NCBI GenBank assembly: GCA_017451915.1
Contig: JAFTNJ010000044.1
Coordinates: 1-44,192, forward strand
Direction of reading: 5' to 3'
DNA: 44,192 nucleotides
Origin: Clostridia bacterium
GTDB taxonomy: Bacteria > Bacillota > Clostridia > Oscillospirales > CAG-272
Within the stretch, counting starts at the first letter, position 1. Each line of letters starts with the position of its first letter. Positions 1 to 44,192 of this stretch are shown piece by piece. The notes below the pieces were generated by a model, which was not told the DNA's origin, did no database searches, and saw only the letters and a list, made by a program, of their open reading frames with translations. Position numbers and translations under genes: made by a program.

Positions 1-1
1 C

Positions 2-649
2 GAAAAGATCTCTGAAAATTTAATCACGGTTGACGGTGTTGCGTGGGAAGCAACGATGACGGAAGGTTATGGCACGGGTATAATGTGGATGGGTATGATA
101 ACCTATCACGAGGATACAGGTATTCCTCATGCCTGTGCTCCCAAGTTAGTTGAAAAGGTTGAGCCTACCTGCACCGAAAACGGTCTTGAAAAACATTATG
201 AATGCTTCTGTGGTAAGAGCTTTGAGGATGCGGAGGGCAAGGTTGAGATACCCGACCTTGTCGCATGGGGGGCTATAGATGCTACGGGTCACGACTACGG
301 CACGACTTGGAAAACCGATGCAAACGAGCATTGGAACGAGTGTGCTTGCGGAGATAAGGCAAACAAAGCAGCTCATACCGATAGCAATAACGACGGCAAG
401 TGCGATACTTGCGAATATCAGATGAGTACCACTCCCGATAATCCCGATAATCCTAACAATACGCCCGACAACCCGAATAACACTCCCGATGATCCGAGCG
501 ACGATAAAGATGGACTCGGTGCAGGCGCGATTGTAGGTATCGTAATCGGCTCTGCCCTCGTAGCAGGCGTAGGCGGCTTTGCTCTCTTCTGGTTTGTTAT
601 CAAGAAAAAGAGCTTTGCTGACCTCATCGCAGTATTCAAGAAAAAATAA
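2..649 (+). CDS. Cell-surface protein with Cys-pair modules and C-terminal membrane anchor (5' end outside window)
   Basis: The reading frame is open to the first bases of the window, so the gene is truncated by the window edge; the first ATG inside (base 56) has no ribosome binding site and is not the start. The visible part has Cys-x-Cys and Cys-x2-Cys motifs (CFCGKSF, CACGDKA, CDTCEYQ) in a His/Trp-rich module, then a Pro/Asn/Asp-rich linker, one hydrophobic membrane segment and a Lys-rich end. The same module and anchor type occur at the end of the next gene, so the two are paralogous surface proteins, probably anchored by the C-terminal helix. There is no LPXTG motif. Ligand and function are unknown. 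Confidence 0.8.
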   Translation, partial: EKISENLITVDGVAWEATMTEGYGTGIMWMGMITYHEDTGIPHACAPKLVEKVEPTCTENGLEKHYECFCGKSFEDAEGKVEIPDLVAWGAIDATGHDYGTTWKTDANEHWNECACGDKANKAAHTDSNNDGKCDTCEYQMSTTPDNPDNPNNTPDNPNNTPDDPSDDKDGLGAGAIVGIVIGSALVAGVGGFALFWFVIKKKSFADLIAVFKKK

Positions 650-713
650 TAGGCGTTAAACAATATCCCCTTGTCTTTCGGGGCAAGGGAAACAGTTAAA
701 GGAGAAAAAGACA

Positions 714-3700
714 ATGAAAACAAAAATTAAGTCAAAGCTCATGTCAATTCTGCTCGTACTCGTAATGGTGCTTTCCATTGTACCGTTCGGGGCGTTGCCC
801 GCATTTGCGGCAGGTCCGACAGAGATCGAAGAGCTTACGCTCTCATTCATGAACTCGAGCGAGATCCCTGCCGTTGGCGACCCCATCAAATATATGCTCG
901 GTGGCAGGCTGACGGAGACCGATGACCGGATCGAGCTGACAGGAAATGTTCTTCTTTGGCGCATTGATAACACTTCGGTGGTGGTCAATCAGACCTATGA
1001 TGATACCGGTATGTACTATGAAGCCGGTCGCACCTACAATTCGGAAATTGTAGTTGAAGTGTTGAACCCGGATCAATACACCATCGGAGAAAATACGAAA
1101 ATTATGCTGACCAATCCCGGTGATTTTACCTACACTTCAGAAGTGTCGAATATTATAGATACCGGCAGTTCGTTTTATGCCTACATGAAGCTGACCATCA
1201 CCATGAATGGTGAGCGTACCTATCCCGATATCACCAAGGTGGTGTTTAAGGATTTGGTCAGCCCCACTGATGGAATGTCTGTAACCGAAAGCAGCGCGGA
1301 TATTTACTACAGCAACTGTCAGATGACTTCCGGCTTATGGATGGGTAACGTGTGGGGTAAAGACGAGCACGGCAATAATACGTTCGTTGCAGGAGAGACC
1401 TACACCTACCAGGTGATACTGACCGCCAAAGATGGATACAAGTTTGATGAAAACCCAACCATTCAGCTGACCAGCGGCGGCGTACTCCAGAGTCCTTCTC
1501 ACTACGCATTTACCAATGATAACAAGACCTTGACTCTAAATTATACCTACACTATCCCCAGCGTTACGTGGTTGGATTGTGTGGAGGCAACGATAAAGCG
1601 CTATGAGCAGAATCTGACGCCTATCGCCGGTGAAAGTTGCACGCTGTTTGACAATACACTTGAGGTTGATGAGGCCGCTCCTTATCATATTGTCGGCGAG
1701 CTGGGCAGAACGTGGTACAGCGAAGATGGCACGAAGCTGGGCAACAATGACCTGTTTGAGGCCGGAAAAACCTATTATTTTGAATATGCCTACAGCATCA
1801 AAAATGAATACAGGCATCTGTATCGTTTTGTTCCCGACAATCTGACGACCACGATCACCGGTGAAAGCTACACCGGCAATGGCTTCAAGAAAGTCGAGCG
1901 CGTGGAATCCAGCAACCTCGATGATACCTATGTGAAATTCCGCTACTATTTCACCGCCCAGTTCCCCTCGGGCATAGGCAGTAGTGCAAGCAATCCCGCT
2001 TACTGCTACTCCTACGAGGAATTCAAGTACGCTATGGAAAGCCCCAACATCCGCTACGTGGCGCTTGGGAACGTGGATGATATGCTTCCGCTGGTCAGCA
2101 TGAGCGACGCCAGCCCCTATGGTGACAACCGTTGCCCCGGTATTTGGGTCCGCGGCACCAAAGACCTGATCTTGATGGGCAACGCCCAGTTTACCGCACC
2201 CAATGCAACGGAAAACGTACACCGCGTTTATGAGAATCTGCTGTTGGTTCAATCGGGCTCCCGTCTGACCATCTCGGGTGCGGGCGGTCTGACCTTCCAC
2301 GGTAATGCGGTGGGCTGGCCAACCTCCGTCATTCAAGTGACGACAGACGGTGTTCTGTTTGTTGACGGCGGCACCATAACCGGCGACACCGGCAACAGAA
2401 CCGCCTTCTGCTACGGTATCAACGTAAACGGCGGTAAGTTGTATGTGAACGGTGGCACCGTGGTCGGTACCAATCGTCACAACCAAACACCCATTTCCGC
2501 AATTTTGCTGTATGACGGTGTAGCCAATATCCATGATGGAACATTCTACAGCAATGTTTCCGACGGTGCCGCAGGCTCCAAGCATTACGGTCTTATGATT
2601 GAAGAAAATGCTACCTGCTATCTATACGGCGGCGGCTTTAAGGGAATCAGTATGCCGTATGCCTCTGTCATGAGCGATTATATCGAAAACGGCTACACCC
2701 TGACCGTGGACGGCGTCAAGACCGATCCCGCAAGCTGCGGTACGACCAGCGGCTTTGTGGAGGTCTATCAGGAGATCTCCTCGGTCAATATCCACGTCAA
2801 TTCCCCTGCGGCGGGCAAATCTCCTGCCATCTACGATTCGGAGGTCTACCTGGTTCCCGAGGGTGCTATCGTGGAGTCGATCACCTGGTACGAAAACGGT
2901 CAGCCCTGGAACACCACCACCGGCAGCGCACGCTTTACGGCGGGCAATACCTATACGGTCGTGATCGTCCTCACCGCCGATGACGGCGTGAAATTCGCCA
3001 ATCCTCTGACCTCTGCTACCGTTAACTACAAGAACGCTACGGTCTCCACCATTGCGGGCAACGCCGAAACGGGTGTCATTCTGACCGTAGACCTTGGCGA
3101 ATGCCCCAACATCGTCCCTCAGGTAGACCTGACCATCACCGCGCCCAAGGAGGGCAATACTCCCTCTTACACGATCGGCTGCGGCAGTGATGCCTACTAC
3201 GCCGTTGGCGGCAGCTCCAACTACACCGAGTACCGCACGTGGTATATGTCCTCCGACAACGACGATTGGTGGGAGATCAACGGCAGTCACAAATTTATGG
3301 CGGGCTACTACTATAAGTTGGTTGTCGACATCCGCACCAACAACGGCTATGAGTTCCCGTTGATCGACGTGGGTACGATTCAGCCCGACGTGACCGCCAC
3401 GGTCAACGGCTACTCTGCCAACGTTATCAAGGCATACGATCAGGATCCCTCCCGCTATATCACCGTGGAATATAACTTCGGTGAGTGCAATGACAGCGTG
3501 GTGGAGAGCATCACCATCACCAACATAGACGCTCCCGTGGCAGGACAAACCCCCGATTATATTGCCAACTGCTTCGGTACCGGCTATTCCATGGCAGGCA
3601 CCAACTCCGGTAACTGGAAGGTCAACGGTATCGTCTGGCTCCGCGACGGTAACAACTACACCGGCTCGATCATGGACAAAACCGAGAAATTCCAGGCAGG

Positions 3701-6533
3701 ACATGTGTACACCGTTATGATCGACCTTGTGCCGGACTACGGTTATACCTTCCTGTTTAACCATGGCAACAGCATTTATGCCGCAGCCAGCATCAATGGC
3801 AATACCGCGCAGATCAACCTTGAAAACTGCTCCGCCAATCAGTATCAGATCTGGTACACCTTCACCTGCGGCGCAAAGACGGTGGATAAGGTTGCCATCA
3901 CCGACCTCGAAAACCCCGTGGGCGGCAATACCCCCGACACGGCCGTCACCGTAGGCGATCCCGAATCCTATGTTGTGGAAAGCGTAAAGTGGTTCGACAT
4001 CGAGGACAATCCCGCCGCCGAGATCTTTGAGTCGGGCGTTCCTTACTACGCTTTGATTACAGTTGCTCCCGCCACCGGCGCCGTGTTCGCGGATGCCGAA
4101 GCCATTGATGTGACCGTCAACGGCAGTGAGCTGGACAGCGTGGAGATCAAAAACGGCAAGCTCCTCGTCTACGTCATCATCCGCAAGCCCGCCTCCGCCC
4201 CCATCGTCAATCCCTACGCCTTTACCACCCAGCCCACGGGCGGTACGGTTAACGCAGGTGAGTCCCTTAACGTAGCATGGCAGACCAGCTTCATTCCTAC
4301 CAGCACAGAGATACAGTACTGGGACGGCGAGGCTTGGGATCAGTGGGATATTCAGTACCCTCAAAACGCCCTTGATGATTACGACTTTGAAAGCCATGAG
4401 GCAGCATCCTACCGTTTCCGCATCGTAACGTATATTGGAAACGATGCAGTTGCTACAAGTAACGAGTTCGTCATAAATTGGGCGGGAGTCGCGCAGGAGT
4501 ATATCTACGTATACACGCCCGGCGAAGGTAACGGATCGAATGATTTCGATTACGTGACGGAGGGAACCCAGATCACGCTGTATACCCCCGAATCTATGGG
4601 CTTTACTCCGATTGATGGGTTTACCTTCGATTACTGGAGCATTCGCAAAGGAACTGCAATGGGCACTGAGTTTGCGCAAATGCAGCCCGGTGAAACAATT
4701 ATCATTAACGATAACACATACATCATTGCGATCTGGAAAGAAGCGCCTGCTTCCACTTACACTGTTGCTTACGGTGTAGGCGAAGGCAGCGGATCGGCTG
4801 ATTTCGAAACCGATATTGCATTCGGTTCAAGCTTCACCCTGAAAGCCTTTGGTGACGTTGGAATTATTGCTCCCGAAGGAAAAGAGTTTGATTATTGGAG
4901 CATTCGCGTAGGCTCTGCTCAAAGTGCAGAAACGGCACAAAAGCAGCCCGGTGAAACAATTATTATTAACGATAACACCTATATCATCGCAATGTGGAAG
5001 GCTATTCCGCACACTTGCGTTGGTGTAGCCGAAAGCGGACAGAGCGCAACCTGTATCGTTGACGGTTGGAAGGATTATTACCGTTGCGAATGCGGAAATT
5101 ATTACGAGGACGCAAATTGTCAAACGCCTATAAACGACCTTGAAGCGTGGAAGGTTGGCGCAGGCAAGATCGCTGCTTCTCACAATTACGGCACTCTTAT
5201 CCCCGCAACTCCCGAAAAGCATACACAGACAGAGCTTGTGGCAGGCATAGCGGCTCACTACCAATGCTCCGTTTGTGATAAATACTTTACTTTCGGCAAG
5301 GTAGAAACTACGCTTCAGGAGCTTACAGGCGCGACTCCTTCTCACAGCTACGGCGCTTGGCAGACAAACGACGATAAGCACTGGAAGGAATGTTCTTGCG
5401 GCCTTAAGTCCGAGGAAAACAATCACGTATACGATAACGCTACTGATGTAACGTGTAACACCTGCGATCACGACAGAACCCTTCCTCATACTCACGGCAA
5501 CGGTGTAAAGCAGCTCGGTCAGAGCGCAACCTGTACTACTCCCGGATGGAACGACTATTACAAGTGCTCTTGCGGTAAGTTCTATACAGAGGCGGATTGT
5601 ACAAATGAGATCACAGACCTTGCAGCATGGAAAACAGGCGCAGGTAAGATCGAAGCTTCTCACAATTACGGTACTCTCGTTTCTGCTGTTACTGAAAAGC
5701 ATACGCAGACAGAGCTTGTAGCAAGCGTAGCAGCACACTATCATTGCTCTGCTTGCGGAAAGTATTTCACAGAAGGAAAGGTAGAAACCACTCTTGAAGC
5801 TCTTACAGGCACGACACCTTCCCATAGCTACGGCGATTGGAAAACCGACACAGATAAGCACTGGAAGGAATGTTCTTGCGGAAAGAAAGCTGATGAGGGT
5901 AACCACGTTGATGCAAACAGTAACAACAAGTGTGATTCCTGTGATAAGACCTTGTCCGGCGGTGTAACACCTCCTCCCCATACTCACGATTATGGAACAA
6001 CTTGGAAATCCGATGGAACAAACCATTGGAAGGAGTGCTCTTGCGGAGATAAGAAAGAAGTAACCGCACACAGCGGCGGAACGGCTACTTGTGAAGCAAA
6101 GGCAAAGTGTTCTGAATGTAATACAGAATACGGTGAGCTTGCAGAGCATAAGTACAGCGAAGCAACCTGTACCGCTAAGGCGAAGTGTTCCGTTTGTGGT
6201 GATGAAAAGGGCGAGCTTGCAGCTCACACCTACGTTGACGGCAAGTGCGCTTGTGGCGCAACCGATCCCAACTATCAGCCTCCTCACGAGCATAACTTCA
6301 TCGAGGGCAAGTGCGAGTGCGGTGAAACTGATCCCAACTACACTCCCGGCACAGATACACCCGGTACTGATGTGCCCGGTACAGACGTCCCCGGAACCGA
6401 TAAACCCGAGGATCCCGATGATGGACTCTCCGGCGGTGCTATTGCAGGCATCATTGCAGGCTCCGTGGTCGTTCTCGGCGGTGGCGGTTTCGCTCTTTGG
6501 TGGTTCGTATTCAGAAAGAAGAAACTCATCTGA
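714..6533 (+). CDS. Giant secreted, membrane-anchored surface protein (1939 aa)
   Basis: A typical signal peptide (basic start, long hydrophobic run, cleavage near residue 33) follows a good AAAGGAG site. By eye the order is: Ig-like beta modules with the recurring pattern 'AG-x-TY' (about 35-420); a right-handed beta-helix-like part rich in short G-G-T/N repeats (about 421-662); further Ig-like modules (about 690-1250); two InlB B-repeat-like units ending in NDNTYIIAIWK and NDNTYIIAMWK (about 1259-1340 and 1348-1427); two long Cys-pair modules (from about 1432 and 1591); a shorter Cys-rich part; PGTD repeats (about 1874-1896); and a transmembrane helix (about 1904-1932) with a basic tail. 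It is probably an adhesin or binding protein. No catalytic motif was found. It lies 64 bases after the related upstream gene and ends at a hairpin terminator. Confidence 0.85.
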   Translation: MKTKIKSKLMSILLVLVMVLSIVPFGALPAFAAGPTEIEELTLSFMNSSEIPAVGDPIKYMLGGRLTETDDRIELTGNVLLWRIDNTSVVVNQTYDDTGMYYEAGRTYNSEIVVEVLNPDQYTIGENTKIMLTNPGDFTYTSEVSNIIDTGSSFYAYMKLTITMNGERTYPDITKVVFKDLVSPTDGMSVTESSADIYYSNCQMTSGLWMGNVWGKDEHGNNTFVAGETYTYQVILTAKDGYKFDENPTIQLTSGGVLQSPSHYAFTNDNKTLTLNYTYTIPSVTWLDCVEATIKRYEQNLTPIAGESCTLFDNTLEVDEAAPYHIVGELGRTWYSEDGTKLGNNDLFEAGKTYYFEYAYSIKNEYRHLYRFVPDNLTTTITGESYTGNGFKKVERVESSNLDDTYVKFRYYFTAQFPSGIGSSASNPAYCYSYEEFKYAMESPNIRYVALGNVDDMLPLVSMSDASPYGDNRCPGIWVRGTKDLILMGNAQFTAPNATENVHRVYENLLLVQSGSRLTISGAGGLTFHGNAVGWPTSVIQVTTDGVLFVDGGTITGDTGNRTAFCYGINVNGGKLYVNGGTVVGTNRHNQTPISAILLYDGVANIHDGTFYSNVSDGAAGSKHYGLMIEENATCYLYGGGFKGISMPYASVMSDYIENGYTLTVDGVKTDPASCGTTSGFVEVYQEISSVNIHVNSPAAGKSPAIYDSEVYLVPEGAIVESITWYENGQPWNTTTGSARFTAGNTYTVVIVLTADDGVKFANPLTSATVNYKNATVSTIAGNAETGVILTVDLGECPNIVPQVDLTITAPKEGNTPSYTIGCGSDAYYAVGGSSNYTEYRTWYMSSDNDDWWEINGSHKFMAGYYYKLVVDIRTNNGYEFPLIDVGTIQPDVTATVNGYSANVIKAYDQDPSRYITVEYNFGECNDSVVESITITNIDAPVAGQTPDYIANCFGTGYSMAGTNSGNWKVNGIVWLRDGNNYTGSIMDKTEKFQAGHVYTVMIDLVPDYGYTFLFNHGNSIYAAASINGNTAQINLENCSANQYQIWYTFTCGAKTVDKVAITDLENPVGGNTPDTAVTVGDPESYVVESVKWFDIEDNPAAEIFESGVPYYALITVAPATGAVFADAEAIDVTVNGSELDSVEIKNGKLLVYVIIRKPASAPIVNPYAFTTQPTGGTVNAGESLNVAWQTSFIPTSTEIQYWDGEAWDQWDIQYPQNALDDYDFESHEAASYRFRIVTYIGNDAVATSNEFVINWAGVAQEYIYVYTPGEGNGSNDFDYVTEGTQITLYTPESMGFTPIDGFTFDYWSIRKGTAMGTEFAQMQPGETIIINDNTYIIAIWKEAPASTYTVAYGVGEGSGSADFETDIAFGSSFTLKAFGDVGIIAPEGKEFDYWSIRVGSAQSAETAQKQPGETIIINDNTYIIAMWKAIPHTCVGVAESGQSATCIVDGWKDYYRCECGNYYEDANCQTPINDLEAWKVGAGKIAASHNYGTLIPATPEKHTQTELVAGIAAHYQCSVCDKYFTFGKVETTLQELTGATPSHSYGAWQTNDDKHWKECSCGLKSEENNHVYDNATDVTCNTCDHDRTLPHTHGNGVKQLGQSATCTTPGWNDYYKCSCGKFYTEADCTNEITDLAAWKTGAGKIEASHNYGTLVSAVTEKHTQTELVASVAAHYHCSACGKYFTEGKVETTLEALTGTTPSHSYGDWKTDTDKHWKECSCGKKADEGNHVDANSNNKCDSCDKTLSGGVTPPPHTHDYGTTWKSDGTNHWKECSCGDKKEVTAHSGGTATCEAKAKCSECNTEYGELAEHKYSEATCTAKAKCSVCGDEKGELAAHTYVDGKCACGATDPNYQPPHEHNFIEGKCECGETDPNYTPGTDTPGTDVPGTDVPGTDKPEDPDDGLSGGAIAGIIAGSVVVLGGGGFALWWFVFRKKKLI

Positions 6534-6570
6534 TTTCTGATTGAGCCAAAACCACAAAACTGAATAACTA

Positions 6571-6600
6571 AAGCGGTGAGCCTCGGCTCACCGCTTGCTT
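6571..6600 (+). terminator. Hairpin terminator after the giant surface protein gene
   Basis: Perfect inverted repeat AAGCGGTGAGCC / GGCTCACCGCTT (6571-6582, 6585-6596). Only a weak T-rich tail follows. Confidence 0.6.
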
Positions 6601-6607
6601 TGCGAAA

Positions 6608-6693
6608 ATACTGAAACAAATATTTTCACTAACCACTTGACAATGGAAAAATAATGTGATATAATAGCTCTACATACTGAAACGTTTTGTTTC
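6608..6693 (+). promoter_or_regulatory. Promoter and twin operators of the LexA/S24-type gene
   Basis: TTGACA (6637-6642), 17 bases, TATAAT (6660-6665). The promoter is flanked by two copies of ATACTGAAAC (6608-6617 and 6674-6683). Each copy opens a small palindrome: TGAAA-N7-TTTCA in the first, GAAAC-gtttt-GTTTC (6679-6693) in the second. This is the layout of an autoregulated repressor; assigning the sites to the adjacent repressor is inference. Confidence 0.75.
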
Positions 6694-6704
6694 TTGGAGG
6701 CGTT

Positions 6705-7319
6705 ATGCGAAGACAAGACGAATCAAAAAAGAGTGTGATACTTGATTTCATCGACGAGTATTACAACGAATATAACGAGATCCCTGCCGTGAGAACTATC
6801 GCGGAGGGCACGGGAATTGCTTTGGCAACCGTGCATCGTTATCTGCTCTCGCTCAAAGAAAGCGGCGAGCTTGAATACAACGGTCGCAAGTCGATCTCTA
6901 CCAAGCGCATCGATTTGGAATCGCGTCACGCATCCGCGCCTGTACTCGGTTACGTTCGTTGCGGCGAGGGTGAAGAAGAAACAGAGGAAGTCATCGAGTA
7001 TATCCGTCTCCCCGAAAGTTTAGTCGGCACGGGAGAGTTCTTCGTGCTGATTGCAAAGGGTGATTCGATGATCGATGCCGGAGTGAACGAAGGCGACTAC
7101 GTTGTTATCCGCAAGCAAAATACTGCAAGCGACGGAGATTACGTTGTGGCTCTCTATGAAGGTCTTAACAATCTCAAGGAGCTTGTCGTGGATAACGGCA
7201 TATACATTCTTCGTTCTTGCAACGAGGATAAAGAAACCTATCCCGACATCTATCCGAGAGATCTGAAGATACAAGGAGTTGCGGTCTGCGTAATGCACCG
7301 CTTGAAGAAAAGGAGGTAG
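6705..7319 (+). CDS. LexA-like repressor with S24 self-cleavage domain
   Basis: The start is the ATG at 6705, seven bases after CTTGGAGG; an in-frame TTG at 6687 lies inside the operator. The 204-aa product has an N-terminal winged-helix-type DNA-binding part (about 5-70) and a C-terminal S24 peptidase-like part. The Ser (S121, in GDSM) and Lys (K158, in NLKEL) of the catalytic dyad are visible. At the position of LexA's Ala-Gly cleavage bond the protein has Cys-Gly (C86-G87). It probably represses its own promoter through the flanking TGAAAC sites and may switch the mobile element on after DNA damage. It could be the host LexA, but it sits with element genes and the zinc-ribbon gene starts 3 bases after its stop, so an element-specific regulator is more likely. 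Confidence 0.85.
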   Translation: MRRQDESKKSVILDFIDEYYNEYNEIPAVRTIAEGTGIALATVHRYLLSLKESGELEYNGRKSISTKRIDLESRHASAPVLGYVRCGEGEEETEEVIEYIRLPESLVGTGEFFVLIAKGDSMIDAGVNEGDYVVIRKQNTASDGDYVVALYEGLNNLKELVVDNGIYILRSCNEDKETYPDIYPRDLKIQGVAVCVMHRLKKRR

Positions 7320-7322
7320 TCG

Positions 7323-7922
7323 ATGCCCCAAAAGAAATACGATCTTACCTCCAACAAAGGCAGATTTGAAAAAGATTTCAAGACGGAGGAAGATCGGCAG
7401 AAACGCTTGGACGAGATCGTCAATGCAGACTATAAGCAAAGAACTTTGCCGAAGAAGTATAAGCTTCCGACCTTCGATTGTCCCGCTTGTCATGCGAAGA
7501 ATATTATGTTTGCAGGCGATGCCGTGGCAAAAAATGAAACGGTACTCTCACTTCTTGAAGAAAACGGCGTAGCCGATTACGTTATCGTTTGCCCCAAGTG
7601 TAAGCAATACATCGGTGTCCGCCGTCACGTCGGAACCGAAATGATTCATCGCGAATTTCGTTCTCTCGCGCCGCACGTTCGATTTGAATATGTTCACGTG
7701 TTCAATCACAGAGTTACCGGAGTTTATGAAAATAACGTTCTTCCTTCCGACGCGCTTGTGTTTGAAGGTGTAATAAATGACGAGATTGGTGAGCAACAAG
7801 AAGATGTGAGAACCATTCATTGTGTGCTGTCCCCCAAGAAACCACGCCCGCGCTCTCGCTTTGAATACGCACCGAGCTATTACGAGCGCATTCAAAAATA
7901 CAAACAAAATCAAATTAAATAA
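7323..7922 (+). CDS. Hypothetical zinc-ribbon protein (199 aa)
   Basis: It starts 3 bases after the LexA-like stop with a strong AAGGAGG inside the upstream gene end, so the two are cotranscribed and probably translationally coupled. Residues 53-93 contain two Cys-x2-Cys pairs (CPAC, C53/C56; CPKC, C90/C93), 33 residues apart, as in a zinc ribbon with an inserted helical segment. The ends are rich in Lys and Arg, so nucleic-acid binding is plausible. I do not recognise the family. A long structured noncoding region follows. Confidence 0.75.
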   Translation: MPQKKYDLTSNKGRFEKDFKTEEDRQKRLDEIVNADYKQRTLPKKYKLPTFDCPACHAKNIMFAGDAVAKNETVLSLLEENGVADYVIVCPKCKQYIGVRRHVGTEMIHREFRSLAPHVRFEYVHVFNHRVTGVYENNVLPSDALVFEGVINDEIGEQQEDVRTIHCVLSPKKPRPRSRFEYAPSYYERIQKYKQNQIK

Positions 7923-7948
7923 CACATATTTTTAGTGATCCATCCTCC

Positions 7949-8031
7949 CATCTGTGAATATGGGGGATTGTGAGGCTCGCGGAGATTTGTCGCACAGATG
8001 AATCCCCCACGCAATTTGCAAAGCAAATTGC
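7949..8031 (+). ncRNA. Interleaved inverted repeats (pseudoknot topology) plus stem-loop
   Basis: Arm 1 CATCTGTG (7949-7956) and arm 2 TGGGGGATT (7961-7969) are followed in the same order by their complements CACAGATG (7993-8000) and AATCCCCCA (8001-8009). The order 1-2-1'-2' is that of an H-type pseudoknot. A perfect 9-bp hairpin GCAATTTGC-aaa-GCAAATTGC follows (8011-8031). No coding frame explains the region. It may be a structured RNA or a protein-binding DNA site of the mobile element. Confidence 0.45.
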
Positions 8032-8052
8032 CCGAAGTTCAGCAATCAATCT

Positions 8053-8150
8053 AAGGGTAGGTATCAGTTACATATCATCACACGCATAATCGGATTCAAT
8101 TCCTATTATGTTTTGTTGTGGCGGTTGTAAGTGATACCTGCCCTTTTTTT
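8053..8150 (+). ncRNA. Long-range hairpin ending in a T-run
   Basis: A 14-base arm AAGGGTAGGTATCA (8053-8066) pairs with TGATACCTGCCCTT (8132-8145) with one G-U pair, followed by T7 (8144-8150), like an intrinsic terminator. The 65-nt apical part has its own stem (CATAAT 8085-8090 with ATTATG 8105-8110, plus GGA/TCC inside). This suggests a folded RNA with a built-in terminator rather than a simple terminator. Confidence 0.45.
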
Positions 8151-8193
8151 GCGCTTTCAATGTCGAAATTTATCGAAGGAAAGGAGAACGAAA

Positions 8194-8214
8194 ATGAAAT
8201 CTACTTCAAAATGA
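8194..8214 (+). CDS. Six-codon leader-like ORF (MKSTSK)
   Basis: An ATG at 8194 follows a strong GAAAGGAG site (8177-8184) and runs MKSTSK to TGA. A 7-bp hairpin ACGGACT-tgt-AGTCCGT (8216-8232) begins two bases after the stop. Good initiation signals on a tiny ORF directly before a hairpin resemble a leader peptide that controls downstream genes (mobC, relaxase). It could also be a chance ORF inside an oriT. Confidence 0.3.
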   Translation: MKSTSK

Positions 8215-8215
8215 T

Positions 8216-8310
8216 ACGGACTTGTAGTCCGTCTACTTTTCTTGACAAGCACTGCATTTGTGGACACAAAATGCAAAGGTGGGGAGTACCCCAGACCCCC
8301 GTACTGAAAA
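8216..8310 (+). other. Candidate origin of transfer (oriT)
   Basis: The last 130 bases before mobC hold hairpin 8216-8232, then TGCATTTGTG-ga-CACAAAATGCA (8253-8275, one bulged A), then a G/C-rich stretch with GGGGAGTACCCC (8281-8292) and AGTAC/GTACT arms. In MobC/MobA systems oriT usually lies just upstream of mobC as inverted repeats next to a nic site. The location fits; the nic base cannot be given from sequence alone. Confidence 0.4.
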
Positions 8311-8348
8311 ATTCATAATAAAAATTTATAGCAAAGGAGTAAAACAAA

Positions 8349-8720
8349 ATGAAACAGACAGAGGAAAAAGTAAAAGGCGAGCGCAAGCGTACCCACCTCG
8401 TCAAGGTCTATCTGAGTGACGATGAGTATGAAAAGCTTTGCATGGATGCTGCGACGTTCAAACGTGACAAGAGCAAATATCTGCGGTTGCTCATTGATTG
8501 GATCGAGCCGGTTGCCCCGCCGTCGGTGGAAGTCAAGGAGTTTACCCGCGAGCTTCGTCGCTTGGGCGTGAGTATGAATCAGATCGCAGCGCGGGCAAAC
8601 ACGCTCGGCTTTGTGGATGACCTCGAATACCGCCGTTATGCCGACGAGGTGATGAAGGTACTTGGTGCGATCCAACAAGAGTACGCGAAGAAAGGAGTAA
8701 AGCTGATTGGCAACAACTAA
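8349..8720 (+). CDS. mobC: MobC-like relaxosome accessory protein
   Basis: The 123-aa product starts at ATG 8349 after AAAGGAG. The N-terminal half (RTHLVKVYLSDDEYEKL) resembles a ribbon-helix-helix DNA-binding fold. The C-terminal half carries the MobC pattern ELRRLGVSMNQIAARAN, then a helical end. MobC proteins bind oriT and help the relaxase open the DNA. The gene overlaps the relaxase start by 14 bases, so the two are made together. Confidence 0.85.
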   Translation: MKQTEEKVKGERKRTHLVKVYLSDDEYEKLCMDAATFKRDKSKYLRLLIDWIEPVAPPSVEVKEFTRELRRLGVSMNQIAARANTLGFVDDLEYRRYADEVMKVLGAIQQEYAKKGVKLIGNN

Positions 8721-10056
8721 GATTTGGGACGTAAGCGCACACGTCAGCAAGCTCCTCGCCTACGTCGCCAACAAGAACAAAACCACAATGGAGGTGGAGC
8801 GCGAAACCGATATCGAAGAAATGCGACTTGCCGCCGAAGTGCTTGGATTGTCGACAGATCACTTTGCTACGGAGGAAAAGAAATTTGTTACGGGCATTAA
8901 CTGCACACCTGATAACGCTAACGAGGTTATGCTGACGCTCTTGGAAGGAACATCACCTTCCAACATCCAAGTCTACCACGGATACCAATCCTTCAAGCCA
9001 GGCGAGGTGGATGCGGACACCGCTCACGCTATCGGAATTCAGCTTGCCGATGAGCTATGGGGCGAGGACTTTCCAATCATCGTTGCCACCCATATCGATA
9101 GAGGGCACGTGCATAATCATTTTTGCATACCAGCGACGGGATTCTCGGGGAAACGGTATCACGATTGTAACGCTACTTACAAGCTGATGCGCGACACCTC
9201 GGATAGACTTTGCAGGGAGTATGGATTGTCGGTCATAGAAAATCCGAAGCAGCAAGGTTCAAAACATATCGCAGAGGTTCACGCCGAAAAGAAAGGTATC
9301 CCTACGATGCGTGATCAGATACGTGCCGATATTGATGCTGTGGCTAATAATGAATTTCTTTCCAAGAACTTTTACAACCGTATGCGGAGCCTCGGTTATT
9401 CTTTTGAGCGCCGAGGAAAGTATCTCCGCATCAAGCCATACGGATATAACAAGTTCTTCCGTTTGGACAAGCTCGGTGAGGGATATACCGAAGAGGATAT
9501 TGAGGCGAGAATAAGAAACAATGCACGGGCGCATCAATGGACGCCGATCAAGTATTACGAGCCAACCTTACGCGAGAAACCGAGAGGTCTTTACGCACTC
9601 TATCTCCATTACTGTTATCTTCTTGGTGTGATACCCAAGGTGATCCCCAAGAATCCCGAAGCCTATGCCGCCATCAAGGAGGATGTGCGCCGCGCCCGTA
9701 TGTACTCGGAGCAGGCAAAGTTCCTCGGCAAGTACGGACTTGATACCAAGGATGATCTCATCCAACACGCGCTTAAGGTTCGTGCGAAAATGGATGTGCT
9801 TTATAAGGAGCCACAGAAGCTCCGCAACAAAATGCGGTGGATGAAAGACCCCGCAGAAATGCAGCCGATACGCGAACAGATCTTTGCTATCTCAGACAAG
9901 CTCAAGCCGCTTCGGAAGGAGTACGCCATGTGCAAAGATATTTACGACCGTAGTGATGATATTGAAAAGACGGTAGAGCGCGTTGAGTTCCCGCAGCTCG
10001 TCGAACAGGAAAGGCAGAAATCCGCACTCAAAAAGAACGGACGTGAGGAGAGATAA
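8707..10056 (+). CDS. mobA: Relaxase / mobilization nuclease, MobA/VirD2 type
   Basis: It starts with TTG at 8707, inside the end of mobC, nine bases after AAAGGAG; no better start is seen. The 449-aa protein has the relaxase HUH motif H-x-D-x2-H-x-H-x-H (H129, H134, H136, H138) around residues 126-140; the catalytic Tyr is probably N-terminal (Y19 is a candidate). The C-terminal half is charged and helical, as is usual for the non-catalytic part of such relaxases. It should nick oriT and lead the single strand into a recipient. No coupling protein or type IV secretion genes are in the window, so the element would depend on a helper. An unusual hairpin array begins immediately after the stop codon. 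Confidence 0.92.
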   Translation: MATTKIWDVSAHVSKLLAYVANKNKTTMEVERETDIEEMRLAAEVLGLSTDHFATEEKKFVTGINCTPDNANEVMLTLLEGTSPSNIQVYHGYQSFKPGEVDADTAHAIGIQLADELWGEDFPIIVATHIDRGHVHNHFCIPATGFSGKRYHDCNATYKLMRDTSDRLCREYGLSVIENPKQQGSKHIAEVHAEKKGIPTMRDQIRADIDAVANNEFLSKNFYNRMRSLGYSFERRGKYLRIKPYGYNKFFRLDKLGEGYTEEDIEARIRNNARAHQWTPIKYYEPTLREKPRGLYALYLHYCYLLGVIPKVIPKNPEAYAAIKEDVRRARMYSEQAKFLGKYGLDTKDDLIQHALKVRAKMDVLYKEPQKLRNKMRWMKDPAEMQPIREQIFAISDKLKPLRKEYAMCKDIYDRSDDIEKTVERVEFPQLVEQERQKSALKKNGREER

Positions 10057-10356
10057 AAATCAAGTTATCAAATTGCTAACTTGATTTCAAGTGGCGAAAT
10101 TCTCCACTTGATCTTATGCGGCTTAACTGTCCGAAAAATCAAATGGTCATTTTGCCCTTTGATTTTGCTAACGATCATCGGGCGAAAAACGCCCGATGAA
10201 ATCAAGCGTTCAAAACGAGCACTTGATCACAAGAGGGCAAAGGGTCATTTTGACACTTTGAGTACGGCGCTTCAAGTGGTCATTTTGACCACTTGAAAAT
10301 GTAAAATCAAAGGCTCATTTTGAACCTTTGATTTTAGGATGGACACCGCGTGTCCA
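10057..10356 (+). repeat. Array of nine consecutive palindromes
   Basis: Hairpins (arm / arm): 10057-10067/10077-10087 (11 bp perfect); 10087-10094/10104-10111; 10135-10143/10158-10166; 10175-10184/10190-10199 (10 bp); 10201-10206/10222-10227 with an inner CGTT/AACG; 10238-10247/10251-10260 (one mismatch); 10271-10282/10286-10297 (12 bp perfect, loop TTT); 10303-10317/10321-10335 (15 bp, one mismatch); 10340-10346/10350-10356. The stems reuse two themes, TCAAGTGG and ATCAAAGG, and four share a centre close to GGTCATTTTGACC. There is no ORF of note and no T-tract. The function is unknown. Confidence 0.85.
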
Positions 10357-10383
10357 CCGTACTTTGATAATTAAAACTGACGA

Positions 10384-10542
10384 TCTTGACCGTACAAATT
10401 TGTAGCTGTCCACAAAAGCAGTTTTACGGTCTTGACCGAGTAAAAACAGCATTTTTCTATTTCTGAACCCCCCCAATCGTATCCCACATCAAAAATGCAC
10501 TTTCTATTGGAAAATCAGCATTTTCCTACACTCTTGACCGAG
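10384..10542 (+). repeat. Three direct repeats of TCTTGACCG(AG)
   Basis: TCTTGACCG at 10384-10392, TCTTGACCGAG at 10430-10440 and 10532-10542. The last two are each linked to a related AACAGCATTTTTCTA / ATCAGCATTTTCCTA block. They lie in the noncoding stretch between the palindrome array and the next gene and may be iteron-like binding sites. Confidence 0.5.
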
Positions 10543-10599
10543 CCTTTTTAAGCAAAAAACGCCTTACTTCAAAAAACAACTCAAATTAGGAGAAATTTA

Positions 10600-10893
10600 A
10601 TGATTACACACAAGAAAAAGAATGAAAAAACAACCGAAATCTATTTTGATGAAACACCCGCGCCCGTAGTGATACGGACGCACAACACCGCATTGAAAAA
10701 GAGGCTGCTTATCTTTGCGAAAAAGTTTCCCAACCTCTGCCGGTTGACCGACGATGACGAGCTTGGATATCTTTCTTTCGAGATCAATAAGGACAGATTC
10801 TCCATCCGCCTCACCGCGCAGTACACCGAGGAACGCAAGGCGTTAGCAAGAGCCAAGATGATCGAGATCAATAAGAAGGAGGAAGTAGTATGA
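10600..10893 (+). CDS. Hypothetical protein (97 aa) of the mobile element
   Basis: ATG at 10600 follows TTAGGAG. The product is small and basic, with no signal peptide and no membrane segment. The middle (about 25-80) reads as a mixed alpha/beta fold with conserved-looking Leu/Phe spacing. The stop overlaps the next start (ATGA at 10890-10893), so the pair is coupled. I do not recognise the family. Confidence 0.6.
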   Translation: MITHKKKNEKTTEIYFDETPAPVVIRTHNTALKKRLLIFAKKFPNLCRLTDDDELGYLSFEINKDRFSIRLTAQYTEERKALARAKMIEINKKEEVV

Positions 10894-11159
10894 AGTCTGA
10901 AAAAGATAAATATATCGAAGAACGATATGCCGAGTACCAAAAGAAGTGGGCAGAAAATCCGCCTCAGCCTCCTGCCCACGTAGCTATTACCGACCGCGAT
11001 GAAATACCCATACACTATAACGTATCTTCTTCCACCTTCGATTTTGAGGAAAAAGAAGGTCATACGACCTATGAGGTTTGCGGGCACTTTAACCCTAACG
11101 CGCGAGAAAACCTTCTTCAGAAAATTTGGCGAATGATGAAAGAAGAAAGTTTACAATAA
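10890..11159 (+). CDS. Hypothetical protein (89 aa) of the mobile element
   Basis: Its ATG overlaps the previous stop codon and AAGGAGG precedes it. The protein begins with a charged helix and has a Pro-rich bend (NPPQPPAHVAI) and an acidic middle; the end is helical. No catalytic or metal-binding motif is seen. It is probably cotranscribed with the 97-aa protein and lies just before the recombinase promoter. Confidence 0.6.
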   Translation: MKSEKDKYIEERYAEYQKKWAENPPQPPAHVAITDRDEIPIHYNVSSSTFDFEEKEGHTTYEVCGHFNPNARENLLQKIWRMMKEESLQ

Positions 11160-11185
11160 AACTTTCGCTTTAGCGTTGTAAAGTG

Positions 11186-11254
11186 TTGAAATATTTTTCG
11201 AGTTGTGTTATAATAAAGACAAGCGATAATACTGTATCGGTTGTCGGAAAGGAG
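11186..11254 (+). promoter_or_regulatory. Recombinase promoter, 5' UTR palindrome and RBS
   Basis: TTGAAA (11186-11191), 17 bases, TATAAT (11209-11214). Immediately downstream is an 11-bp inverted repeat, GACAAgCGATA / TATCGgTTGTC (11218-11228, 11235-11245, one mismatch), then AAAGGAG (11248-11254) and a TTG start at 11260. The palindrome covers the transcription start, so it could be an operator or a translation-controlling hairpin. Confidence 0.7.
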
Positions 11255-11259
11255 AAAAT

Positions 11260-12909
11260 TTGAACAGACAACTGAAAGAAAACAGAATAACGGCTCTCTA
11301 CTGCCGTCTGTCCCAAGACGATGGGCGCGAGGGAGAGAGCAATAGTATCGTCAACCAAAAAGCATTGATCAATGAATACGCAAGGAAAAACCACTTCAAA
11401 AATCTACGATTCTTTGTGGACGACGGATATTCGGGAACGACCTTTGACCGCCCTGCTTTTCGTGAAATGGAGAAAATGATTGAGAACGGCGAGATCGGAA
11501 CGGTCATCGTCAAGGATATGTCTCGTCTTGGCAGAAACTATCTGCAAGTCGGAATGTATACCGACATTGTATTTCCCGAAAATGACGTAAGGTTTATTGC
11601 TATAAACGATAACGTCGATTCCGCAGTGCAGACCGAGTTCGATATGACACCAATCCGCAACTTCTGCAACGAGCTTTACGCGAGGGATACTGCTAAAAAG
11701 ATCAAGTCCTCTTTTGCAGTAAAGGGTAATCACGGAGAACACCTTGCCACAAGACCGCCGTTGGGCTACAAGAAGGATGAGAAAAATCCAAACAAGTGGA
11801 TAATCGATGAACCTGCCGCAGAAATCATACGAAAGATTTTTAAACTTTGTGTTAGCGGTATGGGACCTCAACAGATTGCGAAGCAATTAGAAGCAGAAAA
11901 AATCTTAACGCCTACCGCTTATCTCTACCCCCTGTTTGGCGAGCTTGGTGACAGAGATCCTTACCATTGGGATCATAACACCATCGGCAAAATTCTTGAA
12001 CGGCAAGAGTATGTCGGCAACACGGTCAACTTCAAAACTACCGCTAAAAACTACCGAAGCAAAAAGCGTGTGATGAACGACAAAGATAATAGAAAGACTT
12101 TTGAAGATACGCATCCTGCGATTATTGATGCTCACACCTTTGAGATTGTTCAAAAGATGCGCCAAAACAAGCGCAGACGAACGGCGACGGGACGATTCCA
12201 ACTCTTTTCTGGTAAACTGTTTTGCGCAGATTGTGGTGCAAAGCTCCATTTTGCAGGTAGCAATACCAACGAAAAAGAAGACCATTATACTTGCGCAAGC
12301 TATCGAAGCAATATGGGGACCTGCACGGCGCACTATATTCGAAACTCCGTGCTATACGATTTGGTTTTCAAGCATATCAAGAGTATGCTCGTGTATGTGC
12401 AGCAGTTTGAAGAAACATTTGTACGTCGAGAGATTGAAAAGGCGGACAAGGAACGTCAAATAACCGTAGAGAACGCGAAAAAGGAAATCGTAGTATTAAA
12501 GCGTCGAGATGAAGAGCTTGACAAAATTTTCAAGCGAACCTACGAGGATATGGTGTCGGGCAGAATATCCGAAGCAAGATTTGACACTCTTTCTGCAGGG
12601 TACGAACAAGAGCAAGCAAATATAAAACGCAAAATTCTTATGCTTGAAGATCTTGTAGAAAACGGTGAGGAGCAGGCGAAAGACTTGAAACAGTTACTTG
12701 TCAATGTTCGCAAATACACCGATCCCGAGAAGCTTACTCCCGAAATGTTGAATGATTTGGTTGATAAGATACTCGTCCACGCTCCCGACAAGAGCAGCGG
12801 ACACAGAAAACAAAAGATTGAAATTTACTACAACGCTGTCGGTATCATTGATTTGCCCGCCAATACGGGAAGCAAACAAGATTCCTCAGCTTCAAAATTA
12901 GCCGTATAA
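11260..12909 (+). CDS. Large serine recombinase (integrase/excisionase)
   Basis: The start is TTG at 11260 with AAAGGAG six bases before it. The 549-aa product has the resolvase catalytic domain at the N-terminus (nucleophile S18 in YCRLSQDD; DDGYSGTTFDRP and MSRLGRNY bearing the conserved Arg residues). Next come a recombinase domain (about 165-300), a zinc ribbon (FCADCGAKLHF ... YTCASYRS ... CTAHYI), a coiled coil (about 390-470) and a C-terminal beta part. This is the architecture of transposon and phage serine integrases. It probably integrates and excises the element spanning roughly 6.6-12.95 kb. Exact att sites are not evident from one copy. Confidence 0.95.
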   Translation: MNRQLKENRITALYCRLSQDDGREGESNSIVNQKALINEYARKNHFKNLRFFVDDGYSGTTFDRPAFREMEKMIENGEIGTVIVKDMSRLGRNYLQVGMYTDIVFPENDVRFIAINDNVDSAVQTEFDMTPIRNFCNELYARDTAKKIKSSFAVKGNHGEHLATRPPLGYKKDEKNPNKWIIDEPAAEIIRKIFKLCVSGMGPQQIAKQLEAEKILTPTAYLYPLFGELGDRDPYHWDHNTIGKILERQEYVGNTVNFKTTAKNYRSKKRVMNDKDNRKTFEDTHPAIIDAHTFEIVQKMRQNKRRRTATGRFQLFSGKLFCADCGAKLHFAGSNTNEKEDHYTCASYRSNMGTCTAHYIRNSVLYDLVFKHIKSMLVYVQQFEETFVRREIEKADKERQITVENAKKEIVVLKRRDEELDKIFKRTYEDMVSGRISEARFDTLSAGYEQEQANIKRKILMLEDLVENGEEQAKDLKQLLVNVRKYTDPEKLTPEMLNDLVDKILVHAPDKSSGHRKQKIEIYYNAVGIIDLPANTGSKQDSSASKLAV

Positions 12910-12917
12910 ACGGAGAA

Positions 12918-13010
12918 AGTCCGTGTGGCTTAAAACCACACGGACTCATAAGAGAAAACTTCGTTATCGCTACTTAGCATATCGTAGGTGCGCCAATCGG
13001 CGTCCTTTTT
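12918..13010 (+). terminator. Two hairpins after the recombinase
   Basis: A perfect 11-bp stem AGTCCGTGTGG / CCACACGGACT (12918-12928, 12936-12946) lacks a T-tract. A second, imperfect stem GGTGCGCC / GGCGTCC (12987-13005) is followed by T5 and more T and is the likelier terminator. The right end of the mobile element must lie near here. Confidence 0.5.
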
Positions 13011-13093
13011 GTTTTGGCTGGGGCACTTGTCACTTCGAAGCTTGCTCTGCGAGCGAAGCGACGCAGAATTAGGTTCGCATTCGCCACTTATTT

Positions 13094-13164
13094 TGTAGGG
13101 GCGTGCATTGCACGTCCGCTTTTGCATTGCAATGGTAAGCGGACGACCGATGGTCGCCCCTACA
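13094..13164. repeat. MITE/REP-like palindromic repeat (TGTAGGGGCG type)
   Basis: Outer arms TGTAGGGGCG (13094-13103) and CGCCCCTACA (13155-13164) enclose inner arms GTCCGCTT (13114-13121) and AAGCGGAC (13137-13144). The 71-base nested palindrome contains no gene. A related GTAG/CTAC-bounded hairpin occurs at 34332-34359. The surrounding 13010-13240 holds other short hairpins and no supported gene. Confidence 0.6.
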
Positions 13165-13244
13165 GGCGGAGAGCTTGCGAATCCTCGCCGCAGGCGAGTA
13201 CCCTAGTGCCAATACATTAAAATGGGGGGTAGCTTCCCATTTTG

Positions 13245-13487
13245 TCATTCTTCAAACAATCTTTCCATAGGTACGTTAAGAATTTTGGAAATAACATATA
13301 TTTCTTTATCCGTGGCATTTCTCAACTGCCCCTCAAGCTTTGAATAGCTGGTTGGATTGATATCACAACCCATTACCTGCATTTTTGCGATAAAATCTTT
13401 CTGTTTTATTCCTTTTTCTTTTCTCAAACGCTCAATGTTTCTACCGACTATATTTGCGTTTCCGTATTCTTGTTTCCGAATCTTCAT
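13245..13487 (-). CDS. Small XRE-family HTH regulator (80 aa)
   Basis: I place the start at ATG 13487 with AAAGGGCG upstream; the frame could begin 14 codons earlier at a TTG. The helix-turn-helix covers most of the protein: NIERLRKEKGIKQKDFIAKM for the first helices, SYSKLEGQLRNAT around the recognition part, then a 3' helix ending VPMERLFEE. It lies in AT-rich DNA next to the divergent small gene at 13611, whose promoter carries two palindromes, so control of that gene is the natural guess. Confidence 0.8.
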   Translation of the reverse strand: MKIRKQEYGNANIVGRNIERLRKEKGIKQKDFIAKMQVMGCDINPTSYSKLEGQLRNATDKEIYVISKILNVPMERLFEE

Positions 13488-13536
13488 AAATTTTCGCCCT
13501 TTTATTTCTTTTTTAGAATTATATATCAAAAAGGTC

Positions 13537-13602
13537 TTGACATAATTCCGAAAAAGAATTATAATATAAATGATTCCAATTTGGAATAAAACACAAAAGG
13601 AG
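13537..13602 (+). promoter_or_regulatory. Promoter with two palindromic operators and RBS
   Basis: Consensus TTGACA (13537-13542), 17 bases, TATAAT (13560-13565). AATTC-cgaaaaa-GAATT (13544-13548, 13556-13560) fills the spacer. ATTCCAA-t-TTGGAAT (13573-13587) lies just downstream. Then AAAAGGAG (13595-13602). Both palindromes share ATTCC/GGAAT-like halves, as expected for a dimeric XRE repressor. Confidence 0.75.
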
Positions 13603-13610
13603 TATTAGTT

Positions 13611-13801
13611 ATGGGAATTTTCGGAAAAAGCAACAAAACAATTCTTCAAAATGCACTTAAAGAAAGCATTAAAAATGGAACTATTAAACCGCAAACCAAA
13701 ACTGTGACTTGTCCTCGTTGTGGACGTCGCTATTCTTGTACTTTTTAGGTTCAAATGATTCTAAAACCTGTTCTTGCGGGTATAGAATTTACAGTAATTG
13801 A
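13611..13801 (+). CDS. Tiny zinc-ribbon protein, reading frame split at a T-run
   Basis: From ATG 13611 the zero frame encodes 45 aa ending ...CPRCGRRYSCTF and stops at TAG 13746-13748. In the -1 frame reading continues without a gap through GSNDSKTCSCGYRIYSN to TGA 13799-13801, supplying the missing second Cys pair (CSCG) of a zinc ribbon. The switch can occur on TTTTT (13742-13746) just before the stop. Either a T was lost or gained in this copy or in sequencing, or the ribosome slips -1 here. The promoter, RBS and ATG are all excellent. The function is unknown. Confidence 0.65.
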
Positions 13802-13849
13802 TTATTACTCAGTTTATGGCATCTATTAAGTCCATAAATAACAGATAAA

Positions 13850-13914
13850 AGACCAACTCGCAAGAGCTGGTCTACTGTCTGACAGAAAAGCCACCCAACA
13901 GGGTGGCTTTTCTG
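13850..13914. terminator. Two tandem hairpins, probable terminator
   Basis: AGACCAaCTC / GAGcTGGTCT (13850-13873) and a perfect 14-bp stem with loop AACA (13883-13896, 13901-13914) whose 3' arm contains TTTT. They separate the AT-rich island from the host-like genes. Confidence 0.65.
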
Positions 13915-13951
13915 GTTTACTAAAGCACGGTTTTCTTTTTATCGCATAACC

Positions 13952-13980
13952 TATAATGAGAAAGAACAGAAAACCGGAGG
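13952..13980 (+). promoter_or_regulatory. -10 element and RBS of the SOD-like gene
   Basis: TATAAT at 13952-13957 and GGAGG at 13976-13980. No clear -35 is seen. The -10 overlaps an in-frame ATG at 13956, which is why that ATG is rejected as the start. Confidence 0.5.
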
Positions 13981-13985
13981 TCGGT

Positions 13986-14495
13986 ATGAATTACAGAAGC
14001 AATGACGCGGGCGAAAAGGATCTCTATTCCATCCTTCAAACCCTGCCCCGGGCCGTGGCGGTGATGCAGGGGAGCGAGCAATATAGCCGGATCGAGGGGA
14101 CGGTAAAATTCTACCAGGCGCGGCGGGGCGTTTTGGTGGTGGCGGAGATCCGGGGACTTCCCGTTTCGAGGGGCGTGTGTGAGGATAACATCTTTGCGTT
14201 TCATATCCATGGAGGTACGTCCTGTACCGGAAACGCGGAGGATCCCTTTGCCAATGCCGGCACGCATTACAATCCCGGGGATTGTCCGCACCCCTATCAC
14301 GCGGGGGATATGCCGCCGCTGTTTACTGCGGGCGATCGGGCGTTTCTCGCCTTTTTTACCGATCGCTTTCGCGTAAAGGAGCTTCTTGGCAAAACGGTGA
14401 TCATCCATGACGGCATGGATGATTTTACGACCCAACCGTCGGGGAACGCGGGGAACAAAATTGCCTGCGGCGTGATAGCGGAAGTGAGACGATGA
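13986..14495 (+). CDS. Cu/Zn superoxide dismutase-like protein, cytoplasmic
   Basis: The start is ATG 13986, five bases after GGAGG. The 169-aa product carries all expected metal ligands of the Cu/Zn-SOD family: H73 and H75 (FHIHGG), H94 (GTHYNP), H102, H105 and D108 (PHPYHAGD), H141 (VIIHDG), and the disulfide pair C80/C161. The active-site Arg (R143 in the human enzyme, GNAGSR) is replaced by Lys (K158 in GNAGNK), which may lower or alter activity. There is no signal peptide, unlike most bacterial periplasmic SodC proteins. It is monocistronic. A true SOD, a weak SOD or a copper-binding relative are all possible. Confidence 0.85.
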   Translation: MNYRSNDAGEKDLYSILQTLPRAVAVMQGSEQYSRIEGTVKFYQARRGVLVVAEIRGLPVSRGVCEDNIFAFHIHGGTSCTGNAEDPFANAGTHYNPGDCPHPYHAGDMPPLFTAGDRAFLAFFTDRFRVKELLGKTVIIHDGMDDFTTQPSGNAGNKIACGVIAEVRR

Positions 14496-14505
14496 CAAAA
14501 AACGA

Positions 14506-14555
14506 CCCCTTCGTGCAGTATCCTTCCGGGGATTGCGCGAAGGGGGGGCTTTTTA
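14506..14555 (+). terminator. Terminator after the SOD-like gene
   Basis: CCCCTTCG (14506-14513) pairs with CGAAGGGG (14538-14545), then T5. It lies between convergent genes. Confidence 0.6.
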
Positions 14556-14560
14556 GTGAA

Positions 14561-15364
14561 TCAGAGAATTCCCTCCATCACCTCTGCCATGCCGCAGAAG
14601 ATGACCTCGGGGCAACGGCGCAGGAGCGACGCGGGAACGTAGGCGCTCTCGGGATCCAGTACCGTGTGCTTCAGGGGGCCGTTCTGCCAGGGGCGGTTCA
14701 GAGCGATGTAGACCTTTTTGGCAGAGAGGATCTGCTTCATGCCAATGGTAATGCACCACTCGGGCATACCGTACAGGTCACCTCTCTGGTATCCGTAGGC
14801 GTTGATGGTGCGAGTCTCGCGGGAGATGGGAAGGATGCGGGTGCCAAGCGCCGCAAATTCGTCGGGGGTAACGCCTGCCTCTTCGGGGGGCTCGTTGAAG
14901 GCCACGTGGCCGTTGATGCCAAGACCGCCAAAGCAGAGATCCACACCGCCCAGGGATTCGATCAGGGCGTCCATTTCCGCCTCCTTACCGGGCGCGGGGA
15001 AGTGACGTTGCGACTCGGGCATGACCAGATCGGGGCGTACTCGGTCATAGAACTCCCGCTTCATTCTGCCATAGAAGCTCATGGGATCCTCCTTGGCAAT
15101 GGTGTTGGTGGGGGTGGTCATATATTCGTCCATATTAAAGAAATGAACGTTCTTGAGGGAGATGCCCAGGCGGTTGATCATTTCCGCCAGAATGGGATAC
15201 TGCTGGGTGGGGCCTACGGGAACGATCATTACCGTCTGTTCCCCCTTTTCGTTTCTCTTAATGATCTCCTCCAGCATGGTCAGCGCCATATCAAAGTAAA
15301 CGTCGTACTCGGTGGGGACGGATTTTAACAGAACGTGATCCAAAATTTTCTTTTCCATAATCAT
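14561..15364 (-). CDS. NagB-like glucosamine-6-phosphate deaminase/isomerase family protein
   Basis: ATG 15364 follows AAAAAGGAG; another ATG at 15358 is possible. The 267-aa product matches the NagB family in NMDEYM (D79, counterpart of the catalytic D72) and GGLGINGHVAFNEP. His153 and Glu158 are kept, but the catalytic Asp (D141 of E. coli NagB, in NDGH) is Asn here (N151). The reaction may therefore differ from GlcN-6-P deamination. It follows the SIS-domain gene after 12 bases and is the last gene of a three-gene set that also contains a glycosidase-like gene, so amino-sugar phosphate breakdown is the likely role. Confidence 0.8.
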   Translation of the reverse strand: MIMEKKILDHVLLKSVPTEYDVYFDMALTMLEEIIKRNEKGEQTVMIVPVGPTQQYPILAEMINRLGISLKNVHFFNMDEYMTTPTNTIAKEDPMSFYGRMKREFYDRVRPDLVMPESQRHFPAPGKEAEMDALIESLGGVDLCFGGLGINGHVAFNEPPEEAGVTPDEFAALGTRILPISRETRTINAYGYQRGDLYGMPEWCITIGMKQILSAKKVYIALNRPWQNGPLKHTVLDPESAYVPASLLRRCPEVIFCGMAEVMEGIL

Positions 15365-15376
15365 CAAATCTCCTTT

Positions 15377-17077
15377 TTAACGGTTTTCGGCCTTTAGTCG
15401 TTGGATGGTTTCCCGGGTGGGGGAGCTGTTTTGGTGGGTTTCTTCCAGATAGGCGCGGGAGAAGTAGTTTTCCTCCATGGCTCTCTCGTAGGAAATGCCG
15501 CACACGTCGGCAACGATCCGCGCGCTGCGGTCGATCAGCTTTTTGTTAGACATGGCAAGGTTGGTCATCCAGTTGCCGTGAATGCGTCCCATTCTCGCCA
15601 TGACCCCTGTGGAAAGAGTGTTGAGCATCATCTTTAGTGCCAGATGCTCGAAGATATCCATATGGGTGGGGAGAATTTCGATTCCCGCCCTCGCCGGCGT
15701 CATCACAAGGGACTGTGAGAAGCCCTTGGATGCGTCCTCGTACTCCGCAGGCGGCTCGTTGACGTCCACCCACATGGCAAGGGAGGGGTTCGTCTCGCGC
15801 TCGGGCATTCTTTCATAGCCAATTTCAAATTTTTCCAGAGCCGCCAGATCAATGCTGGGGATCTTTTCGATCTGCTTGGCGTTCAGTCCCAGCTCGGCGT
15901 AGCGTTCCCGACTCCATTCAATGCATCTTGGGGTGCGAAGGAAGCATTTTTGCCAGGCGGTCTTGGTGTTGCAGGTGGGATTTTTCACAAACGCCCAGGA
16001 CTCTGCCTGATCCTTCATTTCCGAGGAACAGAAGGGCGGTGTCATAAAGGTGGGAGCGCGCTCGGTGGTGTCGGTGAGAACGTCCATGAGACATTCGTCG
16101 GAAAAGAGGGTCGCAAGGCCGCCCTGCTCGTAGACCGCCTGCTCTTTCACCGTCAGATCGGCAAGGAGAGAAAGACAGGTGGGGGAAAGAAGCGAAGCGG
16201 TCATCCGGGCAAAGGCGTCGCCCAGCTCTCCGTAGGTTGGAATAGGTTCCTTGATTCCAAGGGAGGCAAGAAGATCGTTCAAGGCTCCCTCCAAAGCCGC
16301 CGCGGCGGCGAATTGCTCAAAGGAGGAGGACTGCATACGCGTCGATCCCGTGAGGGCCATGGGACCGCAGGGAAGGATCAGGGTATGGCAGTTGGGGTGG
16401 GGATATACCCTTTGCATGCGCTCCATGTTCTTTATCATCGGCGCGGGATCCGAGCAGACCAGCATCCACACCGTGGCACCGTTTTGCAGGGCGTTGATGG
16501 CGGTGCCCAGGATCGAGGTGGTCTCCCCCGTGGCGGTAACGCCCACGAGCAGATCCTTTTCACAGAGGTTCCATTCCGCCGCCTGGGCCTCTCCGAGGCG
16601 TGTGGAATCCTCAAAGGATTCGGCGGCGCGGATGATGGCGTAGTCGCCACCCGTCATAATATTGCCTACCTGCTCCAGGTGGGCTTGCAGGGCAGCCTCA
16701 TGGGCGGGATAGCGGCGGCAGAGCTTTGCAATGGCGGATCTCCAGGATTGCTCCAGACGCATGGAAAGTCGGCCCGAGGAGCCGCAACCTGAAAAGATGA
16801 CGCGCCCGCCGTTTTTCAGCGCGTTGCGGATCGAATCGGCAAATGCGGCGTAAGCGGGGGTTTTCAGCGTCTCTGCCGCCCGCTTGGCCATTTCGGCATC
16901 CACCGAAAAGAGCGTGCGTACGCCCTTTTTTACATCCTCCCCGTAAGCGTCGGAAAGATTTCGGGTCAGGGGATGGGGCTGCTCGGCGTCGATGTAGCCC
17001 ATGCGGTAGTCGCTTTCATTTTGTAAAAAGTCAAGAGCTTCTTGCTTGGCGCGCTCTCTCAAGGATTGGATGTTCAT
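15377..17077 (-). CDS. MurQ/GCKR-like protein with two SIS domains (566 aa)
   Basis: The ATG at 17077 overlaps the stop of the upstream glycosidase gene (ATGA), with AAAGGAG inside that gene, so translation is coupled. Residues about 90-270 form a first sugar-isomerase (SIS) fold, with the phosphosugar-binding FSGCGSSGRLSMRLEQ and MALTGSTRMQSSS; both resemble N-acetylmuramic acid 6-phosphate etherase (MurQ). MurQ itself is about 300 aa. Here a second half follows and ends with LKMMLNTLSTGVMARMG, a MurQ-like segment, so the length is closer to animal glucokinase regulatory protein. It could be an etherase, an isomerase or a sugar-phosphate sensor. The neighbouring NagB-like gene supports amino-sugar metabolism. 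Confidence 0.8.
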   Translation of the reverse strand: MNIQSLRERAKQEALDFLQNESDYRMGYIDAEQPHPLTRNLSDAYGEDVKKGVRTLFSVDAEMAKRAAETLKTPAYAAFADSIRNALKNGGRVIFSGCGSSGRLSMRLEQSWRSAIAKLCRRYPAHEAALQAHLEQVGNIMTGGDYAIIRAAESFEDSTRLGEAQAAEWNLCEKDLLVGVTATGETTSILGTAINALQNGATVWMLVCSDPAPMIKNMERMQRVYPHPNCHTLILPCGPMALTGSTRMQSSSFEQFAAAAALEGALNDLLASLGIKEPIPTYGELGDAFARMTASLLSPTCLSLLADLTVKEQAVYEQGGLATLFSDECLMDVLTDTTERAPTFMTPPFCSSEMKDQAESWAFVKNPTCNTKTAWQKCFLRTPRCIEWSRERYAELGLNAKQIEKIPSIDLAALEKFEIGYERMPERETNPSLAMWVDVNEPPAEYEDASKGFSQSLVMTPARAGIEILPTHMDIFEHLALKMMLNTLSTGVMARMGRIHGNWMTNLAMSNKKLIDRSARIVADVCGISYERAMEENYFSRAYLEETHQNSSPTRETIQRLKAENR

Positions 17078-20016
17078 AGGCTTTCTCCTTTGCTCCAAAC
17101 CATCTTGCCAAAGCCTTGAGGGGCAATGCGGCAGGAAAGGACGGTCTTGCCGTTCTCCTCGCGGATGCCGAGAAGGGTCGCACCGTCGGATTCGGTGAAG
17201 TCGGAGAGGGCGGGCATCCGGTACTCGTCCGTGGGGAAGGATACCGTCACCGTTGCCTCGGTATTGGCCGAGTTGATGACGTAGAGATGGCGTGCTCCTT
17301 CCACATCCTCAAAGGCTCCCGCCAGAGCGCATTTTTCGTGGGTGTAGTAGTTGAGGCGCAGGAAGGGGGAGGCATCCAGAAGCTTCATGTCACCCTCTAC
17401 CACGGGGGGACGGAGCATCTGGGCCGAGCGGAAGAATTTGGCATCGCGCCAGCGGAGGTTGGCCAGCTTTTTGAGGAAGGGGAACTGCTCCTTGTCGTCC
17501 ACGATCTCGGGATGGATCCATCCCAGCTGCTGACCGTAGAGGAAGCATTGTGCCATATGGAAGCGGAAATAGTCGGCATCGTCCCGCTTGTTGGCGGAAA
17601 TGACTCTGCCAATGGTTTGGGTGTAGCCGCCGTAGACCGTGGGGAAGGCGGGCACCTGATTGGGCACGATCCAGGTCCAGGAGAGATATCCGTCCAGCGC
17701 CGAGACGTAGACCTCGGCAATGGCCTCGCTCACCAGAGCAAAGTCCTTGGGTGCCTGGGCGCGAAGTCCCACAATCAGCTCCTCGTAGGATCGCCACCAA
17801 AAGTCGCTGGCTCCCGGCTTGTGGAGATGGGTGGGATCAAAGCATTGATCATAGGCGGCGGCAATGACGTCCAGATAGATGCCGTCGGCGCCGTAGTCAG
17901 TATAGAGTTGTTTTACCACCTGGCGCACCTCGTTTTTCCAAAAGGCGGTGGAGGGGCACATACGGGCGAACTTGACCCCCTCTCCGTTGGGCTCGGTGCT
18001 GGCGTAGGACTTGTGCAGCACACTGCCGTCGGGATTCTTGGCGGTGTTGGGAAGGGCCTCGTTCTCGAAGCGGTAATCGTCGCCGCGGCGGTCGTGCATA
18101 TCCCAGGAGTAGGCCGCCATGTAGGGAATGACGCGGATATCGGCGTTTTTCAACGCCTGTACGCCCTTTTTGAAATCGTGATGGGCGGGGAAGTAATGGG
18201 GATTGTCATTGTTAAATGGAACCCAGTGCCAGTTGTAGACGTGGTACGCCGTGGGAACGCCGATCTGTTCACGGAAACGGATGGCGGTCTTGTACCAATC
18301 CTCGGGGGAGGTGTCGGGATATTGCTCCCGCAGGGTCACGGGAACCGGGTTGGCGTCGGGGTTTTCGTTGGGGAGGAAGTGCATGATCCACACCGGGTTG
18401 TCACGCAACCAATCGGGGGTGTCGGCTCTGCCGCGACGGGCGTAAAACCATTGCGCCCCGGTATGGACGAAATTACGGTAAATCAGGGAGGCGTCGTACC
18501 AGTCTCCCGTGTAGACCTGCCAGATCATCTCTCCGGGCAGCGTTTGGGAATTGCCTGCCTGTCCGGGATATTCCGCGGGGAAGAGGGCCCCCATCAGGGT
18601 CAGATCCGATTCGGGCGCGCCTGCCATATACAGATGCTTGCTAAAGCCCGAGGAATCGTGGATGCCCATGTAAAAGCCGCCGTTCTCCCGGGCGGTTTCG
18701 TCGTAGACGGCGCAAAAGCCCATGGGAGCGCGGAATCCAAGGGGATATTTGGCGCAATAGGCCATGGAGCGTTTGTTGAAATCCTTTGTGACCAGTCCGC
18801 ATTCCACGTTGGCAAAGGCGGTGCCCCGTCCAAATACCTGGCATTGGGGATAGGATATTCTTGTTACCGAGTAGCGCTCACTGCGGTTGACGCAATGGGT
18901 CTTCCAGCGGATGCGGTTGTTTTCCCCGTCGCAGAACGCCTCTGCTACCACCGAGATGCCCTCGGCTCGGCCGTTCAGAGGATCCGAGAGGAGGATCCTC
19001 GCGTATCCGTCGCGGCAAAGCACCTGCACGCTGTCCCAGCCTTCGCCGGCGTCCAGCTCAAAGCTGTGGCCGTAGGTCGTGTCCTTCAGGGTCAGAGTAA
19101 AGAGGGGCAGGGGACGGCCACCGTCGTTTCCAATGGGGCGGCTCCAAACGCCGCTGTTCGATTGGAGAAGCGTCAGCTCCAATGCCCCCGCCGAGAGGGA
19201 ATATTCCTCTTTTGGGAAGGGCAGATAAACGGCTTCCTCACGCGCGGGGAAGCGTTGCTCCAGAGCCTCGCAGGTCCGGAACAGATCGGCGGGCTTTTCC
19301 AACAAGAAAAGGGCGCGGGGGCCGTTCTTGCCCGAGAAGAAGCGGAGGTCGGCCGCAAATTCCGCCAGCGTTGGGAAGGCGGCGATGTAACGGGTTTCCA
19401 CGTGGAAGGTGGGAGCTCCGCCCGAGACCGCCAAAAAGTCCTTTTCGCCCTCCACCGAGACCGCCTTCTGGAAGCCGTGGGGGCGTGTTTTCATCTTCTC
19501 CCAGGCCGCGTGGGGCGTCATGGTGAGAAGGGTCTCGTAATCGGGCGCGTCGGGATTGTCCGCGGGGAAGGGGAATTCCTTTTGATAGGGCTTTCCCTCG
19601 GCATCGTATTCGTAGCCCGTAAAGCGATCAAAGTCGGCGTCCTTCCAGGAGACCTCAAAGAGTCGGGGCTCAATATCGGTCACGGGAGCGTCGCTCCCCA
19701 GGGATACCGAGAGGGAGAAGGCGGCCTCCTCCTTGTCAAAGGAGAAAAGGTAGTCTGCCGTGAGTCCTCGGATGGATTCGCCCAGCTCCTTTTCCATGGC
19801 AGGCGTACGGAGCAGGACACCGCCGTCCTGCTCTATCAGGCGGGTTTTGTGATGAAAGAGGAAGAAACGGGTCGCTCCACGCTTTAAGTAATCGTGAAAG
19901 ACGAGGTGGCGAGTGCCGCTCTCCAGGGTAAGCTCTAGGTGCAGATCGTTCTGTTCGCCCACCGAAAAGATCGCTTCGCGGATCCTTCCGTTGAGGGAGA
20001 TGGGGGTTCTTTTCAT
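17074..20016 (-). CDS. TIM-barrel glycoside hydrolase-like protein (980 aa)
   Basis: ATG 20016 follows AGGAGG. There is no signal peptide, so the enzyme acts inside the cell. The first half (about 1-500) reads as beta-sandwich domains. The middle (about 530-830) as a (beta/alpha)8 barrel with WHWVPFNNDNPHYFP, an R-x-IPYMAAYSWD strand and GADGIYLDVIAA, where D716 is the best candidate nucleophile. The C-terminus is a beta domain. It resembles uncharacterised barrel proteins annotated with DUF6259; I am not certain of the family. Its coupling to MurQ-like and NagB-like genes suggests the substrate is a glycan or glycoside containing an amino sugar. Confidence 0.7.
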   Translation of the reverse strand: MKRTPISLNGRIREAIFSVGEQNDLHLELTLESGTRHLVFHDYLKRGATRFFLFHHKTRLIEQDGGVLLRTPAMEKELGESIRGLTADYLFSFDKEEAAFSLSVSLGSDAPVTDIEPRLFEVSWKDADFDRFTGYEYDAEGKPYQKEFPFPADNPDAPDYETLLTMTPHAAWEKMKTRPHGFQKAVSVEGEKDFLAVSGGAPTFHVETRYIAAFPTLAEFAADLRFFSGKNGPRALFLLEKPADLFRTCEALEQRFPAREEAVYLPFPKEEYSLSAGALELTLLQSNSGVWSRPIGNDGGRPLPLFTLTLKDTTYGHSFELDAGEGWDSVQVLCRDGYARILLSDPLNGRAEGISVVAEAFCDGENNRIRWKTHCVNRSERYSVTRISYPQCQVFGRGTAFANVECGLVTKDFNKRSMAYCAKYPLGFRAPMGFCAVYDETARENGGFYMGIHDSSGFSKHLYMAGAPESDLTLMGALFPAEYPGQAGNSQTLPGEMIWQVYTGDWYDASLIYRNFVHTGAQWFYARRGRADTPDWLRDNPVWIMHFLPNENPDANPVPVTLREQYPDTSPEDWYKTAIRFREQIGVPTAYHVYNWHWVPFNNDNPHYFPAHHDFKKGVQALKNADIRVIPYMAAYSWDMHDRRGDDYRFENEALPNTAKNPDGSVLHKSYASTEPNGEGVKFARMCPSTAFWKNEVRQVVKQLYTDYGADGIYLDVIAAAYDQCFDPTHLHKPGASDFWWRSYEELIVGLRAQAPKDFALVSEAIAEVYVSALDGYLSWTWIVPNQVPAFPTVYGGYTQTIGRVISANKRDDADYFRFHMAQCFLYGQQLGWIHPEIVDDKEQFPFLKKLANLRWRDAKFFRSAQMLRPPVVEGDMKLLDASPFLRLNYYTHEKCALAGAFEDVEGARHLYVINSANTEATVTVSFPTDEYRMPALSDFTESDGATLLGIREENGKTVLSCRIAPQGFGKMVWSKGESL

Positions 20017-20047
20017 TTTTTGCCTCCTGACCGTTGAATTGATCGCC

Positions 20048-20088
20048 CCCGCCTTTGGCGGGATATCTATGCTTTCATCTTAATTGTA
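20048..20088 (-). promoter_or_regulatory. Leader hairpin and possible -10 of the amino-sugar operon
   Basis: On the minus strand TACAAT (20088-20083) is a possible -10; its -35 is weak (TTCTAA). CCCGCC-ttt-GGCGGG (20048-20062) would form a hairpin in the leader. Confidence 0.35.
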
Positions 20089-20164
20089 GCACAATACGCT
20101 TTTGTTAGAAATGGAAAAAAAGAGCCTTTTTTTGTAAAAAACGATACAAGAGCTTGGGCGGTGA

Positions 20165-20193
20165 TTGACTTTTTTCCCTTGGTATGGTACAAT
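20165..20193 (+). promoter_or_regulatory. Promoter of the SGNH hydrolase
   Basis: TTGACT (20165-20170), 17 bases, TACAAT (20188-20193). Confidence 0.75.
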
Positions 20194-20219
20194 AGAAAGA
20201 GAAGAAAGGATGTGACCGT

Positions 20220-20942
20220 ATGAAGATAAAGGAAAAGTTGTTTTTGGATCGGGAGGGCTTGACCGAGCATGGCCCCATCAACATTGTGATTTTTGGAGAC
20301 AGCGTCTCCCACGGCGCGGTGAACGGATACATGGACTACGAAAACGTGTACTGGAACCGCCTGAAGAAAATGCTGAACCGGGTACGGGATTACGTTCCCG
20401 TCAATATGATCAACGCCTCCATTGGGGGCACCACGGCGTTGCAGTCGGTGGCACGGCTGGAGAAGCAGGTGCTGATCCACCAGCCGGATCTCGTCATCGT
20501 CTGCTTTGGTCTCAACGACGTCAACCGCTCTCTGGAGGATTACCTGGCGGCGTTGCGGCAGATCTTTACCAAATGTCGGGAGACGGGCTGTGAGGTCATT
20601 TTTATGACCCCCAATATGCTCAATACCCACGTGGCCGAGGATACGCCGATCAAGCACTGGGAGTACGCGCACAAGACCGCCAAGGCGCAAAACGAGGGAC
20701 GCATGGATCTGTTCATGTCCTCGGCCACGGCTCTGGCACGGGAGCTGGAGATCCCCGTGTGCGATTGCTACGCCAAATGGAAGGAGCTTTCCAAAACCCG
20801 GGACGTCACCATGCTTCTTGCCAATCGCATCAACCATCCCCTGCCCGAGATGCACGCGCTTTTTGCCGAGGCTTTGTATGAGATCCTCATTGGAGAGCCC
20901 CCGGCCGCGGGAGAGGGCGAGGACGCCATGTTTTGTGGCTGA
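20220..20942 (+). CDS. SGNH/GDSL-family hydrolase
   Basis: ATG 20220 follows GAAAGGA. The 240-aa protein has the SGNH blocks: FGDSVS with nucleophile S28 (block I), IGG (block II), FGLND (block III) and a late NRINHP with the catalytic His (block V). There is no signal peptide, so it is cytoplasmic. Family members deacetylate or deacylate sugars and lipids. It is divergent from the amino-sugar operon 200 bases away, so a carbohydrate esterase is the likely role, but the substrate cannot be read from the sequence. Confidence 0.88.
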   Translation: MKIKEKLFLDREGLTEHGPINIVIFGDSVSHGAVNGYMDYENVYWNRLKKMLNRVRDYVPVNMINASIGGTTALQSVARLEKQVLIHQPDLVIVCFGLNDVNRSLEDYLAALRQIFTKCRETGCEVIFMTPNMLNTHVAEDTPIKHWEYAHKTAKAQNEGRMDLFMSSATALARELEIPVCDCYAKWKELSKTRDVTMLLANRINHPLPEMHALFAEALYEILIGEPPAAGEGEDAMFCG

Positions 20943-21010
20943 TCCGGTGGTTTTTTCCACCCAAAACGGCATTTCTACCGTTTGTAGATAGGCGATCTGC
21001 CTTCCACGTA

Positions 21011-21039
21011 TTGAAAAATGGCGGTGCGCGTGATATAAT
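21011..21039 (+). promoter_or_regulatory. Promoter of the membrane XRE regulator
   Basis: TTGAAA (21011-21016), 17 bases, TATAAT (21034-21039), then AGGAGGT before ATG 21070. Confidence 0.8.
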
Positions 21040-21069
21040 GAGTCCACCAAAGTATTCAGGAGGTAGACC

Positions 21070-21687
21070 ATGGGAAGCTTTGATTTTGGAAACTATATTT
21101 GTGAATTGAGAGAAAAAAAGGGCTGGTCCCAGAGCCAACTGGGGGAGAAGCTGGGGGTAACCAACAAGGCGGTTTCCCGTTGGGAGAACGGCGGCGCGTA
21201 CCCTTCCACCGAGCTGATGCTCCCGCTGGCCGAGGCGTTGGGCGTGACCATTGAGGACCTGTATAAGGCCATCTCGGCGAGCAAGGTGCCCAAAACTCGT
21301 CTGCGCGGCTTTTTGGAGGCGATGACGCGGCACTCCCGACTCATTACGTGGATCTGTTTTGCGCTCATGCTCCTGCCCTACGGGCTGTTCCTGCTCTTTG
21401 GAACCGTAGAGCAAAAATGGACGCTGGTTGCCTCCACCCCCGTGATCTGCGTCATTGCTTACGGCGCATTTTATCCGGCCTTTCGATGGGCTTACAAGAA
21501 CCCCTTTGTTTCGGAGAAGGTGACCGATATTTATACGGTGATTTTCCTGGGGCTGATGCTTTTGGGATATATTTCTACGGTGCAGTATCTGTTTTGGGAT
21601 TTCCCCAACGGGTTCACTGCATCCTCCTGCCTCTGTGCCGCCATTGTTTTGGCTGTGGTGCGGGGGTTGAAGAGAAGATATAAGTGA
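21070..21687 (+). CDS. Membrane-bound XRE-family regulator
   Basis: The N-terminal XRE helix-turn-helix (about 5-62) includes REKKGWSQSQLGEKLGVTNK and AVSRWENGGAYPSTELMLPL. Four hydrophobic segments follow (about 93-116, 120-142, 153-178, 182-199), giving a DNA-binding head tethered to the membrane. Such proteins are common in Clostridia and usually sense an envelope or ion signal; the signal here is unknown. It has its own promoter and terminator, so it is a single-gene unit. GC content matches the host region. Confidence 0.88.
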   Translation: MGSFDFGNYICELREKKGWSQSQLGEKLGVTNKAVSRWENGGAYPSTELMLPLAEALGVTIEDLYKAISASKVPKTRLRGFLEAMTRHSRLITWICFALMLLPYGLFLLFGTVEQKWTLVASTPVICVIAYGAFYPAFRWAYKNPFVSEKVTDIYTVIFLGLMLLGYISTVQYLFWDFPNGFTASSCLCAAIVLAVVRGLKRRYK

Positions 21688-21735
21688 ATCCTTTCGAGCG
21701 TTCCGCTGTCTGCAAGGGCGACAAAACCAAAAGAG

Positions 21736-21775
21736 AAAGCGTAGCCGTGAGTGCTTTTCACGGTTACGCTTTTTT
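21736..21775 (+). terminator. Terminator after the membrane XRE gene
   Basis: Stem 21736-21750 / 21758-21772 (15 bp with one G-U), followed by a T6 run. Confidence 0.85.
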
Positions 21776-21833
21776 ATGGAGCTTTTCCCTTGTGCTTTTG
21801 GACGCATTCTCAAAAAAGATTTCCCAAAACCCA

Positions 21834-21862
21834 TTGCAAAAAATTCCCAAATGTGATATACT
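21834..21862 (+). promoter_or_regulatory. Promoter of the YgjV-like gene
   Basis: TTGCAA (21834-21839), 17 bases, TATACT (21857-21862). Confidence 0.65.
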
Positions 21863-21913
21863 GTTCTCGTTTGCGCGAGGGCGCGTAGTTTTTTGAAAAA
21901 AGGAAGATGTGTT

Positions 21914-22450
21914 ATGTCTATGGAATTATGGGGGCAGATCCTGGGGATCGTTGCCACCGTCATCATTACCTCGGCCTATCAGGCCAACACCAAAAAGGGA
22001 TTGCTTATGATCCAAAGCCCCGGCATTGCCGTGCTTTGCGTCAGTTATCTTTTGCTGGGGGCTACCTCGGGCTTTGTGCTCAACGTGGTCTGCCTGGCGC
22101 GAAATATTTGCTGCTTCTTCGTTCACGAGGGCACCCGACGCCATAAGATCGTTACGGGAATCCTGATGTGCGTCATGGGTGTGATGGGCGTGCTTTCCTG
22201 GGAGGGCTATCTCTCCTTGATTTTGATCGTAGCTTTGGTGGCCAATACCTTTTTCATTGCCCTGGGAAGACCTCAGATCCTGCGGTACAGTATCATCGTA
22301 ACGTCGTCCCTGTGCCTGATCTACAATATTGTGGTTTTCTCGGTTGGTGGGATCCTGTTGGAGGCGATCTCCGTAGCATCGGCCATCGTTGGAAGCATTC
22401 GCTTTTTGCGGAGTCGGCGGAAGGCCTCGGTTCCCGCAGACGCAAATTGA
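21914..22450 (+). CDS. YgjV-like inner-membrane protein
   Basis: I use ATG 21914 (MSMELWGQ), after AAAAAAGGAAG; an in-frame TTG at 21893 lies on the RBS. The 178-aa protein is almost entirely hydrophobic, with about six membrane helices and short basic loops (NTKKG, GTRRHK, GRPQILR). Size, helix pattern and the start resemble the YgjV family of membrane proteins, whose role is not known. The C-terminus is basic and cytoplasmic. It is a single-gene unit between a promoter and a strong terminator. Confidence 0.7.
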   Translation: MSMELWGQILGIVATVIITSAYQANTKKGLLMIQSPGIAVLCVSYLLLGATSGFVLNVVCLARNICCFFVHEGTRRHKIVTGILMCVMGVMGVLSWEGYLSLILIVALVANTFFIALGRPQILRYSIIVTSSLCLIYNIVVFSVGGILLEAISVASAIVGSIRFLRSRRKASVPADAN

Positions 22451-22456
22451 ACCGTT

Positions 22457-22495
22457 TCCCGACAGGGATCCGTTAAGGATCCTGTCGGGATTTTT
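22457..22495 (+). terminator. Terminator after the YgjV-like gene
   Basis: 14-bp stem with one bulged G (22457-22471 / 22477-22490), loop GTTAA, then T5. Confidence 0.9.
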
Positions 22496-22509
22496 CTTTG
22501 CGTTTTTCC

Positions 22510-22538
22510 TTGACTTTTGATGGTGGGAATGATACAAT
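22510..22538 (+). promoter_or_regulatory. Promoter of the larA-like operon
   Basis: TTGACT (22510-22515), 17 bases, TACAAT (22533-22538). Confidence 0.75.
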
Positions 22539-22571
22539 AAAAGCAGAATTTATACAAAGGAGATACGAGGC

Positions 22572-23843
22572 ATGAAAACCATTGCATTTCCCTACGGCAA
22601 AGGACACATTGAGCATACCTTTGGGGAGGAGCTGGTGGCGGTGTTGGAATCCTCCATCAATCAGTACCGTCCCACCGATTCCCAGGAGGATCTGATCCGC
22701 AAGGCCATGGCCGCCCCCGTAGGCTCGCCGCGTCTTTCGGAGCTGGCGCGGGGAAAGAAAAAGATCGTTATTATTGCCAGCGACCATACCCGTCCGGTGC
22801 CCAGTCGGCTGATCCTGCCTCCCATGCTGGAGGAGATCCGCAGCACCAACCCCACGGCGGATATCACCATCCTCATTGCCACGGGCTGTCATCGGGGCAC
22901 CACGCGGGAGGAGCTGATCCATAAGTTTGGCGAGGAGATCGTGGAGAAGGAAAAGATCTATATTCACGATTGCGACGAGCGGGAGATGCTGGTGAACATT
23001 GGCACGCTGCCCTCGGGAGGTGAATGTGAGATCAATCGCCTGGCCTTTGAGGCCGACCTGCTCCTGGCCGAGGGCTTTATTGAGCCCCACTTCTTTGCCG
23101 GCTTTTCGGGGGGGCGCAAGAGCGTTCTGCCCGGCATTTGTGCCCGCGGCACGGTGCTGGCCAACCATTGCTCCGAGTTCATTGCCCACCCCTGTGCCCG
23201 CACCGGGGTTCTGGAGGGGAATCCCCTGCATCGGGATATGCTCTGGGCGGCATCCACGGCGGGACTTTGCTATATCGTCAACGTGGTGCTCAACGATAAA
23301 AAAGAGGTCATTTACGCCACGGCGGGGGATACGGTTGCGGCGCATCAGGCGGGAACCGAGTTTCTGTCCAAGCTCTGCGGCGTCCGGGCCCGTCCTGCGG
23401 ACATTGCCATTTCCACCAACGGTGGCTACCCCTTGGATCAGAACATTTATCAGTCGGTCAAGGGTATGACGGCGGGAGAGGCCACGGTCAAAAAGGACGG
23501 CGTGATCATTATGATCTCCAACTCCAACGACGGTACCGGTGGCGACGACCTGTACCATCAACTGGCCGACGAGGCCGACATTCGGGTTTCCATGGAGCAG
23601 ATCCTGCGCCGCGGACGGAATCAGACCCTGCCCGACCAATGGGAGGCCCAGGTGCTGTTGCGCATCCTTCTGCACGCCCACGTGATCTACATCTCCTCGG
23701 TGGAGGATCAGATCATTCGGGATATGCACATGATTCCGGCGCATAGCATCGACGAGGCGTTGGCGATTGCCAAGACGCTTTTGCACAAGGACGATCCGCA
23801 GATCGTTGCCATTCCCGACGGTATTTCGGTGGTGGTACGGTAA
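22572..23843 (+). CDS. LarA-type nickel-pincer racemase/epimerase
   Basis: ATG 22572 follows AAAGGAG at a slightly long spacing. The 423-aa product has the LarA residues known from Lactobacillus plantarum lactate racemase at almost the same numbers: H107 (ATGCHRGT), H173 (EPHFFAGFSGG), K183, which would hold the nickel-pincer nucleotide (GRKSVLPGI), and H199 (NHCSEF). LarA-family enzymes racemise or epimerise 2-hydroxyacids, including lactate, malate and sugar acids. No larB, larC or larE cofactor genes lie in the window, so they must be elsewhere. The partner gene, 25 bases downstream, is a sugar isomerase-like protein, which favours a sugar-acid substrate over lactate. Confidence 0.9.
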   Translation: MKTIAFPYGKGHIEHTFGEELVAVLESSINQYRPTDSQEDLIRKAMAAPVGSPRLSELARGKKKIVIIASDHTRPVPSRLILPPMLEEIRSTNPTADITILIATGCHRGTTREELIHKFGEEIVEKEKIYIHDCDEREMLVNIGTLPSGGECEINRLAFEADLLLAEGFIEPHFFAGFSGGRKSVLPGICARGTVLANHCSEFIAHPCARTGVLEGNPLHRDMLWAASTAGLCYIVNVVLNDKKEVIYATAGDTVAAHQAGTEFLSKLCGVRARPADIAISTNGGYPLDQNIYQSVKGMTAGEATVKKDGVIIMISNSNDGTGGDDLYHQLADEADIRVSMEQILRRGRNQTLPDQWEAQVLLRILLHAHVIYISSVEDQIIRDMHMIPAHSIDEALAIAKTLLHKDDPQIVAIPDGISVVVR

Positions 23844-23868
23844 AAGAAAAAACAGCGAGGTGATTTTT

Positions 23869-24702
23869 ATGTATCCGGTTGGTATTTCCTGTGGGGCTCC
23901 CATTTGCGAGGAGCTATTTCAACAACTTCGGGAGGGCGGCATCGAGCGCATTGAGGTTTCTTTGCGGCTCGATCCCAGCCTGGCCCTGGATTTTGAGGAG
24001 CTGAAGCGACTGTCTCTGGCGTACGGCGTGGAGCTTTGGTCCTTTCATTTGCCCTTTTCTCCCTTTGCCCAAATCGATCCCTCCCGTCCGGATCTGACTG
24101 AGGATACCCTGGCACTCCACAAGCTGCTGATCCAGCGGGGTACTGCCGTGGGGATCACCCGCTACGTGGTCCACGCCAGCGGCGAGCCCATCGCCGATGA
24201 CGAGCGTTCCGCGCGCATGGATTGTGCAAAGAGGAACCTGGCCGCCCTGGCTGCGTTTGCGGCGGAGAGAGGCGCGGTGGTGGCGGTAGAGGATCTGCCT
24301 CGCACCTGTCTGGGACGGAATTCCGAGGAGATTCTGGAGCTGCTTGACGCCCATCCTGCCCTGCGCGTCTGCCTGGATACCAACCATCTGTTGAGCGAAT
24401 CGCTGACCGACTTCATCGGGCGGGTGGGGGATAAGATCATTACCACCCACGTATCCGACTACGATTTTGTGGACGAGCGGCATTGGCTGCCCGGAGAGGG
24501 TCTGGTGGATTGGCCTGCCGTGGTGGAGGCCTTGAAGAAGGCGAACTATCAGGGCGCGTGGATATATGAGTTGGGGCTGAAGTGCCCCAAGACGTTGTCG
24601 CGGGAGCGGGATCTGGAGTATGCGGATTTTGGGCGCAACGCCGCCGAGATCTTTGAGGGACGTCCCATTACCAAATTGGGAACGCCTCTGCCAAAGGAAT
24701 AA
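23869..24702 (+). CDS. Sugar phosphate isomerase/epimerase-like TIM-barrel protein
   Basis: The start is ATG 23869 with GCGAGGTG before it; the frame is open further upstream but overlaps larA. The 277-aa product shows the xylose isomerase-like/AP endonuclease 2 barrel pattern. Likely metal ligands are in AVEDLP (Glu), VCLDTNH (Asp and His), TTHVSDYD (His) and IYELG (Glu). Family members isomerise or epimerise keto-sugars or phosphosugars. Cotranscription with the larA-like gene suggests one pathway. A second protein of this superfamily lies at 38718-39623. Confidence 0.85.
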   Translation: MYPVGISCGAPICEELFQQLREGGIERIEVSLRLDPSLALDFEELKRLSLAYGVELWSFHLPFSPFAQIDPSRPDLTEDTLALHKLLIQRGTAVGITRYVVHASGEPIADDERSARMDCAKRNLAALAAFAAERGAVVAVEDLPRTCLGRNSEEILELLDAHPALRVCLDTNHLLSESLTDFIGRVGDKIITTHVSDYDFVDERHWLPGEGLVDWPAVVEALKKANYQGAWIYELGLKCPKTLSRERDLEYADFGRNAAEIFEGRPITKLGTPLPKE

Positions 24703-24727
24703 AAGGGAAGGCAATACGAGAGGTGTT

Positions 24728-24848
24728 GGGATCTTGTAACGATAAACGTGTCATCCTGAGCGGAGAAAACGCCACAGTGCGGCGTTTTCGTAGCCGAACC
24801 CGACCATAGGGAGGGCGGCACGCGTAGCGTGACGGGATCTTGTAACGA
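24728..24848. repeat. Direct repeat pair bounding a short noncoding block
   Basis: GGGATCTTGTAACGA occurs at 24728-24742 and 24834-24848. The DNA between contains an imperfect hairpin around AACGCC/GGCGTT. It looks like a dispersed noncoding repeat; no gene is present. Confidence 0.5.
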
Positions 24849-24873
24849 ACCTTGCAATACCGATGCTTCATAC

Positions 24874-24918
24874 AAAGAACCCCGGCGGTGTCCATATGGA
24901 CACCGCCGGGGTTCTTTT
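24874..24918. terminator. Bidirectional terminator, 22-bp perfect palindrome
   Basis: Bases 24874-24895 are the exact reverse complement of 24896-24917. The stem starts with AAAGAACCCC and ends with TTCTTT, and T-rich DNA follows on the plus strand. It separates the convergent isomerase-like and SDR genes. Confidence 0.9.
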
Positions 24919-24931
24919 CTTCTTTTACAGA

Positions 24932-25732
24932 TCAAGGACGCAGTCCCATACCGCCCTCCAGGGTCAGGGTCTCGCCGTTCATATACTTAAAGTCGGGGTT
25001 TGCCAGCTGTACGCAAGCGCGGCCAATCTCGGTCTCGGGATCGGCGTAGTGACCTGCGGGGGGCATCTTTACGTTGGCCTTAAAGGCTTCGGGATAGGCC
25101 TTTTCAAAATTCTCCAGCTGGGAGGTCCAGGCCAGGGGGCATACCACGTTGGTGTTGATGCCGTCCTTTGCCCACTCGGTAGCGGCCACGCGGGAAAGAC
25201 CGCGAATGCCTTCCTTGGCGGCGGCGTAGGAGCACTGGCCGTAGTTGCCAAAGAGTCCCGCACCCGAGGCGAAGTTGATGATGCTGCCCCGGGTTTCCTT
25301 CAGGTAGGGGTAGCAGGCCTTCATATAGTAGAAGGTTGCGTACAGACCCGAGTACATGGCCAGGTTGAACTGCTCGGTGGTGTGATCCTGAATGGTCACG
25401 CCGGAGGCAGAGGCCTGGGCGTTGTTGATCAGTACGTCGATGCGACCGAATTCCTTGATTGCGGCCTCGGCCACGCCCTTGGCAATGGCCTCATTGTCGG
25501 CACCCTCGGAGATGTCGGCGGCCAGGGCCAGTACCCGAATGCCGTACAGGCGCTCCAGCTCCTCCTTGGCCTTTTCCAGCTTGGCAACGTTGCGTCCGGT
25601 AATTACCAGATTGGCACCTTCCTTTGCGTAGGCGGTGGCAATGCCGTATCCAATGGAGCCGCATCTTCCGTCCGAAAGGACGGCATAGCCGGCACCGGTA
25701 ATAATGGCGGTCTTATTCTTTAAAAAGCTCAT
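24932..25732 (-). CDS. SDR-family NAD(P)-dependent oxidoreductase
   Basis: ATG 25732 follows AAAGGAG. The 266-aa product has the short-chain dehydrogenase Rossmann motif in extended form (TGAGYAVLSDGRCGSIGYGI, with an insertion before the last glycines), the NNAQ motif in place of NNAG, the catalytic Ser in NFASGAG and the Y-x3-K in SYAAAKEG. The end GGMGLRP is typical. The insertion in the first glycine loop is unusual and could change coenzyme preference. It is monocistronic; the substrate is unknown but probably a sugar alcohol or hydroxy-compound, given the neighbours. Confidence 0.92.
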   Translation of the reverse strand: MSFLKNKTAIITGAGYAVLSDGRCGSIGYGIATAYAKEGANLVITGRNVAKLEKAKEELERLYGIRVLALAADISEGADNEAIAKGVAEAAIKEFGRIDVLINNAQASASGVTIQDHTTEQFNLAMYSGLYATFYYMKACYPYLKETRGSIINFASGAGLFGNYGQCSYAAAKEGIRGLSRVAATEWAKDGINTNVVCPLAWTSQLENFEKAYPEAFKANVKMPPAGHYADPETEIGRACVQLANPDFKYMNGETLTLEGGMGLRP

Positions 25733-25767
25733 GGTTGTCTCCTTTACGATTTCATGAATGTGTTCTT

Positions 25768-25796
25768 ATTATATCACGGGGAAGGAATTTTGTAAA
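25768..25796 (-). promoter_or_regulatory. Promoter of the SDR gene
   Basis: Minus strand: TTTACA (25796-25791), 17 bases, TATAAT (25773-25768). Confidence 0.8.
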
Positions 25797-25819
25797 GCGG
25801 TTTAAAAAAATTTCTCGGG

Positions 25820-27364
25820 TCAATCCTGATCCAGAGTTGCCTCGGCCTCGGCCTGGAGGGCTTCGTCATAGGAGAGCATGGGGGCAACGTTTTTCTTGCC
25901 CAGCTTGCGGTCCACGTAGTTTTTGGTCACCTTCAGTACCAGGGGGAAGAGGGAGAGAACACCGATGAGGTTGGGGATCATCATCAGGCCGTTGAAGGTG
26001 TCCGAGAGATCCCACGCCAGGCCTCCCTCCATCACGGCACCCGAAACGATCATGGCAACAAAGATCACCTTATAGACCTTTACGCCCTTGACACCAAAGA
26101 GGTATTCCACCGCCTTGGAGCCGTACTGCGACCAGCCCAGCACTGTGGTAAAGGCGAAGAAGAGCATGGCAATGGCAACGAACCAGGTGCCGGGAGCCCC
26201 AAAGAGCTGGCCAAAGGCCTGGGATACCAGGGTGTCGCCGTTGGCACCGGGCACCGGCGCACCGGTGGAGAGATCGATAAAGCCGGTGGAAAGCACCACC
26301 ACGGCGGTCATGGAGCAGACCACGAAGGTATCAAAGAAGACCTCAAAGATACCCCACATACCCTGCTTTACCGGCTCCTTTACGTTGGAGGAGGAGTGCA
26401 CCATCACCGAGGAGCCCAATCCTGCCTCGTTGGAGAAGACGCCGCGCTTAAAGCCCTGGGTCATGGTCTTTTTGATGAGCACGCCCAGGCCGCCGCCCAA
26501 AAAGGCCGCAGGGGTAAAGGCAAATTTAAAGATGGCGGCAAACATATCCCCAACCTTGGTGATATTCATTCCTAAAATCACCAGGGAGCCAATGACGTAG
26601 ACGATGGCCATAAAGGGAACCACCACCTCGGCAAAACGGGCAATGCGCTGCAGACCGCCGAGAATGATGAGCGCACCAATGATCAGAAGGGCCAGACCCA
26701 GCAGCAGGTGAATGACGTCGATCTCGGTGCCGGGAATGGTGCCCAGAGTAACGTTTTGGAAGAAGGCGGCGTCCATGTTCAGAACGATCTTGTTGATCTG
26801 TGCCATGTTACCAATGCCAAAGGAGGCGAGAATGGCAAAGCAGGCAAAAAGGAACGCCAGAACGTTGGCCACGGGGGAGAGCCACTTTTTGCCGTAGCGC
26901 TTGCCCAGTCCGTCCCGCAGGTAGTACATGGGGCCTCCCGACCACTCACCGTCCTTGTTGCGGCGGCGGTAGTAGATGCCCAGCAGGTTTTCCGAGAAGT
27001 TGGTCATCATGCCAAAGAAGGCGGCTACCCACATCCAGAACACCGCGCCGGGGCCGCCGGTTACAATGGCGGTGGCTACACCGGCAATGTTACCGGTGCC
27101 AATGGTGGCCGCCAGAGCGGCACACAGGGCCTGGAATTGGGAGATAGTCTTTCGGTCGGTATGCTTGGTACTGTTGCTATCCTTCTTAAAGATGCTGGCA
27201 ATGGTATGGGTCCACCAATGCTTCAGATGGGAGATTTGAAAGACCTTGGTTCCCAGGGTGAGCAGGATGCCGGTGCCAATGAGCAGGATCAGGCCGGGCA
27301 GACCCCATACCGCGTTGTTGATCACGCCGTTGACCGACGCGACGGTTTCCAAAAAACGTTCCAT
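25820..27364 (-). CDS. Alanine/glycine:sodium symporter (AGCS family)
   Basis: ATG 27364 follows GGAGGA. The 514-aa protein has about ten or eleven membrane helices and the AGCS signatures: IGTGNIAGVATAIVTGGPGA then FWMW, GPMYYLRDGLG, and the later SNEAGLGSS. These proteins import alanine or glycine with Na+. A tandem glycine riboswitch directly upstream points to glycine as the physiological ligand. The C-terminal tail is short and acidic. Confidence 0.96.
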   Translation of the reverse strand: MERFLETVASVNGVINNAVWGLPGLILLIGTGILLTLGTKVFQISHLKHWWTHTIASIFKKDSNSTKHTDRKTISQFQALCAALAATIGTGNIAGVATAIVTGGPGAVFWMWVAAFFGMMTNFSENLLGIYYRRRNKDGEWSGGPMYYLRDGLGKRYGKKWLSPVANVLAFLFACFAILASFGIGNMAQINKIVLNMDAAFFQNVTLGTIPGTEIDVIHLLLGLALLIIGALIILGGLQRIARFAEVVVPFMAIVYVIGSLVILGMNITKVGDMFAAIFKFAFTPAAFLGGGLGVLIKKTMTQGFKRGVFSNEAGLGSSVMVHSSSNVKEPVKQGMWGIFEVFFDTFVVCSMTAVVVLSTGFIDLSTGAPVPGANGDTLVSQAFGQLFGAPGTWFVAIAMLFFAFTTVLGWSQYGSKAVEYLFGVKGVKVYKVIFVAMIVSGAVMEGGLAWDLSDTFNGLMMIPNLIGVLSLFPLVLKVTKNYVDRKLGKKNVAPMLSYDEALQAEAEATLDQD

Positions 27365-27383
27365 GTGTGTTCCTCCAAAAAAT

Positions 27384-27419
27384 GAAAAAATGACGGGCCG
27401 CGCAAAGCACGACCCGTCA
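27384..27419 (-). terminator. Intrinsic terminator of the glycine riboswitch
   Basis: 13-bp stem 27391-27403 / 27407-27419. The two mismatches seen on the plus strand become G-U pairs in minus-strand RNA, and U6 follows (27390-27385), so it is built for the minus strand. It lies between aptamer 2 and the RBS. Confidence 0.88.
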
Positions 27420-27450
27420 AAAAAACATTGTCCGAAAAAAAGATTTCTTC

Positions 27451-27608
27451 TTTGTCCTTTTGCCTGAGAGTTTGGCGTGATTTACGCTTGCACCTTCGGC
27501 CCCCAATTCAATGGGTGTCTCCAAAGCTCTGTCGGTATGCAGTCCTCGTCCTTGCGGGCACCTGAGAGCGTTACTCCTTCGGCTGTGAAACCACAATTTC
27601 CTGCATAC
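27451..27608 (-). promoter_or_regulatory. Tandem glycine riboswitch
   Basis: On the minus strand the conserved aptamer cores occur twice: GCCGAAGG (27583-27576 and 27500-27493) and CTCTCAGG (27568-27561 and 27470-27463), as in the gcvT-type glycine riboswitch. The outer P1 stem of aptamer 1 is visible as GTATGCAG/CTGCATAC (27601-27608 with 27535-27542). Aptamer 2 covers about 27451-27530. With the terminator downstream, glycine probably sets read-through into the symporter gene. The sign is not provable by eye: such switches are OFF before transporters and ON before cleavage genes. Confidence 0.95.
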
Positions 27609-27637
27609 GTCATACAGATTATTTGATTATGTGCCAC

Positions 27638-27666
27638 ATTATACTACAAAATTCGGACTTTTGCAA
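27638..27666 (-). promoter_or_regulatory. Promoter of the riboswitch-symporter unit
   Basis: Minus strand: TTGCAA (27666-27661), 17 bases, TATAAT (27643-27638). Confidence 0.8.
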
Positions 27667-27706
27667 GAGCTTTTTGCAAAAAAGGCGTTTTTTGTAGGAG
27701 AAACCA

Positions 27707-27734
27707 AAGAAAGGACGCCAAAGCCTCCTTTCTT
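27707..27734 (-). terminator. Possible terminator after the beta-galactosidase gene
   Basis: Arms AAGAAAGGA (27707-27715) and TCCTTTCTT (27726-27734), perfect 9 bp, followed on the minus strand by a weak T-rich tail. Confidence 0.45.
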
Positions 27735-27744
27735 CTGTGATATC

Positions 27745-30830
<3,086 letters not shown>

Positions 30831-30834
30831 GAGA

Positions 30835-30879
30835 AAAAACGGTGCTGTAAGCTTTTGCGGCTTTATGAGCACCGTTTTT
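30835..30879 (-). terminator. Terminator after the XRE-PolC fusion gene
   Basis: 12-bp arms 30835-30846 / 30868-30879, ending in a T run on the minus strand. Confidence 0.75.
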
Positions 30880-30887
30880 GTAATTTA

Positions 30888-32330
30888 TTAGAGATGGCCC
30901 CGGCGGAGCTTGCAAGAAAAGATCTCTTGAAATTCCTTTGGATAGTGTATCTTATACCACATTAGCGTCGCTGCAATCCGGGCGTGGGTGACGCCGTGGG
31001 CCTTGGGAAACAGGTATTTGATCTTTTCAACAGAGTCCGGAAACCATTCCTCCACGCCAAGCAGCTGCAGCTGCTCGCGCAGATCGGCAGGGAGGCCGTT
31101 TTTGGCGTAGATCCCTCGGCGAGTGTCCTCCATGATTTTATAGGAGAGCCCAAGGCCGCTGATCCCCCGAGCGAGGGCGGCCTCCCGCACTCTGCAAAAG
31201 ACGTCGTCCCGATAGGCGATCAGGCGGCCTACGGGAACCCCCTGACGATGCAACTGTGCGGCGTTGTTTTGCCAGGTTCCGCTGCCGTGGGCAAAGCCCA
31301 ACAGCTGGAGCAGATCGTGAAAGCTGCTCGGGCAGGTCGTATGAAGAAGCTGCTTTATAAACTCCGAGCCGAATTCGGGGATCCCTTCCACGTTCCCTTT
31401 TTGAAATTCTGCAAGGATTTCGGGATTGGCAAATCGAACTCGCTCAAAAGAGGTTGCCGTGGCGGCTTCCAGGGCCTCATAGGAGGCAAATGCAGGGTTG
31501 GCGCAAAGAGAAATGGTGCAATCCGAGTGTTGGGAGGACACGGTCCATGAGGTTGCCCGATGGTCTTCCCGTTCGGTTACCGTAGTAACGCAATCCTTAA
31601 AGTAATACTCCAGGAGGGATTTGGCAGTATCAAAAAACTCGGGTGAGAGCGAAATCGCAAAGCTTGGATGTCGTTGCGCCACATGACGGAAGGACTCAAA
31701 GGGAATATCGTGTCCATCCCCCACCGTCATCGTGCCGCACGAACAGCTTTGCGCGGGAAGATCCCAGCCGTCTTTTACGCTGGAATCAAAAAGCACGGCA
31801 TGGCAATTTGGACAGAAGAAATGCGGAGGGAGCGGATTGACGTTTGTGGCCCCCAGCAGATAGGCCACGAGGGACGTGCCCGCCCAGCCGCTTAATCGGA
31901 TCTGCTTGTTGCGTTGTTTCGCTTTTGCCGAAAGGGTTGCAAGCAGATCAAAATAGACGATCAGATCCGTATGCTGCAGCTCGGCTTGTTCGGCAAAAAA
32001 ACGGTCGGAAATCGCAATGGGAACGGGGTCTCCGTAGCGCTCTCGCATGGTGTCGTATGCCTTTTTCCACAGCTGCTTTTTGGTTGCGAAGGGCCCCTTG
32101 GAGCTTTGCTTTTCCACCGAGCGGTATTTGCAGGAAAGAAGCTCGTCCACACTGACGCCTAACGCCTCACCAATTTGGTACAAGATGCCGATCTGGGGCT
32201 TGGAGAGGCCGGTTTCCCATTTGGAAACTGCCTTGTCGGATACCCCCACCAACGCACCCAGCTGATACTGTGTCAAGCCTCTGCGCAAGCGGGCTTCGTG
32301 TAGAAAATCGCCAAAATTACGGTTGGTCAT
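30888..32330 (-). CDS. XRE regulator fused to a degenerate PolC (DNA polymerase III alpha) core
   Basis: Start ATG 32330 follows GAAGGAGG (480 aa). Residues 4-65 are an XRE helix-turn-helix (RRGLTQYQLGALVGVSDKAV, SKWETGLSKPQ). From about residue 86 to the end the sequence follows the PolC catalytic core: RERYGDPVP, NPLPPHFFCPNC, a zinc site (C173, C176, C196, C198), GDGHDIPFESF, GIPEFG, GFAHGSGTWQNNA, YRDDVF, KIMEDTRRG, SVEKIKYLFPKAH. PolC's PHP, exonuclease and OB parts and its C-terminal HhH/clamp-binding tail are absent. The catalytic PDIDLNFSG is SFAISLS here (223-229), and the second Asp region (LKLDILGHDD) is missing. It is therefore very unlikely to polymerise DNA. It probably binds DNA through the HTH and may sense nucleotides, primer-template or replisome proteins. 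Divergent from pepF; not operonic. Confidence 0.88.
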   Translation of the reverse strand: MTNRNFGDFLHEARLRRGLTQYQLGALVGVSDKAVSKWETGLSKPQIGILYQIGEALGVSVDELLSCKYRSVEKQSSKGPFATKKQLWKKAYDTMRERYGDPVPIAISDRFFAEQAELQHTDLIVYFDLLATLSAKAKQRNKQIRLSGWAGTSLVAYLLGATNVNPLPPHFFCPNCHAVLFDSSVKDGWDLPAQSCSCGTMTVGDGHDIPFESFRHVAQRHPSFAISLSPEFFDTAKSLLEYYFKDCVTTVTEREDHRATSWTVSSQHSDCTISLCANPAFASYEALEAATATSFERVRFANPEILAEFQKGNVEGIPEFGSEFIKQLLHTTCPSSFHDLLQLLGFAHGSGTWQNNAAQLHRQGVPVGRLIAYRDDVFCRVREAALARGISGLGLSYKIMEDTRRGIYAKNGLPADLREQLQLLGVEEWFPDSVEKIKYLFPKAHGVTHARIAATLMWYKIHYPKEFQEIFSCKLRRGHL

Positions 32331-32356
32331 ACAATCCTCCTTCGGGGGTTTTCTAT

Positions 32357-32385
32357 ATTGTAGCACGAATCCACCCGTTTGACAA
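32357..32385 (-). promoter_or_regulatory. Promoter of the XRE-PolC gene
   Basis: Minus strand: TTGTCA (32385-32380), 17 bases, TACAAT (32362-32357). It is about 70 bases from the divergent pepF promoter, so the regulator could control both. Confidence 0.75.
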
Positions 32386-32456
32386 GAGACAAGGTCTCTA
32401 CCGTTGGTGGAAAAGGATCGGGGAGATTCCTTCCTCTTCTATTTTTCTTGCGGTAC

Positions 32457-32485
32457 TTGCAAATCCCCGGGAAATGTTGTATAAT
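32457..32485 (+). promoter_or_regulatory. Promoter of pepF
   Basis: TTGCAA (32457-32462), 17 bases, TATAAT (32480-32485). Confidence 0.75.
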
Positions 32486-32519
32486 GGAGGCACAGTAAAA
32501 ACGAATGGAGGACCGCTTT

Positions 32520-34280
32520 ATGTATAACGAATGGTCATTGGATATTTTGTATCGGGGAGCCGAGGATCCCGCGCTGGAGGCCGATCTTGCCACGCTCGAG
32601 GCTACGGTAGCCGAGTATAAGACGGTGATCGCCTCTCTGGATGCCGGTGACCCCGTGGGCTCCCTGCGCCGCGCCATCGACGTCAAGGAGCGCATGGGTC
32701 TGCTCACCCGCCGCCTGGCCGGCTTCTTCAGCCTGCGCCGCTCCACCAACGCCACCGACCCTCTGGGGGCCAAGTATATGACCAAGATCCAGGCACTCCT
32801 GGCGGGCAACGCCAAGGAGCACGTGCTTTTTGAAAAGTTTGTGGGAGGCATTGAGGATCTGGAGAGCGTGATCGCAAAGGATCCCGTGCTTTCCCAGTAT
32901 GGGTTCTATTTTTCCGAGATCCAGCAGTCGATCTCCCATAATCTGAGCGACGAGGCCGAGGCGGTCTTTGCCAAGCTCAACATCAGCGGCGGCAAGGCGT
33001 GGGGGGATCTCTTCTCCTATCTTACCGCCAACGTGGAGGTGGAATATAAGGGGAAAAAGACGACCCTTTCGGCCATTCGCGGCCAGGCCGAGAGTGACGA
33101 CGCCGAGGAGCGCCGTACGGCCTACGAGGCAGAGTTGGCCTGCTACTCCAAGATCAAGGATTCCATTGCCTTTGCGCTGAACAGCATCAAGGCCCAGGTC
33201 AACACCGAGGCCGAGCTCCGCGGCTACGCCAGCCCCCTGGATATGACCCTGGAGCACTCGCGTATGAAGCGGGAGACCCTGGAGGCTATGCTGGAGGCCA
33301 TGCGGGAGTATCTGCCCAAATTCCATGAGTATCTCCGCCATAAGGCCAAGCTGTTGGGCTATAAAAAGGGGTTGCCTTGGTATGAGCTCTTTGCCCCCAT
33401 GGGCGAGGCGGGAGGCAAGACCTTTACCGTGGAGGAGGCGCACAAGTATCTCGTTGAGCACTTTGAAAGCTTTGCCCCCGATCTGGCGGCCATGGTGGAC
33501 AAGGCCTTCCGGGAGGATTGGATCGATTTCTATCCCCGCGCGGGCAAGGTGGGCGGTGCCTTCTGCTCCAATCTGCCCTTCGTTCAGCAGAGCCGCATTC
33601 TCACCAACTTCTCGGGCAGCTTTGGCTCGGTGGTCACCCTGGCACACGAGCTGGGGCACGCCTACCACGGTCAGCAGATCCAGGATCACCGTCCCCTCAA
33701 TACCGGCTACACCATGCCGGTGGCCGAAACGGCCTCCAACTTTAACGAGCTGATCATCGTCAACGATGCCATTGCCAAGGCGAAGGGCGGCGAAAAGATC
33801 CGCTTGATTGAAAGCCAGATCCAGGATTGCACCCAGATCATTGCCGACATCTATTCCCGCTTCCTGTTTGAGGACGAGGTCATTCGCCGCAGAAAGAACA
33901 CCTTCCTCTTTGCCAAGGAGCTGGAGGAGATCATGCTGAACGCCCAAAAGGAGGCCTACGGCGACGGATTGGATCCCGATCTGCTCCATCCTTATATGTG
34001 GTGCTGCAAGAGCCATTATTACAGCGCGGGGCTCAGCTATTACAACTTCCCCTACGCCTTCGGCGGACTCTTCTCCCGCGGACTTTACGCCAAGTATCTG
34101 GAGGAGGGCGAGGCCTTCCTGCCCAAGTACCGGGCTCTGCTGCAGGCCACCACGGTGGACACGGTGGAGAACGTGGCCGGTATTGCAGGTATTGACCTGA
34201 CCCGGCCCGATTTCTGGCGCACCAGCCTGCAAATGATTGCCGACCGCATCGACGAATTCATTGCCGAAACCGGTAAATAA
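32520..34280 (+). CDS. pepF: Oligoendopeptidase F (M3 metallopeptidase)
   Basis: I take ATG 32520 (MYNEWSL), eight bases after GGAGG; the in-frame ATG at 32505 overlaps that RBS. The 586-aa product is helical, with the M3 zinc motif H376-E377-x2-H380 in LAHELGHAYHG and the third ligand region about 25 residues later (ETASNFNELI). The C-terminal SYYNFPYAFGGLF segment is typical of PepF. It is a cytoplasmic zinc peptidase that trims short peptides. It is monocistronic. Confidence 0.95.
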   Translation: MYNEWSLDILYRGAEDPALEADLATLEATVAEYKTVIASLDAGDPVGSLRRAIDVKERMGLLTRRLAGFFSLRRSTNATDPLGAKYMTKIQALLAGNAKEHVLFEKFVGGIEDLESVIAKDPVLSQYGFYFSEIQQSISHNLSDEAEAVFAKLNISGGKAWGDLFSYLTANVEVEYKGKKTTLSAIRGQAESDDAEERRTAYEAELACYSKIKDSIAFALNSIKAQVNTEAELRGYASPLDMTLEHSRMKRETLEAMLEAMREYLPKFHEYLRHKAKLLGYKKGLPWYELFAPMGEAGGKTFTVEEAHKYLVEHFESFAPDLAAMVDKAFREDWIDFYPRAGKVGGAFCSNLPFVQQSRILTNFSGSFGSVVTLAHELGHAYHGQQIQDHRPLNTGYTMPVAETASNFNELIIVNDAIAKAKGGEKIRLIESQIQDCTQIIADIYSRFLFEDEVIRRRKNTFLFAKELEEIMLNAQKEAYGDGLDPDLLHPYMWCCKSHYYSAGLSYYNFPYAFGGLFSRGLYAKYLEEGEAFLPKYRALLQATTVDTVENVAGIAGIDLTRPDFWRTSLQMIADRIDEFIAETGK

Positions 34281-34331
34281 GGAAGGATCGGTACCCGTTT
34301 TACCCAACTTCTCATAAAGAAGGTTACGCTC

Positions 34332-34590
34332 GTAGCGGGCGTTCACAGAACGCCCCTACAATCAAAACCACCGGTTCAACCGGTGGTTTGCACAGCCCCT
34401 GTAAGGGGCTATTACCGGCTTAACCCCTCAAAGGGGCACCGAATTATATCATCGCATCACGCACTGCACCCCGTAAACGGGTGTTATCAAAAGGGCTCTC
34501 CCTTTGGGAGAGCTCCCGCGTCAGCGGGTGAGAGGGGCTCTTTCCCTCTCCGTCTTGCTCCGCAATCCACCTCTCCCTAAGGGAGAGGCT
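34332..34590. repeat. Cluster of seven dispersed palindromic repeats
   Basis: Consecutive hairpins: GTAG/CTAC-bounded GGGCGTT-cacag-AACGCCC (34332-34359); AAACCACCGGTT palindrome (34365-34389); AGCCCCT-gta-AGGGGCT (34394-34410); CCCCT-caa-AGGGG (34424-34436); CACCC...GGGTG (34467-34483); GCTCTCCC-ttt-GGGAGAGC (34495-34513); CCTCTCCCT/AGGGAGAGG (34570-34588). There is no gene. It looks like a composite of REP-type elements inserted between convergent genes. Confidence 0.65.
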
Positions 34591-34686
34591 TTCTTTTGGG
34601 CTCGCTTATAGCTCGCCCATCTTGTTCATCGCTCCGCTCGTTTCCCGCTCCCCTGGTAGAACCAGGGTTTTATTTGGGATATCAAG

Positions 34687-34726
34687 CAAACATCGGCAGA
34701 GATGTTGTTTTCTCTGCCGATGTTTG
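34687..34726. terminator. Terminator between pepF and the alpha-galactosidase gene
   Basis: Perfect 16-bp stem CAAACATCGGCAGAGA with its complement (34687-34702, 34711-34726). T-rich DNA flanks it on both strands, so it can serve both genes. Confidence 0.8.
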
Positions 34727-34756
34727 TTATTGGTTGATCCAATTGGGGGAGACTCC

Positions 34757-36337
34757 TTAAAGGGAGGTTTTTTCATTCGTTCCCATGTTTATCTCGATCA
34801 AGGCGTAGGAACAGGGCTTGGAAAGGGTTACACTGATGCGATCCCCTTGAGCGGTTGCCGTTACGTCGGTGTTGGAAATCAGAGTTTTTTGAATCTCCAC
34901 CGCTTTGGTAAATTTCAGATCCAAGGTATCTCTGTCGGTGAGCTCACGGAAGAGAAGGAGATAGGAGTTCTCCTTGCCGCGCACAGCAAAGCCGGTCAGG
35001 CTTCTTCCGTCGGGCCGTTCGCCGATGGGTTGAATATCGGCCGTGGCGATTTCCTCTCGAAGCCTTCTCCAAACCTTCATAATGGGAGCGAGTTCGGCTC
35101 TTCGTTCTTCGGATAAAAACTGCAGTTCCATCCAGAACAGGGGATTGGAGAGCATGACCGAGGCAAAGAGGTAGTCCATGCCATAGTGGGAGGGGGCAAA
35201 GGGATCGTTTTCGGGATAGCTTTCCCGATAGAGATCGGGATTTACCAGTTCAAACTGGAAGCGTGTGGTGGGGAGGTACTTGGAAAAGCTCCAAAGGTTG
35301 CGCAGAACGCGATAAGGGTAGGCGTTGGCGCTTTTCGTATAGCGGTTCTCCACAAAGATACTGCCGTATTCCTTTCCGCAAAGGTAATTGATCCGCTGAT
35401 CGCGGGTGACGTCAAGCTGTACCGCCACGTCATCGCCAAAGGAATAAATGGTTTTGAGGAGCTTTAAGAATTGCTCCTTGTTTTCATTGGACTCGATCCA
35501 GTACATATCCAGCTTGAAGAAGCGTACGCCCCATTCGGCGTAGGCTTTTTTTAGTACGGAAAGGTCTCTTTCCAGATATGCGTAATTATTTTCGCTGTCG
35601 GGAGCGAACCAGAGTCCCAGCTTCAGCCCTCCCTCATGTACGGCAGCGGTGATCTCGGTCATGCCGCCGGGGAAGCGTTCGGGATCGAACTCCCAGAAAT
35701 CGCCGCGAAAGATTCTTCTGCCTTGCTCGTTCAGATTTGCCTTGTCATAGGTGTGTCCCGTCTGCCAGCCGTCGTCGATCTGCACGATGTCCACGCCGAT
35801 CTCGCGGGCGGCTTGGATCTCTCGCAGAACGAAATCGCGACAAACCCGGTCAGCTCCGTGGCGGTCGCCCCAGGTGTTGGACATGGTGCGGGGGAGCTTG
35901 TTGATCATGGCGCGTTTGTAATAGGTGCGGCAGATTGCCTCGATCTCGTCGGTTTTGCCATAGCCTATGGCGATGGCGTTGCCGAGGTTTTCGATCCAAA
36001 GCTCGCCGTGCTTGACGTAGAGGAGTGTGGTTACAAAATCGGGGGCCTCCGAGGAGAGCATGAGAGATTCACCGCTCTCAATATTGTCGAGGAAAAAGAG
36101 ATTTCCCTCAATGGGCTTTTTGGAGCCTCCGGCAAAAAGCATACGCTCCCGTTCTTCTATCAGGGTATCGCTGTTATCGCTAAAGGCGTGCAGCAAAACC
36201 GAGCGGATCCTCCAATGATTGCCAAGGAGTTGGATCAATTTGTCCGTATGTCCGTTGGGCAGACAGATGATATTTTCACTTTCTTGGAGTTCCTCTTGAA
36301 TGTCAAGGAGCTGTGCTCCGCAGATCAGATGTTTCAT
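34757..36337 (-). CDS. Alpha-galactosidase-like glycosidase, GH36 type
   Basis: The start is ATG 36337 (MKHLICG) after AAAAGGAG; an in-frame TTG at 36364 precedes the RBS. The 526-aa product is shorter than usual GH36 enzymes (about 700 aa) because the N-terminal beta domain is reduced. The barrel has SNTWGDRHG, VDIVQIDDGWQ and FFKLDMYW with nucleophile D277. There is no signal peptide. It probably releases alpha-galactose from melibiose- or raffinose-type sugars, complementing the beta-galactosidase nearby. I did not identify the acid/base residue with certainty. Confidence 0.85.
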   Translation of the reverse strand: MKHLICGAQLLDIQEELQESENIICLPNGHTDKLIQLLGNHWRIRSVLLHAFSDNSDTLIEERERMLFAGGSKKPIEGNLFFLDNIESGESLMLSSEAPDFVTTLLYVKHGELWIENLGNAIAIGYGKTDEIEAICRTYYKRAMINKLPRTMSNTWGDRHGADRVCRDFVLREIQAAREIGVDIVQIDDGWQTGHTYDKANLNEQGRRIFRGDFWEFDPERFPGGMTEITAAVHEGGLKLGLWFAPDSENNYAYLERDLSVLKKAYAEWGVRFFKLDMYWIESNENKEQFLKLLKTIYSFGDDVAVQLDVTRDQRINYLCGKEYGSIFVENRYTKSANAYPYRVLRNLWSFSKYLPTTRFQFELVNPDLYRESYPENDPFAPSHYGMDYLFASVMLSNPLFWMELQFLSEERRAELAPIMKVWRRLREEIATADIQPIGERPDGRSLTGFAVRGKENSYLLLFRELTDRDTLDLKFTKAVEIQKTLISNTDVTATAQGDRISVTLSKPCSYALIEINMGTNEKTSL

Positions 36338-36373
36338 GTTTTTCAGGCTCCTTTTGGGAATCAATATAGTATG

Positions 36374-36402
36374 ATTATAACAAATACATCGTCGCGTGTC
36401 AA
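36374..36402 (-). promoter_or_regulatory. Promoter of the GH36-type gene
   Basis: Minus strand consensus: TTGACA (36402-36397), 17 bases, TATAAT (36379-36374). Confidence 0.85.
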
Positions 36403-36479
36403 GGATTTTTACGGTGTTACTTGCATTTCACGGGGATCATGTTCCGTGGCCCCGGTTCCCGTGTCAGCAATACGGACAC

Positions 36480-36510
36480 AAAAAAAGGGCAGAGAAGAAT
36501 CTCTGCCCTT
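36480..36510 (-). terminator. Terminator after the Gfo/Idh/MocA gene
   Basis: 11-bp stem AAGGGCAGAGA / TCTCTGCCCTT (36485-36495, 36500-36510) followed on the minus strand by U7. Confidence 0.88.
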
Positions 36511-36555
36511 GTATACGTTGAGTAAGCACCTGTTGCCATCTGAATGGAAAAACCT

Positions 36556-37818
36556 TTAGCGATGCACCTGCACCAGGGCACCGCCCATGGCGCGGGATTC
36601 CTCGGCGCTGATACCCATCAGGTGACATTCCACCGATTCCTCCAGGGTGGTGGTAGATTCCTTTTCTCCCACCAGAGCGCGGTACAGCTCCTGTACCAGA
36701 ATGGCGTCGCCGCCGCCGTGCCCCTTGTTTCCTTCCTTTACAAAGGACGAGGTATCAATGATCTCGGCTTCTCCCCCAAAGGGCAGGATCTCAATGGTGG
36801 CACTGCGCTCGTCAAAGATCAGCTCGCCCAGATCGCAATAGAAGATGTATTTTCTGCCGCGGATCGCGCTGAAGATCATTTTCAGAGAGGCCTTGACCCC
36901 ATTTTGGAAGGTCATTTGCACCAGCTGGTGGTCCACCAGGTCGGGATGGCACCGGAACACGCAACGTCCCTGGGGGCCGTTGGTGATCCCCTCCAGAATG
37001 ACCTCCTCGGTCAGGGGAACCTTGGTTGTGGTCTTGTTGTAGGGCCATTCAAAGGTGGGCTCGCCCGCCGCGTGCCAGCCGTCGACGTAGATGCGCGTTG
37101 CGCTGAAGGGACAGGTTTTGGCGTGTTGGCAGAAGACGCAGCGGTCGGCCGCACCCTCGGGAGCGTTCTCCTCCTTGAAAAAGGCTTGTCCTCCCACCGA
37201 GCTGACCGACACACACTTGCTCTTGGCGTAGGATTGGAGCAGATCCAGGTCGTGGCTGCATTTTGCCAGGATCGCGGGATGGCCGTTTGCCAGGGAGGCT
37301 CCCACACCCTTGACGTAGGCCTGGGTCCAATGCCAGTAGGCAACGCGCTCGGAGGCATCTATGGCGTAGAGCCTTCCCAGGCGACCCGAGCGGAGGATCT
37401 CCTCGCATTTCAAGTAACCCTTTCCGTAGCGGAGCTCATGACACACGATGACCTTGCGCCCGGTTCTTTTTTGCGTGGTCAAGAGAAGCTCGATCTCCTC
37501 CCGACAGTCGCTGATCGGCTTTTCCAAGAGCAGGTCGTAGCCCAGCTCCATACCCCGCACGGCCTGGGGGATGTGCTCCCGGTCGGGAGAAGCGATCACC
37601 AATACGTCGGCTCGCTTTTGCTGCAAAAAGACGTCGGGATCCAAAAAGTCGGCGGTGTCCTGGATCCCAAACAGATCGTGCATTTTGCGGATCTGCTTTT
37701 CCTGAGGATCGCAGAGGGCAAGGATCTTATATTGATCGGGGGCTTTGAGCATATATTTTGTGTAGCATACGCCACGGTTTCCGCAGCCGAGAATGGCAAC
37801 CGAAAATTGCTTTTTCAT
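36556..37818 (-). CDS. Gfo/Idh/MocA-family oxidoreductase
   Basis: The start is ATG 37818 (MKKQFSVA) six bases after AAGGAG; the open frame upstream overlaps the promoter. The 420-aa product has the NAD(P)-binding Rossmann start LGCGNRG, the EKPIS motif with catalytic-type Lys, and a conserved C-terminal substrate domain including HDLDLLQSYAK. A four-His/Cys-rich insert (CVFCQHAKTCPF) may bind a metal and is found in one branch of the family. The role is oxidation or epimerisation of a sugar or inositol-like compound. It sits next to an AraC regulator and a sugar isomerase but has its own promoter. Confidence 0.92.
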   Translation of the reverse strand: MKKQFSVAILGCGNRGVCYTKYMLKAPDQYKILALCDPQEKQIRKMHDLFGIQDTADFLDPDVFLQQKRADVLVIASPDREHIPQAVRGMELGYDLLLEKPISDCREEIELLLTTQKRTGRKVIVCHELRYGKGYLKCEEILRSGRLGRLYAIDASERVAYWHWTQAYVKGVGASLANGHPAILAKCSHDLDLLQSYAKSKCVSVSSVGGQAFFKEENAPEGAADRCVFCQHAKTCPFSATRIYVDGWHAAGEPTFEWPYNKTTTKVPLTEEVILEGITNGPQGRCVFRCHPDLVDHQLVQMTFQNGVKASLKMIFSAIRGRKYIFYCDLGELIFDERSATIEILPFGGEAEIIDTSSFVKEGNKGHGGGDAILVQELYRALVGEKESTTTLEESVECHLMGISAEESRAMGGALVQVHR

Positions 37819-37849
37819 GGAAGACTCCTTTTTTCTTTCATTTTTCTCC

Positions 37850-37896
37850 ATTATAAAAGAAGAACAAGCGCAATGCAACACGCTTGTTCTTCTTTT
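37850..37896 (-). promoter_or_regulatory. Promoter embedded in the araC terminator hairpin
   Basis: A 16-bp stem (37855-37870 / 37881-37896) with T-rich flanks ends the AraC gene. The minus-strand promoter TTGCAT (37878-37873), 17 bases, TATAAT (37855-37850) overlaps the stem; its -10 begins at the last paired base. Confidence 0.7.
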
Positions 37897-37907
37897 TGTT
37901 TCAAAAA

Positions 37908-38684
37908 TTAACCTTTTGGAAGGGTGCCAAAGACCTTTTTATAGGTGCGGTAAAAGGTGGGCATGGACCCAAATCCGCTGGCAAAGGCCACCTCGGCCAC
38001 GGTTTTTTTGCCGTCCATCAAACGCTTGGCGTAGTTGGCGCGGGCAATGTTGATGTACTCGGTTAAGTGGATATTCATGTATTTATGAAAGAAGCGGGAA
38101 AAATATTGGGGAGAGTACCCAAAGGTGGCCGCCAGAGAGGACAAGTGAAGATCCTCGGTAAAATGCTCGTTGATATAGCGAAGAACGGTGCAGATCTCGG
38201 CCGAGGCGGGGGAGTTGTTTGCCTCCAATAGCGGGATGCTTTGGGCCATGCGGGCAAGGAGAAGGGCAATGGTTCCTTTAAAAACGGCAAGCTGCAGAGC
38301 CTCGTTGGGAGCCTCCCGGTAGTAGTCGATGGCCGTGTTGAGGAGATCGAATTCCGAGAAGGGGAAGAGCAGGGGAGGAATTCCGCCAACGTCGGAAAAG
38401 ACGGGATCAAAGAGCTCGCAGTTCCCCATGCAAACGTAGACCTTGGTATTGGGGAGGGTTTCGGATAGGGTGTGGGTGGAAAATTTGTCGATAAAGCACC
38501 CGTGTCCCGCGGTGACGCGATGCTCCTTCCCGTTGATCACGGCAAGCATTTCCCCTTCCTGTACCAACAACAGCTCAATGGCCGAATGAAAATGCAGGGG
38601 CGCGTAGGGTTTGATTTTGCATCGCAGGGAATGGTAATTTTGGGTGTCGGATATCGACTCGTAGTAGTAAGACAGAGGATCCAC
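37908..38684 (-). CDS. AraC-family transcriptional regulator
   Basis: The only possible start in frame is GTG 38684, since TAA of the upstream gene is also the in-frame stop; the RBS is weak, so translation may be coupled to that gene. The 258-aa product has an N-terminal cupin sugar-sensing part (about 25-100, with LHFHSAIELLLVQEG) and a C-terminal double helix-turn-helix (about 160-255, with YSPQYFSRFFHKYMN and VAEVAFASGFGSMPTFYRTYKK). It probably activates the sugar genes around it, including Gfo/Idh/MocA and its operon partner. Confidence 0.9.
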   Translation of the reverse strand: MDPLSYYYESISDTQNYHSLRCKIKPYAPLHFHSAIELLLVQEGEMLAVINGKEHRVTAGHGCFIDKFSTHTLSETLPNTKVYVCMGNCELFDPVFSDVGGIPPLLFPFSEFDLLNTAIDYYREAPNEALQLAVFKGTIALLLARMAQSIPLLEANNSPASAEICTVLRYINEHFTEDLHLSSLAATFGYSPQYFSRFFHKYMNIHLTEYINIARANYAKRLMDGKKTVAEVAFASGFGSMPTFYRTYKKVFGTLPKG

Positions 38685-38717
38685 CTTCTTTCTTTGACCC
38701 TCTCTCCGTGGGGAGGG

Positions 38718-39623
38718 TTATTCTTCGAACAGACCGTAGGAAGAAAGGAGATGCTTTGCCACTTGATACATCAGCACCTCCATTTGCTGTTGGGCAAAGA
38801 GGGGAACGGCGGCCAGGCGGGTGTCGGCCTCAAAGACCTTGCGCCGCCGCGGAGGGAGCAGGGAGGAGGAGCATTCCAGCGTAAAGTAGCCCGAGAAGCC
38901 CACGTCCATCAGGGCGTGGAGAACCTCGTCGTGGTTCAGGGTGCCCAGATAGGGGATCAGGTGCTCGTCCTTCAGCCCGCGGTTATCGTTGTAGTGAATG
39001 GCGTAGAGCTCCGAGCCCAGGGCCAGGATGTTTTCGTATTGGGAGCCCTCCTCGCAGTTGGCGTGTCCCGTATCCCAGCAGGCGTGGAGCAGAGGATGAT
39101 CCACGTAGCGCAAAAATTCCACCATATCCTTGCCGCTGTTTGCCCAGTATTTGCCCTTGGTATTGGCAACGGTGCTGTTTTCGATGAGCACGTTCACGCC
39201 GGTCCTTTCCATCATGGGAATGAGTCTTTGATAAAACGCCTTGTTTTTTTCAAACCACTCTTCCTTGGTAAGTCCCTCGGCGCATCCGGGATGCACCACG
39301 GTATTTGGAATGCCAAGCTCCCGGCAGATCTCAAGGGAGCGCAGGGTGGCGGCCACGAGGAACTCCGCCTTTTCGGGGTCGGGACGAAGGTAATTGCCCC
39401 CTTGGGAGTGGGCCTGAACGAATTTCATGCCAAGTCGGTCCGCCTCCTCCCGCAAGGCGCGGACGGGGGTTCTCCAGTCGTCGCTCATGTAGGGGGAATC
39501 GGGGGTAAAGAAATACATACTCAGATCGATATAACGAAATCCCGCGCGGTGAAGCTCACGGATGCGGTCGATGTCGTTGTCAAAGTGATACAGGAAGTTG
39601 TCGGTGGTGGTTGCGATCTTCAT
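38718..39623 (-). CDS. Sugar phosphate isomerase/epimerase-like TIM-barrel protein
   Basis: ATG 39623 follows AAAGGCGG. The 301-aa barrel has the xylose isomerase-like pattern: an early FRYIDLSMY strand, IENSTV (Glu ligand), HACWDTGHANC (Asp/His), IHYNDNRG (His/Asp) and FTLECSS (Glu). It is related in superfamily, not closely in sequence, to the gene at 23869. It is first in an operon with the AraC regulator 33 bases downstream. The substrate is unknown, presumably a keto-sugar or inositol derivative handled with the Gfo/Idh/MocA enzyme. Confidence 0.88.
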   Translation of the reverse strand: MKIATTTDNFLYHFDNDIDRIRELHRAGFRYIDLSMYFFTPDSPYMSDDWRTPVRALREEADRLGMKFVQAHSQGGNYLRPDPEKAEFLVAATLRSLEICRELGIPNTVVHPGCAEGLTKEEWFEKNKAFYQRLIPMMERTGVNVLIENSTVANTKGKYWANSGKDMVEFLRYVDHPLLHACWDTGHANCEEGSQYENILALGSELYAIHYNDNRGLKDEHLIPYLGTLNHDEVLHALMDVGFSGYFTLECSSSLLPPRRRKVFEADTRLAAVPLFAQQQMEVLMYQVAKHLLSSYGLFEE

Positions 39624-39661
39624 AAACGGTCCGCCTTTCTGCTTTTGGTATCGGTATTTGT

Positions 39662-39690
39662 ATTATAGCACAAAACAACGTGGTTGTAAA
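39662..39690 (-). promoter_or_regulatory. Promoter of the isomerase-araC operon
   Basis: Minus strand: TTTACA (39690-39685), 17 bases, TATAAT (39667-39662). Confidence 0.8.
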
Positions 39691-39693
39691 GAG

Positions 39694-39737
39694 AAAAAAG
39701 ACGCGCATCCAAGGCATTTCTGCATGGATGCGCGTCT
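39694..39737 (-). terminator. Terminator after the 76-aa membrane protein gene
   Basis: 13-bp stem AGACGCGCATCCA / TGGATGCGCGTCT (39699-39711, 39725-39737) followed on the minus strand by U6. Confidence 0.85.
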
Positions 39738-39826
39738 CTATTATGGGAGCCTTGTGAGACTCGGGAGAATCGCGTTACAGGGGAACCTGCTCAGCCATTG
39801 ACGTTTTACAGGGGAAACCGCCGGAG

Positions 39827-40057
39827 TTAGTCTTTCTTGTATCCGATGTTTCTCGGCTTTGCGGGATCAAAGAACAGGTTGCAGATCGAGGCAACCAGAG
39901 CGTAGATGCCAAAGGTGATGTAGCCCAGGAGGATGTAGGCCAGGGTTCTGGAGGTGTATCCCTCGGGCTTGAGGCTGGTGTGGTTGATGATCAGGCTACC
40001 GATCCAGCCAAGGAAGAAGGTGAGCAAAAAACGAACCAGATTGTTGTTGTCTTTCAT
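39827..40057 (-). CDS. Small TM2-like membrane protein (76 aa)
   Basis: ATG 40057 follows AAAGGATG. Two membrane helices (about 8-26 and 38-63) with a polar hairpin between and the pattern FFLGWIG ... YITFGIYALVA resemble TM2-domain or related small membrane proteins. The role is unknown. It is a single-gene unit. Confidence 0.75.
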   Translation of the reverse strand: MKDNNNLVRFLLTFFLGWIGSLIINHTSLKPEGYTSRTLAYILLGYITFGIYALVASICNLFFDPAKPRNIGYKKD

Positions 40058-40147
40058 AGGTGTTCATCCTTTCATAAATCAAAAATGTCCGCCCAAAACG
40101 TCAAAAAGGGAGGTCGTAATTCCGACGATTTTGTCGATTACAACATC

Positions 40148-40176
40148 ATTATACCTGAATTATTAACATTTGTCAA
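40148..40176 (-). promoter_or_regulatory. Promoter of the 76-aa membrane protein gene
   Basis: Minus strand consensus: TTGACA (40176-40171), 17 bases, TATAAT (40153-40148). Confidence 0.85.
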
Positions 40177-40270
40177 TAGATAATTTTGATTTTACAATGA
40201 TTTCCGGGATTTTTACCATTTGCTACGGGAGGCCGAGCAACGGTTCGCGCCGTGTGATCGCATTGGATGT

Positions 40271-40864
40271 TCAGCGCTCCGACTTTGTCTTCAGCTCCTC
40301 GTCGAGCACGAAGAATTTGCAGGGGTAAACGTAAGAGATTTGGTGATGGCCCTGGAGAGACACGCAGAAGAATTCGTCGCCCTCCACCGAGATGTTTTCC
40401 AGCCCCTTGGAGCTGACGCTGTATTCTTGGCTCCATTCATAATGGCGATCCACGGCAGGGATCCGCCAGCTGCTCCCCGAGGTGAAATGCAGAAGGGTCA
40501 CGGTTTTGGTGGCGTGGCTGTGGCGCCCGTGGCTGTGGGGCTCGTAAATGGTCTCCTCGGCAATATGACTCAGCACCTCCACGCAAACCGAGACGTCACC
40601 TCGGTCAAGGACGTTGGCAATGGCGCGCTCCTTGGCCTTGTAATCCTTACATTCCATGGCGTATCGGACGATGTGATAGGCCGCCACCGAAAAGATCAAC
40701 AAGCCGATCCAAAGATTTTTCAAAAGGATCCCCAAAAGCACGGCCAGTGCGGTGATGGGAACGATGAAGGAAAACCGCCAATCCTCGGCGTTGGTCAGAT
40801 GGCAGAATGCGATGCTTCGCAGATCCTCGGTAATGTTTTTCAGGGTCAGGGGTTCTTTTGTCAT
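40271..40864 (-). CDS. Hypothetical membrane protein (197 aa)
   Basis: The start is ATG 40864 (MTKEPLTLK) after GAAAGGA. After about 35 residues come two close membrane helices (about 35-70), then a soluble domain with a His-rich bend (EPHSHGRHSHATKT) and a mixed beta fold. The His cluster could bind a metal. The start overlaps the end of the decayed gene upstream. No family recognised. Confidence 0.65.
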   Translation of the reverse strand: MTKEPLTLKNITEDLRSIAFCHLTNAEDWRFSFIVPITALAVLLGILLKNLWIGLLIFSVAAYHIVRYAMECKDYKAKERAIANVLDRGDVSVCVEVLSHIAEETIYEPHSHGRHSHATKTVTLLHFTSGSSWRIPAVDRHYEWSQEYSVSSKGLENISVEGDEFFCVSLQGHHQISYVYPCKFFVLDEELKTKSER

Positions 40865-41396
40865 ACAGGGAGTTCCTTTCTTGTTTCCCGAGGGGCGGGA
40901 AGGATTCCGAACTTGCGGTATCTGACGCCCTCTTTTTTTGTCCAATGAAGCAAGTCGGGAGAGGTGTAGATGACGTCGTGAACCGTCAGCGCGGCACTTT
41001 CAAACTCGGACATCAGCAGAACGTATCTGTCCTTCCCATACCTATCCTCATAGATGCAGGCCACTTCGCCCCCTTGGGAAGGGGCATGACCTCGTGAGGA
41101 TAATCTCTTTTGGTGTCAAGCTCCAATTTTTCGGGAGTGAAATGAATCCCGTCGTCGCTGATGGCAGAGAAGAGCTTTTGCCCTTGGAATTGCTTGCTGT
41201 GCCCAAAATAGGGCAGGCGGTATTGGCCGTTGTCCAAGCGAAATATATTTCCCGAGCAAAAATCCGTACTGCAGATTCCGTCGTTGTATTCGGCGATTCG
41301 CTCCGGACTTCCGTACACACGCTTGACGTTGTCTCTGCCAAAGAGGAGAGAATCGTCCAAAAACAGTTGCTTTTTCATGGTTCCACTGTGTTTCAT
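40861..41396 (-). pseudogene. Decayed glycosidase-like (beta-propeller) gene, frameshifted and truncated
   Basis: From ATG 41378 or 41396 the frame reads LFLDDSLLFGRDNVKRVYGS and on through propeller-like strands to KGAKWP, then drifts out of frame. Inserting one base restores ACIYEDRYGKDRYVLLMSE in the next frame (around 41055), which continues through VIYTSPDLLHW and then runs into the next gene's leader. The two parts sum to about 180 aa, well below the 300 or more of GH32/GH43-type propeller enzymes. Both a frameshift and a 3' deletion are therefore likely. No RBS stands out. Confidence 0.65.
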
Positions 41397-41402
41397 TGTT
41401 TT

Positions 41403-41507
41403 TTATCCGAAGACGCTGCGGGGCTTTCCCGTGCCGTCCGAGTCCTTGAGGATGGGATACTGCCATCGGTCGTTGAGATGCTTCTTTTGGGGGAAGCGGT
41501 CACTCCT
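41403..41507 (-). pseudogene. Possible C-terminal gene fragment
   Basis: Another frame reads KKHLNDRWQYPILKDSDGTG then KPRSVFG and TAA (41405-41403), protein-like in composition but without a start. It may be the left-over end of a gene whose front was lost beside the 231-aa membrane protein gene. Confidence 0.25.
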
Positions 41508-42195
41508 CCCAGGGCGGCGTGATGCGCGTCATGCCCACGCGCTCAAAAATAAAGGTATAGCGGGTGCTAAAATCGCCGTAGGGAGCCACGATCTCAATGG
41601 CGGGCTTGCCGTCAATACGCAAAAACCGGACCGATTTCAGATCGCCCTTGTCGACGCTGTCCTTGAGGTGGTAGGCAAATTTCCCGTCGGGAATACGGTT
41701 GTAATTCTTTCCCTGCAAAAGCGCTTCAAAGGCGATGGGGAACGCGGATTCGTCCTCGTCCAGAATGGAGGTTACCGCTTGCCCGGTATCCACCCGCTTC
41801 CACTCCCCTTTGAGCGTGCGCTCGTAGGTGTATAGCTTGCCGTCGGCGATCTCGTAGTATTGGGTCTCCTCAAAGCCGGTGCGGGGACGGATGGCGATCA
41901 AATTGCCGTCCACCATTACCGTAGCCTCTCCGTGGGCAAAGGGGCGGTCCACAAGAATGCGAATACTGCCTCCGCCGCCAAGGAGAAGCCCCAGGGTAAG
42001 CCGATCCACGGGATGCACCAGGACCGTGTAGAGAAGATGGAGCAGAATGGCCGCAGCCAGGATCCAAAGCAGGATTCTCAGGATCCGTGAGGACCTCCGA
42101 TTTCCGGGAGGCGTATCCAGATCGGGACGCTCGGGCAGAGGATCCCGCAGACCGCCGTCCTCGCGGAATTGCCGGGATATATGGGAAGGGTTCAT
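41500..42195 (-). CDS. Hypothetical single-pass membrane protein (231 aa)
   Basis: The start is ATG 42195 (MNPSHISR) after AAAGGAGG; the longer open frame overlaps the upstream gene. A charged cytoplasmic N-terminus (about 1-38) precedes one membrane helix (about 39-62). The extracellular part is beta-rich and lipoprotein-carrier-like, with repeated short strands (YYEIADGKLYTYERT, FAYHLKD). Operon with the 95-aa gene 43 bases upstream. No family recognised. Confidence 0.7.
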   Translation of the reverse strand: MNPSHISRQFREDGGLRDPLPERPDLDTPPGNRRSSRILRILLWILAAAILLHLLYTVLVHPVDRLTLGLLLGGGGSIRILVDRPFAHGEATVMVDGNLIAIRPRTGFEETQYYEIADGKLYTYERTLKGEWKRVDTGQAVTSILDEDESAFPIAFEALLQGKNYNRIPDGKFAYHLKDSVDKGDLKSVRFLRIDGKPAIEIVAPYGDFSTRYTFIFERVGMTRITPPWEE

Positions 42196-42238
42196 GCCGC
42201 TTGCCTCCTTTCGTAAGATTGCGTTGTGAAAGGAAAGA

Positions 42239-42526
42239 TCAGCCGCTCCAGGTGGAGGTGGAATATTCGATGCCGTGGGTCTTGCAAAATGCCCAGAAGG
42301 TGGAATCGCTGAAATTCCTGCCAAAGGCGGCTTCGATCATATCCTCCACGGATCCCGTGTATTCCCGTTGCAGGGCTTGGATCAGCTTTTCGGTGTTATC
42401 CTTATCAAGACGGTAGGTTCGTTCAAAATCCCCGCCGCCAAATTGGGAAACTCCGTAATCCTCGTAGCCAATGCTAAGCTCGCCGTTTTTCATTTCGGTC
42501 CAAAAGCCGCTGGTTCCTTCACGCAT
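42239..42526 (-). CDS. Hypothetical protein (95 aa)
   Basis: ATG 42526 follows GGAGGT, and a good promoter lies upstream. The protein is soluble and acidic, with an N-terminal beta part (GELSIGYEDYGVSQFGGGDF) and a C-terminal helical part ending FCKTHGIEYSTSTWSG. It looks complete and is unlike a shadow frame. No family recognised. First gene of a two-gene unit with the 231-aa membrane protein. Confidence 0.7.
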   Translation of the reverse strand: MREGTSGFWTEMKNGELSIGYEDYGVSQFGGGDFERTYRLDKDNTEKLIQALQREYTGSVEDMIEAAFGRNFSDSTFWAFCKTHGIEYSTSTWSG

Positions 42527-42561
42527 AATCGGTACCTCCGTATCGTTGAATTGCTGTCTTG

Positions 42562-42590
42562 ATTATACCATACTCCCAGGGAGAAGTCAA
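42562..42590 (-). promoter_or_regulatory. Promoter of the 95-aa/231-aa gene pair
   Basis: Minus strand: TTGACT (42590-42585), 17 bases, TATAAT (42567-42562). Confidence 0.8.
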
Positions 42591-42630
42591 GGGCGTGGTA
42601 CGGTGTGATCGTATGGGATTGGAATACGCG

Positions 42631-42963
42631 CTATACCATTGGAACAAAATCGTGATTCCAATAATACCATAAAAGAATTTTGAGCGTGCAGAGCAGGAGA
42701 AAGGGAAAAAGGATTGCCGGTAAGCGCCATTTTTTGACGGAATGCCGACGCAGATCGATCCCCAAAAAGACCGCGTTGACGATCAGGCAAACGAATTCCA
42801 CGGGGAAGAGAAACACAAGGGTATTTCCCAGCATCATAAAGGGATACGTGTAGGGGACGTCCAGGGAGAACAGAAAAATAAACAGGAACGCCATAGCGAT
42901 CAAAAGCAAATATAAGCCCTGCAGTACCGTGGTAATCATCATTGAGGTGCGTGAGGATGACAT
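42631..42963 (-). CDS. Hypothetical membrane protein (110 aa)
   Basis: The start is ATG 42963 (MSSSRTSM) after AAAGGCGG; the promoter lies over the longer frame's first codons. Three membrane helices (about 10-33, 40-65, 78-98) with a short basic loop (RRHSVKKWR) between the second and third. Single-gene unit; role unknown. Confidence 0.7.
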   Translation of the reverse strand: MSSSRTSMMITTVLQGLYLLLIAMAFLFIFLFSLDVPYTYPFMMLGNTLVFLFPVEFVCLIVNAVFLGIDLRRHSVKKWRLPAILFPFLLLCTLKILLWYYWNHDFVPMV

Positions 42964-42987
42964 GGAGTTCACCGCCTTTCTTGATAA

Positions 42988-43016
42988 ATTATACCACAAA
43001 CCTTAATGCTTTTCAA
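42988..43016 (-). promoter_or_regulatory. Promoter of the 110-aa membrane protein gene
   Basis: Minus strand: TTGAAA (43016-43011), 17 bases, TATAAT (42993-42988). Confidence 0.75.
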
Positions 43017-43204
43017 GACTCGTGGGCAAAAAGGCAAGGTGAAAGTTCACTTCTACACCCTTGCCCGGAATTTCGCGCGTTGCGCGAAGATTTGCACGCT
43101 CTCCGCCTGGCAAGCGAGCTTGCCGATCTCCGAACGGCGAATGCGGACCGGATCCCGCTACGCCTGCGGCTTGCGGTGCCGGGACGATGAAAGGGTGGGT
43201 GAAT

Positions 43205-43246
43205 CCAAAAAGAACAGGCACGCGATTGCGTGCCTGTTCTTTTTGG
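43205..43246. terminator. Strong terminator, 19-bp perfect stem
   Basis: Bases 43205-43223 pair with 43228-43246, loop GATT, with A and T runs inside both ends, so it works on both strands. It serves the 127-aa gene. The preceding 43020-43200 holds only short inverted repeats and no gene I can support. Confidence 0.85.
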
Positions 43247-43272
43247 CACGTGTTGACAAAAAAGATGCCACA

Positions 43273-43656
43273 TTATTTAGCTTTAAGATAATAGATTTTT
43301 CCCCAAGACCATTTTTTATTTGGAGAATATGGACAATTTTCTTCTTTACCCATATAAACTACCGAAGTAAATAGCAAGTTTTTTCTGATAACCAGAACGT
43401 TCCCTTTTAATCCAATACCGCACACCTCATCGTATATATCTTCTTCATCTGGATGCGAGTGTGTAATTGGATCGGTGATTTTCCAAAATAATTTCTTCTC
43501 GATACTGAAATATGTATCGGGTGGTTCAATAGATATTTGAATGTCAAATCCATCAAACAGATCCCAAAATATCGTTTTGTCGACTAACTCAAATTTTCCG
43601 CAAAGGTCAGGCGTTTCAAGCATTTTATCGTAAAGCTCTTTTGTATTATGAACCAC
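43273..43656 (-). CDS. Hypothetical protein (127 aa)
   Basis: I take GTG 43656 as the start: AAAGGCGG is seven bases before it and a consensus-like promoter ends at 43681, so the longer frame cannot be translated from this mRNA. The protein is soluble and AT-rich in codon use compared with its neighbours, suggesting transfer. It has an FELVDKTIFWDLFDGF segment and a C-terminal beta part (GLKGNVLVIRKN, KWSWGKIYYLKAK). No family recognised. Confidence 0.65.
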   Translation of the reverse strand: MVHNTKELYDKMLETPDLCGKFELVDKTIFWDLFDGFDIQISIEPPDTYFSIEKKLFWKITDPITHSHPDEEDIYDEVCGIGLKGNVLVIRKNLLFTSVVYMGKEENCPYSPNKKWSWGKIYYLKAK

Positions 43657-43680
43657 AGTATCACCGCCTTTCTGGGGTTT

Positions 43681-43709
43681 ATTATAGCATAAAAGCGGCG
43701 GTTTGTAAA
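43681..43709 (-). promoter_or_regulatory. Promoter of the 127-aa gene
   Basis: Minus strand: TTTACA (43709-43704), 17 bases, TATAAT (43686-43681). Confidence 0.8.
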
Positions 43710-43890
43710 GTGAAATATTCGCCTTGCGGCGAATGTGAAATAATTTCCTTGCGGAAATTGTGAAATATCTCACGCCCCTTCGGCTCCGTTCGATGTGAAA
43801 TGAAATTTGCCCACGTTCGCGAAGCGAACATTTCACATTTGCGAAGCAAATATTTCACAGCGAAGCTATTTCACTTGCCCGAAGGGCAAA
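43710..43890. repeat. Array of short hairpins separated by GTGAAAT / ATTTCAC
   Basis: GTGAAAT occurs at 43710, 43735, 43760 and 43795; its complement ATTTCAC at 43830, 43852 and 43868. Between them lie different perfect hairpins: ATTCGCC-ttgc-GGCGAAT (43717-43734), AATTTCC-ttgc-GGAAATT (43742-43759), GTTCGC-gaa-GCGAAC (43815-43829), ATTTGC-gaa-GCAAAT (43837-43851), TTGCCC-gaa-GGGCAA (43875-43889). The separator is conserved, the stems vary, and orientation flips in the middle. Confidence 0.8.
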
Positions 43891-43897
43891 TTTCGTT

Positions 43898-43934
43898 AAA
43901 AAAGAGAGCAAGTCGTTGACTTGCTCTCTTTTTT
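43898..43934 (-). terminator. Terminator of the tRNA cluster
   Basis: Perfect 17-bp stem 43898-43914 / 43918-43934 with loop GTT, ending in T6 on both strands. Confidence 0.88.
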
Positions 43935-43935
43935 C

Positions 43936-44009
43936 TGGAGGCGCCACCCGGAATCGGACCGGGGATAAAGGTTTTGCAGACCTCTGCCTTACCGCTTGGC
44001 TATGGCGCC
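43936..44009 (-). tRNA. tRNA-Cys (GCA)
   Basis: Minus strand: acceptor GGCGCCA pairs with TGGCGCC, discriminator T, encoded CCA (43938-43936). The anticodon loop is CTGCAAA with anticodon GCA, and the T-arm has GGTTCGATTCC. Confidence 0.96.
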
Positions 44010-44024
44010 GTATTTTAAAGAGAA

Positions 44025-44048
44025 ACGGGCACGATATTTCGTGCCCGT
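44025..44048 (-). terminator. Hairpin between tRNA-Gly and tRNA-Cys
   Basis: ACGGGCACGA-tatt-TCGTGCCCGT, perfect 10 bp. On the minus strand TTTCTCTTT follows. It may act as a partial terminator or a processing site. Confidence 0.5.
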
Positions 44049-44051
44049 GAT

Positions 44052-44127
44052 TGGAGCGGATTACGGGGCTCGAACCCGCCACCTCCACCTTGGCAAGGTG
44101 GCGCTCTACCAAATGAGCTAAATCCGC
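44052..44127 (-). tRNA. tRNA-Gly (GCC)
   Basis: Minus strand: acceptor GCGGATT pairs with AATCCGC, discriminator T, encoded CCA (44054-44052). The anticodon stem-loop is CCACC-TTGCCAA-GGTGG with anticodon GCC. Confidence 0.96.
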
Positions 44128-44131
44128 GGAA

Positions 44132-44192
44132 TGGTGCCTCCGGTCGGAATCGAACCAACGACACGGGGATTTTCAGTCCCCTGCTCTACCAA
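44132..44192 (-). tRNA. tRNA-Phe (GAA), 5' end outside window
   Basis: Minus strand: encoded CCA (44134-44132), acceptor 3' arm CGGAGGC, T-arm GTTGG-TTCGATT-CCGAC, anticodon stem-loop GGGGA-CTGAAAA-TCCCC with anticodon GAA. The 5' acceptor and part of the D-arm lie past the window end. Confidence 0.93.

Follow-up and report, generated by a model that had tools for sequence, protein, structure and literature searches.

The window analysed here, a stretch of 44,192 nucleotides from a Clostridia bacterium, carries on its reverse strand a single open frame that joins an XRE-type helix-turn-helix (HTH) to a core derived from the replicative DNA polymerase PolC. The gene has its own promoter elements, a candidate operator and a likely terminator (Table 1). 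A peptidase M3 gene (32505-34280, forward strand) diverges from it, with the operator located between both genes.

Table 1. Features of the fusion gene and its flanks, in positions of the window
Feature	Position	Strand	Remarks
XRE-PolC-core fusion gene	30888..32330	(-)	480 aa, ATG at 32330, without internal stop
XRE (HTH_3) DNA-binding domain, residues about 4-65	32136..32321	(-)	Pfam HTH_3
PolC-derived block 1 with Cys4 zinc site, residues about 84-230	31641..32081	(-)	Pfam, structure matches, alignment
Four zinc-site Cys (173, 176, 196, 198)	31737..31814	(-)	Kept in 15/15 fusions
Short stretch in place of the PolC catalytic palm block, residues about 231-281	31488..31640	(-)	Least conserved part
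PolC-derived block 2, fingers, residues about 282-471	30918..31487	(-)	Pocket residues H348, Y439, F441, H445
Ribosome-binding site AGGAGG	32336..32341	(-)	By eye; relatives similar
-10 element TACAAT	32357..32362	(-)	By eye; TATAAT in most relatives shown
-35 element TTGTCA, 17-nt spacer to -10	32380..32385	(-)	By eye; geometry same in relatives
Candidate palindromic operator TCTACC-N3-GGTAGA, one mismatch here	32397..32411	(.)	11 nt upstream of -35
Likely intrinsic terminator, hairpin CGGTGCT...AGCACCG plus T-run	30833..30880	(-)	By eye, unscored

The composite nature of the protein was seen by several kinds of search. Pfam placed HTH_3 at residues 10-64 (E 1.2e-13; 51.3 bits against a cut-off of 23), DNA_pol3_alpha at residues 86-214 (E 6.8e-08) and DNA_pol3_finger at residues 293-362 (E 1.1e-09), the latter two above their gathering scores. 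The NCBIfam PolC model PRK00448 matched with E 7.4e-66 and 222.6 bits, short of its full-length cut-off of 873, and the top matches among solved structures were the PolC enzymes 3f2b (E 2.3e-51) and 9qpc (E 2.9e-49). These results agree with an earlier note on this DNA, which had read an XRE domain followed by residues tracking PolC, with the PHP, exonuclease and OB parts absent; neither these three parts nor the C-terminal part of PolC has a Pfam match in the 480-aa frame, and the C-terminal part is likewise absent in the alignment with PolCs. The HTH stretch VSDKAVSKWE is invariant in 13 of 13 aligned members. Block 1 retains the motifs RYGDP, NPLPPH and GHDIPF together with the Cys4 site, and block 2 retains GIPEFG, GFAHG, YRDD, KIMED and KIKYLFPKAH. 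Between the blocks about 48 residues replace about 120 of PolC (lengths by eye), the LKLD strand being among those lost. A complete PolC of the same genome is encoded on a separate contig (C10, open frame of 1493 aa).

The first catalytic motif of PolC, PDIDLNF, is replaced by SFAISLS in the window protein, which retains none of the three catalytic Asp. In an alignment of 15 PolCs and 15 fusions, the first and third Asp are kept in 0/15 fusions and the second in 9/15, so that the loss claimed in the earlier note extends at two positions to every fusion aligned. In the available part of PMC12592400, the E. faecium PolC carrying D972A and D974A had no activity. The comparison of Asp loss and zinc site across homologues, proposed with that note, gave the opposite outcome for the cysteines: all four are present in each of the 15 fusions, with the second pair spaced as CxC instead of CxxC in 14 of them. 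By analogy with PolC, they would be expected to bind zinc. Of the residues invariant in 15 PolCs, the 12 main fusions kept on average 79% within the zinc block and 59% within the fingers. The catalytic block retained 7%, the part ahead of NPLPPH 36%, the short stretch preceding the fingers 29%, and the C-terminal part nothing; the divergent G074, G359 and G429 entered only the per-residue counts. The PolCs of G402, G616 and G575, without the motif used for cutting, stand outside the PolC alignments and the tree. Residues of the nucleobase and inhibitor pocket of E. faecium PolC are also named in PMC12592400, and their counterparts were followed through the fusions: H1185 is kept in 15/15, Y1274 in 13/15, F1276 in 12/15, H1280 in 12/15 and Y1284 in 9/15, while the position of A1281 is Gly in 13 of 15. 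The window protein has H, Y, F and H, then His at the Tyr1284 position. The pocket is not strictly conserved, F1276 and H1280 each being altered in three of the 15 fusions.

The fusion occurs in some gut Clostridia. It was found in 2 of 35 genomes of the genus, and the GTDB family sample of 295 genomes contributed 12, two of them with no more than C-terminal pieces; in the order the count was 8 of 394. The own genome and G055 are common to the family and order samples. The 12 copies of the family scan comprise eight full-length ones, own included, three pieces and one divergent copy (G074); the other genomes listed in that scan read as PolC, PHP-type or HTH-less forms. The piece in G259 is the HTH end of the fusion, and that of G181 ends at a contig end, with the matching promoter on another contig. 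In the class (391) and phylum (398) samples, which contain the own genome and some genomes of the same order, only the own genome matched at E<=1e-45. Of 16 loci obtained by scanning a contig collection, two were true PolC and 14 were fusions, nine of these nearly full length and five partial. Identity to the window protein is 53-59% for the members in an alignment of 13 rows, and 36-37% for the divergent G359 and G074. Viral contigs gave just two weak matches, to one stretch of 26-29 residues, and no phage (22) or plasmid (19) record with a match covers 80% of the fusion protein; none of the 20 phage and plasmid matches listed starts before residue 62, the pattern expected of true PolC.

Nei-Gojobori dN/dS was calculated among eight close members for pairs with dS of 0.05-1.5, that is 22-26 of 28 pairs depending on the region. 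The median was 0.107 in the PolC-like part (23 pairs) and 0.124 in the HTH (24 pairs), and the highest value, 0.207, fell in the stretch between the PolC blocks (26 pairs). By these codon comparisons the fusion family is under purifying selection, not decay. The suggestion that the protein was repurposed rather than decayed was thereby strengthened: dN/dS is about 0.1, the zinc site and fingers are kept across families of the order, and the homologues are neither limited to one strain nor under relaxed selection, one copy, in G293, being a C-terminal remnant. This remnant (L024 1006-1347) lies inside its contig and is 82-85% identical to three intact copies; no trace of the rest of the fusion was found in the approximately 1,000 nt preceding it on the contig.

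In a tree built from 46 rows over 388 columns, a branch supported at 100/100 set the fusions, together with two HTH-less short forms, apart from the remainder, and within this set the fusions alone were grouped with weak support (77/83). Truncated PHP-PolC proteins of G146, G672 and G286 fell between the replicative PolCs and the fusion group, on long branches and in unsure places; the PolC loci L049, L054, L072 and L073 gave no tree row. It appears from these relationships that a PolC duplicate shrank, lost its active site and joined an HTH within this order of Clostridia.

Other shortened PolC relatives were observed in the course of the scans. An HTH-less PolC-like frame of 365 aa (L106 7843-9935, in G220) overlaps the end of an AAA+ ATPase gene, and another HTH-less form (L107 2430-3670, in G233) is split into two frames; by eye, a similar small gene lies near both. 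A PHP-PolC relative of 713 aa (L109 7826-9964) has Met at one catalytic Asp position and Asn at one. Two truncated PHP-PolC paralogues of 800 and 843 aa (L108 7778-12782 and L110 7597-11178) are each followed by a WYL-domain regulator, the two regulators being 60% identical to each other, and in L108 a PD-(D/E)XK-like gene stands between paralogue and regulator. These two loci present another PolC-derived protein beside a regulator. No close orthologue of the L110 form was among the matches listed for 196 genomes, and the other listed matches read as PolC by their identity of 45-48% and, for most, also by frame length.

The neighbours of the fusion vary between loci. All 328 genes called at 30 loci were compared with one another, HTH-less or PHP-type relatives being present at five of these loci and some antisense frames being among the calls. 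No conserved or specific partner gene was found; besides the PolC-like family, only XRE, leucine-rich and ABC-ATPase groups (named by eye) recur, each in 3-4 of the 30 loci. Neither this comparison nor inspection by eye showed defence or prophage genes to be recurrently linked to the fusion in the listed neighbourhoods. PADLOC matches to the fusion are confined to the HTH region, and with no partner gene the fusion does not classify as a toxin-antitoxin or known defence system. In G402 (L100 6021-7875 and 10196-11316), the fusion is flanked by two similar sigma-factor/anti-sigma-like gene pairs, as judged by eye.

Sequence identities of the fusions depart in both directions from those of the resident PolCs. 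Identity among G101, G067 and G020 is 93-96% for the fusions versus 55-64% for the PolCs, and G055 and G101 share 87% in the fusions versus 56% in the PolCs; conversely, G000 and G020, of one genus, share 82% in PolC and 56% in the fusion. Part of the spread is probably vertical, since fusion and PolC identities correlate over all genome pairs (rho 0.73, one PolC row being out of frame); the PolC row of G074, in the wrong frame within the identity table, was left unused. DNA alignments longer than 1400 nt were collected for 24 locus pairs, leaving aside the syntenic pair L101/L102 and all pairs with L013, on whose contig the sequence starts only at -43. In 15 of them the homology opens between -83 and -85, immediately ahead of the operator; in five it reaches farther upstream, to between -117 and -157, and in four it starts closer to the gene. 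Of the 24, 21 end at +1413 to +1458, near the stop codon (+1416) and the hairpin that follows. Terminal inverted repeats were not found at the homology ends in six loci, and the homologous unit does not qualify as an insertion element, because it contains the fusion gene alone without a transposase. A search for the empty site through the neighbouring peptidase gene in 35 genomes matched the own genome alone at E<=1e-200. These comparisons suggest transfer between genera of a single unit made up of promoter, gene and terminator. The genomes are mostly metagenome bins, in which misplaced contigs could mimic some transfer; the fusion of G101 is on a 118-kb contig. The evidence points to a horizontally mobile single-gene unit, which could not be recognised from the one sequence behind the earlier note.

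The conserved upstream boundary coincides with an operator-like palindrome found in 18 of 18 members examined, where it starts 80-91 nt before the ATG and matches at least 9 of 12 positions: 12/12 in 13 members, 11/12 in the window and in G429, 10/12 in one member and 9/12 in two. The shared sequence, TCTACC-N3-GGTAGA, stands about 11 nt ahead of a -35 box. As a control, 283 upstream regions of other genes at the same loci were scored, and 11 reached at least 9/12, four of these being the fusion's own site viewed from the divergent neighbour. The operator is still recognisable at 31-40% protein identity (G359 12/12, G074 9/12). Its centre near -54 is compatible with activation as much as with repression. 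At the other end of the gene, relatives have GC-rich hairpins directly after the stop codon. With the HTH conserved and the palindrome present in every member examined, the DNA-binding part appears intact and equipped with a conserved putative operator.

Exact sites were then counted across 30 genomes, of which 19 carry the fusion and 11 lack it. The total is 21, spread over 17 genomes, two of these being fusion-free. Thirteen are the fusion's own promoter and eight lie elsewhere, five of the latter adjoining other XRE genes, upstream in G000:C6 and G429 and downstream in G616, G575 and G001; the XRE genes of G429, G616, G575 and G001 are homologous along their length and 36-98% identical. At the non-fusion exact sites no recurring non-XRE gene was seen in the 30 genomes, and no ribonucleotide reductase gene was recognised by eye at those inspected. 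Self-control of the fusion seems likelier than a wide regulon, because 13 of 21 exact sites are its own promoter and five of the other eight stand beside XRE genes, and a group of XRE genes may share this operator, with cross-talk among them. The fusion's site carries one mismatch in the own genome, where two exact sites lie elsewhere, one (G000:C6:43514-43528) beside an XRE gene. When one mismatch is allowed, this genome has 7 operator sites, whereas the reversed control pattern occurs 19 times; a single near-match is therefore of little weight by itself. One such palindrome, at 20974-20988 of the window, is upstream of a second XRE gene (21070-21687, forward strand, 205 aa, HTH_3 E 1.9e-16), for which cross-talk with the fusion is possible. 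The palindrome was also seen as the stem of terminator-like hairpins (L157 2577-2591; L158 2143-2157; L142 1501-1515), and the sites of G616, G575 and G067:C9 resemble terminator stems; since such stems carry the palindrome too, an exact match alone is no proof of a binding site. The proposed transcription regulator would, on these counts, act at its own promoter, perhaps in common with other XRE genes, more probably than on a wide regulon.

Taken together, the locus is best explained as a self-contained, self-controlled and horizontally mobile gene, whose protein would mimic part of the replicative polymerase PolC as a sensor or decoy. Drawn from sequence comparison, this reading is tentative and is given a probability of about 0.37. 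The HTH would bind the operator and, probably, repress the fusion's promoter. The PolC module would bind a ligand of PolC, be it the incoming nucleotide, the primer-template, or a PolC-directed inhibitor or protein; contact with nucleotide, template-primer or inhibitor is favoured because the fingers and zinc block are kept, and catalysis is disfavoured because the metal site is lost. Ligand binding would loosen the operator complex, so that the level of the fusion protein rises, and the accumulated protein may then protect replication by serving as a decoy or buffer. The fusion protein itself is probably the effector, since the gene has no partner and no recurring non-XRE target. A bolder version, which we regard as doubtful, sees a mobile self-limiting immunity device, in which the XRE part silences a PolC-core sensor-decoy until a PolC-directed poison, a phage protein or a nucleotide state of replication stress appears; the derepressed fusion would then be made in quantity, soak up the agent and shield the real PolC. 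PolC is a target of antibiotics in development (available part of PMC12592400). If nucleotide, primer or inhibitor state is read by the fusion, it would offer a natural genetic readout of PolC ligands, and the use of a replicative polymerase core for regulation or as a decoy would mark the replisome's central enzyme as a possible source of signalling parts.

A more conventional possibility, on the unlikely side, is a one-component regulator in which the PolC core senses dNTP level or a stalled primer-template and the HTH also controls further genes, such as other XRE genes or the divergent peptidase M3 gene. It would account for the conserved HTH and operator, for the five non-fusion exact sites that adjoin XRE genes and for an operator placed between two divergent genes at this locus, and it has a precedent in NrdR, whose nucleotide-binding module, according to the available part of the literature, is shared with a DNA-precursor enzyme. 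However, most exact sites belong to the fusion's own promoter, no non-XRE gene was seen to recur at the others, the site lies downstream of the XRE gene in three genomes (G616, G575 and G001), and the fusion's neighbours differ between loci. Alternatively, the derepressed dead core could serve as a brake on replication, occupying the primer-template or replisome partners and slowing PolC, in a growth-arrest or anti-phage device that consists of one gene and brings its own repressor domain. Toxin-antitoxin and defence genes move horizontally, and a self-controlled single gene doing likewise, with a dead catalytic block beside retained fingers and zinc block, would fit such a role. The missing C-terminal PolC parts, the restriction of PADLOC matches to the HTH, the absence of recurring defence or prophage linkage in the listed neighbourhoods and the lack of a phage or plasmid record covering 80% of the protein all speak against it, and we hold it to be improbable to much the same degree as the immunity device.

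Two trivial explanations were weighed as well. The large deletion, the lost catalytic residues and the remnant in G293 could be those of a functionless, decaying fragment of a PolC duplicate behind an XRE gene, but the median dN/dS of about 0.1, the spread between genera, and the conservation of the zinc Cys, the operator and a full-length frame across families of the order make this a very improbable account, and it was rejected for the family. An assembly or binning artefact might be suspected where most genomes are metagenome bins; it is contradicted by the recurrence of the same fusion in assemblies made separately for roe deer, sheep, water buffalo and other sources, and by the contig of G055, on which the fusion lies about 6 kb from the match to that genome's own PolC, and it is hardly credible.

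No system of the fusion type was found in the literature searched, a coverage outside which most subscription papers and all bioRxiv preprints fall, and the available parts of two surveys of bacterial polymerases (PMC12926913, PMC3919608) do not mention an XRE-PolC fusion. The PolCs of G. kaustophilus (3f2b) and E. faecium (9qpc) are homologous to the fusion in the zinc block, the fingers and most pocket residues; unlike them, the fusion is without active site, PHP, exonuclease, OB and C-terminal parts, has the shortened stretch between the blocks and carries an added HTH. With the one-component regulators of the XRE/HTH_3 type (RstR-like being a sub-cut-off match) it has in common the HTH and a palindromic operator at its own promoter, but a replicative polymerase core forms its C-terminal part, and the searches gave no precedent for this. 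BirA-type proteins likewise have an enzyme-derived module joined to an HTH; BirA retains catalysis, whereas the fusion core does not. NrdR, described in the available sources as a zinc ribbon and ATP-cone repressor of ribonucleotide reductase genes, is similar in idea, as a regulator whose nucleotide-binding module is shared with an enzyme of DNA synthesis and which often controls its own gene. It differs in its domains, an NrdR-type zinc ribbon or ATP-cone having no Pfam match in the fusion at E<=1, and in its known regulon, to which nothing comparable was found for the fusion. ImuB and other inactivated polymerases are polymerase homologues kept after losing catalysis; ImuB, however, belongs to the Y family, is a partner in a mutagenic translesion complex and, in the available part of PMC12926913, is not described as fused to a regulator. 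In conclusion, an HTH with an enzyme-derived module is a known kind of protein, and a PolC core as that module is unprecedented within the literature searched.
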